Of a DNA stretch of 64,000 nt, positions 1 to 64,000 are shown piece by piece. This DNA is from Chloroflexota bacterium. GTDB taxonomy: Bacteria > Chloroflexota > Anaerolineae > J036 > Brachytrichaceae. Under the pieces are notes generated by a model. That model was not told the DNA's origin. It did no database searches and was given only the letters and a program-made list of their open reading frames with translations. Where the stretch lies: the NCBI GenBank assembly GCA_025354985.1, contig JANXLU010000066.1, positions 1 through 64,000 of the forward strand, written 5' to 3'. Position 1 is the stretch's first letter, and each line of letters begins with the position of its first letter. The position numbers and the translations under genes are program-made.

Positions 1-1286
1 GTTTGGTCCTGCTTGGCGACACAGGTTCGGTCCTGCGTCCTGCCATTCTATGGAATGATCAACGCACCGCCACGGAGTGTGACGAAATTCGCAGCAGGTT
101 GGGCGGCCTTACGGCATTGGTTGCCGAGACGGGTAACGATGCCCTAACAGGTTTCACCGCGCCCAAGTTACTTTGGGTTCGTAAAAATGAGCCGGAGGTA
201 TACCAGCGCATCCAACACATCCTGTTGCCCAAGGATTATGTGCGGCTAATGCTTACAGATCAGTATGCGATGGATATGGCGGACGGATCGGGAACGCTGT
301 TGATGAACGTTTCAAAGCGCTGTTGGAGTGAACTAGTTTGCGGCGCCCTGGAAATTCCATCCAGTTGGCTCCCACCGCTGTATGAGGGCACACAGGTCAC
401 GGGTTCGTTGACCGCGACCGCGGCGGCGCTAACAGGACTGCGCGTCGGTACTCCCGTCGTCGCGGGTGGGGGTGACCAGGCTGCTGGCGCCGTTGGTGTT
501 GGTGCCGTCAACCCCGGCGTCGTGTCGCTGTCACTTGGAACCAGCGGAGTCGTATTTGCAAGCACAAACCAACCTTTTCTCGATCCACAGGGCCGCGTCC
601 ACAGTTTTTGCCATTGTGTGCCAAATACATGGCACTTAATGGGGGTTATGTTGTCTGCAGCCGGTAGCTTGCGGTGGTGGCGAGACACCCTGCGGGGTGG
701 GGCAAACCTCGCAGGCAATGGACAACGACACGTAGAGCCTTTGCTGTCCTATGAGGCGCTATCCAGCGAGGCCGCAGCTATCGCACCAGGTGCCGAAGGC
801 CTGCTATTCCTCCCGTACCTTACTGGTGAGCGAACACCCCATCCCGACCCGCTCGCGCGGGGCGCATTTGTCGGATTAACCGTGCGACATGGATTGCCAC
901 ATATGACCCGGGCGGTTTTGGAAGGTGTGGCGTTTGGTCTGCGTGATTCACTCACGCTCATGATGGCTGCCGGTCTGCCTGCTCCCAGCCAGGTTCGCAT
1001 CAGTGGGGGTGGGGCCCGCAGTGCTGTTTGGCGGCAAATTTTGGCGGATGTGTTGCAGTCAGAACTGGTGACAGTGAACACAAACGAATCCGTTGCATTT
1101 GGCGCAGCCTTGCTATCGGCGGTTGGAATAGGGTTATGGCCCAATGTTCCGACAGCCTGCGTGGCAACCATTCACGTAACGGGCGTGGTTAAACCAAGCG
1201 ACAACTCAGATTTGTATACCCAACGGTATCAGCTGTATGGACAACTCTATCCAGCACTACGATCCGTTTTTGAACGGTTACGGTAG
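1..1286 (+). CDS. xylB: Xylulokinase, FGGY family (5' end cut by window edge)
   Basis: This is the C-terminal 427 residues or so of a sugar kinase that phosphorylates D-xylulose with ATP to xylulose 5-phosphate in the cytoplasm. The reading frame is open to the window edge, so about 60-70 N-terminal residues lie outside. The visible part starts just before the RPAILWNDQRT stretch typical of XylB. It continues with the FGGY C-domain nucleotide motifs GGGDQAAGAVG and SLGTSGVVF and the adenosine-site motif SGGGARSAVWRQ near the end. The length matches a family norm of about 490 residues. It converges on pgi with a 23-nt gap. Another FGGY pentulose kinase is possible, but the WNDQRT and SGGGA motifs favour xylulose. 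Confidence 0.88.
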   Translation, partial: LVLLGDTGSVLRPAILWNDQRTATECDEIRSRLGGLTALVAETGNDALTGFTAPKLLWVRKNEPEVYQRIQHILLPKDYVRLMLTDQYAMDMADGSGTLLMNVSKRCWSELVCGALEIPSSWLPPLYEGTQVTGSLTATAAALTGLRVGTPVVAGGGDQAAGAVGVGAVNPGVVSLSLGTSGVVFASTNQPFLDPQGRVHSFCHCVPNTWHLMGVMLSAAGSLRWWRDTLRGGANLAGNGQRHVEPLLSYEALSSEAAAIAPGAEGLLFLPYLTGERTPHPDPLARGAFVGLTVRHGLPHMTRAVLEGVAFGLRDSLTLMMAAGLPAPSQVRISGGGARSAVWRQILADVLQSELVTVNTNESVAFGAALLSAVGIGLWPNVPTACVATIHVTGVVKPSDNSDLYTQRYQLYGQLYPALRSVFERLR

Positions 1287-1309
1287 CGAAACAGGCAGCT
1301 TCGGTAGAT

Positions 1310-3055
1310 TTAGACCGGTGCGGCTTTGACCTTCCGTGGGGCTCGAACTTTACCGGTTGTTCTTCGTTTTCCGCCCTTTACTGCTGTTGCCACTTTGCGA
1401 AGACCCGCACCAATGTCATCACCAAGATGTATTCGCATTATGCGGCGTTCGTGGGACCGCAGACTCTCAAAGTCACCCAGGCTTTGAGCACGAATTAGCG
1501 TTCCAAATGTATACGGCTCTCCGGGAATCGCCAGGTCCTCTTGAGGATCATACGTGAGCTGTAACGCAACCATGTTATTGGCACCGCCTTTGTGTAACTG
1601 GCCGGTGCTGTGTAAAAATCGCGGACCGTATCCCAATGTTACCGGCACGCCATACTTAGAGTTTATCGATGACCGCAACCGTTCGAGCAAATCCCCAAGT
1701 CGTTCACTATATGGCAGATAGCATTGAAGGCTGACATAGTCGCCCTGGTCCGTTTTGGCACCTTTCAGAAATTTGTTGATTTGGCCATAGGCGCTTCTAC
1801 TAGTGGCTTCCATACCGAATACACCGCTAAGCTCAAATTCATCGAGCAAGCGCTTGGTATTTTGTTTGCTCTCCAATACGTTTGGTTCGTCGAACGGATT
1901 TACACCTAGTACGGAGCCGGCAATTGCGGTCGCGAATTCCCAGCGCAAGAATTCGCCACCAACATCGTACAAATCGTTCAGACCAATCGTGATTACCGGG
2001 TGACCAGCCTGCTGCAATTGTTTGATTGTCTTATCGTGAGTGTCATCACCAACCAGTGTCAAAAATACATAGACACAGTCGACTCCAGCCTCGGCTGCCA
2101 TTAAGTGGCCTCCTTCGCCATTTATGGGCACTATGCCACGGCCTCGCTTGCCTGTGCTTTCTGCGATTAATTGCTCAATCCAACCGCCGAGCGCACCAAT
2201 GGGCGCCGATGTAGTCAGACACAATTTGTCCCGTCCGTTGAGTGCAAAACCACCAAGAATCGCGCCCAACCATAGTGCAGGGTTGGCTTCGCTATCCGGT
2301 TTACACGCTAACGCCATGGCGGCAGCGCGGTCAAGTAGAAGGCTGATGTCGACTCCGGCAAGTGCGGCTGGCACCAATCCGAAATAGCTGAGGGCGCTAT
2401 ACCGACCGCCGATATCGGACGGATTTAAGAATATTCTTCGGAAACCCTCGCTTTCGGCCATTCCCTGCAAACCGCTGCCTTCATCCGTAATTCCAACGAA
2501 GTGTGAACCAGCCGTGTCACCTGCGCATTCGTCCATCAGGCTGCGGAAATACGCGTAGAGGGATGTCATTTCAATCGTCCCTCCACTCTTACTCGACATA
2601 ACATATATCGTCCGGCACGGATCTTCAATGCGCTTGCGCAGGTTTAATATCGTGGTTGGATCGGTGGTGTCCAGTACATGTATACGCATGCCGCCGAACT
2701 TGGATGCATGCGCCACGGAATCATTTGGAAAAATACTGCGAAATAGATCAGGGGTCAGTGAGCTGCCACCCATTCCGACGATGACCGCCTCTCTAATGCC
2801 TTGCGCGCGAACTTCTGCTGCAAAAGCCAGGATTTCGGCAGCATGTTGCTGCATGAGATCTATGGTCGTCAGCCAGCCCAATCGATTGCTAATGGTTGAG
2901 ATGTCTGCCGGCTCGCTACTCCATAGCGATGTGTCTCGTGACCATAGGCGTGATGCCGCCTTGAGAGCAACGATTTCGCTTACATAGTCAGCCATCCCGC
3001 CCAGGTTTTCCCCTTGGCCGACGTGGTGCATCGGTGCAACTGAAATGTTAGTCAT
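1310..3055 (-). CDS. pgi: Glucose-6-phosphate isomerase
   Basis: This cytoplasmic isomerase (581 aa) interconverts glucose 6-phosphate and fructose 6-phosphate. The SIS-fold signatures are visible: VGMGGSSLTPDLF for phosphate binding, MSSKSGGTIEM, and GYGPRFLHSTGQLHKGG near the C-terminus. The C-terminal style is that of the PGI half of transaldolase-PGI fusions, but no transaldolase domain is attached here. The chosen ATG (3055) lies 10 nt after the rpiB stop; a longer in-frame start would run into rpiB. The protein ends in a Lys/Arg-rich tail. It is last in a run response regulator - kinase - rpiB - pgi, so it is probably co-transcribed with rpiB. Confidence 0.9.
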   Translation of the reverse strand: MTNISVAPMHHVGQGENLGGMADYVSEIVALKAASRLWSRDTSLWSSEPADISTISNRLGWLTTIDLMQQHAAEILAFAAEVRAQGIREAVIVGMGGSSLTPDLFRSIFPNDSVAHASKFGGMRIHVLDTTDPTTILNLRKRIEDPCRTIYVMSSKSGGTIEMTSLYAYFRSLMDECAGDTAGSHFVGITDEGSGLQGMAESEGFRRIFLNPSDIGGRYSALSYFGLVPAALAGVDISLLLDRAAAMALACKPDSEANPALWLGAILGGFALNGRDKLCLTTSAPIGALGGWIEQLIAESTGKRGRGIVPINGEGGHLMAAEAGVDCVYVFLTLVGDDTHDKTIKQLQQAGHPVITIGLNDLYDVGGEFLRWEFATAIAGSVLGVNPFDEPNVLESKQNTKRLLDEFELSGVFGMEATSRSAYGQINKFLKGAKTDQGDYVSLQCYLPYSERLGDLLERLRSSINSKYGVPVTLGYGPRFLHSTGQLHKGGANNMVALQLTYDPQEDLAIPGEPYTFGTLIRAQSLGDFESLRSHERRIMRIHLGDDIGAGLRKVATAVKGGKRRTTGKVRAPRKVKAAPV

Positions 3056-3065
3056 TGCTATTCCG

Positions 3066-3512
3066 TCACATCTCATCTTCCAGCTGACGTACTTTGTCCA
3101 GCCGCTCGGCATAAGGTTGTGTACCGAGATACGTCGCACCAATGAATGCGTGTGCACAATCCAAGGCCGTTGTTTGACCTATGACGCGTGCGCCAAGAAC
3201 CAGTACATTCATGTCGTCATGCTCAACAGCCTGATGTGCGGAATAGTGGTCATGACAAACAGAGGCGCGGATGCCACGCATTTTGTTGGCGGCGATGCTT
3301 GCACCAGCGCCACTGCCACACAATAGAATTCCTCGCTCACTCTTCCCAGCGCGGATGGCAAGACCGAGTGCTTTGGCCCAATCAGGATAATCGGATCGCG
3401 TTTCGTCAAATGCTCCGAGATCAAGCACTTCATGGCCTTCGGACCGCAACTGTTCGGCCAGAATTTTTTTTAGTGCATAACCGGCGTGATCGCCTGCAAC
3501 TGATAGTTTCAC
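3066..3512 (-). CDS. rpiB: Ribose-5-phosphate isomerase B
   Basis: RpiB/LacAB-family sugar-phosphate isomerase of 148 aa (family about 145-150) that interconverts ribose 5-phosphate and ribulose 5-phosphate. The N-terminus VKLSVAGDHAGYALK is the classic RpiB start, so the GTG at 3512 is chosen over longer in-frame options. The catalytic cysteine sits in GILLCGSGAGASIAANK, and HDHYSAHQAVEHDDMNVLVLGARVIG (read in two overlapping parts) supplies the phosphate-binding region. It sits 10 nt upstream of pgi and 64 nt downstream of a sensor kinase. An allose 6-phosphate isomerase role cannot be excluded from sequence alone. Confidence 0.92.
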   Translation of the reverse strand: MKLSVAGDHAGYALKKILAEQLRSEGHEVLDLGAFDETRSDYPDWAKALGLAIRAGKSERGILLCGSGAGASIAANKMRGIRASVCHDHYSAHQAVEHDDMNVLVLGARVIGQTTALDCAHAFIGATYLGTQPYAERLDKVRQLEDEM

Positions 3513-3576
3513 AAAAGTGATTATAGCGTTTTGAATGAAAAATCGACCACTGTTTGCCCTACTACTATTGTCCGCT

Positions 3577-4773
3577 CTAGTAGAGTGGCAGTCGAGTAGT
3601 AACAATTGTGCCCGAACCGGGTGCACTGTTGAGAGTTAGTGATCCGAATCGCCCTTCTGCCCGCTCTCGCATCGAGGTAAGCCCCAAATGCCCTGGAAAC
3701 TGTTGAGAAGAGACAAACCCCCGGCCGTCGTCGGAACAAACCATGATAACTTCGTTGTCGGATGTTGAAAGCGAAATTGTGACGTGTGAAGCGTGACCGT
3801 GCTTAACTGTATTGTGGAAGCATTCCTGTGCAATTCGTTGAAGTGCATATTTTTGATCTGAGTTGAGCCGAGATCCGTCAAATTTTTTGAAATCAGTGGA
3901 GACAGCCAGCTTGTAGCGCAAATTAAGCGCCGTCACCATCTTTTCAAGAATACTTGCCAAACCTTCCCGTTCCAGGGATTCCGGGCGCAATTCAAAAATA
4001 AGCGCCCGCATTTCGCTAAGCGCACTATCCGCAAGCGATATCACAAAGTCCATGGGTTGAATCGCAAGTGCCGGTTCGCGATCAAGCTGAGCACGGGCGG
4101 TACGCGCTCCCAGTGAAATGCTGTATAGCGCCTGGCTGACGCTGTCATGTAGCTCACGTGCCAAACGTTGCCGCTCTTCAAACAGCGCAAGGGACTGCGC
4201 GCGCTGATAGAGCTGGCTGTTGTCTATAGCCATTGCCAGGTGGCTGGCCAATGCAACGGCAATGCTCAAATTGTGTAGCGTGAACAAGTCGGGTTTGCGC
4301 TGAGTAAGCAAAAGCGCACCGAGAACTCGATCCTTGACGCACAAAGGCACATAGATCAAATTGCGCAGCGCATCAAAGCCATCGCGCAATCCCCACGTAT
4401 CCAAATGAGCCTGCACCTCTTTCGCCAGTGGATCCTCCTGGTGCATATCTGGAACAATAACCGGATCACGAGACTCTAGGGCCTCCCGGATGGTTGGCGC
4501 ATCTTGAAGCGGAATGCGAACATTCCTAGTCTCGGTTGTCGTCCAATTGCCTCGATAAGAATGAAGTTTTAGAAATTCGCCTTCCAACAAATACAAATGA
4601 ACTGAATCAGCCGGCACTGCAACCATTGTCTGATCCATGATCAGATTGGTTAAGGCCGTCAAGTGAAGCGTGGAGCTTATACTGCGCGAAATCAGCGAGA
4701 GTGCCGCCAATTCGCGCGCCGCTTGCTGCTCGGCCAGTCGGTCCCAAATCACTCTGGTCGTTGGCTCATTCAA
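3577..4773 (-). CDS. GAF-domain sensor histidine kinase (NarL-type)
   Basis: Cytoplasmic histidine kinase of 398 aa with no membrane segment. An N-terminal helix is followed by a GAF domain (about residues 35-195). The HisKA_3 dimerisation helix comes next, with the phospho-acceptor His in RQRLARELHDSVSQALYS near residue 208, and then a HATPase_c domain ending in GLTSMRERAEGRFGSL and a GTIVTTRLPLY tail. It lies directly downstream of a LuxR-type response regulator (71-nt gap containing a hairpin), so the two are a cognate pair. The signal sensed by the GAF domain is unknown. It is followed by rpiB and pgi on the same strand. Confidence 0.88.
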   Translation of the reverse strand: MNEPTTRVIWDRLAEQQAARELAALSLISRSISSTLHLTALTNLIMDQTMVAVPADSVHLYLLEGEFLKLHSYRGNWTTTETRNVRIPLQDAPTIREALESRDPVIVPDMHQEDPLAKEVQAHLDTWGLRDGFDALRNLIYVPLCVKDRVLGALLLTQRKPDLFTLHNLSIAVALASHLAMAIDNSQLYQRAQSLALFEERQRLARELHDSVSQALYSISLGARTARAQLDREPALAIQPMDFVISLADSALSEMRALIFELRPESLEREGLASILEKMVTALNLRYKLAVSTDFKKFDGSRLNSDQKYALQRIAQECFHNTVKHGHASHVTISLSTSDNEVIMVCSDDGRGFVSSQQFPGHLGLTSMRERAEGRFGSLTLNSAPGSGTIVTTRLPLY

Positions 4774-4790
4774 TGTCTTATTCTGTGGTG

Positions 4791-4817
4791 CAAAAGGGGC
4801 GCATTGCGCGTCGCCCC
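4791..4817 (-). terminator. Hairpin with U-tract between response regulator and kinase
   Basis: Read on the minus strand, GGGGCG (from 4817) and CGCCCC (to 4796) form a short GC-only stem around a 10-nt loop, followed directly by TTTTG. It sits inside the 71-nt gap between the response regulator and its kinase, so it could be a partial terminator that lowers kinase expression relative to the regulator. The stem is only 6 bp. Confidence 0.35.
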
Positions 4818-4844
4818 CCCACGATCGCCAGAATGTATCGCTAG

Positions 4845-5525
4845 CTAGGAGGCTTGAGTTTCTTGGCTTGCAACACTTGAATTTCGGTCGTCCATATTTA
4901 CATCCACCAGCCCCATTCGAATTGCATAAAGCGCGGCCTGGGTTCTGGATGGCAAATTAAGCTTGCTGAGAATATTACTTACGTGGGTCTTGACGGTCTT
5001 TTCGGTAATTGCGAGATCGTCCGCCAGTTCCTTGTTGCTCTTGCCTTTCGCGATCAGTGTAAGTACGGCCGTTTCCCTTGGTGTCAATATTTCCGGACTC
5101 TCTGCAACCTTCACTTCGCGCACTAATCGTGCAGCGATTTGCGGTGAAAGCTGAACCTGGCCGTTTGCGGCAGCTTTAATTGCCCGACATAAATCCTCAG
5201 CCTGCGTATCCTTCAAGAGATATCCGAGTGCTCCGGCTCTGAGAGCACCGTAAATGAGCGAATCATCGACCACGCTGGTTACCGCAATAATCTCCGTCGG
5301 AAGCTTCTCCTTGCGTATCTGCTGAATGGCCGTAATGCCATCCATTCCGGGCATGATGAGATCCATCAGCACAACATCGGGCAACAAAGATCGGGCTTGT
5401 TCCAAGGCTTCATCGCCTGTGCTGGCTTCACCAACGACTTCAAGTTCGGGATCCAACGACAGGTACATGCGTAGACCCTGTCGAACAACACCGTGGTCAT
5501 CTGCTATAAGGATGCGAATAGACAT
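4845..5525 (-). CDS. NarL/FixJ-family response regulator
   Basis: Two-domain DNA-binding response regulator of 226 aa, the usual family length. The receiver domain occupies residues 1-120, with the acidic pair in IADDHGVVRQG, the phospho-acceptor Asp in DVVLMDLIMPGMDG and the Thr/Lys switch region (AVTSVVD, LLKDTQ). The LuxR-type HTH (about 145-210) reads LTPRETAVLTLIAKGKSNKELA then ITEKTVKTHVSNILSKL. A 20-residue polar tail follows. It is the first gene of the unit response regulator - kinase - rpiB - pgi and is probably the phosphorylation target of the GAF kinase. Target genes are unknown. Confidence 0.92.
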   Translation of the reverse strand: MSIRILIADDHGVVRQGLRMYLSLDPELEVVGEASTGDEALEQARSLLPDVVLMDLIMPGMDGITAIQQIRKEKLPTEIIAVTSVVDDSLIYGALRAGALGYLLKDTQAEDLCRAIKAAANGQVQLSPQIAARLVREVKVAESPEILTPRETAVLTLIAKGKSNKELADDLAITEKTVKTHVSNILSKLNLPSRTQAALYAIRMGLVDVNMDDRNSSVASQETQAS

Positions 5526-5579
5526 TTTGGTTTCCAGTTCGGTATAGGCAAAATTAGCTCAAACGATAAATATATAGTA

Positions 5580-6347
5580 CTACAACTTTGGCGGCGAGGC
5601 GTCTGACAGTTCACCATAGCTAACTTCAACGACTGATTTAGGCGTTGCGACCACCAGTCTTCCGGTCGATGTCACGCCCGTAGCGACACCAGTTACAGTG
5701 GTGCCTTTCTGCGATATTACAACTTTTTTTCCGACGGTTTCGAGCAGACTTGCATAGTCATGTGCAAAATTATTGTCCGAGGAATACAGCTCGGCATATC
5801 GGGCTTCAACGGCTGCCAATAAACAATCCGTAACGTACGGGACTCCCAAAGGTATGTTAAATGCATTGGTCAAACTGGTTGCCCGGCCATTTAGCGAGTC
5901 CGGAGCATGCGAAAAATCGGTGGACACATTTAATCCAATCCCAAGAATGGCATAGTCGATTTGGGCACCCGACCAGGAACATTCCGCGAGACTGCCGGCC
6001 AGTTTTAGACCATTAATCATTACATCATTTGGCCATTTGATTTGTGCCCGATGGTGACAATCACAACTCCCGGCAATATTTTCCACGACATCGCATATGG
6101 CCAGTGCGCCTAATAACGTGAGCTGGGCATGTGCGTCACGGCTCGTGAGCCCGGAGGGACGCAGTAGCACTGACAGGTATACGGCCGTCCCAATAGGTGA
6201 GTACCACTTGTGGCCATCGTGTCCACGACCCGTTGATTGCTCGTCAGCAATGATTGTGGTGCCCTCTGGAGCACCTTGAAGCGCCATAGTCCGGCAAACA
6301 TCCATCGTGCTCGGCACACCTGCAAACCGAATGATATGAAATTTCAC
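5580..6347 (-). CDS. birA: Biotin--[acetyl-CoA-carboxylase] ligase
   Basis: Biotin protein ligase of 255 aa that makes biotinoyl-AMP and transfers biotin to carboxyl-carrier proteins. The biotin/AMP loop appears as STGRGHDGHKWYSPIG, followed by LSVLLRPSGL, KWPNDVMINGLKLAGSLAEC and ILGIGLNVS, and a short C-terminal SH3-like domain. There is no N-terminal helix-turn-helix, so this is a class I enzyme without repressor function. The GTG at 6347 forms a GTGA overlap with the dnaE stop, implying translational coupling; an in-frame ATG at 6356 is the alternative start. Pairing with dnaE is unusual. Confidence 0.9.
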   Translation of the reverse strand: MKFHIIRFAGVPSTMDVCRTMALQGAPEGTTIIADEQSTGRGHDGHKWYSPIGTAVYLSVLLRPSGLTSRDAHAQLTLLGALAICDVVENIAGSCDCHHRAQIKWPNDVMINGLKLAGSLAECSWSGAQIDYAILGIGLNVSTDFSHAPDSLNGRATSLTNAFNIPLGVPYVTDCLLAAVEARYAELYSSDNNFAHDYASLLETVGKKVVISQKGTTVTGVATGVTSTGRLVVATPKSVVEVSYGELSDASPPKL

Positions 6348-9300
6348 GGCGAGCACTCGGCGCCAATCTCACGCAGCAGTTGTCGCAGTTCATCGCAGTC
6401 GCGTGTACCGTCATTTGGGAAATCAATGAGAGAGTCGTGCGTGCCACCATTTTTGAGCAAGATGCTAAATCGTGTTGTGCCTTGAAAAAGAATGAGTGTG
6501 CCGTGCACCGCACGCAATCGATCAATGTCTGTGCGTTGATCACCGCAGCGTGTAATTGTTACCTTCAAATGGTCAGTACGTGGCGTGTTTACTTGGTATG
6601 TCGGCTTGATTTCGGCGATTCTTATGTCGGGTTGGCTTGAAACCAAAGTTGACTGCTCGGCTAACTTTTGCTTCGTTTCGGTTGAGGACACGACCATTTG
6701 TAAATCTTCTTCGAACGACCATGGTCCTTCAGGTTCGGGTGGATCAAATGCGATTCCGGAATCACCATCCATTGCTGGCATATCGGTACTTGTGCTGGCC
6801 CCAATCCTAATTGGCATGAAATCGGGTTGTCGCGCAATCAACGAAGCAGGTTGCGGCGCAATCGCGTTGATTGGCTCAAACTGGGGCTGAATATCGGTTG
6901 ATCTGGCGATATCAATGGTGTCGGCGAGCCGATCGACCAAGATTTGCGCTCCGCGACCATCCCGATATTCTGCTTTGCCAAAAACTATAACAATCTTGTC
7001 CGGCACCAACAACGATTCGCCACGCTCAAACGACTTTGGAAACACTATCAGTTCAATCGTGCCTGTGACGTCTTCAAGAATGGCGAAGGCCATGCGTTTG
7101 CCGTTCTTTGAGGTGTGCGGGCGCACGCTTTGAATCACTCCCGCGACAACCACTTGCTTGCCACTCGCAGCTTCATCAAAGTCTTTGGCTGTATGAGTAA
7201 CGGTGCTTTCCAATGCAGCGAGCGTCGCGCTTAGTGGGTGAGCACTCACATATGTTCCAATCAATTCCTTCTCCCACGAAAGCATTTCACGCTGTGTGGT
7301 TTGTGGGAACCTTGTCGGCAATGTAATCATTCCGGCGGATGAGTCCTCGGTCGTGTCAAGCATTTCGAATAGCATGCCTTGTCCGATTTCGGCGGCCTTG
7401 CGTTCGGTCGCCGCCATGCCAATCATTTGATCCATGACGGCTAGCAGTTGCGGACGCTGTCCAAATTCATCAAGCGCTCCTACTTTGATCAAACATTCCA
7501 GTGCTCGTTTGCTCAATTGCGACATGTCAACGCGTCGACAGAAGTCATCCAGCGACGCAAACAGTGTATCCGCTGAGCGGGCCGCACGAGTGCAACCTAA
7601 TGAACCTGACGTCGACGTTTGCAGGTCTGTCCCGGCAGCCTGTGATGGTTTGGGAAGCCTAGCCGAAAGTATTGCCTCGATTGGCCCAGAACCGACGTTT
7701 TTTATTGCGTTCAGGCCAAAACGAATAGTTCCACCGCGCGCGGACGGACTAATCTGCGGCCCAGATTCTTGAATGGCGAAATCTGAATGCGAGTGATTGA
7801 CACTGGGCTGCAGTACTTGTATGCCGTGTGCCTTGGCGTCTGCGATCAGGGCGGCAATTTTTTCGCCGTTGCCGGCATCGTTTGTGAGCAGTGCCGTGAA
7901 ATATTCAAGGGGGTAATTTGCTTTCAGAAATGCAGTCTGGCAGGTGATTTGTGCGTAGTCAGCAGCGTGCGCCTTTGGGAAGCCGTAGCGCGCAAAATAT
8001 TCAATGTCATCGAAAATGCCGTTTGCAAGCTCGGCGGTATATCCCTTGACCAGCGCACCATCTCTAAACTTGGTTCGGTGCTTGAGCAAATCCTCGGCCT
8101 TTTTCTTAGACACCGCCTTGCGGATTGTGTCAGCCTCACCGACCGAATAGCCCGAGATGTCGCGCGCGACACGCATAATTTGCTCTTGATAAACCAGAAT
8201 ACCGTGTGTTTCACCCAGGATGGGTTCTAGATCACCATGACGATATTTTGTAGGCTCTTCACCGTGCATGCGGCTGATATATGTCGGGATGTATTCCATT
8301 GGTCCGGGCCGAAAGAGTGCTACCGCCGCAACAATATTCTCAAATCGGGTGGGTCGCATTTCTGCCATTAGCTTTTTCATTCCAGATCCTTCTACCTGAA
8401 ATACACCCATGACATCGCCTCTGGCAAGCAAGTGATAAATGCTTGGATCGTGGATTGGAATCGTATCAAGCGTGAAGCGAATATGGTGGCGTTGTTCAAT
8501 CATTTCGGAGGCCATGCGCATGATTTTTAGCATCGCCAGACCCAAAAAGTCGAATTTAATGAGGCCAATTGTTTCCAGATGCCCCATCTCATACTGCACA
8601 ATGCTCGCGAGGTTATCTGTCAGTGCGTTGCCCGTCAAGCGGTGGAGCGGCGCGTAGTTAATAAGCGGCGCATCTGCGATAACCACCCCTGCCGCATGCG
8701 TGCCCGCATTGCGGACGCGACCTTCCACTCCTTTTGCATTTTCATAAAGTTCGCGTAATTTGGGTTCGCTTGCAAGCAACTCCTTAAGCGCTGGAACCTG
8801 ATCGGGAGCGTCGGTTAGGCTGACGGGCTTGCCGGGCGTGTTCGGTATCAGCGACGATAAGCGGTTTACATCGCTCAATGGTATATCCATCACCCGACCA
8901 ACGTCCTTAATGGCACCCCGTGCCGCCATCGTTCCAAACGTGATGATTTGTGCGACTTGCTCCTTACCGTACTTGTTAATCGCATACTCTACGAGGCGTG
9001 CACGTTGATCGTCCGGAAAATCCATGTCGATGTCCGGCATGGACACGCGACCCGGATTCAGGAAGCGCTCAAATAGCAGGTTGTTGCTAACCGGCTCGAT
9101 ATTGGTAAGCCCAAGGACATGGCTGACCATGGCTCCGGCGGCACTGCCGCGAATATTCCACCAAATCCCATTTTCCGCCGCAAATCGGATCAAGTCCCAT
9201 ACAATCAAAAAATACGAGCAAAATCCCATCTGCTCAATTACGCTCAATTCAAATGCGAGGCGTTTGCGAAGGGCGCGCGGGGTCATGTCAGCATGTGTTG

Positions 9301-10333
9301 GACTGTCTGGAAGCGCAAGAGCGCTATTTTTTGTCAGATCTAGAGGAACATCATCACCGGATGTCTCCGATTCTGGAACAGCCAATGCCGGAATGCGATA
9401 TCGATTGAGAAATCCATCATGGCAGACCCGAGTCAAATACTCGGCGTCGTTTTTGAACGTAGCTGGTCGCCCAAATGCAGGCAAGTGGAACGATTTTTTC
9501 TTAAGAAGTACTGAACAGCGTTCAGCAACGTCTATGGTTGTGCCAAGCGCTTCCGGGGCAATATGATCAAACCACGAACGCATTTCAGCCTCGTCCGCCA
9601 TGTGATATGACTGGTTGTTAAAGCGCATCCGGTCCGGCTGATGAACCAAGCTGGTTGTCTGGATGCACAACATCAGGTCGTGCGCTACTGCTTCATCCTT
9701 GGTCACGTAGTGCGCGTCATTGGTCGCGATTAAAGGAATACTAAACTCGCGTGACCAGTCCACCAACGTCTGATTTACCCGTCGACAATCTTCAAGTTCA
9801 TGGTCCTGCAGCTCAAAATAGAATCGATCTGCAAAGGTGGACTGATACCACCGCACAGCGGCGCGTGCTTCATCCAATTGGCCGGCCACAATCAAACGGG
9901 GGATCTCTGCGGCAAGGCAACCACTTGTGGCGATAATTCCTTCGTTCAGCTCCTCCAGCAATGCATGATCGACGCGCGGTTTGTAATAAAAGCCCTCGAG
10001 TTGCGCAAGCGAAGCCAACCGCATCAAATTGTGATAGCCGGCATTGTTAATTGCCAGCATCAGCAAATGATGCGGTGATTTGTCAAAATTTACGTCGCGG
10101 TCCTTTCGATTCCTACCCCGCTTCGTAAGGTAACCTTCCATGCCGATTATGGGCTTGACTCCAGATGCCTCGCAGGCTTCGTAGAATTCAATTGCGCCAT
10201 ACATAACGCCATGATCGGTTAGCGCAACCGCACCGCTATTTAAGGTCTTTGCTCGCTTGGCAATGTCCTTTATGGAACCCAAGCCGTCGAGCATGGAATA
10301 CTCTGAATGAACGTGCAAATGAACAAAGGACAT
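6344..10333 (-). CDS. dnaE: DNA polymerase III alpha subunit
   Basis: Replicative polymerase catalytic subunit of 1329 aa, longer than the roughly 1160 of E. coli. Domains in order: PHP (HLHVHSEYSMLDG, ALTDHGVMYG and NDAHYVT, with metal-binding His/Asp residues apparently retained), palm with the catalytic PDIDMDFPDD motif, fingers, beta-binding and HhH regions, and an OB-fold (VVVAGVIQSVRPHTSKNGKR). A roughly 150-residue low-complexity linker and a short C-terminal fold follow. The extra length comes from a linker before LFASLDDFCRR and from the C-terminal region, not from an intein. ATG 10333 is preferred over 10342 because MSFVHLHVHS matches the family start. Divergent from ppaC and coupled to birA. 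Confidence 0.95.
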   Translation of the reverse strand: MSFVHLHVHSEYSMLDGLGSIKDIAKRAKTLNSGAVALTDHGVMYGAIEFYEACEASGVKPIIGMEGYLTKRGRNRKDRDVNFDKSPHHLLMLAINNAGYHNLMRLASLAQLEGFYYKPRVDHALLEELNEGIIATSGCLAAEIPRLIVAGQLDEARAAVRWYQSTFADRFYFELQDHELEDCRRVNQTLVDWSREFSIPLIATNDAHYVTKDEAVAHDLMLCIQTTSLVHQPDRMRFNNQSYHMADEAEMRSWFDHIAPEALGTTIDVAERCSVLLKKKSFHLPAFGRPATFKNDAEYLTRVCHDGFLNRYRIPALAVPESETSGDDVPLDLTKNSALALPDSPTHADMTPRALRKRLAFELSVIEQMGFCSYFLIVWDLIRFAAENGIWWNIRGSAAGAMVSHVLGLTNIEPVSNNLLFERFLNPGRVSMPDIDMDFPDDQRARLVEYAINKYGKEQVAQIITFGTMAARGAIKDVGRVMDIPLSDVNRLSSLIPNTPGKPVSLTDAPDQVPALKELLASEPKLRELYENAKGVEGRVRNAGTHAAGVVIADAPLINYAPLHRLTGNALTDNLASIVQYEMGHLETIGLIKFDFLGLAMLKIMRMASEMIEQRHHIRFTLDTIPIHDPSIYHLLARGDVMGVFQVEGSGMKKLMAEMRPTRFENIVAAVALFRPGPMEYIPTYISRMHGEEPTKYRHGDLEPILGETHGILVYQEQIMRVARDISGYSVGEADTIRKAVSKKKAEDLLKHRTKFRDGALVKGYTAELANGIFDDIEYFARYGFPKAHAADYAQITCQTAFLKANYPLEYFTALLTNDAGNGEKIAALIADAKAHGIQVLQPSVNHSHSDFAIQESGPQISPSARGGTIRFGLNAIKNVGSGPIEAILSARLPKPSQAAGTDLQTSTSGSLGCTRAARSADTLFASLDDFCRRVDMSQLSKRALECLIKVGALDEFGQRPQLLAVMDQMIGMAATERKAAEIGQGMLFEMLDTTEDSSAGMITLPTRFPQTTQREMLSWEKELIGTYVSAHPLSATLAALESTVTHTAKDFDEAASGKQVVVAGVIQSVRPHTSKNGKRMAFAILEDVTGTIELIVFPKSFERGESLLVPDKIVIVFGKAEYRDGRGAQILVDRLADTIDIARSTDIQPQFEPINAIAPQPASLIARQPDFMPIRIGASTSTDMPAMDGDSGIAFDPPEPEGPWSFEEDLQMVVSSTETKQKLAEQSTLVSSQPDIRIAEIKPTYQVNTPRTDHLKVTITRCGDQRTDIDRLRAVHGTLILFQGTTRFSILLKNGGTHDSLIDFPNDGTRDCDELRQLLREIGAECSP

Positions 10334-10393
10334 GGGGAGCAAAATTATAACTAGGGTGGATGATCACGATGCATGCGTTATAGTTTGCAGGAC

Positions 10394-11716
10394 ATGATTC
10401 ACGTGATTGGACATCGTAACCCAGACACAGATTCGATTGCCTCTGCAATTGGTTATGCCTGGCTAAAACGCGAAATCGATCACGTCGACGCCGCTGCGTT
10501 TCGTGCGGGTCAGGTGAATACCCAGTCAAAGTTTGCCCTGGACAGTTTTGGTGCTTCGACTCCGGCGCTTTTGGAAGATGCTTCGCCCCGCTTTGGTGCA
10601 ATTACATTGACGCCGAAAGTAGTGACGCCGGAAACTCCGCTTTCATACGCCTGCCAGTTGTATATCGACAGCGAACAACCGGTTCCGGTCGTTGATGCCA
10701 GGGGAATGGCTATCGGACTGGTCACAGGCAAAGGCACGTTTATGTATCTCATGCAGCATTTTGACAAGGCTGATAGCGCAACGATGCGGGAGATTCTAGA
10801 TGTTCCATGCATTGTTTCAACCGACTGTGATGTTCCCAGCTTCGTTTCGTCGGATCGAATTGCAGATCAACGAGATGTTTTGGTTCGCAACCGGCGTGAA
10901 TTCTTCCTGGTGGTTGATCAAAATGGAAAATACGAAGGGATATGCAAAGGGATCGATTTACTTCAGCCCCCCAAGATGCAGCTCATTTTGGTGGATCATA
11001 ACGAGGTGAACCAGGCGGTTATCGGTCTTGCAGATGCTGAGCTGCTCGAAGTGCTTGATCATCACAGGATCGGCACCATGAGTACTACCATGCCGATCGC
11101 ATTCCACGTGGATGTGGTCGGATCCTGCAGCACATTAATTGCCGAACGCATGCGTTTGGCCCGTATTACGCCACCCTCAAGTATCGCAGGCATGCTTCTT
11201 AGCGGTCTTCTTAGCGATACGTTGGTTTTCAAGAGCCCGACGACCACGGCCCGTGATCGTGCATGTGGAAGCTGGCTGGCCTGGTCTGCGTTCAATACGG
11301 ATGACGCCGAACTACAAATGCAGAAATATGGTGACGAATTGCTTCGTGCGGGGGCCGACGTCACTGGACGAACCGCAACTGACATGTGTTCGGCAGATTT
11401 TAAGCAATTTGAGGCCGGAAGAATGCGATTTGGTGTCGCACAGGTTGAAGTTACAAATTACGAAGAGATTGAAATGCGAGTGGACGAAATCCGGGATGAA
11501 CTTCGCTTGCAACAGCAGCGTCTGGGTTTGGACTTTTCTGCGCTTTTGATCACCGACGTGGTCAAAACGAACAGTCTCTTGGTATTTGGTGACGATGCGC
11601 GCTTGTTGGGAAAAATACCATTTGCGCGGAAGCGTCCAGGTGTCTATGACTTGCCTGGCGTCGTCAGCCGTAAGAAACAGGTGCTGCCCCCCATACTCGC
11701 GCTTCTTAACGAATAG
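10394..11716 (+). CDS. ppaC: Manganese-dependent inorganic pyrophosphatase with CBS pair
   Basis: Family II (DHH) pyrophosphatase of 440 aa that hydrolyses PPi to two phosphates, pulling biosynthetic reactions forward. It opens with VIGHRNPDTDSIASAIGYAW (first DHH motif). A regulatory insert of two CBS motifs follows (about residues 65-190). After it come LVDHNEVNQAV and LDHHRIG, and a C-terminal DHHA2 domain (SGLLSDTLVFKSPTTTARD; GKIPFARKRPGVYDLPGVVSRKKQ read in parts). The length fits CBS-PPases lacking the DRTGG domain; these are known to be controlled by adenine nucleotides. ATG 10394 is chosen because the family begins there; an in-frame ATG at 10373 is possible. Confidence 0.92.
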   Translation: MIHVIGHRNPDTDSIASAIGYAWLKREIDHVDAAAFRAGQVNTQSKFALDSFGASTPALLEDASPRFGAITLTPKVVTPETPLSYACQLYIDSEQPVPVVDARGMAIGLVTGKGTFMYLMQHFDKADSATMREILDVPCIVSTDCDVPSFVSSDRIADQRDVLVRNRREFFLVVDQNGKYEGICKGIDLLQPPKMQLILVDHNEVNQAVIGLADAELLEVLDHHRIGTMSTTMPIAFHVDVVGSCSTLIAERMRLARITPPSSIAGMLLSGLLSDTLVFKSPTTTARDRACGSWLAWSAFNTDDAELQMQKYGDELLRAGADVTGRTATDMCSADFKQFEAGRMRFGVAQVEVTNYEEIEMRVDEIRDELRLQQQRLGLDFSALLITDVVKTNSLLVFGDDARLLGKIPFARKRPGVYDLPGVVSRKKQVLPPILALLNE

Positions 11717-11749
11717 TTAAGTTGGTTCGTACGATCCACAAAAGAGCCG

Positions 11750-12220
11750 TCAGTTTTTGTCAAGCATCACCTTCAGGATCACATGATCAAAACTGACTGG
11801 CAATTCATATTCGAAATTTAGACTTTTTGCACTTGCCGGCACCTCATACGTCACCCAGCCTTCAATTGGTTGAGATTTTGTCAAATCGCTCACAGCGGTC
11901 AGTATCGGTTCCAAGCCGGTGGTGTGCGCTTTGTGTTGAGTCCCCGTGGCTCTGTCAATTACCCGAGAATGCGCTGGATCCCAATGAGCGCCGGACTTTC
12001 CACCTCTGTTTACGATTGTTACTTGCACGGCGACCAAATTGTTGCCGGCGCGGGCCTTGCGTGCACCCTGCAAATCTGATGCGATTTGTACATCCTTTAC
12101 AGTCATTTCGAAGCCCTTGTACATTACCGTTTGACCGACGCCGACTGGTCCGGGTATTCGGTTGCACGCAGCTAGGATTATCATGGTTGCCACGCACAGC
12201 AACATGGCAGACTTTTTCAT
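11750..12220 (-). CDS. DUF4352-type lipoprotein
   Basis: A 156-residue exported protein. It has a lysine start (MKKSAM), a hydrophobic stretch and a lipobox (LAAC, Cys at about 19), so it should be a lipid-anchored extracytoplasmic protein. The rest resembles the DUF4352 immunoglobulin-like fold: an opening VGQTVMYKGFEMTVKDVQ, then NLVAVQVTIVNRGGKSG, and a closing strand GWVTYEVPASAKSLNFEY. Members of this family are usually telokin-like secreted proteins of unknown function. It is convergent with ppaC and divergent from the glycosyltransferase gene. No specific substrate or partner can be named. Confidence 0.7.
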   Translation of the reverse strand: MKKSAMLLCVATMIILAACNRIPGPVGVGQTVMYKGFEMTVKDVQIASDLQGARKARAGNNLVAVQVTIVNRGGKSGAHWDPAHSRVIDRATGTQHKAHTTGLEPILTAVSDLTKSQPIEGWVTYEVPASAKSLNFEYELPVSFDHVILKVMLDKN

Positions 12221-12252
12221 GGAGTTAATTATCGCATCGGACGTTACATAGA

Positions 12253-14331
12253 ATGGTCGATGTGGTTATCAAGTGTGGTGGATTGGAGCGGGCAGAAGCC
12301 CATTCGCGCAGTGACAGGTTCTTGAAATATTTTGCTGATCATGGTTGGAACATCGCGCCATACGCCATCCTGCTTTTAGCAATTGGATTGCGCGTTCACG
12401 GCGTTGAAGCCGCGTGGATCAACGTGGATCAAACTCATATGCATGGCCAGGGGATTGTCCTGCTGGACAATGTAATTCACGGTCATTGGTCCGCGCTGCC
12501 GGTATTTACATACAACTCGAGCTCGGGTTTGTTTAATCCCGGGCTAATGGAATACGTTTGGGCAATGGTAATTGCTATTGATCCCAGTCTGGAGTTTGGT
12601 ATCTTGATCAACTTGATGGTCAACACGGCTGCGGTGGCCATTTTGTATGCCCTATCCAGATCGATTTTTGGCCGTTCGATCGCCGCGTTTACCGCGCTTC
12701 AGATGGCGATTAATCCATGGACCATAGGAATCGCGCGCGGGATGTGGCAGCCAGCACAGTTAGAGTTCAGTTTTGTTTTAGTCACTTGGCTAATCATTGA
12801 GGGCATGTTGCGCTCACGCCCGCGCTTGGTTTTTATAGGTTTCATCGCCGCAGCTGTTATTGGTTGGACCTATATTCTCGCGATTGGAACCATGGCGTTG
12901 GCCGGCCTGACCGCGGTAATTCTCTTTAGACGTGCACTGGCTTTGCCGATAATGTTGGGTGCCGCCGCGTGTATCGCGAGTGTCGTGCTCATGTTGGGCT
13001 TGGCAAACGCGGAGGGAAAACTTTCCCACCTTTCGTTGGCGGGCATCTCAGAAGCTAATCCACAACCGGCAATTGCGCGGTTAGGCGAGGCTTTTTTTGG
13101 GGCCTCACGAGGAACGCCTGTTCGCGAACTGCTACACGTTTCCAGTGACTTTGAATTTATACAAACATGGGCGGCGCCCGGAGCCATTTTGCCGTCAATT
13201 GCCAAAATCCTTAGTGATATCGGTGGAGCCATATTGGCTGCGCTCGCAGCTTACGGATTGGTTAGCGCCATACGCGCGCACGCACCGGCCGGAGTGCAAC
13301 ATCGCATATGGGTGTTGGTTTGGGTATGGCTGGGCACACCTGTCCTTTTTTTTGGTCTTATGAAGTTGCTCGTGCCGGGTTTTCAAGTTCAGACATACTA
13401 TTTACTAATGACCGCCCCAATGGGGTATCTGGTAGTGGCGCTTGGTCTGTATAGCATTGCACGCAACTGGAACGCGAGGCTCGTGTCAGTATTTACCGCG
13501 TGTGCGCTTATTGTCGCAGTTCCTTATTCAATTTGGAATTTAAATTCGGCAATTGACAAGGCGCGTGAGGAAAAATATGCGGGGTCACTTAATCTGATTG
13601 ACTTGCAAACGGCAAATGGTCTTGGGCGGAGATGGAGGTCAGTTGGGTGCGAGGTCATGCATCGAAGTCAGGATATCAATGACACCAGTTGGTATGCGAG
13701 TCTTTGGAGGCGCGCCAGCCCAATCCGTGAAGGGACCTTTCATATTTCTGAACAGGCCCTGGTTTGGGAGGTAAATTCCGGCCAAAAAAATTGCCTGATG
13801 CTTGATCAAATCATTCCAGGCCTGGCAGAGGCGTTTCAACCATTCACCCTGCCCAACGGATTTTCAGCAAAAATGTATACACTGACACCGGAGGCGACGA
13901 GCAACCAGGTGAGTGAGCTTTCGGTAAACATTGGTTGGGACCTGCAGACCCTGGAAACTCCGAAACAGGTAACTGCAAACGAACCGATCACCGTTACTCA
14001 TGTTTGGCGAATAAAAACCCTGCCCATTGAGCCATTTGCTGATTGGTACTTTGTGCCGAATATTAAGTTGGTGGCAAACGATGCCGGCGGTTCTGTGTTG
14101 GGTGAATATTGGGGGACGGCTACAGAAGGGCGGGCGTGGGCAATTGGGGACGAGATTCATAGTCGAATCGTCATCGGCCCCCGACCCGATTTGGCGGGCA
14201 AAGATTACCGACTGCGGATTACATTATTCGATCCAAATCAGAAGAAGAACGCGGTTTACTTTTCGTCGAATGCGCCCACCACACCCATCCTCGAACTGAA
14301 TCGGGACGTTAGCATCGGATTTTCCAGATGA
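12253..14331 (+). CDS. Polytopic membrane glycosyltransferase-like protein (GT39/PMT style)
   Basis: A 692-residue integral membrane protein. About 10-12 hydrophobic segments fill residues 30-430, with an early loop carrying charged residues (WINVDQTHMHGQG) in the place where GT-C enzymes keep their catalytic acid. A soluble C-terminal domain of about 250 residues is rich in beta structure (ITVTHVWRIKTLPIEPFADW). This architecture fits GT-C transferases that use polyprenyl-linked sugars and are common in Chloroflexota, but no diagnostic family motif is visible. It is divergent from the DUF4352 lipoprotein and upstream of galM. The donor and acceptor are unknown. Confidence 0.6.
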   Translation: MVDVVIKCGGLERAEAHSRSDRFLKYFADHGWNIAPYAILLLAIGLRVHGVEAAWINVDQTHMHGQGIVLLDNVIHGHWSALPVFTYNSSSGLFNPGLMEYVWAMVIAIDPSLEFGILINLMVNTAAVAILYALSRSIFGRSIAAFTALQMAINPWTIGIARGMWQPAQLEFSFVLVTWLIIEGMLRSRPRLVFIGFIAAAVIGWTYILAIGTMALAGLTAVILFRRALALPIMLGAAACIASVVLMLGLANAEGKLSHLSLAGISEANPQPAIARLGEAFFGASRGTPVRELLHVSSDFEFIQTWAAPGAILPSIAKILSDIGGAILAALAAYGLVSAIRAHAPAGVQHRIWVLVWVWLGTPVLFFGLMKLLVPGFQVQTYYLLMTAPMGYLVVALGLYSIARNWNARLVSVFTACALIVAVPYSIWNLNSAIDKAREEKYAGSLNLIDLQTANGLGRRWRSVGCEVMHRSQDINDTSWYASLWRRASPIREGTFHISEQALVWEVNSGQKNCLMLDQIIPGLAEAFQPFTLPNGFSAKMYTLTPEATSNQVSELSVNIGWDLQTLETPKQVTANEPITVTHVWRIKTLPIEPFADWYFVPNIKLVANDAGGSVLGEYWGTATEGRAWAIGDEIHSRIVIGPRPDLAGKDYRLRITLFDPNQKKNAVYFSSNAPTTPILELNRDVSIGFSR

Positions 14332-14399
14332 TGTTGTTCGGGCACTATGTGCTGGGTCAGCAAGAAAACGGTGCAACGTTCGGCGTGAAGTGCGGTAAA

Positions 14400-14428
14400 T
14401 TGACATGATAATCATCACCCGGTAATGA
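14400..14428 (+). promoter_or_regulatory. Candidate galM promoter with internal palindrome
   Basis: TTGACA (14400-14405), a 17-bp spacer and TAATGA (14423-14428) form a plausible sigma-70 promoter. The spacer contains the perfect 11-bp palindrome ATGATAATCAT (14405-14415), a good place for a repressor. Start of transcription would fall around 14435, almost on the galM ATG at 14437, suggesting a leaderless transcript. Confidence 0.4.
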
Positions 14429-14436
14429 TTAAGAAT

Positions 14437-15480
14437 ATGAGCAAAATCTCGCAGCAACCTTTTGGTAAAACACGCGAAGGCAAATCGGTTGATCAGTTTA
14501 CGATCACAAATCGCAATGGATTGGAGGCCAAGCTCACGAACTATGGGGCTACCATTGTCGGGCTCCGCACCCCGGATAAAAATGGTGAACTTTCCGAAAT
14601 TACCTTGGGTTTTGACTCAATCGATGGCTATCTTGGTGATCACCCGTTTTATGGATGTATTGCGGGTCGCTACGCCAACCGCATTCGAGCAGGAGAGTTC
14701 GTTTTGGCGGGTGCGCACCACAAGCTGGCGCTAAACGACCATGGAAACCATCTGCATGGTGGCAATTTTGGATTCAATCGCAAGATTTGGGAACCCACAA
14801 TAGTCGGGCAAAGCGTAGTATTTTCGTTGCTCAGCCCGGACGGCGATGAGGGCTATCCGGGCAATCTATCCGTTCAAGTTGCATATGCACTCACGGATCA
14901 GAACAGCCTCTCACTACATTATCGCGTTACCACCGATGCCCGGACTGTACACAACCTGACTAATCACACGTACTTTAATCTGGATGGCTGCGCTACGATA
15001 TTGGATCACGACATGATGCTAAATGCCGACAGATTCACGCCGACTGACGCGGGTTTGATTCCAACGGGAGAAATAGCATCCGTAGACGGCACGCCGCTTG
15101 ATTTTCGGCAATCCACCCGAATTGGTGATCGTATACATTCGGACTTCGAAGCACTTAATTTTGCAGGTGGCTACGATCATAATTGGATCATTAACGGTGC
15201 CACCAGTGAGTTGAATTTGGCTGCGCGTGCTTCGTCGCGGGTTTCAGGCCGGGTTTTGGAGTGCTACACCGATCAACCGGCCATTCAGTTTTATGCCGGC
15301 AATATGATCGCGCCCGGCACCCGTAGTAGGTCAAAAATTATTGGAAGGAATGCCGGGTTCTGCCTGGAGACTCAGCACTATCCAGATTCCCCAAATATCC
15401 CCAATTTCCCCTCCACGGTTCTAGATCCGGGTGACGTTTTTCAATCAACTACGGTTTATAGGTTTTCTGTATCCAGCTGA
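14437..15480 (+). CDS. galM: Aldose 1-epimerase (mutarotase)
   Basis: A 347-residue cytoplasmic mutarotase that interconverts alpha and beta anomers of aldohexoses. Family marks include LTNYGATIVGLRTPDK, the substrate-binding Arg/His region CIAGRYANRIRAG and NDHGNHLHGG, the catalytic His in NLTNHTYFNLDG, GGYDHNWIING, and the catalytic Glu near FCLETQHYPDSPN. The length matches the family (about 345). ATG 14437 is preferred since the possible ATG at 14425 falls inside a candidate -10 box. No Shine-Dalgarno is obvious. It precedes the aldolase/SDR fusion gene by about 90 nt on the same strand. Confidence 0.93.
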   Translation: MSKISQQPFGKTREGKSVDQFTITNRNGLEAKLTNYGATIVGLRTPDKNGELSEITLGFDSIDGYLGDHPFYGCIAGRYANRIRAGEFVLAGAHHKLALNDHGNHLHGGNFGFNRKIWEPTIVGQSVVFSLLSPDGDEGYPGNLSVQVAYALTDQNSLSLHYRVTTDARTVHNLTNHTYFNLDGCATILDHDMMLNADRFTPTDAGLIPTGEIASVDGTPLDFRQSTRIGDRIHSDFEALNFAGGYDHNWIINGATSELNLAARASSRVSGRVLECYTDQPAIQFYAGNMIAPGTRSRSKIIGRNAGFCLETQHYPDSPNIPNFPSTVLDPGDVFQSTTVYRFSVSS

Positions 15481-15572
15481 ATGGAGCCTGGGCTGCGGCA
15501 CAGTGCGACCCAGGCAGCACAAGCTGGTTGCAGTGCGTTCGGTTGCGAGGTGAGTCCGGTACACTAGAGCGC

Positions 15573-17549
15573 ATGAATTCATTATGGAATGAAAACGAGG
15601 CCGCCAACTGCCGGAATGACCTCGAACTGCGGGCTTATTCATCACGTTTGCTGGGGCAAGACAAGTCTTTGGTGTTGCACGGAGGTGGCAACACATCAGT
15701 AAAAGGCACCCGGGCAAATATTTTTGGTGAAGTGGAGGACGTCCTATTTGTGAAAGGCAGTGGATGGGATTTGGAAACCATTCAACCCCGCGGATTTACT
15801 CCTGTGCGCCTGAGCCATTTGGTGCGTCTCGCCCGTCTAAACAGCCTGACTGACATGCAAATGGTGAATGAGTTTCGTGCGGCCACGCTTGACCCAGCCG
15901 CGCCTGGGCCCAGCGTCGAGGCAATTTTGCATGCCACAATACCTTTTCGGTTTGTGGATCACACTCATGCGGATGCTGTTGTCACATTGACTAATTCGTC
16001 AGGTGGCCAGGCTCGGATTCAGGATCTCTATGGTGACCGGTTGATCGTGATTCCGTATCTCATGCCTGGGTTTGAGTTGGCGCAATATTGCGCGCGTGCG
16101 TTTGCACGTGAAGCACATGCGGGAACAGTGGGCATGGTCTTGATGAACCATGGGATCTTTACCTGGGCTGAGGAAGCACGCACTAGCTACGAATTAATGG
16201 TGTCATTGGTTGGCGAAGCCGAACGCGTCATCGCAACTGCGTCACGATCAGCGCCGTCCGCAGTTGCGGCATCGGAGCCCATGACACCGGTGGAAAAAGC
16301 TGAATTGCGCCGTGAAATTAGTAGTGCCGCCGGCTTCCCCGTTCTCGTGACAAGTAATCGATCGGCCAACGTACAGCGATTTCTCTCACGCGCAGACGTG
16401 ACACAGCTCACACAACAAGGCCCGGCAACACCGGACCATATTATCCGGACCAAACGTATTCCCATGCTTGGTACGGATAAATTGGCTGTTGATACCTATG
16501 TGGCCGACTATAAACGCTACTTTGCCGACAATGTGCAAGCATATGGCGGTGACGCCGTTCGTATGGTCGATCCCGCCCCACGTGTGGTCTTGGACGTTAA
16601 CCACGGAACGCTATTCGCGGTCGGGAGAACGGCGAAGGATTGCAGAATCGCAAATGAAATTTATGAGCACACGATGCGTATTCAGGAAAATGCCGAAGCG
16701 CTGGGTGGCTGGCGCTCGTTACCCCAGAACCGACTTTTTCAGGTGGAGTATTGGGATCTGGAACAAGCCAAATTGGCGCTTGCTGGTAAGCCCGCACTTT
16801 TCACCGGTGAAATAGCCTTGGTTACTGGTGCGGCACGGGGGATTGGAGCTGCATGTGTTGCATCACTGCTGGCGCGCGGTGCAGTCGTTATAGGGGTTGA
16901 CATAGCCGCGCAGCCTGCCGCTACAAACGCAAATTACCATCCAATCATCTGCGATTTGGCAGACGACGCTGCCGTCGATGCGATGGTCAGTAAAGCGACT
17001 GCGCTGTTTGGAGGACTGGACATTCTTATCCTGAACGCAGGCATTTTTCCATCGGGCAAGGCCATTGCCCAAATGGATGCCGAGTTTTGGAGAAAGGTTC
17101 AAACCATCAATGTCGACTCAAATGCGGCATTGATGCGATGTTGTCATCCGTTTCTGGCCCGAGCTCCTCAGGGTGGTCGGGTAGTGGTGGTTGGAAGCAA
17201 AAATGTACCAGCGCCTGGCCCGGGTGCGGCCGCATATTCGGCCAGCAAAGCCGCTCTTACCCAACTGGCGCGGGTCGCAGCAATGGAATGGGGGGTTGAT
17301 CACATTCGCGTTAACATAATTCACCCGAATGCGGTGTTTGACACCGGTCTTTGGACAGACGATATTTTGCGTAGTCGTGCGGCAAGCTATGGATTGACCG
17401 TTGAACAGTATCGCAAAAATAACATTCTAGGGGTTGAAATAGCCAGCCGAGACGTAGCGGAACTCGCCGCTGAAATGTGCGGGCCGATTTTTGCCAAAAC
17501 GACAGGCGCCCAGGTGCCTCTTGACGGTGGAAATGATCGTGTGATTTAG
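15573..17549 (+). CDS. Bifunctional class II aldolase / short-chain dehydrogenase
   Basis: A 658-residue fusion of an N-terminal class II (adducin-type) aldolase (about residues 1-400) and a C-terminal SDR (about 415-658). The aldolase part shows the zinc ligands HTHADAVV and MLMNHGIFTW and the family start LVLHGGGNTSVK. The SDR part shows the Rossmann motif ALVTGAARGIGAA, the NAG motif (ILNAGIF) and the catalytic YSASKAAL. Proteins of this architecture split rhamnulose 1-phosphate or related ketose phosphates and oxidise the lactaldehyde released. No isomerase or kinase for rhamnose is present nearby, so the substrate is left open. ATG 15573 is chosen as the first Met after which the family similarity begins. 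Confidence 0.85.
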   Translation: MNSLWNENEAANCRNDLELRAYSSRLLGQDKSLVLHGGGNTSVKGTRANIFGEVEDVLFVKGSGWDLETIQPRGFTPVRLSHLVRLARLNSLTDMQMVNEFRAATLDPAAPGPSVEAILHATIPFRFVDHTHADAVVTLTNSSGGQARIQDLYGDRLIVIPYLMPGFELAQYCARAFAREAHAGTVGMVLMNHGIFTWAEEARTSYELMVSLVGEAERVIATASRSAPSAVAASEPMTPVEKAELRREISSAAGFPVLVTSNRSANVQRFLSRADVTQLTQQGPATPDHIIRTKRIPMLGTDKLAVDTYVADYKRYFADNVQAYGGDAVRMVDPAPRVVLDVNHGTLFAVGRTAKDCRIANEIYEHTMRIQENAEALGGWRSLPQNRLFQVEYWDLEQAKLALAGKPALFTGEIALVTGAARGIGAACVASLLARGAVVIGVDIAAQPAATNANYHPIICDLADDAAVDAMVSKATALFGGLDILILNAGIFPSGKAIAQMDAEFWRKVQTINVDSNAALMRCCHPFLARAPQGGRVVVVGSKNVPAPGPGAAAYSASKAALTQLARVAAMEWGVDHIRVNIIHPNAVFDTGLWTDDILRSRAASYGLTVEQYRKNNILGVEIASRDVAELAAEMCGPIFAKTTGAQVPLDGGNDRVI

Positions 17550-17683
17550 GCGATGTCTCACACAATCAAGTTGACACGCCAGTTAACCCTGCAATACCGT
17601 TAAGCATGGAAGGCCAAGTCTGCCCCAGTGCTGTGGACCTACAGACTTGACCTCTTATCGCTGATTAAGTACGCATGGTGCAA

Positions 17684-18274
17684 TTAGCGCGAAGCTTTTT
17701 TCTTGGGTGCGCGTGATGCAACTGCCTGATTCATTATTTCCCGGAGCTGGCCAAGATGTGACTCGGCGTGGCCAAGACCCATTACAAATCGTGCGGCGCA
17801 GTTGATATCTCCGGCCCATGGACCTGGACTGTAGGTGATTGAGCTGGGCTTGTCTGGCCACGTGTGCAGAAACGCGTGCTGTATTTTGCGGCTCTCCTCA
17901 AGACGTTTTCGGCACTGCGATACGGTCTTTACCGTTTCCCATGGCGTTTCGAATCTGCTTCGGCCTTCAACCGACAGTCCTCGCGCGAGCACCGACGAAA
18001 GTGCCGCCGACTCTTCTGACGACGCAGTTGCGTGGACAATCACGTGGCCAAGGGTCCACGCGATGCCCTTATCCTCGGCCTTGGCGGCAAAGGTGTCCAT
18101 CGCCTGAGGGTCGGATGGCACCACCACCACATCACGATCCTTGGCGTCGGCGATGATTTTTAGTAGGGTGTCGATCATTTCATCGGCCAGTTTATGGAGT
18201 TGCTTTGGCGTCAATGCCTTGGACACCTCCAGATAAGTCGTCTTTTTTTCGCGTATCGGTGTGAAGTTCAACAT
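17684..18274 (-). CDS. DinB-superfamily protein
   Basis: A 196-residue four-helix-bundle protein of the DinB/YfiT type. Supporting marks are the early helix PKQLHKLADEMIDTLLKII, the first metal-ligand His in AWTLGHVIVHATASSEE, and the late GHAESHLGQLREI where two more His residues fall. Family members are metal-dependent thiol or other small-molecule transferases or hydrolases, often stress-linked; the substrate here is unknown. A lysine-rich tail ends the protein. ATG 18274 is chosen over an upstream in-frame start because the latter extends into the terminator hairpin of the neighbouring LysM gene. Confidence 0.7.
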   Translation of the reverse strand: MLNFTPIREKKTTYLEVSKALTPKQLHKLADEMIDTLLKIIADAKDRDVVVVPSDPQAMDTFAAKAEDKGIAWTLGHVIVHATASSEESAALSSVLARGLSVEGRSRFETPWETVKTVSQCRKRLEESRKIQHAFLHTWPDKPSSITYSPGPWAGDINCAARFVMGLGHAESHLGQLREIMNQAVASRAPKKKASR

Positions 18275-18293
18275 ATTTATCTGATCATAGCTC

Positions 18294-18340
18294 GAAAAAA
18301 CGCAAGAACCCAACGTGCTTAGTCACGTTGGGTTCTTGCG
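18294..18340 (-). terminator. Intrinsic terminator of the LysM gene
   Basis: A perfect 17-bp inverted repeat (18301-18317 with 18324-18340) has a 6-nt loop. On the minus strand it is followed by a TTTTTTC tract (18300-18294). It lies 18 nt after the LysM gene stop. The A-run on its other side may also let it act on plus-strand transcripts. Confidence 0.88.
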
Positions 18341-18357
18341 AAAAAAGTTCTTGACAG

Positions 18358-18981
18358 TTACATTCGCTTGACGCGAAGCTTTTGGCCTGGATAAATCAGG
18401 TTGGGGTTGGCACCGATCAAATCCTTGTTCTCTTCGTAAATCTCGGGATACCGGTGGGCATCGCCAAGGATTTTGAGAGCAATTGCGCTCAAGCTGTCTC
18501 CAGGCTGGACAATATAAACGTTGGCCTCCTCGGCGGCCTTGGCTGCGGCAGCCTCGGCGGCTGCTGCCGCGGCGGATGCCTCGGCGGCCTGACGCGCATC
18601 GCGTTCGGCATCGTCTTGTGCACGCTGCTTGGCTCGCATTTCGTCAAGAACTGCGTCTGCCTGAGCTTGGGCGGCCGCTCGATTTGTGGCTACGCGTTCA
18701 GCTTCGGCGTTGGTGGCTTCAATCGCAGCTGCATCTTGGGCATCGCGTGCTGCATCTGCTGCGGCGCGTTGCTTGGCAGCTTCCTCATCGGCCTTGGCTT
18801 CAGTCAAAGCCTTGTCAGCTGCCCGTTGTGCAACTTGCTGAGCTGCTGCATCTGCTGCTGCTTGCGATGCTGCTGCTTGTGCTGCGGCTGCCTGATCCGC
18901 TGCGGCCTTGGCTGCAGCTGCCTTTTCGTCCTTGTGTGTGACGGCTTCCATTAACTTATCAAACAAACTTATTCCTGCCAT
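18358..18981 (-). CDS. Cytoplasmic LysM protein with Ala-rich coiled coil (Kbp-like layout)
   Basis: A 207-residue protein with three parts: a short amphipathic N-terminus (MAGISLFDKLMEAVTHKDEK), about 125 residues of Ala/Glu/Arg-rich coiled coil, and a C-terminal LysM domain (YIVQPGDSLSAIALKILGD ... NLIYPGQKLRVK). There is no signal peptide or membrane segment, so it should be cytoplasmic. The N-terminus and the LysM sequence resemble E. coli Kbp (YgaU), a cytoplasmic K+-binding BON-LysM protein, with the coiled coil in place of BON. A strong Shine-Dalgarno (AAAGGAG) precedes the ATG and a strong terminator follows, so it is a single-gene, probably well-expressed unit. Confidence 0.8.
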   Translation of the reverse strand: MAGISLFDKLMEAVTHKDEKAAAAKAAADQAAAAQAAASQAAADAAAQQVAQRAADKALTEAKADEEAAKQRAAADAARDAQDAAAIEATNAEAERVATNRAAAQAQADAVLDEMRAKQRAQDDAERDARQAAEASAAAAAAEAAAAKAAEEANVYIVQPGDSLSAIALKILGDAHRYPEIYEENKDLIGANPNLIYPGQKLRVKRM

Positions 18982-19131
18982 GTCGTTTACTCCTTTCTGA
19001 TTGTGAAACTCATTTCAATGTTAATCGAAACCGGCGCAAAGTGCAAGGTGATACCTTAAAAAATTGGGTACCAAGGTCGTAATTGACTTGCAATGAACCG
19101 TTCAATTGCCGCGTCGCTAATTTAGTGATTG

Positions 19132-20277
19132 TTATTGTGCGGCATCATGTCCTCGTGCCGTGACGCGTTCGACATGATGCACATGGCCGCCTTCTGCAAT
19201 AATCGCATGATTAAACAGGTTAACCGTTGGGCACACGTGCCGGGGTATGAGAAACAACGGTTCGCCCAGCTTCGGGATGCCGGCGTTATTCGGCAGATCA
19301 ATGGGTAGATGCTCTTCGCTCGGTGCAGAAGGCATCCAGTCGTCGTGGCCAATGATCGCACATGTTGGTGATCCCATATCTGCGGACACGGATTTGTGTC
19401 CACCATTGGCTGTGATGCGATGAGGGGCCGGATGGCTTATCACGCTGGTCAGGACGACCGCGGCAGGCAGGTAGCCTACGTCGCCCAACGATGCCCGGAC
19501 CATCGTATCGGCGTAAACCACAGTACCTGGAGACACGCGATGGACAAATGGCGCAGATTGAAACGGTTGAAACGAGAGCGCGCATGGAAATGCCGGCGTC
19601 CCAGACGTAATCACCTCTTCAATGTCAATGTGATTGGCCTGCAGTTCAGACACTATCTGCATTAACCGAGCATAGCCAGCGTGAGCGTGTGAGCTTCGAT
19701 CTGTCAAATCAAACGCTCCCATGTGACCGTCGTAATAATGCAGGCCCCGGAATTTGTTGCCGGAGGACACGATGCTTTTGGCGAGTTCGATTACGGTGGA
19801 TATTTGGCGGTCATCCAAGCCCGTTCTATTCATTCCCGGGTTGATATCAATAAAAAGGCTTACGAGTTGGTGTTTCCAGACCTGTAACTGGGACTGATGC
19901 TCGACGACAGCCGAAATCCTGACGTGTGGCTGTTCGACTGCGATAGAAGCAACTCTTCGTGCATTTGCCCCGGTCATGGGGAACGCCACCACTACGTCTT
20001 CCGCGCCAGCATCGCACAGTGTCGACAGTTCAAGCGTTGTTGCGCACTTAAACCAGCGGATGCCGTGTTCAACAATCCTGCGCGCGGTAAAACCCAATTT
20101 GGCGGTTTTGAAATGTGGCCGCCAGCGGTTCGGGTCGCCGTGTGCAATTTTTAGCGTGACGAGAATATTATTGTCAATATGCTCTGGGTAAATCACCAAC
20201 GCAGGCGTCTGTAATTCTTCAACCTCGGCCAAACGAAAATCTGCAAGCTCAACACCAGGAAAAACGAGTGGATTCAT
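19132..20277 (-). CDS. PLP-dependent D-threonine aldolase / D-serine dehydratase-like enzyme
   Basis: A 381-residue fold-type III PLP enzyme. The N-terminal alanine-racemase-like barrel begins with ELQTPALVIYPEHIDNNI. The PLP lysine is in RPHFKTAKLG. LFIDINPGMNRTGL and GLHYYDGHMGAFD line the active site. The C-terminal domain keeps the metal-binding His and Cys in PRHVCPTVNLF, as in D-serine dehydratase (DSD1) and D-threonine aldolase. It probably acts on a D-amino acid or D-3-hydroxy amino acid; the exact substrate cannot be read. It is a single gene downstream of the 48-aa small gene on the same strand. Confidence 0.8.
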   Translation of the reverse strand: MNPLVFPGVELADFRLAEVEELQTPALVIYPEHIDNNILVTLKIAHGDPNRWRPHFKTAKLGFTARRIVEHGIRWFKCATTLELSTLCDAGAEDVVVAFPMTGANARRVASIAVEQPHVRISAVVEHQSQLQVWKHQLVSLFIDINPGMNRTGLDDRQISTVIELAKSIVSSGNKFRGLHYYDGHMGAFDLTDRSSHAHAGYARLMQIVSELQANHIDIEEVITSGTPAFPCALSFQPFQSAPFVHRVSPGTVVYADTMVRASLGDVGYLPAAVVLTSVISHPAPHRITANGGHKSVSADMGSPTCAIIGHDDWMPSAPSEEHLPIDLPNNAGIPKLGEPLFLIPRHVCPTVNLFNHAIIAEGGHVHHVERVTARGHDAAQ

Positions 20278-20317
20278 TCCGCTAGATTATAGGTAATGGA
20301 AACAGCGTTGAAATGCA

Positions 20318-20353
20318 AAACGAGCCGGATTCCTTATTGAATCCGGCTCGTTT
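20318..20353 (-). terminator. Strong hairpin after the 48-aa gene
   Basis: A perfect 15-bp inverted repeat (20318-20332 with 20339-20353) with a 6-nt loop lies just past the stop of the small minus-strand gene. On the minus strand the 3' arm ends in TTT and continues TGCATTT, so the U-tract is weak but present. It is probably an intrinsic terminator separating the small gene from the PLP enzyme gene. Confidence 0.65.
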
Positions 20354-20370
20354 GGGACTGCATAGCATAC

Positions 20371-20517
20371 CTATGCCAGCCAGCGTCGAATTTGGTTGAT
20401 GAAATCACCAACGGCGTCTCGTACGCTGTTCCGCACCACCCAATTTAACTCCGTTTCCCGCAACTTGCGAAAATAGAGGATTAGGCTTCGATCCATCTCA
20501 TTCGTGTCTGCAAACAT
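20371..20517 (-). CDS. Small 48-residue protein, unknown function
   Basis: A short open frame of 48 codons starts with ATG at 20517, preceded after a 4-nt spacer by the perfect Shine-Dalgarno AAAGGAGGACA, the best in this part of the window. The product begins MFADTNEMDRSLILYF and ends INQIRRWLA. It has alternating charged and hydrophobic residues and is probably helical, with no signal peptide or clear membrane span. A strong hairpin follows the stop. I do not recognise a family. Support comes from the ribosome site, the terminator and the otherwise empty interval. Confidence 0.6.
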   Translation of the reverse strand: MFADTNEMDRSLILYFRKLRETELNWVVRNSVRDAVGDFINQIRRWLA

Positions 20518-20794
20518 AATTGTCCTCCTTTGTTTGCAATTTAGAGCCACCTTACGATTCCAAATGCCTCCAAATCATTAAAAAGATTGTGCCCGGTATA
20601 TGTGAGCCGCCCGTTATTTTTTCGCCAAAATCTAACGGTATTCGCCGGTTTTTCCGCCACTTATCATTGCAAATGCATGGGTTCACAGTGAAACTAAAAC
20701 CAGGTAAGGCTTGTAAAAGTCAGCTCTGCAACCGGATTAAAGGCTGCGCAAAAACGGCGCAGCGGCGCGGTTATTGTGGTGAAATGGGCAAACG
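20518..20794. other. Non-coding interval upstream of fumarylacetoacetase
   Basis: A divergent intergenic stretch between the 48-aa gene and the fumarylacetoacetase gene. It holds the Shine-Dalgarno of the small gene at its left end (20522-20531). No convincing -35/-10 pair, repeat or RNA was seen in the rest. Confidence 0.5.
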
Positions 20795-22117
20795 ATGGCG
20801 TACGAAATCAATGGTACTCACGACCCCGCAATTGAGAGCTGGGTGGACTCTGCAAATAATCCTGAAACCGACTTTCCAATTCAAAATTTGCCCTTTGGCG
20901 TCTATAAGAAACCCGGCGGTGTCGAGAGCGTAGGAGTTGCGATCGGCGACGATATTTTTGACATTTCTGCGGCATTTGGCATGGAACTTTTTGATGGCGA
21001 AGCTGCACAAGCGGCGCGGCGATGTGGTGGAACCCAAGTGCACACGTTGATGGCCATGGGCAAACATCACTGGAGTGCACTGCGCTTGCAGCTTTCAAAC
21101 ATTCTTCGGCATGATTCAACAGTGGGCGCAAAGGCATTCAGCAGGGCGGTTGATTTGTTGGTGCCTCAGGCGGATTGCGTGATGTCCAAACCCATCTACA
21201 TCGGCGATTTCACCGATTTTTCGGCCTCGTTACATCATGCGGTTCGAACACGAGAGATTGCCGGAGCCGGCACGGTGTTGCCCGAAAATTACAAGTGGCT
21301 GCCTATTGGTTATCATGGTCGCAGCAGCAGCATTGTCATTAGTGGTACGCAGATACGCCGCCCACGCGCACAAAGTCGAATTGCGCCCGAAAACACACCT
21401 TCCTACGGAAAGGTCGCCAAATTGGACTTTGAGCTTGAGGTCGGCTTTCTTGTGGGAAAGGGCAATAAGCTTGGTGAACCCGTGACAATTGAGCATGCGG
21501 ACCAGCATTTCTTTGGCGCATGCCTGTTGAATGATTGGAGTGCACGCGACGCCCAATCTTGGGAAGTACAGCCTCTTGGGCCGTTTGTGTCCAAAAGCTA
21601 TGCAACATCCATGTCGCCCTGGATTGTGACCATGGAGGCCCTTGCACCCTACAGGACGAATGCCACCGTTCGTCCTGCACCCGATCCCCAGCCATTGCCA
21701 TATTTATCGCATCCGTATGATCAAAGTCATGGTGCCATTGATGCGATGTTAGAGGCCGGACTTCGGTCGCAATCCATGCGCGAATCCGGGGCCAACGCAG
21801 ACAGAATATGTCTTACTCAATTGAAGGAACTCTATTGGACTCCCGCGCAGTTGCTAACGCATCAAACCAGCAACGGCTGCAACTTGCGTTACGGCGATTT
21901 GATTGGGACCGGAACAACGAGCGGGGCTGCAGCGACGGAACGGGCCTGCATGCTAGAAATAACGACCGATGGCGCCCATCCTTTGACGTTATCAACCGGC
22001 GAAAGGCGCTCGTATCTGGTCGACGGGGACGAGGTTATCTTAAAGGGTTGGTGTACGCGGGAGGGTTATCGCAAAATTGGTTTTGGAGAGTGCAGGGGCA
22101 TAGTGATAGCCACTTAG
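20795..22117 (+). CDS. fahA: Fumarylacetoacetase
   Basis: A 440-residue enzyme that hydrolyses 4-fumarylacetoacetate to fumarate and acetoacetate, the last step of tyrosine/homogentisate breakdown. It has the two-domain layout of the full-length (eukaryote-like) enzyme: an N-terminal domain (DFPIQNLPFGVYKKPGG) and a C-terminal catalytic barrel. The latter shows metal and catalytic residues in YIGDFTDFSASLHHA, YHGRSSSIVISGT, ELEVGFLVGKGN, LLNDWSARDAQSWE and GDLIGTGTTSG. The length is near the family's 420-440. No homogentisate dioxygenase lies in the window, so the pathway partners must be elsewhere. Confidence 0.93.
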   Translation: MAYEINGTHDPAIESWVDSANNPETDFPIQNLPFGVYKKPGGVESVGVAIGDDIFDISAAFGMELFDGEAAQAARRCGGTQVHTLMAMGKHHWSALRLQLSNILRHDSTVGAKAFSRAVDLLVPQADCVMSKPIYIGDFTDFSASLHHAVRTREIAGAGTVLPENYKWLPIGYHGRSSSIVISGTQIRRPRAQSRIAPENTPSYGKVAKLDFELEVGFLVGKGNKLGEPVTIEHADQHFFGACLLNDWSARDAQSWEVQPLGPFVSKSYATSMSPWIVTMEALAPYRTNATVRPAPDPQPLPYLSHPYDQSHGAIDAMLEAGLRSQSMRESGANADRICLTQLKELYWTPAQLLTHQTSNGCNLRYGDLIGTGTTSGAAATERACMLEITTDGAHPLTLSTGERRSYLVDGDEVILKGWCTREGYRKIGFGECRGIVIAT

Positions 22118-22151
22118 GAAGTATTCAGACACCACCTGTATACTTTATTTT

Positions 22152-22258
22152 CGTGTTGCTGGGTCTTGCGCGGCGAAAGACTACGAACCCCGCCAGGGCT
22201 GAAAGGCAGCAACGGTAAGGAGACCCTTTCGGGTGTCGTGAGGGTGCCTGGCAACACG
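22152..22258 (+). ncRNA. ffs: Bacterial small signal recognition particle RNA (4.5S-type)
   Basis: The 5' CGTGTTGC (22152) pairs with the 3' GCAACACG (to 22258) to close a long hairpin of about 107 nt. The Ffh-binding domain is recognisable: GCCAGGGCTGAAAGGCAGC followed by AACGGTAAGG, with a GNRA tetraloop (GAAA) and the conserved asymmetric AGCAACGG side. TTTT follows the closing stem. The RNA targets ribosomes with signal sequences to the membrane together with Ffh. The next protein gene begins only about 12 nt later. Confidence 0.9.
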
Positions 22259-22269
22259 TTTTGTATCCA

Positions 22270-23733
22270 ATGAATATCGGTTCGGCCACTACAGAAAATA
22301 ATCGGTTACCTGGTGCCGCATCATCTGTTGGGTCGATCACTCGGCACGGCCGCGCAATTGCGGCAGTTCTGATACTGGCAGTGTCTGCGTCAATGGCCGG
22401 CTTGGTCTATTGGTTGACGTTTTCCACTATTCGCATCGTTGATGGTGATCAGTTTAGTGAACTTCGGACGCACAATCGTACGGTTGAATCAATATTGGCC
22501 GAAGCCGGAATCTCACTTGCGGACGAAGATATTGTGGTTCCCCAACTGGCTAGTGTGGTTGACAGTGGGCTCGTCAGCATCAAACGAGCGCACCTGGTGC
22601 GCGTACAGGTCGACGACAGCGCTCCGGTCCAAATGCGAACGCAAATTCGGAGCGCAGTCGATTTGCTGGGTACATTAGGATACAAGCCGTCCGCCTATGA
22701 TCGTGTGACTGTGGACGATGAAATCGCAGATGCATTGCCTGCGCAAAGTTCGGCGATCAAAAAGCCTACCGAGATCGTCCTTAGGCGATCCACGGATGTG
22801 ATCGTGACTGACAAGGATCAAACCCCGATTACTGCACGCACAACAGCCAGGACCGTAGGGGAAGCCTTGATGCAGAATGGCTTTCTAGTTTATCTCGCCG
22901 ATTATGTGAATCCAGCGCTGAGTGAGCCCTTAAAGTCAGGCATGAACATAAGTATCGACCGCGCAAGGGTGGTGGACGTTATTGTTGACGGTCGGCGCGT
23001 CCGAACACGGACGCATCGCGACCGAATTGGAGATGTACTTACCGAACTAAACGTGATTTTGTATGACTCTGATTACACCAGCCCTGGTCTTGACACACTA
23101 GTTACCGACAATATACAGGTGCAACTCATTCGAGTGCGACGCGAATTGGAAATTAATCAAAGTCCAATTCCTTTTGAATCATTAGTCCAGCCAGACAATG
23201 ATGTTGAGCTGGATCAATATGTGCTTGCGCAGGATGGCGTGCCGGGTGTTCGAGAGCGCAGGACTCAGGTGACGTATGAGAATGGCGCTGAAGTTCAACG
23301 GGAGATCGTCGCAGACTTCGTTCCGCGCGCCGTGCAGAACAAGATTAACAAGTTCGGTACGAAGGTTGTGGTGCGTTCATTGGATACGCCTGAAGGTCCT
23401 GTTAATTATTGGCGGATCATTCGCATGGACGCCACGACCTACTCACCGAGTACGGCCGGAGTGAGTCGTAACAGCAAGTATTTTGGGATTACGCGGTGTG
23501 GGATCCCAATGCGCAAGGGCATCGTTGCGGTTGATCCAAGTGTTATCCCGCTACGTACAAACGTTTATGTGCCAAACTATGGCATCGGATTGGCTTGTGA
23601 CACGGGCGGCGCCATTAATGGCAAGCATATTGACCTGGGGTTTGATGACAGCAACTTGGAACTGTTTAGAAGGCCAATGGATGTGTATATATTGACGCCA
23701 GTGCCGGCAAGAATTCGATATAGACTGGACTGA
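22270..23733 (+). CDS. DUF348/G5/3D-domain cell-wall protein (YabE/Rpf-like)
   Basis: A 487-residue exported protein. An N-terminal membrane anchor (AIAAVLILAVSASMAGLVYWL, read in part, about residues 35-55) is followed by three DUF348-like ubiquitin folds, where VDGRRVRTRTHRDRIGDVL repeats a pattern seen earlier. A G5 domain comes next (VRERRTQVTYENGAEVQRE, read in part), and then a C-terminal 3D domain with the three Asp residues (MDATTYSPS, VAVDPSVIPL, ACDTGGAINGKHIDLGF). This layout is that of YabE and resuscitation-promoting factors, which remodel peptidoglycan, with 3D as the likely lytic-transglycosylase-type part. It starts just after the SRP RNA gene; a TTG at 22261 is an alternative start. 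Confidence 0.85.
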   Translation: MNIGSATTENNRLPGAASSVGSITRHGRAIAAVLILAVSASMAGLVYWLTFSTIRIVDGDQFSELRTHNRTVESILAEAGISLADEDIVVPQLASVVDSGLVSIKRAHLVRVQVDDSAPVQMRTQIRSAVDLLGTLGYKPSAYDRVTVDDEIADALPAQSSAIKKPTEIVLRRSTDVIVTDKDQTPITARTTARTVGEALMQNGFLVYLADYVNPALSEPLKSGMNISIDRARVVDVIVDGRRVRTRTHRDRIGDVLTELNVILYDSDYTSPGLDTLVTDNIQVQLIRVRRELEINQSPIPFESLVQPDNDVELDQYVLAQDGVPGVRERRTQVTYENGAEVQREIVADFVPRAVQNKINKFGTKVVVRSLDTPEGPVNYWRIIRMDATTYSPSTAGVSRNSKYFGITRCGIPMRKGIVAVDPSVIPLRTNVYVPNYGIGLACDTGGAINGKHIDLGFDDSNLELFRRPMDVYILTPVPARIRYRLD

Positions 23734-23752
23734 GTTAAAATTACTTCATATT

Positions 23753-23826
23753 CGGGGTGTGGCGCAGCCTGGTAGCGCACTTGCATGGGGTGCAAGGGGC
23801 CCGCGGTTCAAATCCGCGCACCCCGA
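23753..23826 (+). tRNA. tRNA-Pro (anticodon GGG)
   Basis: A complete 74-nt cloverleaf: acceptor CGGGGTG/CACCCCG with discriminator A, D-stem GCGC/GCGC, anticodon stem CTTGC/GCAAG with loop ATGGGGT (anticodon GGG), variable loop GGGCC, and T-arm CGCGG-TTCAAAT-CCGCG. The C1-G72 pair is typical of bacterial tRNA-Pro. The 3' CCA is not encoded. Confidence 0.97.
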
Positions 23827-23916
23827 CTTCTGGAAAAGAGTCGGCAAGGGTATATCCAACAATGACGCAGCTTCTCCAAGGCTGTTTTGCAGTAAAAATG
23901 CACGCGACGCCAACCT

Positions 23917-24679
23917 ATGGCAGCAAATGTGACAATTGACTTCAACGTGGACTGTGGCGAAAGCTTCGTTACATGGGTGGTTGTGTTGCTGAGCTGCTGC
24001 GGCACGTGAGCTCGGCAAATATCGCGTGTGGGGGACATGCGGGTGACCCCAACACCATGCGCACGACAGTTCGTTTGTGCAAATCTCTTGGAGTGGCAGT
24101 AGGTGCACATCCCGGCTATGCGGACAAGGACGGCTTCGGTCGTCGGGCAATTGCCATGTCTGCTGACGAGATACCCAATAGGGTAGTGGCCCAAATTGGA
24201 GCTCTGTTTGCAATCGACCATGCCGAAGGCGTGGCATTACGGCATGTAAAGCCCCATGGCGCTCTTTGCACTGCGGCGTGTTCGACGCGCATTGTGGCGG
24301 ATGCAATTGCCAAGGCCGTGGCTTGTTTTGATAAGAATTTGCGATTTGTTGGATTGGCGGGCAGCGAACTTGTGCGCGCTGGCGAATCTGCGGGTTTGCT
24401 GGTTCTACCGGAGGCGTACGGTGACCGGCGTACGATCCAGCTGGAACGTTGCGCGCACGCACATTGAAAGACAGCATCATTGAAGATAATGCACAAGGTC
24501 TGCGTCAATGCCTCAGCGTTATTAAACATAACCGTTTTACGGCTCACGACGGAACGCGACACGTTGTCCATGCTAAAAGCATTTGCATCCACGGTGATAC
24601 GCCGGGAGCCCCGGCCCGTGTTGCATTCCTGAAACATGGTCTCGCAGCATCGAGCGTTGAAATTCGAGCACCGCTTTGA
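23917..24679 (+). pseudogene. pxpA: 5-oxoprolinase subunit A (LamB/YcsF), interrupted by two frameshifts
   Basis: The three pieces together cover a full LamB/YcsF protein of about 250 residues: TIDFNVDCGESF in frame 1, VSSANIACGGHAGDPNTMRT ... RHVKPHGALCTAA ... DRR in frame 3, and YDPAGTLRARTLKDS ... ICIHGDTPGAPARV in frame 2. The frame changes at about 23967-23970 and again at about 24428-24431. Each is explained by loss of one base, and in both places restoring GG in place of G repairs the frame. PxpA works with PxpB and PxpC to open 5-oxoproline; neither is nearby. It is either a pseudogene or two sequencing/assembly indels. Confidence 0.82.
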
Positions 24680-24708
24680 ATGGTGCCTGCCGGTTAAAAT
24701 CCAGCGAA

Positions 24709-25740
24709 ATGAAAAATGTATTGGTGACCGGTGGGGCGGGCTTTATTGGCAGCAATTATGTTCGCATGGCACTTGAGCGACATCCTGATTGGCATGTGAT
24801 CGTGTTTGACAAATTGACATATGCGGGGAATCCTGACAATCTCAAGGACATTTCCCATGCCTTTGCCGGCCGATACAGCTTTGTAGCCGGTGATATTGCG
24901 GACCGCGAAGCCGTGTTTGGGGTCATTCAAACCTCCAACGTCAGCCACATCATTAACTTTGCGGCGGATACGCATGTTGACCGTTCCTTAATGGAGCCCG
25001 GGCAGTTCATCATGACCGACGTCTATGGCACGTACGTGCTACTCGAGGCAGCCCGCGAGTTCAAAATTTCACGATTTCACCAAATTAGCACTGATGAAGT
25101 ATATGGCGACATTGCCGCGCCAGGACGTAGTAGCGAAGAGGACAAGCTGCACGGTAGCAGTCCATACTCAGCGAGCAAAGCCGGTGGCGATCTAATGTGT
25201 CTTGCATATTTCAGGAGTTTTGGGGTTCCGGTAACCATCACCCGTGGCACTAACAATATCGGCCCATTTCAATACCCCGAGAAGGTTGTACCTGTGTTTA
25301 TCACGAATGCAATTGACAACCTACCTCTGCCAATGTATGGCGATGGACGCCAGATGCGCGACTATCAGTTTGTGATGGATCACTGCGATGGTATCGACAT
25401 TGTGGTTGAAAGGGGAACGCCAGGTCAGATATATAACGTGGGCAGCGGTGTTGAAACTGCAAATATTGACTTGGCGCACGAAATACTGCGCCTACTTGGC
25501 AAGCCCCAATCCTTGATTCGGCCCGTGTCTGACCGCCCCGGTCATGACCGCCGATACGCTGTTGATAATACAAAGATTCGAGCACTTGGCTGGCAACCTG
25601 CCAACACATTTCAAGAATCAATCGCCAAAACAGTGGAGTGGTACGTAGCCAATGAATGGTGGTGGCGCAAGATCAAGACTGGTGAATATCTTGAATACTA
25701 CAAGAAGCAATATGGCGGTCGCGAACTGCCAGCCAAGTAA
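24709..25740 (+). CDS. rfbB: dTDP-glucose 4,6-dehydratase
   Basis: An extended SDR of 343 aa that converts dTDP-glucose to dTDP-4-keto-6-deoxyglucose, the entry step to dTDP-rhamnose. It shows the NAD motif VLVTGGAGFIGSNYVR, NFAADTHVDRSL, the catalytic STDEVYGD and the YSASKAGGDL Tyr/Lys pair, plus RGTNNIGPFQYPEKVVP and GRQMRDYQFV typical of RmlB. The ATG at 24709 starts the family sequence; upstream codons overlap the pxpA remnant. No rmlA, rmlC or rmlD is adjacent, so the nucleotide-sugar partners are elsewhere. Confidence 0.93.
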   Translation: MKNVLVTGGAGFIGSNYVRMALERHPDWHVIVFDKLTYAGNPDNLKDISHAFAGRYSFVAGDIADREAVFGVIQTSNVSHIINFAADTHVDRSLMEPGQFIMTDVYGTYVLLEAAREFKISRFHQISTDEVYGDIAAPGRSSEEDKLHGSSPYSASKAGGDLMCLAYFRSFGVPVTITRGTNNIGPFQYPEKVVPVFITNAIDNLPLPMYGDGRQMRDYQFVMDHCDGIDIVVERGTPGQIYNVGSGVETANIDLAHEILRLLGKPQSLIRPVSDRPGHDRRYAVDNTKIRALGWQPANTFQESIAKTVEWYVANEWWWRKIKTGEYLEYYKKQYGGRELPAK

Positions 25741-25765
25741 CTGTTGTTCAGGCTAATCGTTCATA

Positions 25766-26686
25766 ATGTTTGAGCTTACGTTTTTGGGCACGTCTGCCTC
25801 GGTCCCGCTGCCCAAACGCGGGCTTAGCAGCGCGGTCGTAGCGCATGACGAGCACCGATTTATGGTGGACTGCGGCGAGGGCACACAAAGACAACTGCTC
25901 TCCAGTGGTCTTGGATTCCGCCGCATGAATCATATTTTGATCACCCATCCGCATCTCGATCATTTTCTTGGAATTGGCGGGATTGTCAGCACGCTTGGGC
26001 AGATGGAAATCATCGAAAACGTGCAAATTCTCGCAGGTAAGTCGACGCTGGAAAAAGTTCATGAGCTGATCCACAAGGTAGTATTTCGCGGTGCACGGAT
26101 GCCGATGCAAATAGATTTGATCGAGATTAAGCCCGGGGTCGTCTTTGGTGGCGACGATTTTGATATCGTTGCATTTCCGGTTCGTCATCGTGGTCCTGAT
26201 TGCTTCGGGTTTTTGTTTCAAGAGCATTCTCGCCGTCCATTTTTGAACGACAAGGCCAGCGCGCTTGGCGTACCAAACGGGCCGGAGAGAAAGTATTTGG
26301 TGGAAGGCAAAGCAATCACACTTGCAGATGGTCGCACTATCTTGCCCCAGGATGTGATGGGAGACGTTCAACGCGGGGTCAAGCTTGTTATGACAGGTGA
26401 CCTGGGCGAAACAAATAGCATTGCCAAGCTGTGTGTCGGAGCCGACACCATTGTGGCTGAAGCGACCTATCTTGAAGAGGACGGTGATTTGGCGCGCAAC
26501 AATGGTCACATCACAGCGCGCACCGCCGCGATGCTTGCGCGTGATGTCGGTGCACGCCAGCTTATTCTGAATCATATTTCGGGTCGCCATACGGAACGGG
26601 ACATATTGGCCGAGGCCACGGCAGTGTTTCAAAACACGTGTATCGCCAGGGACTTTGATGAGTTTGTGGTGGCCCGGGCTGCATAG
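25766..26686 (+). CDS. rnz: Ribonuclease Z (tRNA 3'-processing endonuclease)
   Basis: A metallo-beta-lactamase-fold nuclease of 306 aa that trims tRNA 3' trailers. It starts MFELTFLGTSASVPLPKRGLS (read in part), the standard tRNase Z start. The zinc motif is ITHPHLDHFLGIGG, with further ligands in VMTGDLGETNS and NHISGRHTERD, and the PxKxL-like exosite region gives the family length. A missing encoded CCA on the nearby tRNA-Pro is consistent with a need for RNase Z processing. It sits 25 nt after rfbB on the same strand. Confidence 0.88.
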   Translation: MFELTFLGTSASVPLPKRGLSSAVVAHDEHRFMVDCGEGTQRQLLSSGLGFRRMNHILITHPHLDHFLGIGGIVSTLGQMEIIENVQILAGKSTLEKVHELIHKVVFRGARMPMQIDLIEIKPGVVFGGDDFDIVAFPVRHRGPDCFGFLFQEHSRRPFLNDKASALGVPNGPERKYLVEGKAITLADGRTILPQDVMGDVQRGVKLVMTGDLGETNSIAKLCVGADTIVAEATYLEEDGDLARNNGHITARTAAMLARDVGARQLILNHISGRHTERDILAEATAVFQNTCIARDFDEFVVARAA

Positions 26687-26796
26687 CCGGTTATTTGTTT
26701 CCCAGAAACCGCCCGTGTTATCCAAGGCGATCTGCGATTCATCTGGGTTATTTCGTTTTCGGGCTAAAAACGCATAAATTTAAGGTTGGCGCCCTC

Positions 26797-26824
26797 TTGA
26801 CATAGAACGAATGTTCGTTATATT
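26797..26824 (+). promoter_or_regulatory. Sigma-70 promoter of the FtsK-like operon
   Basis: TTGACA (26797-26802), a 16-bp spacer and TATATT (26819-26824). The -35 is a perfect consensus and the -10 matches 5 of 6. The first LexA box lies entirely in the spacer and the second begins 3 bp after the -10, so repression would be tight. Transcription would start near 26831. Confidence 0.75.
26805..26816. promoter_or_regulatory. LexA box 1 (GAAC-N4-GTTC)
   Basis: GAACGAATGTTC is a perfect Bacillus/DinR-type SOS operator half-site pair, located between -35 and -10. Its centre is 22 bp (about two helical turns) from the centre of a second identical-type box, so two LexA dimers could bind the same DNA face. 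Confidence 0.75.
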
Positions 26825-26826
26825 TA

Positions 26827-26838
26827 GAACACCTGTTC
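26827..26838. promoter_or_regulatory. LexA box 2 (GAAC-N4-GTTC)
   Basis: GAACACCTGTTC, a second perfect GAAC-N4-GTTC site, covers the predicted transcription start. By chance one such 8-base pattern is expected roughly once in 65 kb, so two within 34 bp of a promoter is strong evidence of a real operator. Confidence 0.75.
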
Positions 26839-26884
26839 TAGATAATTCGGTTCGGCGGGCGGCTTGACCTTTTTTTACAACACC

Positions 26885-26989
26885 TGCTTTTCTCCTGCAA
26901 GCGCCCAACTCCTATTACATCTTGTGCATGACCGACGAACAGACCGTGGCATTGCATTATGCATGCCTGTTACAGGAAGGAGAAAAGCA
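26885..26989 (+). promoter_or_regulatory. Leader able to hide the Shine-Dalgarno of the FtsK-like gene
   Basis: TGCTTTTCTCC (26885-26895) is perfectly complementary to GGAGAAAAGCA (26979-26989), which includes the 3' part of the Shine-Dalgarno (GGAAGGAG, 26975-26982) and the A of the ATG. The enclosed loop of about 83 nt contains smaller GCAT-rich inverted repeats that could shorten the effective distance. This would hold translation down until the pairing is broken. Confidence 0.5.
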
Positions 26990-27969
26990 TGGCAACACGA
27001 GTTCAACGACTAAATCTCACCGCGGATCGTATTGAAGCTGTTCTGCGCGACGGACGGGCGCCTGCGCGTGTCGTAGGAGGCAAAGTATTGCCCAGTTTTG
27101 TCGAGATGTTGCTTGAACCGCAACCCGGAACAAAGGTAAGCCAGATCAAGGCCTTGTTGCAAGACATCAGCCTGGCAGTTGGTCACAACAACGTGCGTCT
27201 ATCGCAAACCGGAACTCATTTGGCTTTGCAGATCGGAAAAAACGGCGCGCGTGACGCAGTAAAGTTGACCAGTCTTCTGGAACAATGCGCCGGCACCGAA
27301 GGTTGCATTGCCGTTTTAGGCTTAAGCGAGGATGGCGCGCCGCTCATGGTGAAGATCTCCTCGCCGGAGGTCAGCCACGTATTAATCAGCGGAGCCACCG
27401 GATCAGGCAAAACCTCGTTGGCACAAAGCATGATATTGAGTCTGTGCGCCCACAACAAACCTGCAAAACTGGGGTTGATCGTTTTAGATCCGAAGCAACG
27501 TGACAACACCGAGTTTGATGAACGCGTCCTGCGTCATTTGCTGGTTCCTGTTGCCCATTCCACTGACGAAGTCTTTGAGGCGCTTGTCACCGCATGTGCA
27601 ATCATGGACATGCGCAAAATCACGCCTTATCCGGAGCCTCGTGTTGTAATCTATGCGGACGAGCTTGCCGACCTGTGCGCAACGGGTGGCGCGGAGATTC
27701 AAGACATGCTTACCCGTATTGCCGTGCGTGGACGGGAGGCAGGCGTGCATTTGGTCGTATGCACCCAAAAACCATCGAGCAAGGCAATTGGCTCCGAGCT
27801 CAAAGCGAATCTCCCCATGCGCCTTGTCGGGAAAGTCGCCTCGGTTGAGGATGCCAGGATGGCGGCGGGTCGAAGCGGCAGTGGAGCTGAAAAGTTGCGA
27901 GGTTCGGGAGATTTTATAGCGGTCACCATGGATCGGTTTATTCGTTTCCAAGCCGCTCTGTCCGACTAA
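26989..27969 (+). CDS. Soluble FtsK/SpoIIIE-type DNA translocase motor, SOS-controlled
   Basis: A 326-residue protein carrying only the FtsK motor: an alpha-like domain (about 30-110, with VEMLLEPQPGTKVSQIKAL), then the RecA-like beta domain with Walker A GATGSGKT (135-142), LIVLDPKQ, Walker B VVIYADE (219-225), VRGREAGVHLVVCTQKPSS and LPMRLVGKVASVEDARM. The membrane-spanning N-domain and the C-terminal gamma (KOPS-reading) domain of true FtsK are both absent. A strong Shine-Dalgarno sets the ATG. Two LexA boxes sit on its promoter. It is followed after 16 nt by a two-helix membrane protein. It may pump DNA during damage response; a plasmid-type transfer ATPase is the main alternative. Confidence 0.8.
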   Translation: MATRVQRLNLTADRIEAVLRDGRAPARVVGGKVLPSFVEMLLEPQPGTKVSQIKALLQDISLAVGHNNVRLSQTGTHLALQIGKNGARDAVKLTSLLEQCAGTEGCIAVLGLSEDGAPLMVKISSPEVSHVLISGATGSGKTSLAQSMILSLCAHNKPAKLGLIVLDPKQRDNTEFDERVLRHLLVPVAHSTDEVFEALVTACAIMDMRKITPYPEPRVVIYADELADLCATGGAEIQDMLTRIAVRGREAGVHLVVCTQKPSSKAIGSELKANLPMRLVGKVASVEDARMAAGRSGSGAEKLRGSGDFIAVTMDRFIRFQAALSD

Positions 27970-27985
27970 AAACACCATATCCAAC

Positions 27986-28435
27986 ATGGAAAAATATACA
28001 AAAATATCCGCATACGCAGTGTTTATCTTTGTCGGTCTGTTTGCAATAGTCGTGGGAACTCGAATAGATCAGCAAACAATTTCTCTACTGGCCGGCACCG
28101 TAATGGGGTTCCTGGTCGCGTCAGTAACAGTGGGCAGTTTCGCTTATGTCCTAGGAAGACGACGACCGGACATCCGAGAATCGTCCCAGCAAATGCGCTA
28201 CATATCGGCAGTACCACAACCGCAGCACATGTACACAATGCCACCCTATATTCAGCAATTTCAAGCCCACATGGGTTCGGCGAATCAATACAATGCGATG
28301 CTCATGCAACAGTCAGCGCCAATAACGCAGACAATGCAACTGGCACAACCGCGCAGGTTTTATACAATCGGAACGGCCGGTGCATCCGAAGAAATGACAG
28401 ACTTATACGAACAAGGTGACCGAACTGGATACTAA
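27986..28435 (+). CDS. Small two-helix membrane protein partner of the FtsK-like motor
   Basis: A 149-residue protein I cannot assign to a family. Residues 8-28 (SAYAVFIFVGLFAIVVG) and 33-56 (LLAGTVMGFLVASVTVGSFA) form two membrane helices joined by a short polar turn. An arginine cluster (LGRRRPDIRE) follows, placing the tail in the cytoplasm by the positive-inside rule. The remaining 85 residues are rich in Gln, Met, Pro and Tyr and look disordered. It starts 16 nt after the motor gene, so it is probably in the same SOS-controlled operon, and it could supply the membrane anchor the motor lacks. That role is an inference. Confidence 0.6.
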   Translation: MEKYTKISAYAVFIFVGLFAIVVGTRIDQQTISLLAGTVMGFLVASVTVGSFAYVLGRRRPDIRESSQQMRYISAVPQPQHMYTMPPYIQQFQAHMGSANQYNAMLMQQSAPITQTMQLAQPRRFYTIGTAGASEEMTDLYEQGDRTGY

Positions 28436-28444
28436 CAACACATG

Positions 28445-29968
28445 TCAGCCGTATCTGTCAAAATCTGAAATTGCGCATAGTGCGGCGGCTGTTCCGCTGA
28501 GGACCGCAAGCGGAACGCCACCTCCGGGATGAACGGATCCGCCTGAAAAATAGAGTCCCCGAATATCTGGTGCGCGATTGGCGGCTCGTTTGAAGGCCGC
28601 CAATCTGCTATTTGACGAGATACCGTAGATCGCGCCCTTGTTTCCGTTGTAGGTTGATTGAAATGTATTCGGCGTCCAGTATTGGACGACTTCGCGTGAT
28701 CCCGACAGCCCAAACCGGGATGTCATGGTCGAGTCAATTTCCTGACCATAGCCGATTGAATCTACGGACCAGTTGGAGTATTTTGTAATGTATGGCGCGT
28801 TAACCATGACAAACCAGTTGGATCTGCCTTCGGGGGCATGCTTGGTATCCGTTTTGTTGGTTGCGCAGACGTAAATAGTTGGGTCAGTCGGAGGAATTAA
28901 CTTATCAAAAATGTGGCTGTATTCAGTTTTGCTACTATTTTGCGGGCAAAAGAAAATGTTATGGTGTCGCAGCTCTGCGTGGTTAATTGAGGCCTTCATT
29001 AGCATTACAAAACCACTTGAGCTCGGTTCTGGTGAACGTTCAGAAATTGGATCTCGTTCGTGGTGTTTATGACGTAGGTTCGATTCTTTTGTCGATGCTG
29101 CTGAAATCAGATTTTCGTGCGCCCAAGTGTGGTCGGCGTCGCAAATTACTGTGTCTCCAAACAGGGGGTTGTTGTCGCCAACAAGTACTCCCTTGGTAAC
29201 GCCATTTGCAGTGACAATGCGCTGGCACGGCGTACCGTATTGAAATTGCACGCCTTTTTCAATTGCCAGGCGCTCGAGTGCAAGGGCGAGTTGATATACG
29301 CCGCCACGCGGATACCATGCTCCCATTGAAAGCTCGACATGCGCGATTACGTTTAAGGTCGCCGGCGATTGAAACGGATTGGAGCCGACATATGTTGCAA
29401 ATCTCGAAAGCAGTTGAATTAGTTTGGGGTTCGTCGTGTGTGCCGAAATGGCAGCGTGCATGTTGCGTAGCGCGTCGATTTTGAAAATGTCCCGGACGGG
29501 TAGGCGGAGAATTTCCTTAATGGTAGGCTGGCTTCGTTCTAAAAATGGCAATCTGACGGCTGAGTAAATTTCCCCGGCGTAGTGGAGAAATTTGTCGTAG
29601 CCGTCAATGTCCTTATTGCTGAAGCCGCTTTGACGCATGTTCACATGCATACTGTCCTGGTCTGATACTGCGTCAAGCAAGGTGCCGTCGGGCCACCGAT
29701 ATCGCGTTATTGGATCAAGGGGCACAAGTTCGATGTAGTCCTCGATGCGCCGATTGCTCTCGGCGAAAAGTGCCGCGAAAATGTGTTTCATTGTGATCAC
29801 CGATGGCCCGGTATCCCACCGATACCCGTCCAGCCGATACTCACCCATCTTGCCTCCTGGACGATCAAGCTTCTCAACAACGGTAACGAGCATGCCAGCA
29901 TCTGCCAACTTGATCGCTGCTGTGAGCCCGCCGATACCCGCTCCAATTATGATCGCCGATTTGGTCAT
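28445..29968 (-). CDS. Phytoene desaturase-family FAD oxidoreductase (CrtI-like)
   Basis: A 507-residue FAD-dependent desaturase/isomerase. The dinucleotide-binding motif IIGAGIGGLTAAIKLADAG is at residues 6-25, followed by VVEKLDRPGGKMGEY and DTGPSVITM. The C-terminal FAD motif GLYFSGGSVHPGGGVPLAVLSG (read in two parts) is the CrtI signature. The family adds double bonds to phytoene or modifies carotenoids (CrtN, CrtI, CrtO types). No phytoene synthase or cyclase is in the window, so the exact step is unknown. ATG 29968 is chosen since the Rossmann motif begins immediately after; an upstream in-frame start at 30034 is unlikely. Confidence 0.85.
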   Translation of the reverse strand: MTKSAIIIGAGIGGLTAAIKLADAGMLVTVVEKLDRPGGKMGEYRLDGYRWDTGPSVITMKHIFAALFAESNRRIEDYIELVPLDPITRYRWPDGTLLDAVSDQDSMHVNMRQSGFSNKDIDGYDKFLHYAGEIYSAVRLPFLERSQPTIKEILRLPVRDIFKIDALRNMHAAISAHTTNPKLIQLLSRFATYVGSNPFQSPATLNVIAHVELSMGAWYPRGGVYQLALALERLAIEKGVQFQYGTPCQRIVTANGVTKGVLVGDNNPLFGDTVICDADHTWAHENLISAASTKESNLRHKHHERDPISERSPEPSSSGFVMLMKASINHAELRHHNIFFCPQNSSKTEYSHIFDKLIPPTDPTIYVCATNKTDTKHAPEGRSNWFVMVNAPYITKYSNWSVDSIGYGQEIDSTMTSRFGLSGSREVVQYWTPNTFQSTYNGNKGAIYGISSNSRLAAFKRAANRAPDIRGLYFSGGSVHPGGGVPLAVLSGTAAALCAISDFDRYG

Positions 29969-30046
29969 ACTGGCCAGTTTAGCCGTCCTGCTAAAATTAC
30001 GGCGTTTGCGGACCAGTTCCAATTCCAAAACCAATAAACACTCGAC

Positions 30047-31534
30047 ATGACGCTATCGTGGATCACATTTCTCCCTTCAATTGGCGCGTTGGCCGTGCTG
30101 TTGGCTCCCAGAGCCTTTGCGCGAAACGTTGCACTTGCATTTTCTTTGGTGGCCTTCGTGTTGAGCGTAACGGTTGTATTCGCCTTTGACCCAGGGGCCG
30201 GAGGGTATCAATTTGTGGCGGCGACGCCGTGGCTACCGCAATTTGGTATTCAGTTTAAGCTTGGCGTGGATGGCATCAGCTTGTGGATGATGATGCTTAC
30301 AACGTTTATCTTCCCAATTGTCCTGTTCATTAGCAACATGTCAATACGTCAGAATGAAAAGACGTTTTACGCGCTGATGCTTTTGATGGAATCGGCGACG
30401 CTGGGCGTATTTTTGTCGTTGGACTTGTTTTTGTTTTATGTATTTTGGGAGTTCGCACTGGTGCCCATGTATTTCATCATCGGCCTGTTTGGTGGTGAAC
30501 GCCGTAGCTATGCATCGGTGAAATTCTTTGTCTACACGATGGCGGGCAGCGTACTCATGCTAATCGCAATACTTTGGTTGGGCCTCGGCGGGAAAACCTT
30601 TGATATGGAATTGCTGCAGCAGCAAAAATGGTTTGCGGGGGATTTGTTTCTGTTTAGTGCATTCGCATTGGCCTTTGCTATCAAAGTGCCCATGTTTCCT
30701 TTTCACTCCTGGTTGCCGGATGCACACGTCGAGGCACCCACTCCAGGATCAATCATATTGGCAGCAGTTCTGTTAAAAATGGGTGCGTACGGTCTGATTC
30801 GATTCAATCTTGGATTTTTCCCGCAAGCAAGTAAAGTCATGGCGCCGGTAATGATTGGAATTTCCGTGGTCGGAATACTGTATGGAGCCGTCGTCGCGTT
30901 TGCTCAATCAGACATGAAGAAGCTGATTGCCTATTCAAGTGTCAGTCACATGGGCTACATTGTGCTTGGAATATTTGCATTCAATGCGCTTGGCATTCAG
31001 GGTGCAATACTTCAAATGGTGAATCATGGCCTGAGCACGGGCGGATTGTTTCTGATCGTAGGTTTTATCTACGAGAGGTTACACACGCGCGAGATGAAAA
31101 ATATGGGTGGCCTTTGGAGCCGTATGCCGGTTTATGGTTCCCTGGCACTTTTATTTGTCCTATCCTCCGTTGGTTTGCCGGCACTAAATGGATTTGTGGG
31201 TGAATACGTCATTTTGCAGGGCGCATTTTTGGCCAATCCATGGGCTGCGGCGTTCGCGGCATTTGGCATGGTATTGAGCGCCATTTATCTATTGACCATG
31301 TTTCAAAAGGTATTTTTGGGGGTTTCAGCGGGCGATGCCCACGAAGCTGCTCACGGCCATGTGTCAAATGCTGTGGCCGGGCCCGTGCAGGCTCTTGCAG
31401 ACCTGTCGTTCAGGGAAATTGCCAGTACGATTCCCTTGTTGGCCTTGTGTGCACTTATCGGTCTTTATAGCTGGCCATTCTTCCGCTTGATGGGCAGCAG
31501 CGTGAGCTCGTTACTTCTTGCATCGGTCAAGTAG
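30047..31534 (+). CDS. nuoM: NADH-quinone oxidoreductase subunit M, outside a nuo operon
   Basis: A 495-residue proton-pumping membrane subunit of complex I with about 14 hydrophobic helices. Family motifs are present: GVDGISLWMMMLTTFIFP (read in part), the key Glu in YVFWEFALVPMYFIIG, FAIKVPMFPFHSWLPDAHVEAPT (read in two parts) with its lysine and His, and KKLIAYSSVSHMGYI. The length matches NuoM rather than NuoL or NuoN. No other nuo or mrp gene is in the window. It overlaps by 1 nt the GTG of an acyltransferase gene, so the two are translationally coupled. It may be a second copy or part of an unlinked complex. Confidence 0.9.
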   Translation: MTLSWITFLPSIGALAVLLAPRAFARNVALAFSLVAFVLSVTVVFAFDPGAGGYQFVAATPWLPQFGIQFKLGVDGISLWMMMLTTFIFPIVLFISNMSIRQNEKTFYALMLLMESATLGVFLSLDLFLFYVFWEFALVPMYFIIGLFGGERRSYASVKFFVYTMAGSVLMLIAILWLGLGGKTFDMELLQQQKWFAGDLFLFSAFALAFAIKVPMFPFHSWLPDAHVEAPTPGSIILAAVLLKMGAYGLIRFNLGFFPQASKVMAPVMIGISVVGILYGAVVAFAQSDMKKLIAYSSVSHMGYIVLGIFAFNALGIQGAILQMVNHGLSTGGLFLIVGFIYERLHTREMKNMGGLWSRMPVYGSLALLFVLSSVGLPALNGFVGEYVILQGAFLANPWAAAFAAFGMVLSAIYLLTMFQKVFLGVSAGDAHEAAHGHVSNAVAGPVQALADLSFREIASTIPLLALCALIGLYSWPFFRLMGSSVSSLLLASVK

Positions 31535-32664
31535 TGACGCGCACGCTCCAGATTCCCGCCCTTACAGGACTTCGAGCCGTGGCGGCCGGGATGGTGTTCT
31601 TCTTCCATTGGCTATTTGACACGCCCAACGCCTGGCCCGTAATTCCGCGTGCATTTGTTGCGCAGGGTGCGTTAGGCGTCGCCATCTTCTTTGCACTCAG
31701 TGGATTTTTGATAACTGTTCGTTATCGTGCGCCGCTCGAGGAGAAACGCGTTTCATATCGAACGTATCTGACCAAGCGATTTGTACGAATTTATCCCGTC
31801 TATTTTTTCATTCTTACGTTTTTTGTTGTAGCCCTCGGCAGGCCGGTCGGCTTTGCTCCGACGACGTTGTACCAGGGCGTTATTAACTACACCTTGATCC
31901 AGGCATTATTTCCCCCTTTGATGCTTAGCGGTGTTTCCACAGCATGGACCTTGACCATCGAGGAACTTTACTATTTGGTCGCCCCGGGTCTGATGCGCCT
32001 GATGGGGAAAGTCAATGCGCCGCTTCGACAATTGCTTTTAACGTCAATTGCGATTAGCATAATCGGATTCGTGTGTGTGCTGCTGCTTGCGCTGCTGCCC
32101 AACGTTTTGCCGGGATTCATCGTTGGCGCTGATCTGTCGTATATCGCGGGCAGCTCAATCTTTGGAAGAATCCCGGAGTTTCTTGCCGGGATGGTTGCAG
32201 GTTACTGTTACCTGCGTCGCGCACGCCTGCCATGGCTTATGCTTAATGCTCAAAAATTGGTGATGCCTGGCGCAGTATGTTTGCTGGCGGCGATCACGCT
32301 TGTTCAAGTTGCCGACGAGCCCGGCGCATGGGTGTTAAATCGGTCCCTTACTATTCTTGTTGCGCTTTGCGCGTCTTTGGTGATTCTGTTTCTTGCATGC
32401 GATGAAGCGCATTTGTCACTCATATCGCGCCTTCTTGGGTCGCGCATACTTGTTTTTGCCGGTCAAATTTCATACGTTTTGTATTTAGTTCAGCTTACCG
32501 AACCAGTGCAGTATCTATATTGGGTGGTTCTGGGTGATACTGTTCCACGTGTTCCACGTGCACTGCTGCTTTACTTGGGCGCAACGGCTCTCAGTGCACT
32601 GCTCTATTTCATTGTTGAAGTACCCTCACAACACGCTCTTTCGCGCCGGCTGTTGCGACAATGA
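31534..32664 (+). CDS. Acyltransferase 3 family membrane protein
   Basis: A 376-residue integral membrane protein of the AT3/OafA type, which moves acetyl or other acyl groups onto cell-surface sugars or lipids. The signature is at the N-terminus: LTGLRAVAAGMVFFFHW with the catalytic His, GVAIFFALSGFLITVRY, and the RxxR segment YLTKRFVRIYPVYFF. About ten helices follow. There is no C-terminal SGNH domain. The GTG start overlaps the nuoM stop (GTAGTG), suggesting co-expression, though no functional link is evident. The target is unknown. Confidence 0.88.
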   Translation: MTRTLQIPALTGLRAVAAGMVFFFHWLFDTPNAWPVIPRAFVAQGALGVAIFFALSGFLITVRYRAPLEEKRVSYRTYLTKRFVRIYPVYFFILTFFVVALGRPVGFAPTTLYQGVINYTLIQALFPPLMLSGVSTAWTLTIEELYYLVAPGLMRLMGKVNAPLRQLLLTSIAISIIGFVCVLLLALLPNVLPGFIVGADLSYIAGSSIFGRIPEFLAGMVAGYCYLRRARLPWLMLNAQKLVMPGAVCLLAAITLVQVADEPGAWVLNRSLTILVALCASLVILFLACDEAHLSLISRLLGSRILVFAGQISYVLYLVQLTEPVQYLYWVVLGDTVPRVPRALLLYLGATALSALLYFIVEVPSQHALSRRLLRQ

Positions 32665-32690
32665 AGTCCGTGCAAACGTCCCATTCCTGC

Positions 32691-33296
32691 CTACCAGAGT
32701 GCATTACCCTCCGGTTCGGCGACACACCACAGATACCAGCAGGCGATTGAAGAATACGGTGACCAACCACGTTCTGCGGCAATTCGTTGCACGGTTGATG
32801 GTGATGGCATTGCCACTAGTTGATAGGCCCGCATGATGCCTCGTTGGACGCCAATATCGGTTGCCGGCAGGATGTCCATTCGACCAAGTGCAAACATTAA
32901 TGCCATTTGAGCAGTCCACGCGCCAATGCCCCGAACATCATCCAGCATCTTGATTGCTTCGTAATCCGACGCATCTGTCAGCAAATCAAAATTTAACCTG
33001 CCGTCGGCCAACCGAAGACACAGATCTCGTAGGCTTGCGATTTTGGCCCGGCTCAGTCCCATGGATCTAAGCACCGCATCGTCCGTGGTTTCGATACCCG
33101 ATTGCGTTACCATACTGGATGATCCACTTGTCTGGCGCAACCTACCGACAATAGCACTCGCGGCTCGCGAACTAATTTGTTGTGAAACGACGCCGTTTAC
33201 AAGCGTATCAAACCAACGTGCTTTATCACGTATGAGCAATGTGCACGGGCCAATGCGTGAGATCAGATGCCGCATGATTGGGTCTGCGTGCCCCAA
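32691..33296 (-). CDS. AlkA-type DNA-3-methyladenine glycosylase (HhH-GPD)
   Basis: A base-excision repair enzyme of 201 aa. It has the HhH-GPD fold: LVNGVVSQQISSRAASAIVGRL (read in part) is the first helix pair, and the helix-hairpin-helix LDDVRGIGAWTAQMALMF precedes the catalytic Asp in LPATDIGVQRG. It lacks the iron-sulfur cluster of Nth and the N-terminal domain of E. coli AlkA, as in short bacterial AlkA proteins. The start is uncertain: similarity to relatives seems to continue a few residues upstream (AILHLGHADP), so a CTG at 33302 is possible besides the TTG at 33296 and ATG at 33275. No LexA box was found upstream. Confidence 0.85.
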   Translation of the reverse strand: MGHADPIMRHLISRIGPCTLLIRDKARWFDTLVNGVVSQQISSRAASAIVGRLRQTSGSSSMVTQSGIETTDDAVLRSMGLSRAKIASLRDLCLRLADGRLNFDLLTDASDYEAIKMLDDVRGIGAWTAQMALMFALGRMDILPATDIGVQRGIMRAYQLVAMPSPSTVQRIAAERGWSPYSSIACWYLWCVAEPEGNALW

Positions 33297-33444
33297 GTGC
33301 AGAATTGCCGTGTCGTGAATAAACGGTATTATCCATCAAGCTCGTGTCCACCAAGCTCGCATCCATGTAACCTGTAGAATGTTTCAAAGTTAGGCAGCTT
33401 GCAATATCGGCTGATCGTTCAAAGATTTTTACAAGGAGTCAATC

Positions 33445-34344
33445 ATGCAAATCGGAATTTACGGACTGGGACGGATGGGTGCCAATATGGCGCGTCGTTG
33501 GCACAAGGATGGACATGACGTCATTGCAAGCAACCGTAGCCCGGGACCAATTGACGAACTTAAGTCAGAAGGACTGCGAGGCGCATATACCCTGGATGAA
33601 TTGGTTAATTCTCTCGCAAGTCCGCGTGCGATTTGGGTGATGGTTCCAAGCGGCAAGGTAACCGACGATGCCATTACCAAATTGCTCAGCCTTGTTGCGC
33701 CAGGCGACACGATTGTGGACAGCGGGAACAGCAATTGGCGCGATAGCAAAAGGCATGCCGTTGAGTGTCAGGCCAAGGGCGTGAACTTCATGGATCAGGG
33801 CACGTCCGGTGGCATATGGGGATTGACCAACGGCTATTGTTTGATGATCGGCGGATCCGAGGACACATTCAAGCGTTTAGATCCAGCCTTTAAAACGTTG
33901 GCACCCGAAGGCAAATATTACGTGCATTGCGGCGCAGCCGGTTCAGGGCACTTTACCAAGATGGTGCACAACGGCATTGAATACGGCATGATGCAAAGCT
34001 ATGCGGAAGGCTTTGAGATTTTGGAAAAGAGCGAATTTGGGCTCAAGCTTGATACAATTGCCGAGGCATGGCGGCAAGGTTCCGTTGTACGATCGTGGCT
34101 TCTAGATCTGCTCGCAGACGCATTGAAGGATGATCCAAACCTGGACTCGGTAAAAGGATATGTTGAAGATTCTGGCGAAGGACGCTGGACCATTCAAGCT
34201 GCCATAGATGAAGATGTGCCGGCGCCAGTTATAACGATGAGCCTGTTCGCACGATTTGCCAGCCGTCAGACGGAGAGTTTTGCGGCAAAAGTTACCGCCA
34301 TGATGCGCAAGGGATTTGGCGGTCACGCGATCAAGTCCAAGTAA
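33445..34344 (+). CDS. gnd: 6-phosphogluconate dehydrogenase, short (GndA-like) type
   Basis: A 299-residue oxidative decarboxylase that makes ribulose 5-phosphate, CO2 and NAD(P)H from 6-phosphogluconate. The Rossmann motif IYGLGRMGANMARRW opens the protein; VDSGNSNWRDS and the substrate motif MDQGTSGGIWGL follow; the catalytic lysine is in GSGHFTKMVHNGIEYGMMQ. At 299 residues it belongs to the short, often NAD-preferring class (YqeC-like) rather than the 470-residue NADP form. The Shine-Dalgarno AAGGAG precedes the ATG. It lies 58 nt upstream of zwf on the same strand, completing the oxidative pentose phosphate pair. Confidence 0.92.
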   Translation: MQIGIYGLGRMGANMARRWHKDGHDVIASNRSPGPIDELKSEGLRGAYTLDELVNSLASPRAIWVMVPSGKVTDDAITKLLSLVAPGDTIVDSGNSNWRDSKRHAVECQAKGVNFMDQGTSGGIWGLTNGYCLMIGGSEDTFKRLDPAFKTLAPEGKYYVHCGAAGSGHFTKMVHNGIEYGMMQSYAEGFEILEKSEFGLKLDTIAEAWRQGSVVRSWLLDLLADALKDDPNLDSVKGYVEDSGEGRWTIQAAIDEDVPAPVITMSLFARFASRQTESFAAKVTAMMRKGFGGHAIKSK

Positions 34345-34402
34345 ATGCTGGGTCATCTGCACATTACTGTGTATGCAGTTGGCGCCCAAGTAAGGAAGAT
34401 AA

Positions 34403-35902
34403 ATGGCAAACTCAAGAAAGGCGCCGAATTGCGTCATGGTGATATTTGGGGCGTCCGGTGACCTCGCGCACCGCAAGCTGATACCTGCTCTGTATAACCT
34501 GGCCGTTGACGGCCTTCTACCGACCGGGTTTGCAGTGATAGGATTTGGGCGGAAACCCATGACTGATGACGTTTTTCGCAGCGAGATGAAAGCCGGTGTC
34601 GCCGAGTTTTCTCGTTCAAAGCCAATTAACGAGGATGTTTGGACTGCGTTCAGTACTCAGTTGCATTATCAACAAGGCAGCTATGATGACCACGCAAGCT
34701 TTGATGCGCTTAATGACAGGTTGAAGGTTATTGATGCAGCTCACGAAACCGCTGGGAATCGCTTGTATTACCTGAGCACACCACCAGAGGCGTATGCGCT
34801 TATTACCGAACGAATCGGAACTTCGTCCCTGGTGCAAAACCAACCGCCAGCCGCCTGGTCACGGGTGGTGATTGAAAAGCCATTCGGCCATGACTTGCAA
34901 AGTGCCCGGGATTTGAATGAACATGTCCACAAGTTTTTTAGAGAAGAACAGATTTACCGCATTGATCATTACCTAGGCAAGGAAACGGTACAAAATATTC
35001 TCGTTTTTCGCTTCGCAAACGGCATTTTTGAACCGATTTGGGATCGCCGCTATATCGATCATATTCAGATCACGGTGGCTGAGAATATTGGAATCGAGAA
35101 CCGTGGAAATTATTATGAAACCAGTGGTGTGGTTCGCGACATTGTGCAGAACCACTTGCTGCAAGTGCTGGCCCTTATCGCCATGGAGCCGCCAGCCGAA
35201 TTCAACGCAGACGATGTGCGCAATGAAAAGCTTAAAGTGCTCAAGGCGCTTCATCTTGATCGCAACAACGCAAATGGGCTTGTTCGCGGTCAATATGGAC
35301 CGGGCAAAGTAGGCGGCGTGGTTGTCAACGGCTATGTGCAAGAGGCGGGCGTCGCTCCAGATAGCACGACTGAAACATATCTGGCCATGAAGCTGAATGT
35401 TGACAATTGGCGCTGGGCGGGGGTACCGTTTTATATCCGGAGTGGAAAGCGGTTATCCCGTCGGGTAACCGAAATAGCCATTCAATTTCGAATGCCACCC
35501 CGTATGCTGTTTTCCGAGGCCACCCGGCATGAGATTGAACCGAACGTCCTAGTAATGACGATTCAACCAGATGAAGGAATCAGCCTTAAATTTGGCGCAA
35601 AGCGGCCAGGAAGCGGTGAACAAGTTCAGCCCGTCGTCATGAACTTCAACTATGGTGAGAGCTTCAATATTCCGGCGCCAGATGCCTATGAGCGATTGAT
35701 CCTTGACTGTGTTTTGGGAGACAGCACTCTTTTCACCCGGGCCGACGAAGTTGAAGCGGCGTGGCAACTAATTTCGCCGATTGTCGAAGGTTGGAAAGCG
35801 GGTGCCAACTCTTTTATTGAGCAGTATCGCTCTGGAAGTGCCGGCCCCAAGGGGTCCGATGATATGATCCAGCAGGACGGCAGAAAGTGGCGAGCCCTCT
35901 AA
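34403..35902 (+). CDS. zwf: Glucose-6-phosphate 1-dehydrogenase
   Basis: A 499-residue enzyme that oxidises glucose 6-phosphate to 6-phosphogluconolactone. The coenzyme motif is IFGASGDLAHRKLIPALYNL (20 residues), and the active-site signature IYRIDHYLGKE carries the catalytic His and Lys. EKPFGHDLQSA and FYIRSGKRL are also typical. The length is that of a canonical Zwf. It follows gnd by 58 nt and is closed by an intrinsic terminator at 35982-36016. No 6-phosphogluconolactonase gene is in the window. Confidence 0.95.
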   Translation: MANSRKAPNCVMVIFGASGDLAHRKLIPALYNLAVDGLLPTGFAVIGFGRKPMTDDVFRSEMKAGVAEFSRSKPINEDVWTAFSTQLHYQQGSYDDHASFDALNDRLKVIDAAHETAGNRLYYLSTPPEAYALITERIGTSSLVQNQPPAAWSRVVIEKPFGHDLQSARDLNEHVHKFFREEQIYRIDHYLGKETVQNILVFRFANGIFEPIWDRRYIDHIQITVAENIGIENRGNYYETSGVVRDIVQNHLLQVLALIAMEPPAEFNADDVRNEKLKVLKALHLDRNNANGLVRGQYGPGKVGGVVVNGYVQEAGVAPDSTTETYLAMKLNVDNWRWAGVPFYIRSGKRLSRRVTEIAIQFRMPPRMLFSEATRHEIEPNVLVMTIQPDEGISLKFGAKRPGSGEQVQPVVMNFNYGESFNIPAPDAYERLILDCVLGDSTLFTRADEVEAAWQLISPIVEGWKAGANSFIEQYRSGSAGPKGSDDMIQQDGRKWRAL

Positions 35903-35981
35903 GTCCGGGTTTTCTTTGGACGGAAGTGGCTGTCTATTGATTTCGGTTATAATCAGCTTTCGTGTTTGGCGCATGCTTGCT

Positions 35982-36016
35982 AAACCCGGGTTCTGGAAGA
36001 ATCCGGGTTTTGTTTT
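35982..36016 (+). terminator. Intrinsic terminator between zwf and rplI
   Basis: AACCCGGGTTCT (from 35983) pairs with AGAATCCGGGTT with one G-U pair, giving a stem of about 12 bp and a 3-nt loop, and is followed by TTGTTTT. It may end the gnd-zwf transcript. It also lies downstream of a TATAAT (35948-35953), so it could act as a leader attenuator for rplI. Confidence 0.75.
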
Positions 36017-36087
36017 CGCATTGCCCCTAACGTAGTGATGGGAGTTGTCCCGGATCTAAGAGTGCAATCAACTACAGGACAGACACA

Positions 36088-36624
36088 ATGAAAATTCTAT
36101 TGACACAAGATGTATTCAAATTGGGCAATGCCGGAGAAGTCAAGGTCGTCGCCGACGGCTATGGTCGAAATTACCTATTGCCCCAGGGCATGGCTGTGCT
36201 GGCCACACCGGGTGCGCTGAAGCGCGCCGATAACCTGCGTGAGCGCGCTTTGAAATTGCGTGCAGCACAGCAAACCGAAGTCGACGCGATGGCCAAAGTT
36301 ATAAATGGGGCGGCGCTTCACTTTGTTGCACGATCCGGCGAAAAGGGAAAGCTTTTCGGTTCGATCACTGCGCAAAACATAGCGGATAAATTGACCGCAC
36401 ATTTGAAGAGCGAAACGCCATTTGACAAGCGCAAGATCATGCTACGCGAACCAATTCGTGAAATTGGCTCCCAGCAGGTCACAATTCGCTTGGGTCATGA
36501 TGTAAATCCACAAGTTACAGTTGTGGTTACCCCTGAAGGCGTCGTTGGGCGTGAACCGGTGGCCCAAGTTGTGGCTGCGCCCGAGGTTGTTGCAGCCGAA
36601 GCTGAGGCTTCTGCGGCGGCCTAA
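36088..36624 (+). CDS. rplI: 50S ribosomal protein L9
   Basis: A 178-residue ribosomal protein that binds 23S rRNA domain V near the L1 stalk. The N-domain reads MKILLTQDVFKLGNAGEVKV and YGRNYLLPQGMAV, the connecting helix spans about 42-75, and the C-domain includes FVARSGEKGKLFGSIT. The C-terminus is extended by about 30 Ala/Val/Glu-rich residues absent from the 150-residue norm. It stands alone, away from the usual rpsF-ssb-rpsR neighbours, and is preceded by a candidate promoter and hairpin leader. Confidence 0.95.
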   Translation: MKILLTQDVFKLGNAGEVKVVADGYGRNYLLPQGMAVLATPGALKRADNLRERALKLRAAQQTEVDAMAKVINGAALHFVARSGEKGKLFGSITAQNIADKLTAHLKSETPFDKRKIMLREPIREIGSQQVTIRLGHDVNPQVTVVVTPEGVVGREPVAQVVAAPEVVAAEAEASAAA

Positions 36625-36719
36625 ACCAAGCTTCTCATCAGCCCAACTCACCACAATGGCGTATCGCCCTTGTGGTGATATTGTTTTGGTCAGCGTGTGC
36701 ATGCTAGAATGATTTTGAT

Positions 36720-37943
36720 ATGTCTGACTTGGCTCAGCGTCTGCGTGAGACCCGCGTTTCGCTTGGGTTTTCACTGGCGCAGGCAGAACAAGCCACAAAA
36801 ATTCGCGGGAGATATCTGGACGCCATCGAGACGGGTGATTTTGTCCGTCTTCCGGATGGCTTATCGGCGCGTGGGTTTGTTAAGAATTACGCACGGTGGC
36901 TGGGACTGGATTTTACCCAAGCCCTCGTAGACTTTGAATCAGAGTGGGGAGTACTGGCGCTGAATGCCGGCGAAACTATTCCAAACCCGCCTTCGCGCGA
37001 GCGCATGCGAAGTCGATATACCGAGATAGTAAAGCTGCCGGAACAGCACTACACCGGCACATTGCCTTCCGACGACGCCATCGAGCTGGACGCACTAGGG
37101 CAAACGATCGATGATGATGCTCCAAGGCCGCTCGTCAATTTGGGGGATAGGCCGCCACGGGTAGACGCAAATGGGCGACCAATTGTCGTCATAGATGAGC
37201 GTCGGGATTTTAGCAAGTCTCCAAATTCGTTTAGGTTGGGTGTGCCAAAAACCAAGCACATCGGCGGACTTGTAGATGGAATCAGCACATTTATACCCGG
37301 TGATGGACTTAATACGATCAACTCACGAGGACGAACCAAATCCGGCAACATTGGCAATGGTCAATCACCACAACGGCGAAATACGGTTGCTAGCTCACTC
37401 CGGTTTCCCCTGCCAAGTCGAAATCTTCTTTTCGGGGTAGCCGGAATATTGTGTGCCGTGCTCGTTATATATGGCATCACGACAACCCTGACTCCCGCCA
37501 TTCGCGGTTTGACTGCGGGCGGTCGCTCTACCGCAACGCCAATTTTCAATACGACCGCCGACCCAGAGGCCCGGGCGACTGCTCTGAGCCCGGAAAATGC
37601 AAGCTTGCCCCCGGTTGCTGGTCCGCAATCTGTGGGCGGAACACTGGCACCACCGCCCCCGCTACCAAAAATCGAGGGTGGCGGCATACAGCTGACGCTC
37701 GATGCTAGGGAGCGTGCCTGGATTCGCGTTCGCGTTGATGGCAAGCAGGTCTTCGAAGGCATAGCTCCAATTGGGCCAAATTCATCATGGCGGGCCGCTT
37801 CAAGCGTAAGCATTGAAACGGGTAATGCCGGTGCATTTGAAGTGATCGTAAATGGGACCAGACTGGGCGCGATCGGCACTAGAAATTCTGTGGCTCGGTT
37901 GACTTACGATTTGTCTGGTGCTACACAGCCGTTTGTGCCCTAA
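36720..37943 (+). CDS. rodZ: RodZ-like HTH membrane protein
   Basis: A 407-residue bitopic protein that links MreB to the cell-wall elongation machinery in rod-shaped cells. Residues 1-70 are a Cro/C1-like HTH (LAQRLRETRVSLGFSLAQAEQ) with the RodZ mark RYLDAIETGDFVRLPDG and SARGFVKNYARWLGLD. A long Pro/Ser/Arg-rich cytoplasmic linker runs to about 220. One membrane helix (LLFGVAGILCAVLVIYGI) follows, then a low-complexity stretch and a DUF4115 C-terminal domain (IQLTLDARERAWIRVRVDGK). No mreB is nearby. Confidence 0.85.
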   Translation: MSDLAQRLRETRVSLGFSLAQAEQATKIRGRYLDAIETGDFVRLPDGLSARGFVKNYARWLGLDFTQALVDFESEWGVLALNAGETIPNPPSRERMRSRYTEIVKLPEQHYTGTLPSDDAIELDALGQTIDDDAPRPLVNLGDRPPRVDANGRPIVVIDERRDFSKSPNSFRLGVPKTKHIGGLVDGISTFIPGDGLNTINSRGRTKSGNIGNGQSPQRRNTVASSLRFPLPSRNLLFGVAGILCAVLVIYGITTTLTPAIRGLTAGGRSTATPIFNTTADPEARATALSPENASLPPVAGPQSVGGTLAPPPPLPKIEGGGIQLTLDARERAWIRVRVDGKQVFEGIAPIGPNSSWRAASSVSIETGNAGAFEVIVNGTRLGAIGTRNSVARLTYDLSGATQPFVP

Positions 37944-38175
37944 ACAGCGTATCGCAAACCGCGTTTAGTCAACATGTTCACGTGATGCGCACGCCAATGC
38001 TTTATTTGAAGTACGTATGAACAATATAAGCGCATTGTTAGGACTATTTTTTGGCCGTTTGAAATTCACTGTTGCTTCACTGATACTGTAGATTCCTGGT
38101 CAGGTAGCCTAGGGATAGTCCTAATCCCTTGCCTTATTGATCTACATCTAGAAATGGAGATGAGACGTTTCTTAG
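37944..38175. other. Intergenic region with a candidate promoter for the CAP gene
   Basis: TTGAAA (38059-38064), a 17-bp spacer and GATACT (38082-38087) make a modest sigma-70 candidate about 90-110 nt upstream of the CAP-domain gene. A short inverted repeat (AGGGAT/ATCCCT, around 38112-38130) lies downstream. Nothing else was recognised. Confidence 0.35.
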
Positions 38176-38793
38176 GTGTATAGTGAGATTCTCGTGCGAA
38201 ATCTTGCTCTGTCCCTCTGTTGTGTTTTCTCATTTGTATCCTTTCACCTCAGCGCTCGCGCAGCAACTGCGACGCACCACACGTTTCTTCCCACGATAAC
38301 CAGTTTCGGAGCGGTTGAAGCGCCTGTGATACCGCAAATTGGTGGAGCTTGCGCATCACTCTCTCCATCGGAAACAGCGATCATGGTGCTGATGCGAACG
38401 ACGCCGGAGCAGAAGCGGGCAACCTTGGTTTGCAATGAATCGCTAATGTTTGCAGCGCGACAGCATGCAAAGGAAATGGCCGATAGCGGAGTTTTTGCGC
38501 ATACGGGACCTAATGGACTTGGTCCAAATGCACGGGTACGCGCTGCAGGATTTATCCTCCCAGCCTGGTACTCAACGGCACCAGATGGCAACAACATAGA
38601 GTCAATCGCAGGTGGACAACCAACGGCAGCCGCAGCGTGGGCCGCCTTTATGGGTTCGCCAGCGCACAGGCAGCACTTGTTGGCCGAGGTCGATTTTTAC
38701 CGCGCCCAGACTAAATACGGCGTTGCATATTTGAACGCCCCCAATTCCGTGTTTCACGACTATTGGGTTATTCTGACCGCTCAAGATGGTTGA
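38176..38793 (+). CDS. Secreted CAP (SCP/PR-1) domain protein
   Basis: An exported protein of up to 205 residues. A signal peptide (LALSLCCVFSFVSFHLSARA, cleavage after ARA) leads to a CAP domain. The CAP domain shows the hallmark AARQHAKEMADSGVFAHTGPNG (read in parts) with its His and Glu, and AWAAFMGSPAHRQHLL with the second His. Bacterial CAP proteins of the CxxxY/SCP kind are secreted and of largely unknown function. Start codons are weak: GTG at 38176 or GTG at 38194, the latter giving a more compact signal peptide. It is convergent with the CPBP protease gene. Confidence 0.82.
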   Translation: MYSEILVRNLALSLCCVFSFVSFHLSARAATATHHTFLPTITSFGAVEAPVIPQIGGACASLSPSETAIMVLMRTTPEQKRATLVCNESLMFAARQHAKEMADSGVFAHTGPNGLGPNARVRAAGFILPAWYSTAPDGNNIESIAGGQPTAAAAWAAFMGSPAHRQHLLAEVDFYRAQTKYGVAYLNAPNSVFHDYWVILTAQDG

Positions 38794-38803
38794 ACATGGA
38801 ACC

Positions 38804-39892
38804 TCACCTGGCCGTTGGCAGTTGAAAGGCGGCCAGCATCAGCAAAATGAAGTCATAGCTACCGTGCGCAATGGCGCTGGTAGTCGTGTTTGTTCCGGCG
38901 CGTAATAGTGCTAGGGCAAGACCAACGACAAATACTACAAGCACTCCATCCAGGTTGTATTGCAGTGCATGCAAGGACGCAAAGAAGATATTTGGCAAGA
39001 CGATCCCAAGCCTGGGCTGAAGCACGCCGCGCACCGTTAGTTCTTCGCCCAGCCCCGCCACCAAGGCGATGGTTAGCGCGCTGAAGGGATTCAGCGCAAA
39101 CGCCATAAGCTTGTTTACCTGTGATTCATCGGTTGTTGGCCAGCCAAGCTGTTGCCAAAGCGCGGTAATACCTCTGCTCATAAAAGTAACTACGACTACA
39201 AGTAATGCGGCAGTGCCAATTCCTATTGCAATGTAGCGAATTGTTGGCCTGACGAGACCAACGCGGCTGATGCTCTCGCGAAAATTTCGTTTGATGCCAA
39301 GGCCAACCGCCAATATTGCGCAAGGAACCTGCCAGATAAGGGTATAGAGTTCAGCTCGGGTGATGGCTCCGCCCGACATTCCAAGGGAATCCTGCTGGTC
39401 GGTCCCAAGTTGGTCGATTAGCTTCAAAAGGGGCGGTTCATGCACGGCGACCAGGGGTACAAAGCACAGAATGGTTATCGTTATGACAGCCACCAACGCC
39501 AATGTATGTACAAAAGATGCCGGGTCAAGAGGTGAAAATCGTGCAATTAATCGGCGGATTGCCGGCACGAATCCCAAGGCGCCAACGAGAAGTGCGATAC
39601 TAATTCCGGTCAGACCTACCGCGAAATTTGAACGCGCGTTTGGCAATAATGCAAGAGATTGGCCGGCTGGCACCCCACGTATGCCTAGTGCTTTAATGTC
39701 TATCGAACCAAGCACAAGACAACCAACATCAACCAGAATGAACATAACAATCAAGCAAAACAACCAGGCAATTGCCACCGGCTTGATTCCGCCATTTCTC
39801 ATGGATAAATATCCCAGCACCGCCAATGCCATGAAGGGTATTGATTGCATCGCCGCAGAGAAAAAACTGACAATTTCGGACACGATAGACAT
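38804..39892 (-). CDS. CPBP-family intramembrane metalloprotease (CAAX protease-like)
   Basis: A 362-residue polytopic membrane protein with about nine helices. The Abi/CPBP motifs lie in the C-terminal half: motif 1 GEELTVRGVLQPRLG (Glu-Glu-x3-Arg), motif 2 IFFASLHALQYN with the His, and motif 3/4 LLRAGTNTTTSAIAHGSYDF. The family includes prenyl-protein proteases and bacteriocin-immunity proteins; the substrate here is unknown. It is divergent from the GH1 gene with only 40 nt between starts, so their promoters must overlap. Confidence 0.85.
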   Translation of the reverse strand: MSIVSEIVSFFSAAMQSIPFMALAVLGYLSMRNGGIKPVAIAWLFCLIVMFILVDVGCLVLGSIDIKALGIRGVPAGQSLALLPNARSNFAVGLTGISIALLVGALGFVPAIRRLIARFSPLDPASFVHTLALVAVITITILCFVPLVAVHEPPLLKLIDQLGTDQQDSLGMSGGAITRAELYTLIWQVPCAILAVGLGIKRNFRESISRVGLVRPTIRYIAIGIGTAALLVVVVTFMSRGITALWQQLGWPTTDESQVNKLMAFALNPFSALTIALVAGLGEELTVRGVLQPRLGIVLPNIFFASLHALQYNLDGVLVVFVVGLALALLRAGTNTTTSAIAHGSYDFILLMLAAFQLPTAR

Positions 39893-39932
39893 GAAGTCAG
39901 TATACTAATACTGGAGCATTACGCAGACCACC

Positions 39933-41270
39933 ATGTCACGTGCATCTCATCATTTTCCACGCAATTTCAAGTGGGGCTCCGCCACTGCCGCCCATCAAGT
40001 CGAGGGTGACAACCGGAATAACCAATGGTGGGCCTGGGAGCAACAAGCCGGGCGCATCGTGGACGGTGATCGCAGTGAAATTGCCTGTGACTGGTGGCGC
40101 TCTGCCGAGGCCGATTTTGACCGCATGGCTGAGATGGGTTTGAACGCACACCGGCTTAGCGTCGAATGGAGCCGCATCGAACCCTCGGAAGGAAAATTTG
40201 ACTCAGCTTCGCTTGATCGCTATCGTGGCATGCTGATGGCCTTGCGAAAACGCGGCATTGAGCCAATGATCACGCTGCATCACTTTACAAATCCCATTTG
40301 GTTTGAGGAACGCGGTTCATGGACTAATCGGGATGCATGCGTGAGATTTTTTGCTCGTTTTGTCGGAAGAGTTGCGGATGCGTTGGGAGATTTGTGTGAC
40401 CTTTGGTGCACCATAAACGAGCCAAACGTATACGGTGTGCTTGGATGGGTGGCCGGACATCATCCGCCCGGGAAGTTGGGAGACTACCCGGGTGCATTTG
40501 AGGTGGTGCGAAATTTGTTGCTTGGTCATGCCGCCGCGTACCAAGTGCTCCATGAACGCACGCGAAACCCCAGGGTTGGTTTGGCCCATCAAATGCGACC
40601 GTTTGAACCGCTACGCGACGGGAATTTACTGGATTCTCTGCCGGCTCGGTTCTATGATCAAGCGTTTAATCACGGAATTCTGCGGGCGCTAGGCTCCGGT
40701 TCGTGGCCAAGTTTGCTGCGGGGCGGATCACCACCTAGCGCACGCGTTTTGCGCGGGACGTTGGATTGGATCGGGTTAAATTACTATACGCGGGAGCGGA
40801 TAACGTTTGACCTGCGGGCTCGTGAAACGTGGTACGCGAAGCGGTTATTTACGCCCGGCGCACCGGTTAGTGATTTTAATTATGGTGAGCTTTACGCACC
40901 TGGTTTCCTTCGATGTCTCGGGACCATCAGCCGTATGGGCGTGCCAATTTACGTTACCGAAAATGGCGTGCCAGACGCTATCGACTCATTTAGACCCGGG
41001 TTCCTGCTGGAGCATTTGAAACAATTATGGCTTGCAATCCAGTTTTGTTACGACGTACATGGCTACTACCACTGGAGTTTTGTAGACAACTTTGAATGGA
41101 GTGAGGGCTGGCGTATGAAGTTTGGTTTGTATGAATTGAATCGTTCCACTCAGGGGCGCACATTGCGCCCAAGTGGACGACTTTATGGCAATATTGTCCA
41201 AACAAGCGCATTGACTAATGTCCAAGCAGAGCAGTTTGCACCGGAGTCACTTCGGGTGTTGTTCCCATGA
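39933..41270 (+). CDS. GH1 beta-glucosidase
   Basis: A 445-residue glycoside hydrolase of family 1 with no signal peptide, so it acts in the cytoplasm on beta-glucosides. The N-terminal signature FPRNFKWGSATAAHQVEGD is textbook. The acid/base Glu is in WCTINEPNVYG and the nucleophile Glu in YVTENGVPD. The aglycone wall DNFEWSEGW near the C-terminus completes the set. The length matches the family (440-480). It lies 7 nt upstream of the YdjM-like gene on the same strand. The sugar specificity (gluco, galacto, fuco) cannot be read from these motifs. Confidence 0.93.
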   Translation: MSRASHHFPRNFKWGSATAAHQVEGDNRNNQWWAWEQQAGRIVDGDRSEIACDWWRSAEADFDRMAEMGLNAHRLSVEWSRIEPSEGKFDSASLDRYRGMLMALRKRGIEPMITLHHFTNPIWFEERGSWTNRDACVRFFARFVGRVADALGDLCDLWCTINEPNVYGVLGWVAGHHPPGKLGDYPGAFEVVRNLLLGHAAAYQVLHERTRNPRVGLAHQMRPFEPLRDGNLLDSLPARFYDQAFNHGILRALGSGSWPSLLRGGSPPSARVLRGTLDWIGLNYYTRERITFDLRARETWYAKRLFTPGAPVSDFNYGELYAPGFLRCLGTISRMGVPIYVTENGVPDAIDSFRPGFLLEHLKQLWLAIQFCYDVHGYYHWSFVDNFEWSEGWRMKFGLYELNRSTQGRTLRPSGRLYGNIVQTSALTNVQAEQFAPESLRVLFP

Positions 41271-41277
41271 TGCATGT

Positions 41278-42231
41278 ATGAAAGGCATTGCGCACTTTGC
41301 CACCGGGATGTGTTTGGCCAGTTTTATACCGGGTGTTGTTCAGGGTGCCGCTAACGGCGGACTGGTAATTGCATTAGGAGGCGTGGCGGCACTGCTGCCA
41401 GATACGTTCGATTTCAGGTTTGAGAGGTATTTTGCGACGCATGATCTGGTGATAGAGCCCGATTTTGTCGTTGAGACACCCCAGGAAGTTGCGGACAGGA
41501 TTGCAAAAATAATTCAGCAGACCATCGCTGACGGGGTTTCCCGTTCAATTCAGTTCCATCCCGGAAAAAGTCTTGCGTCTTTGGCGCACAGGACGTATCA
41601 CGTGGAATTCGACCATCTGTATGGCGAAGTTCGAGTTTTCAACGCAGTTCATCAAGCATTTGGGAGTGCATATGCCGGGCCAATTGAGGGCGCACCAGAC
41701 GACGGAATTGAGATTTCCGAGCTGGGTGGGCCGAGCCTGCGATTTCACAGGGTGTCCAACGCGGCGGTCGTTGAATTTTTGCCATGGCATCGCGCCAGAA
41801 CACATTCAATAATAGTAGCGTTGATAGTGGGTGCGGTTGCGTTGGCACTTGCTGGAACCCTGGCCGGTGCAGCCGCTTTCATAGGCTACTTGGGCCACAT
41901 AGTCGAAGATCACCTTGGACATATGGGTAGCAACTTGCTGTGGCCTTTTACGCGAACGCGGGTCGCTGGAGCAAGGCTGCTTCATTCCAGTGATGCCCCG
42001 ATAAATATGGCCACAATTTGGATATCGCTTGGTCTACTCCTGCTTAACCTTGACCGTGCGCGTGTAACGCCCTTGATCACTGCCGCACCATATTTGTTGC
42101 TCGGTGTCTTTGCTCCAGCCGCACTCATGTTGATGGTTCAACTGCGAATCGCACTGCGACAGTACGTTCCAATGGTCGCCAATCCTGCCGCAGAGCTATT
42201 CTCCGAAATTGAAGATGGCATGACGGGCTGA
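41278..42231 (+). CDS. Membrane-bound YdjM-like (DUF457) protein
   Basis: A 317-residue protein that resembles YdjM-type inner-membrane metal-dependent hydrolases. The family start MKGIAHFATGMCLASFIPG contains the conserved His, and LGGVAALLPDTFDFRFE has the LPD motif. A later membrane stretch AAAFIGYLGHIVEDHLGHMGSNLLWPF (read in parts) carries His-x4-Asp-His residues expected for metal binding. A soluble insert of about 130 residues lies between. It starts 7 nt after the GH1 stop. No activity is proven for this family. Confidence 0.65.
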   Translation: MKGIAHFATGMCLASFIPGVVQGAANGGLVIALGGVAALLPDTFDFRFERYFATHDLVIEPDFVVETPQEVADRIAKIIQQTIADGVSRSIQFHPGKSLASLAHRTYHVEFDHLYGEVRVFNAVHQAFGSAYAGPIEGAPDDGIEISELGGPSLRFHRVSNAAVVEFLPWHRARTHSIIVALIVGAVALALAGTLAGAAAFIGYLGHIVEDHLGHMGSNLLWPFTRTRVAGARLLHSSDAPINMATIWISLGLLLLNLDRARVTPLITAAPYLLLGVFAPAALMLMVQLRIALRQYVPMVANPAAELFSEIEDGMTG

Positions 42232-42286
42232 GGCGCCAAATCTACGACGCAGGCGTTGGCCGTCGACTTCTTTGCGACTGGTCGGA

Positions 42287-44155
42287 CTATTGCTTTGGTG
42301 GAAGCAAGGGTGGGGCGCCACGAACTATTGCACCCTCAGGCGGCGTGAAATTTGGCCCAAACCGGTATACGGCCTGCCAAGGCACATATTTGCTCAACAC
42401 ATTTTCGTTTAGCGTGACCACGCCGGCTTTTTTAACTTGCCGCGTAAATGCAACAGTTGCTCCATCAGTTGCGTAATCCACCTGCTTAACCTGTCCTTCA
42501 CCGATTTTGCCTTCCGGATCAGGTTCATAGGCCGGGGGCGGGTGGGGAACAACCGCCGTAATCTTGCTGGTTGAAATGTTTACCTCTCGGCCATCGGGTG
42601 TTCCAAACAACTTAAACGTCAGTGTGCCCGCGGGATTAAAGTATGTTTCTATCAGAATGTGCCCGGTTGTATCGTTCACAAATTTCAGATCGGCAAAGGG
42701 CGAAAACACCGTGCTGTCGAATCCAGCGCCCATCCCTCGCTCGTAGTAGCCAACTCTGTAACCGTGTGCATAGCGTTCCATAATTGGAAAGCCGGCACGC
42801 AGGGCCATTTGATATGCCGTTGTGCTTACCTGGCACACCCCACCTCCGACACCTTTGACAGTGCGATCGCCGATGATCACCAACCCTTCTTCAAACCCTT
42901 CTTTTTCACTAACGTCTCCCAAGAACTCATTAAATGAGAACGTTGCACCCGGGTCGATCAGGATTCCGTGATAACGGGCGGCAGCAACCTTGATATTCTT
43001 GACACGTGCCGCGCTACTACCGGCGAAGTTCGTTGTGGCTTGCGCAAGTAGCTTGACAATACCCAAATCTTTTGCCTTTGTGGAAGGGTTGAGGGTTGCT
43101 TCAGTTTCAACGAGTTGCAGAGGCACCTGCTTTTGACCTGTCCGCAACGCAATAACAACCTGGCTCACGGTTGCAGTGATGTCCAATTCCCGGCCCTTGG
43201 CAGGCGTGCCAATAGCCTTGAGTTCCGAAATACTCTCGTCAAAAACAAACCTCGCGTTTTCGGCATCTCGCCGAACCAGTGGGGCCAACGGGGTCACGAA
43301 CAACGTGATCCGATCCGGACGCAAATTCACTCCAATTGTCGGGTTGCCATCGGCATCCGTCACTTCGTCAAACGACAGGTAATCGCGAACATCGACGGCG
43401 GTTATGCGGGTGCCTTCGAAAGGCGGCAAGACGTTGTTCTTGACATCCCACCGCGGCACCATGACTGCAACATCGGCAAGCAGGATTCGGTTGGCTTGAT
43501 CGACCGCAGCTTTTGCACTGGTCAGGCGAGGTGGAATTGATCGGGTAGGCAGGACAAGCTCAACTGTTTTGTTGGTGCTGATTGCCGCACTTATTTTGTC
43601 CGGAAGACCTTGCTGATCGAGCAAAATGCCGGGCTGGGCTGGCATTTCTCGCGCGGAAATTCCGTCCAGTTGCACGGATGCGTTGCGTGCAGGTCGTTCA
43701 ACTTCGGAGGCAAAGCGGGCAATTATGCGCTTTATTGCGTCCGAATCCGAGATTTCGCCTGACGCAACATTGATCTGGCCGTTATAGGCATTCCAGCGTT
43801 GTGCAAGATTCGTTACAAAATCGCCCGTGCGACCCACGGCCATGACTCGTCTCACGGTATCCGCGGGATCAGAACCTGCCCCAAAATCCGCTGGCCTATA
43901 GGTAACGCTTCGGTCTGCGGCTTTTAGGGTAATCGCCGGACGGTTGTAGTTGACTTGCATGCGCGCAGATGCACCCGTGAATAATTCTTCGACAGTTTTA
44001 CCGCCGACATCCACGCCGTCAAGCATGACACCCGTGTAGGCGCGACTGGCAAAGCGCACATCAATAAATACAATCGCCGCCGCAATGGCCGCAGCCGTCA
44101 GAATGCCAAGCACCATCAGCCCTACCAGGATTCGAAATAGTCCGCGCATATTCAA
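42287..44155 (-). CDS. VanW-domain membrane protein (YoaR-like)
   Basis: A 622-residue protein with one N-terminal membrane helix (ILVGLMVLGILTAAAIAAAI) and a large outside part. Two or three peptidoglycan-binding-4-like domains (about 70-380; YTGVMLDGVDVGGKTVEEL, then LDGISAREMPAQPGILLD) precede the VanW domain (about 390-520), recognised by GATFSFNEFLGDVSEKEGFEEG (read in parts) and GVCQVSTTAYQMALRAGFP. A G5-like segment (ATDGATVAFTRQVKKAGVV) follows, and the tail is proline-rich. Such proteins are common in Gram-positive and Chloroflexota cell envelopes; function is unknown. Confidence 0.85.
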   Translation of the reverse strand: MNMRGLFRILVGLMVLGILTAAAIAAAIVFIDVRFASRAYTGVMLDGVDVGGKTVEELFTGASARMQVNYNRPAITLKAADRSVTYRPADFGAGSDPADTVRRVMAVGRTGDFVTNLAQRWNAYNGQINVASGEISDSDAIKRIIARFASEVERPARNASVQLDGISAREMPAQPGILLDQQGLPDKISAAISTNKTVELVLPTRSIPPRLTSAKAAVDQANRILLADVAVMVPRWDVKNNVLPPFEGTRITAVDVRDYLSFDEVTDADGNPTIGVNLRPDRITLFVTPLAPLVRRDAENARFVFDESISELKAIGTPAKGRELDITATVSQVVIALRTGQKQVPLQLVETEATLNPSTKAKDLGIVKLLAQATTNFAGSSAARVKNIKVAAARYHGILIDPGATFSFNEFLGDVSEKEGFEEGLVIIGDRTVKGVGGGVCQVSTTAYQMALRAGFPIMERYAHGYRVGYYERGMGAGFDSTVFSPFADLKFVNDTTGHILIETYFNPAGTLTFKLFGTPDGREVNISTSKITAVVPHPPPAYEPDPEGKIGEGQVKQVDYATDGATVAFTRQVKKAGVVTLNENVLSKYVPWQAVYRFGPNFTPPEGAIVRGAPPLLPPKQ

Positions 44156-44218
44156 AAATCTATCTTAGCATTAGTAATTGTACAGACTAACGTTAGAAAA
44201 TTGCGATTCCGTGTGAGG

Positions 44219-44902
44219 TTACGGTGAGGTTTGAGCAGTGGCAAGGCATGCCCGCATATGTTCCGTAAGGGTACTCCAGTCCTTCGCCAAAATAGTCTCG
44301 GAAGGGAAAAGCTCGGTGGTCAACCCAACAAGTTGTACTCCGGCTGCCAAATAAGTATTGGCGTCCCTGGCTGGAACGAATCCACTGACCCATAGGGGGA
44401 TTTCGGGAAGTGGTCCGCGAATCGCCTTGATAAAGTTGATTCCACCAATCACGCCGGCAGGAAACACTTTTATGACGTTCGCTCCCAATCTCCAGCAAGC
44501 CACGATTTCGGTTGGTGTCATGGCTCCCGGGATGGATACTACGCCCGCCTCGCGACATGGTCGAATGATCCCGGTTTCCGCAATGGCACTAACGACGAAC
44601 TGCGCCCCGGAATCAATCGCGGCGCGTGCCTGGAATGCGTCCATCACGGTGCCGGCGCCAATCAATACATCGGCCGGTGAGGTTTTTGCCAGCGTCTTGA
44701 TGATGTCAAGCGCATCCGGAGTTGTCAAAGTCAGCTCTACAAGCTTGAACCCGGATTCAATCAAACACGTGCATGCGGCGTGAGCATCTGCCGCGTTGGA
44801 CATCCTGACAATCGCGGCGATTTTGTGCGCAAACATGGCGCGCACGCGACTTTCCAAGGTGGTTGGTTCAAGTTGTTCCATTGGTTTCAAGGATTGCGGC
44901 AT
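44219..44902 (-). CDS. eda: 2-keto-3-deoxy-6-phosphogluconate aldolase
   Basis: A 227-residue class I aldolase that splits KDPG into pyruvate and glyceraldehyde 3-phosphate (Entner-Doudoroff). The active site is visible: IAAIVRMSNAADAHA, the Glu of FKLVELTLTTPDALD, GAGTVMDAFQARAAIDSGAQ (20 residues), SIPGAMTPTEIVACW, and the Schiff-base lysine in NVIKVFPAGVIGG. It lies 18 nt after the citrate synthase stop on the same strand, so the two are probably co-transcribed. 6-phosphogluconate dehydratase (edd) is not in the window. Confidence 0.9.
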   Translation of the reverse strand: MPQSLKPMEQLEPTTLESRVRAMFAHKIAAIVRMSNAADAHAACTCLIESGFKLVELTLTTPDALDIIKTLAKTSPADVLIGAGTVMDAFQARAAIDSGAQFVVSAIAETGIIRPCREAGVVSIPGAMTPTEIVACWRLGANVIKVFPAGVIGGINFIKAIRGPLPEIPLWVSGFVPARDANTYLAAGVQLVGLTTELFPSETILAKDWSTLTEHMRACLATAQTSP

Positions 44903-44920
44903 CGGCTGAACACTACCGGA

Positions 44921-46108
44921 TTATTTACGGCGGGCCAACTTGACAAAATGTACATCACGCTCACCAATGTATTCACTGGCAGGTCGGATGAGCGCGGCAT
45001 CCTTGTATTGTTCGAGGACATGTGCACTCCATCCCGCGATACGGGCCGCGGCAAAATACGGAGTCATCAGATCAATGGGAATCCCAAGGTTGTAGAGCAG
45101 GCTGGCAGAATAAAAATCCACATTTGGATAAAGTTCGCGGTGCCGTTGCACGCCTTTTTCAAGCATCTGGCTCATGTGGAAGTATTTGACCGCCCCCACC
45201 TTTTCACCCTGTTTTTCTGCAAGGTGATTTAGAACGCGTGCGCGGGGATCACCGTTTTTATAGATCCGATGACCGAAGCCCATGATGATTCTTTTCGTTG
45301 CAAAAGCTTGGTCAACCCAGGCGTCGACCTTGTCGGGTTCTCCAATCTCGAGCAGCGTATTCATGGTCGCCTCATTTGCACCCCCATGCAGCGGACCTTT
45401 CAGAGCGCCAATTGCAGCAACGATGCTGCTGTGCAGGTCTGCTTGCGTGCTCGCAACCACGCGGGCCGTAAACGTACTAGCGTTCAAGCTGTGGTCAGCG
45501 AGCAAAACCATATAGGCGTTCATTCCAGCTGCAAAATCTGAATCGGGCACGACGCCGTTTAACAGATACAGGGCATTGGCCGCATGACCGAGATTTCTTT
45601 TGGACTTTATCGGCTTAGCGCCCGTGCGAAACCTGTGAAATGCCGCGTTGATGGTCGGAAATTGGGCTGTGAGGCGAATCGCTTTCCGTATTGTTGCAGA
45701 TGTAGAAATGTCCTCAATTTCAGGGTCGTAAAAGGACAACAGGCTGACTGCGGTCCGGAGCGCTTCCATTGGAACGGCCGTCTTTGGCAGCCCCTGCAGA
45801 AACTTGTACACAGACTTTGGAATTTCCCGGTTGCCGACCAAGTGTGCCGTAAACTCTTTTAGTTCAGCCTTGGTGGGCAGCGTTCCCTTAATCAACAAAT
45901 GTGCAACTTCCTCATACGTTGCAAATTCAGCCAACTCCGCAATATCGATGCCCCGGTAAATGAGTTTGCTGATTGGTCCATCCGGGTGGCTGATTGTTGT
46001 TTGCGCGGCCACAACGCCCGCCAGTCCCTTTGAAAATGGGGGTTTGGAAGGCACGGGCGCGTCGGTCGGCGGGGAAGTTGGGGCTGGGATTTGATTGGTT
46101 TCAGACAT
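44921..46108 (-). CDS. gltA: Citrate synthase
   Basis: A 395-residue enzyme condensing oxaloacetate and acetyl-CoA. A Pro-rich N-terminus of about 25 residues precedes KGLAGVVAAQTTISHPDG. Catalytic His residues lie in DHSLNASTFTARVVAST and LKGPLHGGANEATM, and GFGHRIYKNGDPRARVL holds the third His and CoA-binding arginines; the catalytic Asp is in NVDFYSASLLYNLGIP. The ATG at 46108 is chosen because a GGAG lies 9 nt upstream; the longer frame would need a TTG. It is upstream of eda and divergent from the corrinoid operon. Methylcitrate synthase is an alternative, but no prp genes are present. Confidence 0.93.
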   Translation of the reverse strand: MSETNQIPAPTSPPTDAPVPSKPPFSKGLAGVVAAQTTISHPDGPISKLIYRGIDIAELAEFATYEEVAHLLIKGTLPTKAELKEFTAHLVGNREIPKSVYKFLQGLPKTAVPMEALRTAVSLLSFYDPEIEDISTSATIRKAIRLTAQFPTINAAFHRFRTGAKPIKSKRNLGHAANALYLLNGVVPDSDFAAGMNAYMVLLADHSLNASTFTARVVASTQADLHSSIVAAIGALKGPLHGGANEATMNTLLEIGEPDKVDAWVDQAFATKRIIMGFGHRIYKNGDPRARVLNHLAEKQGEKVGAVKYFHMSQMLEKGVQRHRELYPNVDFYSASLLYNLGIPIDLMTPYFAAARIAGWSAHVLEQYKDAALIRPASEYIGERDVHFVKLARRK

Positions 46109-46176
46109 TTGCTGTTGCTCCAAGGCTTGAAAAAACGATTATATAGTGCCGATTGTCGCTTAAAATTGGTTGTGAT

Positions 46177-46878
46177 ATGGATTTTAGTGAACTGCCGGAT
46201 GACGAGCTTTGGTTACAAATGCAGGATGATTTGTACGATGGCATGAAGCCCGAGGTGACCCAGGAAACCAAGGAAGCGCTTCGTCGCGGCTATAAGCCAA
46301 CAGATGTCCTGGAAAAAGGGTTGGTGGCCGGGATGGACATCGTGGGCGTGGACTTTAGGGATGGCGTTCTATTTGTCCCTGAGGTGTTGATGGCTGCCAA
46401 TGCGATGAAGAGTGGAATGGAAATACTGCGACCATTGCTCACCGAAACTGGCGCTCCCCGCGTGGGCACTGTTGTCATTGGAACCGTCAAGGGCGATATC
46501 CACGACATAGGCAAGAACCTCGTTGGCATGATGCTGGAAGGGGCCGGTTTTGAGGTTATCAACCTTGGCGTGAATTGCGACGCGGATAAGTTTATCGAAG
46601 CGATAAAAACGCATAAACCCGACATCATTGGGATGAGCGCATTGCTGACCACAACCATGCCGTATATGAAGGTTATTACACAGGCATTGATTGATGAGCG
46701 CCTGCGCGAAGACATCTATGTGATGGCCGGTGGCGCGCCAGTGTCAGAGAACTTTGCCATGAGCATCGGTGCGGATGCCTATGGACGGGATGCCGCCACG
46801 TCGGTCGAGATAGCCAAGGCGCATATGGTTGTTGTGAACAAGCAGGCGGCGCTGGACAAAGCGCGGCTGGCAATCTAA
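46177..46878 (+). CDS. Corrinoid (B12-binding) methyl-transfer protein
   Basis: A 233-residue cobalamin carrier. Residues 1-95 form the four-helix cap (MKPEVTQETKEALRRGYKPT read as one piece, then FVPEVLMAANAM). Residues 100-233 form the Rossmann B12 domain. The lower-ligand His is in GTVKGDIHDIGKNLVGMML, and the tail-binding residues are in GMSALLTTTMPYMK and MAGGAPVSENFAMSIGADAY. This is the MtbC/MetH cobalamin-module layout. It is the first gene of a tight operon with a homocysteine methyltransferase and a RACo-type activator, suggesting it carries methyl groups to homocysteine. The ATG at 46177 is chosen over a TTG at 46153. Confidence 0.9.
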   Translation: MDFSELPDDELWLQMQDDLYDGMKPEVTQETKEALRRGYKPTDVLEKGLVAGMDIVGVDFRDGVLFVPEVLMAANAMKSGMEILRPLLTETGAPRVGTVVIGTVKGDIHDIGKNLVGMMLEGAGFEVINLGVNCDADKFIEAIKTHKPDIIGMSALLTTTMPYMKVITQALIDERLREDIYVMAGGAPVSENFAMSIGADAYGRDAATSVEIAKAHMVVVNKQAALDKARLAI

Positions 46879-46890
46879 GACAAAATACCG

Positions 46891-47355
46891 TTGAACGCTG
46901 CCAACGACCGCGCGCGCATGTTAATCGAAGCCCTGGACTCAGCGCCACGCGACGCGGCGAGGCTGGTTAGGCCACTAAGTCTGCTGCAGGCGCACAACGG
47001 ACTGGCCGGTGGCTGGAGTGTGATCCAAATTGTCAGCCATATGGCGACGATGGAGCCCCTGGTGCTTGCGCGCTTTCAACGCGTGGTACTTGAAGAAATT
47101 CCGATGGAACCGACCATGGCGACGGTTTCTGCTGCCGTGCCAGGTGGCGCTCCGGTGGACGATTATGTGAGGCGTTTTGACCAGCTGCGACAGGAGACTA
47201 CCCGATTTCTGACGCAGTTGTCGCACCAGGCCTGGTTGCGTGCTTGTACTCACGAAACGTTGGGCGTGGCAAAATTACATCAGTTGGTCCGTCTGCTCAT
47301 TGCGCATGACAGCGAACACCTTGCTCAGATATCGACGGTGCGCGCAAATTTATAA
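46891..47355 (+). CDS. DinB-like protein inside the corrinoid operon
   Basis: A 154-residue four-helix protein of the DinB_2 type. Marks are GGWSVIQIVSHMATMEPLVL with the first ligand His, and HQLVRLLIAHDSEHLAQI with two further His residues. It has 12 nt to the corrinoid gene and 2 nt to the methyltransferase gene, so it must be co-expressed with them. Some DinB-fold enzymes act on thiols, which would fit a methionine pathway, but no function is shown. The TTG at 46891 keeps the helix intact; ATG at 46918 is the alternative. Confidence 0.72.
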   Translation: MNAANDRARMLIEALDSAPRDAARLVRPLSLLQAHNGLAGGWSVIQIVSHMATMEPLVLARFQRVVLEEIPMEPTMATVSAAVPGGAPVDDYVRRFDQLRQETTRFLTQLSHQAWLRACTHETLGVAKLHQLVRLLIAHDSEHLAQISTVRANL

Positions 47356-47357
47356 CC

Positions 47358-48347
47358 ATGAACAACCGATTCTTAAATCTTCTGGCCGAAGCGCAAGCGG
47401 AGCGCTCACACGTCATGGTAGACGGCGGGATGGGAAGCATGCTGATGGCGGCGGGACTAGTATTCGGTGATCCACCAGATCAGTGGAATATCTTGCCAGA
47501 CAAACAAGCGAAGGTCCGAGCGGTGTATCGCGGCTACCTGGACGCGGGTTCCCAGATTATTCTCACCAATAGTTTTGGTGGAACGCCATTCCGGCTCAAG
47601 ATGCACAATTTGGATGGCAAGACGTTTGATATCAACAAGGCGGCCGCAGAACTCGCCCGGTTGGAAGCCGGAGAACGCGTGGTGGCCGGTTCCATGGGTC
47701 CGAGCGGCGAACTTTTTGAGCCAATGGGAAAGTTGACCTATGCACACGCTGTGGCGGGGTTTGCCCGTCAAGCGGAAGGGCTGGCTGCAGGTGGCGTAGA
47801 CGTGTTTTGGGTTGAGACGATGAGCGACTTGGACGAAGTTCGGGCCGCTGTAGAAGGCGCGCGTCAGGCTGCGCCCAACATTCCAGTAGTTACGACCATG
47901 ACATTTGAAACGCGTGGATTTACCATGATGGGCGTATCTCCTGCACAGGCCATCACAGAGCTGGCCAAGCTGAATGTGGCGGCAATAGGTGCAAACTGTG
48001 GAAATGGACCGGATGAGCTTGAGGCCACGATTTTTGCCATGCACCGGGAGTTGCCCGAGATGACCGTGGTAGCCAAGGGAAATGCGGGTATGCCCCAAAT
48101 GGTCGACGGCAAGGCTGTTTATAACGCAACGCCTGATGTTATGGGTGGGTTTGCACGGCGATTTCGTGCGTTTGGCGCCACTATTATCGGTGCGTGCTGC
48201 GGAAGCACACCGGACCACATCCGACTTATGGCGCATCAGCTCGGAGCGTTTCCGGCGCTGGACCCAGCCTCGCTCCAGTTGAGCGTGCCACTCCCAGAAC
48301 GCAAAGTGCTGAGTTCGGATCGACGCGAACGCCGCGCTCAAAGATAG
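47358..48347 (+). CDS. Homocysteine S-methyltransferase (BHMT/MetH N-domain type)
   Basis: A 329-residue zinc-dependent methyltransferase that places a methyl group on homocysteine to form methionine. The barrel opens with VMVDGGMGSMLMAAGL and DAGSQIILTNSFGGTPF. The three zinc cysteines are in AIGANCGNGPDEL and IIGACCGSTPDHIRLM. VTTMTFETRGFTMMGVS is also typical. It matches the first module of MetH as a free protein. Its operon mates are a corrinoid carrier and a corrinoid activator, so the methyl donor is probably methylcobalamin on the neighbouring protein. Confidence 0.9.
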   Translation: MNNRFLNLLAEAQAERSHVMVDGGMGSMLMAAGLVFGDPPDQWNILPDKQAKVRAVYRGYLDAGSQIILTNSFGGTPFRLKMHNLDGKTFDINKAAAELARLEAGERVVAGSMGPSGELFEPMGKLTYAHAVAGFARQAEGLAAGGVDVFWVETMSDLDEVRAAVEGARQAAPNIPVVTTMTFETRGFTMMGVSPAQAITELAKLNVAAIGANCGNGPDELEATIFAMHRELPEMTVVAKGNAGMPQMVDGKAVYNATPDVMGGFARRFRAFGATIIGACCGSTPDHIRLMAHQLGAFPALDPASLQLSVPLPERKVLSSDRRERRAQR

Positions 48348-48362
48348 CCTTTCCGGAATGGA

Positions 48363-50396
48363 ATGAAGCCAACTGTTATTTTTCAACCTTCTGGCCGCCA
48401 GGGTCAGGTGGAGGTCGGACTCACGTTGTTGGAGGCTGCCCGCCAATTGGGTGTGGACGTTGACAGTATTTGTGGTGGTAGGCAAACATGCGGAAAATGC
48501 AAAGTCGTTCTTGAAATCGGGGAGTATGCCAAGTTTGGCGTAACATCTGCCGAATCTCACGCCAGTCCAATGGGCGTTGATGAACAACAATACTTCACGC
48601 GACATACATCCCGTTCGGTGGTTGGTGGACGCCTGGCATGCGCGGCCCGCATCACGGATGATTTGTTGGTTACGGTCCCTCCGGAAAGCCAGCAGCGCAA
48701 GCAGGTGATCGGCAAGGGCGCCAATTCCCGCCCGATTGCAATCGATCCAATATTTCGACAGTGTTTTGTTGAGGTGACGCCTCATGCACTAGGCGAACGC
48801 GACGGGGACTGGGAACGTTTGCAGCAGGCATTGCAGCGGGAATGGCAGCTCGCAGATTTGGAGATTGTGCTTCCGGCACTTCGTACGCTGACGGCCGCAT
48901 TGAAGGCGGGCAAGCAGCGCGTTACAGTCACCATAAGACTGTGTCAGCACGCTGCCACGTCACCGCCCCGCACGACGGTGATCGCGGTCCGATCCGGCTT
49001 TCACGATGCACTATTTGGCATCGCGATTGACGTTGGGAGCACAACGATTGCGGCCCACCTGTGCGACTTGGAAACTGGTGAAACGCTTGCCACGGAGACA
49101 GGCATGAACCCGCAAACAAGCTTTGGCGAGGATCTCATGAGTCGCATTAGCTACGTCATGCTAAACGGCGCAGCCGGGCTCACCCGCTTGACCCGGTCGG
49201 TGATTGAAACGATCAATCAATTGGTGGCGCGCGCGGTGTCAACAGCACAAATTAGTCGTGAGGACGTTGTGGAGGTTGTCCTTGTTGGCAATACGGTTAT
49301 GCACCACCTGCTGCTGGGTATAGATCCTACCGAGCTGGGTGCCGCACCATTTACGCTGGCAACCCATGCGGCAATAATTGCTGAAGCTGTGCAGGTTGGG
49401 CTCGACGTAAACCCTGTGGCCCAAGTGTATTTTCCTGCGCTGGAAGCAGGGCATGTCGGCAGTGACAATCTGGCGGTACTGATTTCCGAAGAGGCTGATT
49501 CGGCGGATCTTATGACGTTGTTTATTGATGTCGGTACCAATGCTGAGATCGTCCTTGGCAATAAAAATGGTTTATGGAGCTGTAGCAGTCCAACCGGGCC
49601 GGCGTTTGAGGGGGGGCAAATCACGCACGGACAGCGCGCGGCGCGTGGTGCCATCGAGCGTGTTCGAATCGACCCGGAAACCCGGGAACCGCGTTTTAAG
49701 GTCATTGGCCGGGAGGCATGGTCAGACGACTCTTCGGGTGGCGAAATTGGAGCAACGGGCATTTGTGGCAGCGGAATTATCGAGGTCATGGCCGAGTTGT
49801 TTCGAGCCGGATTATTGCGTGGTGATGGACGTTTTGCCCAGATCGACCACCCCCGCTTGAAATGGCTCGGCCCAAAAGCCGCTTATGTTCTGGCAACATC
49901 AGATCAAACAAGCTCCGGCATGGAAATTGTTGTAACCCAGGACGATGTGCGCAACATACAACTTGCCAAGGCCGCGCTTCATGCAGGATGCAAACTGCTG
50001 ATGCGTAAGCTTGGTGTGCGAACCATCGACCGTATAGTTTTGGCCGGTGCATTTGGCAGCTACATCGATCCACTATATGCCATGGTGCTCGGGTTGATCC
50101 CGGACTGTGACTTGGCACAGGTTCAATCGGTTGGCAATGGCGCGGGCGATGGAGCACGAATCATGTTGCTAAACAAGCAGCGTCGGGCAGAGAGTGCGCT
50201 GCTGGCCAGACGGGTGCATTACATTGAAACCGCCATCGATCCCAACTTTCAGGAAGAGTTTGTCGGCGCGATGCACCTCCCGCACAAGACCGATCCGTAT
50301 CCCACGCTGCGGGCATTGGGGGCATTGCCAGCGGCTGTCGCGGATGTGGCTGCAAATGCCCGCGCACTCCGGCGCGAACGCCGGAGGCAGGGCTAG
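48363..50396 (+). CDS. RACo/RamA-like corrinoid activation protein (DUF4445, 2Fe-2S + ASKHA)
   Basis: A 677-residue ATP-driven reductive activator. Residues 1-95 are a ferredoxin-like [2Fe-2S] domain with the cysteines in DSICGGRQTCGKCKVVLEIG and GRLACAARI. A linker follows, then an actin-like ASKHA domain with GIAIDVGSTTIAAHLCDL, LVGNTVMHHLLLG, LFIDVGTNAEIVLGN, GATGICGSGIIEVMAEL and VLAGAFGSYIDP. Such proteins return oxidised Co(II) corrinoid to active Co(I) at ATP cost. It is the last gene of the operon with the corrinoid carrier and methyltransferase, and would replace the activation domain of a full-length MetH. Confidence 0.9.
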   Translation: MKPTVIFQPSGRQGQVEVGLTLLEAARQLGVDVDSICGGRQTCGKCKVVLEIGEYAKFGVTSAESHASPMGVDEQQYFTRHTSRSVVGGRLACAARITDDLLVTVPPESQQRKQVIGKGANSRPIAIDPIFRQCFVEVTPHALGERDGDWERLQQALQREWQLADLEIVLPALRTLTAALKAGKQRVTVTIRLCQHAATSPPRTTVIAVRSGFHDALFGIAIDVGSTTIAAHLCDLETGETLATETGMNPQTSFGEDLMSRISYVMLNGAAGLTRLTRSVIETINQLVARAVSTAQISREDVVEVVLVGNTVMHHLLLGIDPTELGAAPFTLATHAAIIAEAVQVGLDVNPVAQVYFPALEAGHVGSDNLAVLISEEADSADLMTLFIDVGTNAEIVLGNKNGLWSCSSPTGPAFEGGQITHGQRAARGAIERVRIDPETREPRFKVIGREAWSDDSSGGEIGATGICGSGIIEVMAELFRAGLLRGDGRFAQIDHPRLKWLGPKAAYVLATSDQTSSGMEIVVTQDDVRNIQLAKAALHAGCKLLMRKLGVRTIDRIVLAGAFGSYIDPLYAMVLGLIPDCDLAQVQSVGNGAGDGARIMLLNKQRRAESALLARRVHYIETAIDPNFQEEFVGAMHLPHKTDPYPTLRALGALPAAVADVAANARALRRERRRQG

Positions 50397-50470
50397 GGCG
50401 GACACTTTGCCGCGGTTATCCCGCACATGGATACGGAGGGCGGCAGCAAACACTTGGCAGCCGATCCGGG

Positions 50471-51139
50471 TTACATCCCTTTCGCGGCAATTGCGGCCAT
50501 GGTTTTAAGGTTTTCTGACAACGTGGCTTCGGGGATGTCGCCGAGTACGCTCAGTGCAAACACTTTATTTCCCTTGGTGAAAATAATTGCTCCCAAAACG
50601 CCCGGGGCATTTGGATCAGCCTTGGCAACCGCCATAAAACCCTGGTCGCCATAGCCAGAAATCGGGAGTACGGGCGCGCCCTGTTTTTTCAGAGTCGCAA
50701 CCATTTCGTTCATTTTTGACGTTCCACCGGTAAGCTGAACCAGATTTATCAGACCGTGTTTGGCAATGATTGTGCACTCCGTGCCACCGAACTGTTTATT
50801 GGGTTGGGTTTCAGGTTCTCCATCAAGTGCGCCAAAGATGGTCTCAATCTCACTAATTTTGAACAAGTCGCAGGGACCAGCTTTCTTTGCGCCAGGTGGC
50901 TCTGCTGTTGGTTCAGTCGTTGACGTAGTCTTGGGCACAGGAGTGAATGTGGCTGGCACGACTGTAGGCGTGGGTGCAACAGTGGCAGTCAGAGGCATGG
51001 AAGTTGCTGATGCAGGAATCGCTGTGGCTGTCGCGGGCAATGAGGTGGATGTGGGCACGGCCGTGTTTGTTGGGGCGGTAGTTGGCGAAGCACATGCCGA
51101 TAACAACATAAGCGCGATGGTGCAGTACGTGGTTTTCAT
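50471..51139 (-). CDS. Lipoprotein with Thr/Pro-rich linker (DUF3558-like)
   Basis: A 222-residue surface lipoprotein. The signal MKTTYCTIALMLLSACAS ends at a lipobox (LSAC). About 70 residues of Thr/Pro/Ala/Ser low-complexity spacer follow, a common Chloroflexota and Actinobacteria wall spacer. The folded part (about 88-222) begins GPCDLFKISEIETIFGALDG and has a second Cys (GGTECTIIAK), resembling DUF3558 lipoproteins. The function is unknown. It is convergent with the RACo gene and divergent from the GNAT gene. Confidence 0.72.
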   Translation of the reverse strand: MKTTYCTIALMLLSACASPTTAPTNTAVPTSTSLPATATAIPASATSMPLTATVAPTPTVVPATFTPVPKTTSTTEPTAEPPGAKKAGPCDLFKISEIETIFGALDGEPETQPNKQFGGTECTIIAKHGLINLVQLTGGTSKMNEMVATLKKQGAPVLPISGYGDQGFMAVAKADPNAPGVLGAIIFTKGNKVFALSVLGDIPEATLSENLKTMAAIAAKGM

Positions 51140-51221
51140 TTGAACAGAGTGTAGGCCACCTCCAAGCAGAACGCTCTCATCAAATCCGAAGTGGCTCTCA
51201 TGTGCTTAAATAAGGGACGTC

Positions 51222-51713
51222 ATGGACGCTCAGATTGCCATATCCCGCGTTGATCAACTTGATTTAGTGGCCATCCAGCCATTGGTGGATGAAAACACTG
51301 CCGAAGGCTGGTTGTTTTTGAGTAAGGCGGTGCTTGCTTATCAAGATGGGCGCAATCGTTTTGCAAAACCCGGCGAGGCGCTGTTTGAGGCGCGCTTCGA
51401 GAATGAATTGATCGGACTGGGCGGATTGAACGTCGATCCATATCTGAATGATGGCCGTATCGGCCGGGTTCGTCACGTTCACGTGCTCAAGGCATTTCGC
51501 GCGCGTGGTGTCGGGCACTCGCTGTTGCAAAACATTATCGAGCATGCGCGCAAAGAGTTCAAGCTTTTGACGCTACGCACCAGCAACCCCGTGGCGGACC
51601 GGTTCTATCGCAAACTTGGATTTGTAACGACTCCCGCCATCAACAACGCCACACACCACCTGCAGCTCACCGACAAGATTTACCTGCCTCGTGCGGCGTG
51701 GGCCGATGACTGA
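51222..51713 (+). CDS. GNAT-family N-acetyltransferase
   Basis: A 163-residue acetyl-CoA-dependent transferase. The core is visible: an early strand-helix (AISRVDQLDLVAIQPLVDE), LIGLGGLNVDPYLNDG, and the acetyl-CoA loop VRHVHVLKAFRARGVGHSLL, where the R/Q-x-x-G-x-G/A turn is ARGVG. It then has TLRTSNPVADRFYRKLGF, the standard motif B. The substrate is unknown. Its stop touches the end of the convergent SAM methyltransferase gene (51713/51714). Confidence 0.85.
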   Translation: MDAQIAISRVDQLDLVAIQPLVDENTAEGWLFLSKAVLAYQDGRNRFAKPGEALFEARFENELIGLGGLNVDPYLNDGRIGRVRHVHVLKAFRARGVGHSLLQNIIEHARKEFKLLTLRTSNPVADRFYRKLGFVTTPAINNATHHLQLTDKIYLPRAAWADD

Positions 51714-52478
51714 TTACATATGTCGCTGTGCGATGATTTGCACGAACCTACCGATAAAGCTATATGCCGGGATAGTCATCAGGTCGCTTTCGAGTTCGAG
51801 CAGCGCGGCATAGTTCGCATCGATGTCGGTATGGCTGCGAGACATCAAGTCGCTGACACAACGGATACCATTAGTTTGAAGTGAGTTGAAGCCACACGAA
51901 TGCAATAGTAACAGCACAGTATCCGGATCCAGCACTTTGGTTTGCGTTCCGAAGATGTTGCGAGACTCCGCATTTCCTGTCATTAACTCGCGACGGGCCC
52001 GGGAAGGATCGCCGTGCAGAATTGCCGCTTGTAGGGGCATATGACGGGCATTCCCAAAAGCCACAGACAAAAGCCCGCCGGGTCGTAGCGCCATCTGAAG
52101 ATGGTGTAGCGCGGCCCAGACATCTGGTACGTATTCCAAAACGTTGTGGCATATGATCACGTCAAGAGAATCTGCCGGAAGATTGTTTGCCGCAGCCAAG
52201 TCGAGGTGTTGAAGTCTGATCAAACTAGGATCGAGTCGTATTCGTGCACGATCCAACATATCCTTGGAATAATCCGCCAGGGTAACCCGATGACCCATGC
52301 CAGCCAAAACACTGGCCAATTCGCCCAAGCCGCCTCCAACGTCAAGCACGTCACACGGCGACTTTGGTATGTGCGGCAGAAGGCCGCGCTCCAGCAGCGC
52401 CAGTCTCAGTCGGCCCCGCACGCTAGATTGATATGTGAGCCACTGTTCGATGGTTGAATCAAACTGTTCTGATTTCAC
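51714..52478 (-). CDS. Class I SAM-dependent methyltransferase (CmoM-like)
   Basis: A 254-residue methyltransferase. Motif I is DVLDVGGGLGELASVLAGMG, followed by VTLADYSKDMLDRARIRL, the post-I acidic region and VIICHNVLEYVPDVWAALHH (motif IV). An N-terminal FDSTIEQWLTYQSSVRGRLR resembles tRNA-modifying CmoM-type proteins, so a tRNA target is possible but unproven. The GTG start overlaps the stop of the upstream gene (GTGA), implying translational coupling with the unknown protein that precedes it. Confidence 0.8.
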   Translation of the reverse strand: MKSEQFDSTIEQWLTYQSSVRGRLRLALLERGLLPHIPKSPCDVLDVGGGLGELASVLAGMGHRVTLADYSKDMLDRARIRLDPSLIRLQHLDLAAANNLPADSLDVIICHNVLEYVPDVWAALHHLQMALRPGGLLSVAFGNARHMPLQAAILHGDPSRARRELMTGNAESRNIFGTQTKVLDPDTVLLLLHSCGFNSLQTNGIRCVSDLMSRSHTDIDANYAALLELESDLMTIPAYSFIGRFVQIIAQRHM

Positions 52479-53188
52479 GCGTCAATTCTATGTAATTGGT
52501 AGGGCATAGACGCACCAGTTTCAGTTGCAGACACGGTGAGACCGGCAACACGTATTCCTACTTCCATTAGTGCTTCTTCGAGCTGCAGTTGTAAATGGTG
52601 GGATTGGGTGCGGGCTAGAACATGGAGCTTGATCCCTGATCGAGCACCACGCACACCGGCCCTCACGGGCAAGCGGATACCCGGAATCGACTCTAGAACG
52701 GTCTGAAGTCTGTTTATGAGTACTGGAGCATCGCATGCTTGCGTTAGTTGCGTACCAATTTGCCATGTGCTGTTTGGAGAAAACCAGGACGTCATTTGGT
52801 GGTCACCGAATAGCGATCGGACCTGGTGGGTGAGGCCTGGCGTGAGCAGATCTTGGAGCACAATCAGACTGGCGAATTTGAAGTCAGTGGCGCGGTATCC
52901 AAACCTGAACCCTTCATCTACAAGCCATGCTAGACCGGTCGGGCTCGCCGCGAGCGTATGGTGACGGCAAGCGGGTTGGGCCAACTCTTGCAAGAGGGCA
53001 ACAACATCAGAGCGACAAATTGGTTCAAACTGCGCGCCGGGACCAGCCAGTGCATTGTCGTCCAAACCATCCAGTAGGTCAGCCCAATCGCGGGGCACCA
53101 CCGATGCCCACGGAATAGTCGGAGGTTTACCTGGTCGTTGCACCTGGGCTGGCTGAACAAGCACTTGCGCAGGAATCGTGGTCTCCAT
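52475..53188 (-). CDS. Protein of unknown function, coupled to a methyltransferase
   Basis: A 237-residue soluble protein I cannot place. It starts METTIPAQVLVQPAQVQRPG, a Pro/Gln-rich head, and continues with a mostly helical middle (CRSDVVALLQELAQ) and an aromatic-rich part (GFRFGYRATDFKFASLIVLQ, WFSPNSTWQIG). There is no membrane span, signal or known motif. The start at 53188 avoids overlap with the divergent permease gene; a longer frame reaches 53290. Its stop overlaps the GTG of a methyltransferase gene, so the two products are made together. Confidence 0.55.
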   Translation of the reverse strand: METTIPAQVLVQPAQVQRPGKPPTIPWASVVPRDWADLLDGLDDNALAGPGAQFEPICRSDVVALLQELAQPACRHHTLAASPTGLAWLVDEGFRFGYRATDFKFASLIVLQDLLTPGLTHQVRSLFGDHQMTSWFSPNSTWQIGTQLTQACDAPVLINRLQTVLESIPGIRLPVRAGVRGARSGIKLHVLARTQSHHLQLQLEEALMEVGIRVAGLTVSATETGASMPYQLHRIDA

Positions 53189-53267
53189 GAAATGACAATA
53201 CGCGGTCACCGCTAAAAGTTCGCAAACAGGGTACGGTGGGCGTTTAATGGTGTGGTGAAATAAGCTG

Positions 53268-54926
53268 GTGCGTCGCATCCTGTTCGTCATTCCATTGGCG
53301 TTTTTGGGGCTGTTCTACTTCTATCCTTTGGTTGCGATCCTGCTGCTGGTTGGTCGGGAAGCCAGGGATGGTCCTTGGGCTGCAATACGAGAGGTGGCCG
53401 AAGACAGCTATTACCGATACGTGCTGTGGTTCAGCGTCTGGCAGGGCGCTGTGAGCACCGCGCTAACACTTGGCGCGGGACTGCCTATGGCTTTTTTGTT
53501 TGCGCGCTATCACTTTAAGTTCAAGCGTGCGTGGAGAGCATTGGCGGCACTGCCATTTGTCATGCCCACGTTGGTAGTGGCGAGCGGGTTTAGCGCGCTG
53601 TTAGGCCCGCGGGGGCTGCTAAACGACGTGTATCAATTGGTTACGGGTCGTGACATCGCGCCCATTCAAGTGGAGCATACGCTCGGTCTGCTCCTGCTTG
53701 CGCACGTGTTCTACAACGTCTCACTCGTTCTACGCATCGTAGGCGGATTTTGGGCAAACTTGGATGATCGGTTGAACCAGGTTGCGACCGTTCTGGGCGC
53801 CAGCCGTGGCAGAGCTTTTCTTGAGGTCACGTTGCCATTGCTTATGCCCGCGATTAGTTCTGCGTCGCTGCTGATCTTTGTTGTTTGTTTTGGTGCGTTT
53901 GGAACAATTCTGGTGCTAGCCGGTCCGCGCTACGCGACGCTGGAGGTGGAGATTTACAACCAGGTAAGCGCATTTGGCGATTTCCCGGTGGCGGCTGTGC
54001 TTGCCATGGTTCAACTTGTAGTAACGCTGGCGTTGACAACGGTGTATGCCAGAATGCAAGCACGAACTACGATTGCGCTCCAACTGCAATCGCAAAACAG
54101 TCAGTTGCAGTCTTTGGCCGGCACGGCAAGACTCCTCCAGGTTGGGGTGTTTGGGTTTATTTTGTTGGTGTTGGTCGCGCCCTTGGTCGCGCTTGTAGCA
54201 CGGTCACTTGGTTCACAGAATGGAATTGGGTTGCAGGCATATTTGGCAATGCTGACGCTCGATGCATCCGGGGCGCTGTTTAGCGTGGCCCCAATACTTG
54301 CCGTACGCAACTCATTGCTTGTCGCCGCAGGCACTGCGACGCTGGCCCTAGCGCTGGGAGTGCCCGCGGCATATTTGATAGAGCAGAGACGGACGGGAAA
54401 TGGGCTGGGCGCAACGGCACTGGAAACGCTGTTTATGATGCCCATGGGCACCAGCGCGCTTACCCTTGGTCTTGGATACATTGTGGCCTTTGCCGCGCCT
54501 CCGGTGGCCTGGCGTGCATCGCCTTGGTTAATGCCGGTTGCGCACACGTTGGTGGCGCTGCCGTTTGTCGTGCGCGCATTGCTGCCGGTTTTGCGCAGTA
54601 TTGACGACAGACTTCGGGAGGCGGCGCGGGTGTTGGGCGCCTCATCAATACAGGTTTGGTGGGAAGTGGACGCGCCCATTTTGATGAGGGGTATGGTTGT
54701 AGCAGGAACGCTGGCGTTTGCGACCAGCATCGGTGAATTTGGCGCGAGTCTGTTGATCGCGCGGCCGGAATTTCCAACAATGCCGCTTGTCATTTATGCG
54801 TATTTGGGGCAGGCTGGTGCAAAGAACTACGGAATCGCCCTGGCGATGAGTTGCATCCTTATGCTGGTTGTGACGGTAAGTTACATGTTGATTGAGCGTA
54901 TTCGCGTTGATCGCTCTGAGTTTTGA
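53268..54926 (+). CDS. Two-domain ABC transporter permease (ThiP/FbpB-like), without partners
   Basis: A 552-residue inner-membrane permease with two fused BPD-transport domains, each with about six helices and an EAA loop: RLNQVATVLGASRGRAFLEV in the first half and LREAARVLGASSIQVWWEV in the second. The layout equals ThiP and FbpB, which import thiamine or ferric iron with a periplasmic binding protein and an ATPase. Neither partner lies in the window; downstream is a surface-protein gene. The GTG at 53268 begins a short cytoplasmic start and first helix. The substrate is unknown. Confidence 0.85.
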   Translation: MRRILFVIPLAFLGLFYFYPLVAILLLVGREARDGPWAAIREVAEDSYYRYVLWFSVWQGAVSTALTLGAGLPMAFLFARYHFKFKRAWRALAALPFVMPTLVVASGFSALLGPRGLLNDVYQLVTGRDIAPIQVEHTLGLLLLAHVFYNVSLVLRIVGGFWANLDDRLNQVATVLGASRGRAFLEVTLPLLMPAISSASLLIFVVCFGAFGTILVLAGPRYATLEVEIYNQVSAFGDFPVAAVLAMVQLVVTLALTTVYARMQARTTIALQLQSQNSQLQSLAGTARLLQVGVFGFILLVLVAPLVALVARSLGSQNGIGLQAYLAMLTLDASGALFSVAPILAVRNSLLVAAGTATLALALGVPAAYLIEQRRTGNGLGATALETLFMMPMGTSALTLGLGYIVAFAAPPVAWRASPWLMPVAHTLVALPFVVRALLPVLRSIDDRLREAARVLGASSIQVWWEVDAPILMRGMVVAGTLAFATSIGEFGASLLIARPEFPTMPLVIYAYLGQAGAKNYGIALAMSCILMLVVTVSYMLIERIRVDRSEF

Positions 54927-55073
54927 TCAGCGCACGTGACCTCCATTCTTCGCCGCCCAGGCATCCGGGGTGCTGATGCAGTCCACCGTATTGACGTCGC
55001 AGACCAAGTCCTTCCAAATAGTTGCCAGAGCGGTGGCCGCACGGATGTTCTTTAAATTGTGAGACAGATTCAC
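54927..55073 (-). CDS. Candidate 48-residue ORF between permease and surface-protein genes
   Basis: On the minus strand, a GTG-initiated frame of 48 codons reads MNLSHNLKNIRAATALATIW and ends in PDAWAAKNGGHVR, with its stop adjacent to the permease stop. The frame is open 11 codons further upstream to a stop. The composition looks protein-like, but there is no good Shine-Dalgarno and no family is recognised. It may be a degraded gene end or chance. Confidence 0.25.
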   Translation of the reverse strand: MNLSHNLKNIRAATALATIWKDLVCDVNTVDCISTPDAWAAKNGGHVR

Positions 55074-55140
55074 ACCATGTTGAGAGATTCCGGCGGCACA
55101 GGTGACCTACTCTGTGATGGCCTTAGGGCAGGGAGAACTC

Positions 55141-58100
55141 ATGCAGAACAAATACAGGTTGGCGATCGGAGCTACGATGGTGGTTGGAATTTTTGGTATG
55201 CTAGGGACGGCAGCAGCACTGCCCATCCCGCATCCGACGGTTATTCACGTTACTACCAATAGTTTTGCCAGCAACCCGAATGACGGGAAATGCTCGCTAC
55301 AGGAGGCGATGCAATCGGCGTTTAACCAGGACAACAAGCCGGTAAACGAGTGCGCGGGAACACCCGGGCCCACATTGATCGATTTCCTGGTGGCGGGGAC
55401 TATTGTGGTTCCAGATCAGATGCCATACATCCACAATGATGTATACATCATGGGTCCCATTATTCTGGATGGCAACAATGACCCGTTTCCCGTGACAAAC
55501 ATTGTTTCCAGTGGCACACTGACGCTAACCAACCTGACGATGCGAAACGCGGGTTATAGCTATATTCGGAACATGCAGGGCAAGCTGTATGTGGCCGGCG
55601 TGAGCTTTGAAGGCAATAATTCAGGTGGTGGCGGTGGTGGCGCTATCCTTAACGAAGGTGGTGAGCTCTATATCGCAGGCGCCAGCTTCTTGAACAACAA
55701 AGCCGTTTTTGGCACCCGTGGTGGGGCCATCAACAGCACAGGTGCGTCGATTGTAAAGATAGCCGGCGCGGCCTTTACGGGTAACAGCGCGGGTAGCAGC
55801 GGCGGGGCGGTTGCGTTTGGAGGTGGACACCTGGATATTGGGGATACCGCGTTTACCGCCAACGTAGTGGACGGGGGCGGGTTCCTTGGTGGTGGCGCAT
55901 TGGAAATGTACTCGACGAGTAATAGCGAGCCGATTACATTGACACGAACGGCATTTACGGCCAACGTGGCCACAAGTGGAAAGGGTGGCGCGATTTGGTC
56001 ACATGGTGACAGCGGTGTGACCGTGACAATCAAAGATTCTTCATTTCAAGGGAATATTGCCGCGGGCGTCACAGTATCGGCAACGGGTGGCGCTATTAGC
56101 AATTATGACAACCCACTGGTGATACAGCGCAGCACGTTCTTCCTGAACAATTCACTGGACGATGGTGGCGCAATTGAGAGTGAACACGACAGCAGAGTCA
56201 TCCTCGGATCGGTGTCATTCTCAAGTAATTCGGCAGGCAATCGGGGCGGTGCGCTCATGCTGCCAAACGTGACGGATGGGCTGGCGGTTCAAGCCATTAA
56301 CGTGACCATGGATGCGAACACAGCCAGTTTGGGTGGCGCAATTTATAACTCGGAATCGCAGTATGACGTGATTTCGATGACAAACTCGATCGTGGCGGAC
56401 AATTTGCCGCAGAACTGCGTTGACAATGATGCCTCGTCGTTTCCGGTGCATACGGCGGGTCATAACATTCAGGACGACTTGAGCTGCTTCGCGGCAGCGG
56501 GCAGCGACTTAAACACCAACCCATTCCTTGAATTACCCGGTATCCACGGCGGACCAATTAGCACATTGACTGTACAGCGACCAGTGGCGGGCAGTCCGGC
56601 GGTAGATAGTGGCGACAACGCAACTTGTGCCAATGGCTGGGTGGAAAACAAGGACGTGCGCGGTGGAGATCGTCCGGTGGATGGCAATGATGACGGCGTA
56701 AAGATTTGTGATCGCGGGGCATTTGAGAACGACAAACTAAATTCCAAGTTTGATTCATTTCCGGCGCCCAATGCGACCATTGACTTCGGAAACGGTCTGG
56801 CTAACGTTGCGATTCCATTTACAGGTTTGAAGGTTAGAAACGATGGGGATGCCGCACTGCTTATCTCAGGTGTGTCGGTGATCGGTCCCAATGCTACGGA
56901 TTTTTCGGTGCCAGGCGTACCATCGCCTCTTGCACCCCACAGCTTGTTTCAGACCGTTACAAACATGGTGTGCACGCCAAAAGCGGTTGGTTTGCGTACG
57001 GCAACGCTAACGTTCAACACCACGGATTCGAATAACGCTACAGTCAGCTACAACCTGATGTGTGAAGGTGTGGCGGCGCCCACTGCGGGCTTTGCCAGCT
57101 TGCCGGCTGCACCCGGCCCATTGAGCGCCAGCACGCAGCAGGGTGCGCCAAAGGCGATTCCTCTGAGCTTGATCGAGACGGGCAACACCGCGTTGATGCT
57201 TAGCAATCCAGTGCTTACCAGCAACCCGGTCGGAGCGATGGCGCTTGGGGCAATTCCCGGGCAGATCGCGGATGGCGCTGCGCAAGTAAATACCTCGGTT
57301 ACATGCAATGCAACCACGGCCGGTTTGGCAACTGGGAGCCTGGGTCTTGATACGAACGATCCTGCCAATCCGCATGTCAGCTTTACCGTGATCTGCGATG
57401 TGGCCAAAATACCCGATGCGCCCATGTCGGCGGGGGCGGCGGCTGGATTTGGTAATGGTTCCTCTGCATCCAACAATGGGCCGTATGGGATTGCCATCAG
57501 CCCGGATGGCAACAATGTGTACGCTACAGATGATGGCGACAGCATTCTGAACGTATTTAAGCGCAATGTCGACAATACTTTGAGCCTTATTGAAACCGAT
57601 AGTTTGGCAGGAGGGGCAAAAATAGGCGCAACTATTCAGGTTATGGTTAGCCCAGACGGACGAAACGTGTATGTGACGGGCCTGACCGGCAACGGAATCG
57701 CTTCTTATGCAAGAAACGCGGCAACCGGGCAGTTGATCCTTCAGAGCACCGCACACAACAATGATTCAGAGTTTTGCTTTTTTTGCACGTTGAATGTTCA
57801 GGGTCTCGGCGGTGCGTATGGAATGGCGCTGAGCCCGGGAGGTGATCTCATTTACGTCAGCAGTGTGTATAGTCACTCGGTTGACGTGTTCAGGCGCAGC
57901 CAGATATCCACAAGCTTTGGTTCATTGTCTTCCTTTTTGGGACCAAGCCAGGTGCAACACTTTGTGGATGCGAACCTAAGCCAAGCCTACGGGATTGCCG
58001 CGAGCCCGGATGGCACGAACCTGTATGCCACGAGTTATGACAACAGCAAGCTTTTGGTGCTCAAGCGAAATGCCATTTCAGGAGTCCTATCAACAATACA

Positions 58101-59502
58101 GACGCTGACGACGGCCGATGCAAGCGGTTTAAACGGTGTGTTTCGCGTCACTGTCAGCGATGACGGGAAGAATGTATATACGGCAAGCTATAACGGTAGC
58201 GCCGTCTGTGTATTTAGCCGGGCACAGTTGGATGGCAAACTGATCGCAAACGCATGTCATACCAACGGCTTTGGTGGAATTACAAACATGACCTCGGCCA
58301 CCGATGTAGCGCTAAGCCCGGACGGTATGCACCTGTTTGCCACCGCCTTTGGTGGCAAGTCGGTCACCGTGTTTGAGCGCGATCCAGCTACTGGAAACCT
58401 GCAGTTCGCGCAATCCATCGTCCGTGGTGACGTTGGCGCCGGGCTACCTGCATTAGATGGTGCGCGCGGCGTTGTGGTGAGCCCGCAAGGAGACGCCATT
58501 TACGTAACGGCCCACACCGACGAGAAAATCGTCATGATCCCGTTTGCGCATCCGAAGCCGGTGGCGAACGCTGTGTTTCCAGCATCAAAGGTGCAGTCGA
58601 CTTCGGCGTTCTCGGTCTCAGTGCAGGGTGAAGGGTTTATCCCGGCTTCGAAGATTCGGTGGAATGGGGTGGATCACGCCACGCTGTTTGTAAACGTAAA
58701 TGAGGTGCGTGCGACTATCAGCGTTGCAGATCAGGCGACGCTTGGCGCCATACCGGTTACCGTATTCAACCCGGCACCAGGTGGAGGCACAAGCGCAGCC
58801 CTCAACGTGACCATGTTCGCGCCACCGCCCCCACCGAACACGCCGAATCCGCCGCCGCTGCCGCTGCCGATTCCGGCTTTGGGACAAATCTCGCCACTCG
58901 GCATACCCGCAGGAAGCGCAGCACTGCAACTCAAACTTGTTGGGACGGATTTTTCGGGTGGCGCGACCGCGCTGTGGAATGGCACGAGCCGACCCATAAT
59001 GCGAATAAACAACCAGCTTGCGTATCTAAACCTGAGCGCGGGTGACCTGACCCAGGCAGGATTGAACACCGTGCAGATATTTAACCAATTGCCGGTTTTG
59101 GCACGTGGTGAGGAGTTGGATTTGGTTGGAAATGCATCAAACACCCAGGTGTTTGAAGTGACCGCCATCAACCAAAACCCGATACCCTCCATCGATACGC
59201 TGTCACCAAATAATAGCCGGGTGGGACAGGTGAAGGGCCAGTTGGTCGTGATTATCAACGGCGCGAATTTCCTGCCAAGCTCACAGGCGCACTGGAATGG
59301 CACAAACAAACCCACGCAATACGTAAGCAAGACGCAGCTTAAGATGACGATCAGCGCAGGCGATCTCGTTCTGCCAGGGTTTGGCAGTGTTTCCGTTTCG
59401 ACGTCAACACCCGGCGGTGGAGATTCAAACATTGCGGCGTTTAGCATCGCCTCTGCGTTCTCGGCGGCACCGCAGGCTTATCTGCCTATGCTGAAGCGTT
59501 AG
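55141..59502 (+). CDS. Very large secreted mosaic surface protein (CSLREA, beta-helix, propeller, IPT)
   Basis: A 1453-residue secreted protein. A signal peptide (LAIGATMVVGIFGMLGTAAA) is followed by a CSLREA-type segment (GKCSLQEAMQSAF). A polymorphic beta-helix of about 400 residues carries repeated GG-A-I turns (GGGGGGAILNEGG; GGAINSTGA). Two immunoglobulin-like segments follow (about 540-760), then an NHL/lactonase-type beta-propeller (about 770-1130, with repeated SPDGxNVY). The protein closes with three IPT/TIG-like repeats, each with a WNG core. The last residues are AYLPMLKR. It probably acts as an adhesin or surface-layer protein. The ATG at 55141 has a nearby GGGAGA ribosome site. 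Confidence 0.85.
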   Translation: MQNKYRLAIGATMVVGIFGMLGTAAALPIPHPTVIHVTTNSFASNPNDGKCSLQEAMQSAFNQDNKPVNECAGTPGPTLIDFLVAGTIVVPDQMPYIHNDVYIMGPIILDGNNDPFPVTNIVSSGTLTLTNLTMRNAGYSYIRNMQGKLYVAGVSFEGNNSGGGGGGAILNEGGELYIAGASFLNNKAVFGTRGGAINSTGASIVKIAGAAFTGNSAGSSGGAVAFGGGHLDIGDTAFTANVVDGGGFLGGGALEMYSTSNSEPITLTRTAFTANVATSGKGGAIWSHGDSGVTVTIKDSSFQGNIAAGVTVSATGGAISNYDNPLVIQRSTFFLNNSLDDGGAIESEHDSRVILGSVSFSSNSAGNRGGALMLPNVTDGLAVQAINVTMDANTASLGGAIYNSESQYDVISMTNSIVADNLPQNCVDNDASSFPVHTAGHNIQDDLSCFAAAGSDLNTNPFLELPGIHGGPISTLTVQRPVAGSPAVDSGDNATCANGWVENKDVRGGDRPVDGNDDGVKICDRGAFENDKLNSKFDSFPAPNATIDFGNGLANVAIPFTGLKVRNDGDAALLISGVSVIGPNATDFSVPGVPSPLAPHSLFQTVTNMVCTPKAVGLRTATLTFNTTDSNNATVSYNLMCEGVAAPTAGFASLPAAPGPLSASTQQGAPKAIPLSLIETGNTALMLSNPVLTSNPVGAMALGAIPGQIADGAAQVNTSVTCNATTAGLATGSLGLDTNDPANPHVSFTVICDVAKIPDAPMSAGAAAGFGNGSSASNNGPYGIAISPDGNNVYATDDGDSILNVFKRNVDNTLSLIETDSLAGGAKIGATIQVMVSPDGRNVYVTGLTGNGIASYARNAATGQLILQSTAHNNDSEFCFFCTLNVQGLGGAYGMALSPGGDLIYVSSVYSHSVDVFRRSQISTSFGSLSSFLGPSQVQHFVDANLSQAYGIAASPDGTNLYATSYDNSKLLVLKRNAISGVLSTIQTLTTADASGLNGVFRVTVSDDGKNVYTASYNGSAVCVFSRAQLDGKLIANACHTNGFGGITNMTSATDVALSPDGMHLFATAFGGKSVTVFERDPATGNLQFAQSIVRGDVGAGLPALDGARGVVVSPQGDAIYVTAHTDEKIVMIPFAHPKPVANAVFPASKVQSTSAFSVSVQGEGFIPASKIRWNGVDHATLFVNVNEVRATISVADQATLGAIPVTVFNPAPGGGTSAALNVTMFAPPPPPNTPNPPPLPLPIPALGQISPLGIPAGSAALQLKLVGTDFSGGATALWNGTSRPIMRINNQLAYLNLSAGDLTQAGLNTVQIFNQLPVLARGEELDLVGNASNTQVFEVTAINQNPIPSIDTLSPNNSRVGQVKGQLVVIINGANFLPSSQAHWNGTNKPTQYVSKTQLKMTISAGDLVLPGFGSVSVSTSTPGGGDSNIAAFSIASAFSAAPQAYLPMLKR

Positions 59503-59508
59503 CAACCT

Positions 59509-59541
59509 GAAGGGGCGCTTGACTTGGTCAGGCGCCCCTTC
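59509..59541. terminator. Terminator-like hairpin after the surface-protein gene
   Basis: GAAGGGGCGC (59509-59518) pairs with GCGCCCCTTC (59532-59541), and the inner TGAC/GTCA adds four more pairs around a 3-nt loop. It lies between two convergent genes and may stop both, though no U-tract follows on the plus strand. Confidence 0.6.
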
Positions 59542-59564
59542 ACTACCTATGACTTGGCAGGAAT

Positions 59565-60269
59565 TCAGAGCTTGACCATGCCACGACGGGCGGCCTTTAC
59601 GAGCACTTGGGTGCGGTCGTTGGCATGCAATTTGCCCATGATGCTGCTAATGTAGTTGCGCACGGTGCCTTCGCTTAGAAATAGTTTGCCAGCGATTTCC
59701 TTGTTGCTGAGACCTTTGGCGATTTCGCCTAGAATTTCACCCTCGCGGTCGGTCAAGGCTTCATAGAGTGGCTCGTCTGCCGAGGGTGTTGGCACCGCAG
59801 ATGGGTTGGGCCGGACAGGGCTAATGTTCGCGGGACTGCTGACCCGGCGAAATTCATTCATGACTTTTCGGGCAATCGTGGGGTCAAGCTGGCTCTCGCC
59901 CTGCATGACGCCGCGGATGGCGGCGATCATGGCCTCGCTGCCGGCGTCCTTTAGCAGATAGCCCTGGGCTCCAGCGCGGATGCCTTCAAAGACCCAATCA
60001 TCCGTGTCGTAGGTGGTGAGTATGATGACGTTGATATCGGGCAGTTCGCGTGTAATTATCCGTGTCGCCTCGATGCCATCCATACGGGGCATTTTGATGT
60101 CCATCAAGGTGACATGCGGATGGAGCGACCGGGCAAGGGTAATGGCTTCGAGACCATTGGCTGCCTCACCGACCACTGTGATGTCTGACTGCAGGTTCAG
60201 GATTATTTGCAGACCTTGGCGCACAATATCCTGATCATCGGCAACGAGCACGCGAATTTTTTCCACCAA
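59565..60269 (-). CDS. NarL/FixJ-family response regulator (second system)
   Basis: A 234-residue regulator with a receiver (1-120: [15 protein letters not shown], phospho-Asp in [13 protein letters not shown], switch Thr in ILTTYD, Lys in LLKDAG) and a LuxR-type HTH (about 165-234: [20 protein letters not shown] then [17 protein letters not shown]). A Pro/Ser-rich linker of about 30 residues separates them. It sits 7 nt after the histidine kinase gene, so the pair is co-transcribed. Its likely targets include the ABC exporter upstream, by context only. Confidence 0.92.
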
Positions 60270-60275
60270 ATTATT

Positions 60276-61568
60276 CTACTTTTTGATTGGAATGGTAAGC
60301 ACTACCTCCGTGCTTTGCCCGACTGCAGTGTTGATGCGCAACTGCGCACCAATTAGTTCGGCACGTTCGCGCATGCCCCGAAGACCAAAGCGTTCATTAG
60401 GAACCAAGCGAGGATCGAACCCGGTGCCGTTGTCAAGCACACTTAGCTTGATTTCGTTTGCGGTTGTGCCAAGCCTGACAGTGATTGCGTCCGCACCGGC
60501 ATGCCGTTGCGCATTGCTCAAGGCCTCTTGTGCAACGCGGTAGAAGGTCTCACTGGACTTTTCGTCAAGCAGGTCTATGCTCGCCGGATCACCGCCCGGA
60601 ATCTGTTCAAACTCGAAATTGGCCGGGGTGCCGCCATTGCGCGAGATAAGCTGGGTGTGGCGGTGGAGGGCCTCAACTAGACCCAAGTCTTCGATCATGG
60701 TGCCGCGGAGATCGCCGATAGCGGCACGGGTCTCCGTAAGACCGCGCCGGGCGGCGGATTTTGCGGTTTCAAGCTGTTGGCGGACAGCCGGATCAGAATG
60801 GGCAGCCAATGCGCTGGCCGCATCAAGTTGAACGACCACACCGGCAAGAGAATGAGCCATGGTGTCATGCAAGTCACGGGCCAACCGAACACGCTCGCGC
60901 GTGGTGGCAAGCTGTTCGCGAACGTGTGCCTGCTCTGTAAGACGCGTGTTGGCCTGTTCAAACTCGGCCTGGCGTTTGCGTTGCTCGTCGGCCAGACTGC
61001 CGATGAACAAGCAGACGACTGCTATGACCGACCCCTGGGATACGTAGTTGCCGAGTTGAAATGGTCCAAAGTCACTCTCAAACCAGGCGATCGCGCCCAG
61101 ACTGAGCGCACTAAGAACAAGGGCGAATGCGATCCAGCGCAAGGCCCCACGCGAGCCGCCGGTCCAAGCACCCAAAACCAATGGAACCAGCATGAAAAAA
61201 AGGGGAACGGTGATGCCCGTACGCACGATGTTGGCGGCGCCAGCTCCACGAAAAAGCTCAATACGCTGGCTTGCTCCGCTGAGCGGATTGGACAAGATCG
61301 ACTGAACAATGAGTGTACCAGCTGTGATTTCAAAAACATATACGGCCACGGCAGAGGCCAACAATACGTTGACAGTGCGAGGGGAAATGGATTTCCGGCG
61401 TTCGCATGTCCATACCACCACAAGAACAACCAGTGCTGGAATGCTGAGTTTGGCGGAATCAAGCGCTTGATCCAAATTGCCGGTTACGGCACCAAACAAC
61501 AGTCCTCCGGATTCGACCATCAAACGCAGTAGCAGGCCATATCGAAGAAGGCGCAATACTTGTGCCAC
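60276..61568 (-). CDS. Membrane sensor histidine kinase (NarL-type, HisKA_3)
   Basis: A 430-residue kinase. About six membrane helices occupy residues 10-195 with very short loops, so it probably senses a signal in the membrane rather than through an external domain. A coiled-coil linker leads to HisKA_3 with the phospho-acceptor His in RVRLARDLHDTMAHSLAGVV, and a HATPase domain (VAQEALSNAQRHAGA, DNGTGFDPR, RFGLRGMRERAELIG). It resembles kinases paired with ABC exporters that respond to envelope stress or antibiotics. It lies between a small membrane protein gene and its response regulator. Confidence 0.9.
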   Translation of the reverse strand: MAQVLRLLRYGLLLRLMVESGGLLFGAVTGNLDQALDSAKLSIPALVVLVVVWTCERRKSISPRTVNVLLASAVAVYVFEITAGTLIVQSILSNPLSGASQRIELFRGAGAANIVRTGITVPLFFMLVPLVLGAWTGGSRGALRWIAFALVLSALSLGAIAWFESDFGPFQLGNYVSQGSVIAVVCLFIGSLADEQRKRQAEFEQANTRLTEQAHVREQLATTRERVRLARDLHDTMAHSLAGVVVQLDAASALAAHSDPAVRQQLETAKSAARRGLTETRAAIGDLRGTMIEDLGLVEALHRHTQLISRNGGTPANFEFEQIPGGDPASIDLLDEKSSETFYRVAQEALSNAQRHAGADAITVRLGTTANEIKLSVLDNGTGFDPRLVPNERFGLRGMRERAELIGAQLRINTAVGQSTEVVLTIPIKK

Positions 61569-61571
61569 GAT

Positions 61572-61922
61572 CTACCACCACTCTCTGGTTTTGGATCGCT
61601 TCTTGACCTGGGTTTCGACCATGCCGCCAATAATCAGGACGAATAACACATCGAGCCAGCCCATGGCCACGAAACCCAAGAATTTCGTGAAGATGGCATC
61701 GATGCTCAGCAAGCCACACGTGCCGGCGTCTGAGCAGGCCTGTTGCTCGCCAACGAAATCTCCGTAGCCCTGCCAAATTAGCACGATCATCACGCCGGCA
61801 ATTGCAACGCTACCAACGAGGTTGCCAAGCATGGTGCGGCGCTTTATCCAGAATGGCAGACTTACCGCCACGCCAAAAATGGTTGGCAAGATGATAGCCG
61901 TGACAACTGTAGAGAAATCCAC
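61572..61922 (-). CDS. Small four-helix membrane protein
   Basis: A 116-residue protein with four probable membrane helices (for example TAIILPTIFGVAVSLPFWI and LVGSVAIAGVMIVLIWQGYG) and a charged C-terminus (ETQVKKRSKTREWW). The loop EQQACSDAGTCG has two Cys residues that might form a disulphide outside the membrane. No family is recognised. It is 3 nt from the kinase gene, so it may act with the kinase or the exporter; this is inferred from position only. Confidence 0.6.
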   Translation of the reverse strand: MDFSTVVTAIILPTIFGVAVSLPFWIKRRTMLGNLVGSVAIAGVMIVLIWQGYGDFVGEQQACSDAGTCGLLSIDAIFTKFLGFVAMGWLDVLFVLIIGGMVETQVKKRSKTREWW

Positions 61923-61990
61923 CGTAATGCGTAGTTTAAGACCGACATGGCACCCGGAGCACTTGGCGCGACGCCGGTAGCCGGAGTCCC

Positions 61991-63205
61991 CTATTCGTAG
62001 CGCAATGCTTCAACCGGCGGCAGCATGCTTGCCCGCCATGCCGGATACAAACCAAAAACCACGCCAATAAACACGCTGACGCCAAAGCTGATCGCTACGG
62101 AATATGCCTGAACTTCGGGTACCAGGGTTGTCTGGACTTTGCCGATAACAAACGACAGACCCCATCCAAACGCCACGCCCAACAGACCGGCCAGCATGGT
62201 TACGACAAGTGCTTCAATCAAAAACTGCCAGCGGATTGCGCCATCGCTGGCGCCAATGGCCTTGCGCACGCCGATTTCGCGGGTGCGCTCGGTCACTGTG
62301 ACCAACATAATGTTCATGATGCCAATGCCACCTACCAGCAGTGATATGGCGCCGATGGCGCCAAGGAATGCTGTGAGCGCAGTGACAACCGTGTTGAGCG
62401 TGTTGGCAACCTGGGCCTGGGTGAAGATGCGAAAGTCATCATTCTGTCCGGCAAGCAGGCCATGCTGTGCGCGCAGTATTCGGGTAATATCATTTGTGGC
62501 TGCCTCGGCTCGCGTGTTGGTGGTCAGCTCACCATAAATAGTGTTGAGTGCCTTTAACCCGCCCGCACGGTTCGGATAGAGTTTTTCCATCGCAACATTT
62601 AACGGTACGAATGCTGCATCATCGCTGCTACCTCCCGGACCAAATGTTCCGGTTACCTCGGTGATGCCAACCACGCGAAACGGAACGCTGCCAATTAGCA
62701 CGGTTTGATCGAGTGCTCCACCCTTCGGGAACAAGGTGTCGGCAAGTTTGCCACCAAGCACTACTACCCGGTTGCGTTGTTCGTTATCGACCTGTGTGAA
62801 GAGGGTGCCTTGGGCAATTTTTACATTTCGAATGCGAAACAGATCAATTGTTGCGCCTTGGATTTGGGTTGCGCGATACAAAATGCCCGCACTGACCTTG
62901 TCATTTCCCTGCACAACCGGGACGACGGTCACCAAATCCGGCACATCCACTCGTTCGCTAAGTGCAGTGACATCGCTCATTGTGAGGCGTGCCCCGCCAG
63001 AGCGGTTGTCAGTTTGGATCGTGATCAAGTTTGATCCAATCCCTGCAATTTGGGCGCCAATATAGTTTTGCACACCAGCTCCCAATGCCAGCAATGTGAC
63101 CACGGCGCCAACGCCGATGATGACGCCGAGCATTGTTAGCGCGGTGCGGAGCTTGTTTGCGGCGAGGCTTTCAATTGCGGATCGAACTAATTCAAGTATT
63201 CCCAT
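61991..63205 (-). CDS. MacB-type ABC transporter permease (FtsX family)
   Basis: A 404-residue permease of the type VII ABC class. It has the standard start MGILELVRSAIESLAANKLR and LTMLGVIIGVGAVVTLLALG, a large extracytoplasmic MacB_PCD domain (about 45-270), and three C-terminal helices with ERTREIGVRKAIGASDGAIR and the closing MLPPVEALRYE. Such proteins use ATP from a paired ATPase for mechanical work or efflux of peptides, antibiotics or lipoproteins. It is preceded by the ATPase gene with a 3-nt gap and followed by the two-component system genes on the same strand. Confidence 0.92.
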   Translation of the reverse strand: MGILELVRSAIESLAANKLRTALTMLGVIIGVGAVVTLLALGAGVQNYIGAQIAGIGSNLITIQTDNRSGGARLTMSDVTALSERVDVPDLVTVVPVVQGNDKVSAGILYRATQIQGATIDLFRIRNVKIAQGTLFTQVDNEQRNRVVVLGGKLADTLFPKGGALDQTVLIGSVPFRVVGITEVTGTFGPGGSSDDAAFVPLNVAMEKLYPNRAGGLKALNTIYGELTTNTRAEAATNDITRILRAQHGLLAGQNDDFRIFTQAQVANTLNTVVTALTAFLGAIGAISLLVGGIGIMNIMLVTVTERTREIGVRKAIGASDGAIRWQFLIEALVVTMLAGLLGVAFGWGLSFVIGKVQTTLVPEVQAYSVAISFGVSVFIGVVFGLYPAWRASMLPPVEALRYE

Positions 63206-63208
63206 GGC

Positions 63209-64000
63209 TTAACCTTTTTTGGTTGACTTGGTTGATTTTGTGCTATTTGTCGCGTTGGAAAGAACCAGCACACTTATGGCTGCTGCGGCGACATGCATGG
63301 AAGCCAACGCCGCCTCCATGTTAAGCACAAAGTTTGCATTCCGTGTTCCACCGGGCTGTCCGCCTGCGGCTACGCCTTGGCCCTGTCCGGCGGCCTGGGT
63401 GGCTTGACCCTGGCCGCCCGCGGCATTTTGTCCCTGGCCAAACTGGCCACCACCGGCCGGGCGGGAGCCAGTTAGTCCGGGAATGGCCACAACCGGTGGG
63501 AGAATGCCGGCAATTGTCAGACCATTTGGGATAAATGAGATCAAGAGCGCGACTAGAGCAAGTAGACGATAGCTCGGATTAATACGATCCGGCTTGGCAA
63601 GCCGGCTTACCAATAGGTATCCAAGACCGGCCAACAAAACACCTGCCGTGGTGAATACCGCTGTTACTGGCAAGGCCAAACCGCCAATCCCGGGGATACC
63701 CAGAATGTTGGTGATGCCTACATTTAGCAGAGCGTTGATCCCGGTTGCAAGACCCATCGCCAATGCAACCCAGGCAAGCACGCGCAAAACAGTTGGTCGC
63801 TTGGGGGAATCTTCGTTTTTAATTTTCGGTGGTGACTTTGACTCGGTTGCCGCCGCATCGGCGATGCCCGGAGCGTGCTGAGGAAGTGCAACCGAAATTG
63901 GTTCAACTACGCGACCGTCGACTTTACGGACGACATCGCTCTCTATGCGACCATCGCGAATGGAAATGACGCGATCGGCATGGCTGGCGACATCCATGTC
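63209..64000 (-). CDS. MacB-type ABC ATPase fused to a C-terminal membrane domain (N-terminal part outside window)
   Basis: Only the last 263 residues are inside the window. They begin with the end of the ATPase domain (DMDVASHADRVISIRDGRIE, following the H-loop of LolD/MacB ATPases). A 40-residue linker is followed by a membrane domain of about four helices (LAWVALAMGLATGINALLNV and later LALVALLISFIPNGLTIAGI), then a Gly/Gln-rich repeat (GQGQ) and a last helix with MEAALASMHVAAAAISVLVLS. This part looks like a DUF6069-type protein. A fusion of ATPase with its own membrane domain is unusual for the family. Confidence 0.75.
   Translation of the reverse strand, partial: DMDVASHADRVISIRDGRIESDVVRKVDGRVVEPISVALPQHAPGIADAAATESKSPPKIKNEDSPKRPTVLRVLAWVALAMGLATGINALLNVGITNILGIPGIGGLALPVTAVFTTAGVLLAGLGYLLVSRLAKPDRINPSYRLLALVALLISFIPNGLTIAGILPPVVAIPGLTGSRPAGGGQFGQGQNAAGGQGQATQAAGQGQGVAAGGQPGGTRNANFVLNMEAALASMHVAAAAISVLVLSNATNSTKSTKSTKKG

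Follow-up and report, generated by a model that had tools for sequence, protein, structure and literature searches.

A YLP-type C-terminal tail on exported proteins of Chloroflexota and a C25 peptidase as its candidate reader

A long exported protein encoded in the window, the stretch of 64,000 nucleotides of Chloroflexota DNA analyzed here, stops with the residues AYLPMLKR. Is this ending an accident of composition, the last strand of a fold, or an address? And, if it is an address, which enzyme reads it?

The mosaic protein and its ending

In the sequence, the open frame spans 55102-59502 when read from a GTG start, or begins at the ATG at 55141; the latter is preferred over the GTG at 55102 because the signal peptide is then clean. 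The product from this ATG is a Sec-type exported mosaic of 1453 aa (Table 1). Several kinds of repeat domain had been described in it from the letters alone, and Pfam and NCBIfam matches bear them out. The same preliminary description spoke of a giant surface protein; the mosaic character stands, but "giant" is overstated at this length. The last of the choice-of-anchor Z repeats is modeled with confidence by AF2, mostly as strands.

Table 1. Features of the open frame, in window positions
Feature	Position	Strand	Basis
N-terminal signal peptide (MQNKYRLAIGATMVVGIFGMLGTAAA)	55141..55218	+	sequence; own signal peptide heuristic
Beta-helix region, Chlamydia-PMP-type repeats	55525..56481	+	PF02415 7.7e-7, TIGR01376; borders approximate
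Choice-of-anchor Q domain	56518..56727	+	NF041518 30.7 bits, cut-off 25
Choice-of-anchor D domains, two	56761..57405	+	NF012200 39.2 bits, two stretches, below cut-off 45; second border estimated
Lactonase-type beta-propeller	57454..58536	+	PF10282 7.7e-20; borders approximate
Choice-of-anchor Z (PGGG, IPT-like) repeats, three	58552..59451	+	NF058597 181 bits, 2.4e-54, three stretches
Short linker, length varies among homologues	59452..59475	+	alignment
YLP-type tail AYLPMLKR, C-terminal	59476..59499	+	sequence, pattern search, alignment; predicted free and unstructured

The ending was searched with the pattern [FY]-hydrophobic-P-hydrophobic-hydrophobic-x-[KRQHNS]-stop, the last codon also admitting TGG. 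The 4.19 Mb genome of the window holds 17 matches, whereas the reversed control gives 11 and the residue-permuted control 3. Of the 17, 12 close long frames, and the proteins concerned differ in architecture. Related genomes exceed the permuted control by far more (52 versus 1, 36 versus 1, 47 versus 2, and 25 versus 5). The ending first noticed in the window is thus confirmed as more than chance, for dissimilar long proteins end likewise and the controls are beaten. The enrichment among secreted proteins that had been proposed as a check is also found: among tailed ORFs whose 5' end is complete, 56 of 62 have a signal peptide, versus 276 of 1162 other sampled ORFs; genes were called with a longest-ORF program of our own, and signal peptides by our own hydrophobicity rule, not SignalP. 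Strict tails occur in 0 of 67 signal-peptide-bearing genes of stretches picked regardless of any match, and therefore only a small fraction of the secreted proteins bears the tag.

What do the tails share? A set of 69, from stretches of 11 genomes, gives the consensus R-[VI]-[YF]-L-P-[LMI]-[VI]-x-R-COOH, with conservation also at positions outside the search pattern (R at -8 in 27/69; V, I or L at -7 in 57/69). Sequence similarity sorts them into 35 groups, only 2 of the 69 proteins have a TM-like stretch within the last 45 aa, and in two AF2 models the tail is unstructured, a low-confidence coil. Homologues were fetched with the last 317 residues of the window protein, tail included, as the query; 30 loci were obtained, of which 9 lacked a resolvable protein end and 1 was a duplicate, leaving 20. 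The tail is kept across the variable linker in 15/15 of those from genomes with a strong match to C25 peptidase (E<1e-40, our choice of threshold) versus 0/5 of the others, one of which, from G125, terminates in the YLP-like AYLPWANRQR; that genome does match C25, but more weakly. The tail is, in short, a modular element with no membrane helix, placed at the very end of Sec-type exported proteins that are unrelated to one another.

Relation to catalogued sorting signals

NCBIfam already models the tag as "YLP-box putative sorting motif", in NF050076 (sort_motif_YLP) and NF053834 (ultrashort_CTERM), with curated cut-offs of 15 and 10 bits. The window tail resembles these models in its confinement to the last 10-11 residues, its aromatic-L-P-hydrophobic core and its basic terminal residue, but it misses both cut-offs and is reported by neither model at E<=10. 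Current NCBIfam models miss the tail form of this lineage: 0 of 6 tails tested from the window's genome (that of the window and five more) match either one, their endings being ...YLPMLKR, ...FLPLVTQ, ...VLLPLLMR and similar, while tails from related genomes do clear the cut-offs, 4 of 4 tested from other genomes passing that of NF053834. A profile search of genomes with NF050076 gave no match, E<=0.001 being hardly reachable for a model of 11 positions. The literature searched yielded neither a description of the YLP tag nor an enzyme for it.

The preliminary description had pointed to YLPLVxR-like endings on many secreted Chloroflexota proteins and suggested a possible phylum-specific tag. 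In Chloroflexia the consensus does take this form, and the exact RVYLPLVxR-stop pattern has 33 matches in 84,980 species genomes, with 33/33 records in what we take, from their names, to be Chloroflexota; viral contigs gave 0 matches to this pattern. As far as searched, the tail is confined to part of this phylum.

The pairs LPXTG/sortase, PEP-CTERM/exosortase, GlyGly-CTERM/rhombosortase and MYXO-CTERM/myxosortase are comparable in that each places a C-terminal address on many unrelated exported proteins per genome. Their signals, as described in PMC1569441 and PMC11980579, consist of a motif, a transmembrane helix and a basic cluster, whereas the YLP tail has no helix. In the window protein there is no LPxTG-helix-basic cluster, the chain stopping 3 residues past YLPM, nor a PEP-CTERM tail, and exosortase PF09721 was not found in genome G000. 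An earlier remark that an LPXTG sortase motif is absent holds for the YLP tail, which is not built like the usual sortase signal, but not for the phylum, where sortase occurs in 210/301 genomes and LPxTG-type proteins exist.

Another system for comparison is T9SS, an outer-membrane system whose tags are folded domains; Chloroflexota are, we assume, monoderm. No T9SS sorting-domain model matches the window protein at E<=1, and none reaches its cut-off in the proteins tested. The role of the C-terminal domain (CTD) in T9SS is treated in PMC5445135. Like T9SS with PorU, YLP with C25 combines a C-terminal tag on Sec-exported surface proteins with a C25 peptidase of PorU-like fold and conserved Cys and His; unlike it, the tag is ~9 residues instead of a folded domain, and the PorU-type Arg is missing.

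A C25 peptidase that accompanies the tail

The new observation here is the co-occurrence of a PorU-like C25 peptidase with the YLP tail. Genomes were called tail-enriched, by our own choice, when at least 3 tails were counted and this count exceeded that of the reversed control more than twofold. Among 301 genomes, strong C25 is present in 33 of 39 tail-enriched versus 10 of 262 others (p=4e-29, inflated by relatedness). When families f23 and f33 are left out, the figures are 11 of 17 versus 6 of 258 (p=1e-11, likewise inflated by relatedness). Five enriched genomes with no strong C25 (G056, G182, G202, G286, G300) are so classed by pattern count, and another, G281, was rejected as enriched and taken as tag-poor because 0 of the 6 loci examined are ORF ends. 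G061 and G290 have C25, but for each of them the one tail match looked at does not close an ORF, and G213 combines one real tail with a weak C25 match only.

PorU cuts and anchors tagged proteins in gum-disease bacteria. It is the best PDB match to C25 by sequence, and the structural alignment to its fold takes in most of the C25 model (842 columns in Foldseek, 9e-22; 569 residues at Z 21.3); the catalytic His and Cys are conserved in 18/18 aligned sequences. The sortase-type Arg of PorU, Arg722, lies 32 residues after the Cys (PMC4560394), and the aligned column in C25 is Gly in 18/18. With the PorU model NF033707 (cut-off 420 bits), 7/7 C25 proteins score far below the cut-off, at 146-189 bits.

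Other candidate readers fared less well. Sortase is ruled out as an obligatory reader because three genomes with real tails (G165, G197, G255) give no match to PF04203. Exosortase is present in 25/301 genomes and in none of families f1, f23, f33, f60 and f78. The tail-specific protease S41, found in 31/32 genomes, is a weak lead only: its copy number follows the tail count (Spearman 0.69) but also the size of the genome, and in G260 its genes are no nearer to tails than expected. No conserved neighbor stands beside tailed genes in the sampled stretches.

From tail to surface: a proposed reading and its rivals

Taken as a whole, the data are probably best explained by a sorting tag of YLP-box type, ultrashort and C-terminal, with C25 as the best candidate reader. 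That the tail serves sorting or surface retention is very likely; that C25 reads it is a tentative proposal. A tailed protein would leave the cell through Sec and lose its signal peptide, and a dedicated machine may then recognize the free tail on the outer face and attach the protein to the wall or sheath, probably removing the tail in doing so. The best candidate for this machine is the PorU-like C25 cysteine peptidase, itself exported and tail-bearing. What would hold the peptidase in place? In Chloroflexia, an LPxTG-type protein encoded beside it could do so at the wall, such a gene lying directly upstream of C25 in 9/9 f23/f60 loci. The fuller proposal, more tentative still, is a two-part sorting system in an apparently monoderm phylum that lacks T9SS: a gingipain/PorU-like peptidase, kept at the wall by the adjacent sortase-type LPxTG protein, would read a nine-residue, helix-free tag.

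Perhaps the tag is real and C25 is just the cargo that goes with it most constantly, while some other protein does the reading; this is quite conceivable, if less than probable. C25 may be mere cargo because four genomes (G034, G255, G205, G269) lack a C25 match yet contain 1-2 real tails, and because the PorU-type Arg is absent; besides, 22 of the 24 C25 proteins checked, found with a profile built from Chloroflexota sequences, themselves end in a YLP-like tail. Against mere cargo, C25 is present in 26/26 genomes of f23 and f33, whereas choice-of-anchor Z, the one cargo family traced, occurs in 27/301 genomes, tag-poor ones included, and the other families examined, sortase and exosortase among them, do not track the tag.

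A less likely reading makes the tail a docking strand, which would attach non-covalently to a scaffold of the surface or sheath and stay uncut throughout. A short, extended hydrophobic peptide at a fixed distance from the carboxylate, predicted free in the AF2 models, would suit this role, but no scaffold family was found, and in the sampled stretches the tails have no neighbor family in common.

It is improbable that the reader is a C60 sortase, for which the L-P core would be a variant of LPxTG devoid of the usual helix and charges. LPxT-like tail forms such as LPMTIK point that way, as do sortase genes ~1 kb from C25 in 6/6 genomes of genus g49 and adjoining it in G149 and G297, the former with a helix-less LPETGRR-ending protein beside both; yet sortases are equally common in tag-poor genomes, and the three genomes named above have verified tails with no match to the sortase family.

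Finally, the idea that common domains simply finish in such a strand, or that composition produces the ending by chance, suggested by tails that are all hydrophobic and could complete a fold, is refuted at this level by the 35 similarity groups, the variable linker, the permuted and reversed controls, and the low-confidence coil in the models.

Now that a candidate enzyme is seen to follow the tag across 301 genomes, the sorting-tag reading can be tested, for example, in Chloroflexus or Herpetosiphon. The tail also offers a way to predict surface-bound secreted proteins in an abundant and poorly known phylum. If the two-part YLP-box/C25 system is true, it would give an ultrashort sorting tag a named enzyme and place PorU-like sorting outside Bacteroidota.

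Anatomy of a C-terminal tag

The translated frame of the window protein has a standard signal peptide at its N-terminus and AYLPMLKR at its end. Pfam and NCBIfam find in it beta-helix/PMP repeats, choice-of-anchor Q, a lactonase-type propeller, three choice-of-anchor Z repeats and, under the NCBIfam cut-off, two stretches of choice-of-anchor D, so that the mosaic of several domain kinds in the preliminary description stands. NCBI uses "choice-of-anchor" for domains that occur with varying C-terminal anchors, and a tail occupying the anchor place fits this naming. AlphaFold2 models the C-terminal region as a confident domain with an unstructured tail. No other window frame of at least 60 aa ends in the broad tail motif, whose three other matches inside the window all lie in frames of 14-33 aa. 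A paralogue, 37 percent identical over the C-terminal region, ends in VLLPLLMR; because this escapes the strict pattern ([FY]-hydrophobic-P-hydrophobic-hydrophobic-x-[KRQHNS]-stop), tail counts are lower bounds.

Coordinates of the window protein and of related loci (G, genome; L, sampled stretch; C, contig)
Feature	Position	Strand	Remark
Window protein, frame	55102-59502	+	best start ATG 55141; 1453 aa
Its paralogue	G000:C91:144929-145825 (L227)		1509-residue frame
Exported protein, 187 aa	L144:9468-10031		two tandem YLP boxes at end (YAYLPIVVKPAMVYLPIIQR)
Tandem tailed genes, G232	L153:7700-15447		three, near-identical; ends VYLPMIVR or VYLPMIIR
Tailed protein	L151:1-1320		lipobox-like signal peptide
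Tailed protein	L140:9973-11787		lipobox-like signal peptide
DUF11 protein	L278:3723-4388		...LLPETGRR at extreme C-terminus, no membrane helix
RiPP-like cassette	L280:7482-14448; also L281, L282		PqqD-like, radical SAM/SPASM, HprK-like, S24-like peptidase; runs into tail-bearing C25 gene

The 69 tailed ORFs gathered from sampled stretches of 11 genomes form 35 similarity groups and share the consensus R-[VI]-[YF]-L-P-[LMI]-[VI]-x-R-COOH. Arg at -8 (27/69) and Val, Ile or Leu at -7 (57/69) lie outside the search pattern, and thus support the tag independently. The proposed enrichment among secreted proteins was found: 56 of 62 tailed ORFs with a complete 5' end carry a signal peptide, versus 276 of 1162 among the remaining ORFs (Fisher p=6e-27), and a TM-like stretch close to the C-terminus is seen in only 2/69. 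Since none of 327 genes (67 with a signal peptide) in stretches picked irrespective of a match bears the strict tail, the tag marks a minority of secreted proteins. The lipobox-like signal peptides suggest that N-terminal lipid anchoring and the tail may occur together. The pattern search gives the G232 tandem a fourth copy upstream.

Distribution in the phylum

In the window's genome, YLP-hydrophobic-hydrophobic-x-basic/polar-stop occurs 3 times versus 1 in the reversed control, and a wider pattern (F allowed, any hydrophobic before P) 17 times versus 11 reversed and 3 permuted. Twelve of the 17 close long frames whose architectures vary, with the endings YLPVVKR, YLPVITR, YLPMLKR, FLPLVTQ (three), FLPLVTR, FVPLVVQ, FVPLVAR, FIPVLVR, FLPMVGH and FFPLIKK. 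Relatives give 52 v 1 permuted (G260, Candidatus Chloroploca sp. Khr17, 8/8 probes identical), 36 v 1 (G058), 47 v 2 (G067) and 25 v 5 (G163); G281 gives 43 v 28, and 0/6 examined loci are real tails. The identity of G260 puts the window within Chloroflexota. Across 301 Chloroflexota genomes, tails versus reversed control sum to 244 v 44 in family f23, 73 v 24 in f33, 40 v 21 in f4 and 17 v 3 in f1, the window's own; enrichment is absent in f2 (17 v 50), f28 (58 v 77) and f21 (3 v 6).

Exact RVYLPLVxR-stop was found in 33 stretches among 84,980 species genomes, each ending an open frame and all 33 assigned to Chloroflexota from record titles. The suggestion of a phylum-specific ending on secreted proteins is thereby borne out, and the tail is, with near certainty, a genuine C-terminal tag of exported proteins that is specific to this phylum. 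Two NCBIfam models (release 20), each 10-11 positions long, carry the name "YLP-box putative sorting motif"; neither matches the window's tail or five others of its genome. A search of the open-licence PMC literature found no paper on this tail.

Candidate readers of the tail

Which protein might recognize the tag? Strong matches (E<1e-40) to peptidase C25 (PF01364) occur in 43/301 genomes: ignoring relatedness, in 33 of 39 passing the enrichment rule (at least three tails and more than twice the reversed control) versus 10 of 262 not passing and, outside f23 and f33, in 11/17 versus 6/258. In a same-class check of 29 genomes whose first-listed match was fetched, the window's own left out, that match was a real ORF end in 8/12 with C25 and 2/17 without. 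Among 20 resolved homologues of the window protein's C-terminal region, fetched with its last 317 residues (tail included), those ending in the tail number 15/15 in strong-C25 genomes and 0/5 in others; in these, a linker of variable length separates the shared choice-of-anchor Z domain from the tail. The co-occurrence of C25 and tails has exceptions: G034, G255, G205 and G269 carry tails but lack C25, and in the C25-bearing G061 and G290 the sole inspected match is not real.

A signal peptide is found in all 24 C25 proteins. In 22 of them the C-terminus is a YLP-like tail, frequently in a form that lacks the aromatic residue (RVDVPLLQR, EVALPLVQR) or carries some additional residues. The catalytic His and Cys are conserved in 18/18 aligned. 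PorU is the best PDB sequence match (1e-8), and the NCBIfam PorU model covers much of their length with 146-189 bits, below its cut-off of 420. An AlphaFold2 model (pTM 0.86; pLDDT <50 in the last nine residues) matches PorU in Foldseek (9e-22, 842 columns). VIA-align superposes it on gingipain R with Z 42.5 (335 residues, rmsd 2.6) and on PorU with Z 21.3 (569 residues, rmsd 5.7). PorU cleaves and modifies tagged cargo at the Porphyromonas surface (PMC5445135, PMC4560394), and an Arg has been linked to sortase-like action (PMC4560394). This Arg is Gly in 18/18 aligned Chloroflexota proteins, which disfavours naming them PorU. That C25 is merely the tag's most faithful cargo has perhaps slightly the better chance; that it reads the tail is a new, testable guess with a chance at or just under one half.

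The C25 gene of the window's genome (G000:C37), fused to an NHL-type propeller and ending YLPVVKR, has no LPxTG-type or sortase partner. Immediately upstream of C25, 9/9 f23 and f60 loci carry a gene for an exported protein that combines an LPxTG-like motif, a helix and a basic end; a DUF11 domain is present in the single partner of this kind that was scanned. C25, an LPETG-ending DUF11 protein and a sortase are encoded in this order in G149, as are C25 and a sortase in G297. The ending of the L278 protein, whose gene adjoins sortase and C25 genes, may be the LPxTG-type equivalent of the ultrashort YLP tail, or the gene may be truncated. In genus g49 (Herpetosiphonaceae type), 6/6 genomes have a sortase gene some 1 kb away from one for C25; PqqD, radical SAM, HprK-like and S24-like genes precede C25 in the two sampled (G107, G274). 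In Herpetosiphonaceae the RiPP-like cassette runs into a sortase gene as well as C25. Similar genes occur in L296 and L298, and related radical SAM, PqqD or HprK-like genes adjoin C25 in G165 and G283.

C25 differs in distribution from sortase and exosortase. Sortase occurs in 210/301 genomes, tag-rich or not, and is absent from the tailed G165, G197 and G255; exosortase occurs in 25/301, none of them the window's genome or in f23, f33 or f60. In sortase, exosortase, rhombosortase and myxosortase signals, a motif is joined to a helix and a cluster of basic residues (PMC1569441, PMC11980579), a build that the YLP tail does not share. The tail itself is likely to be a sorting or surface-retention signal, by analogy.
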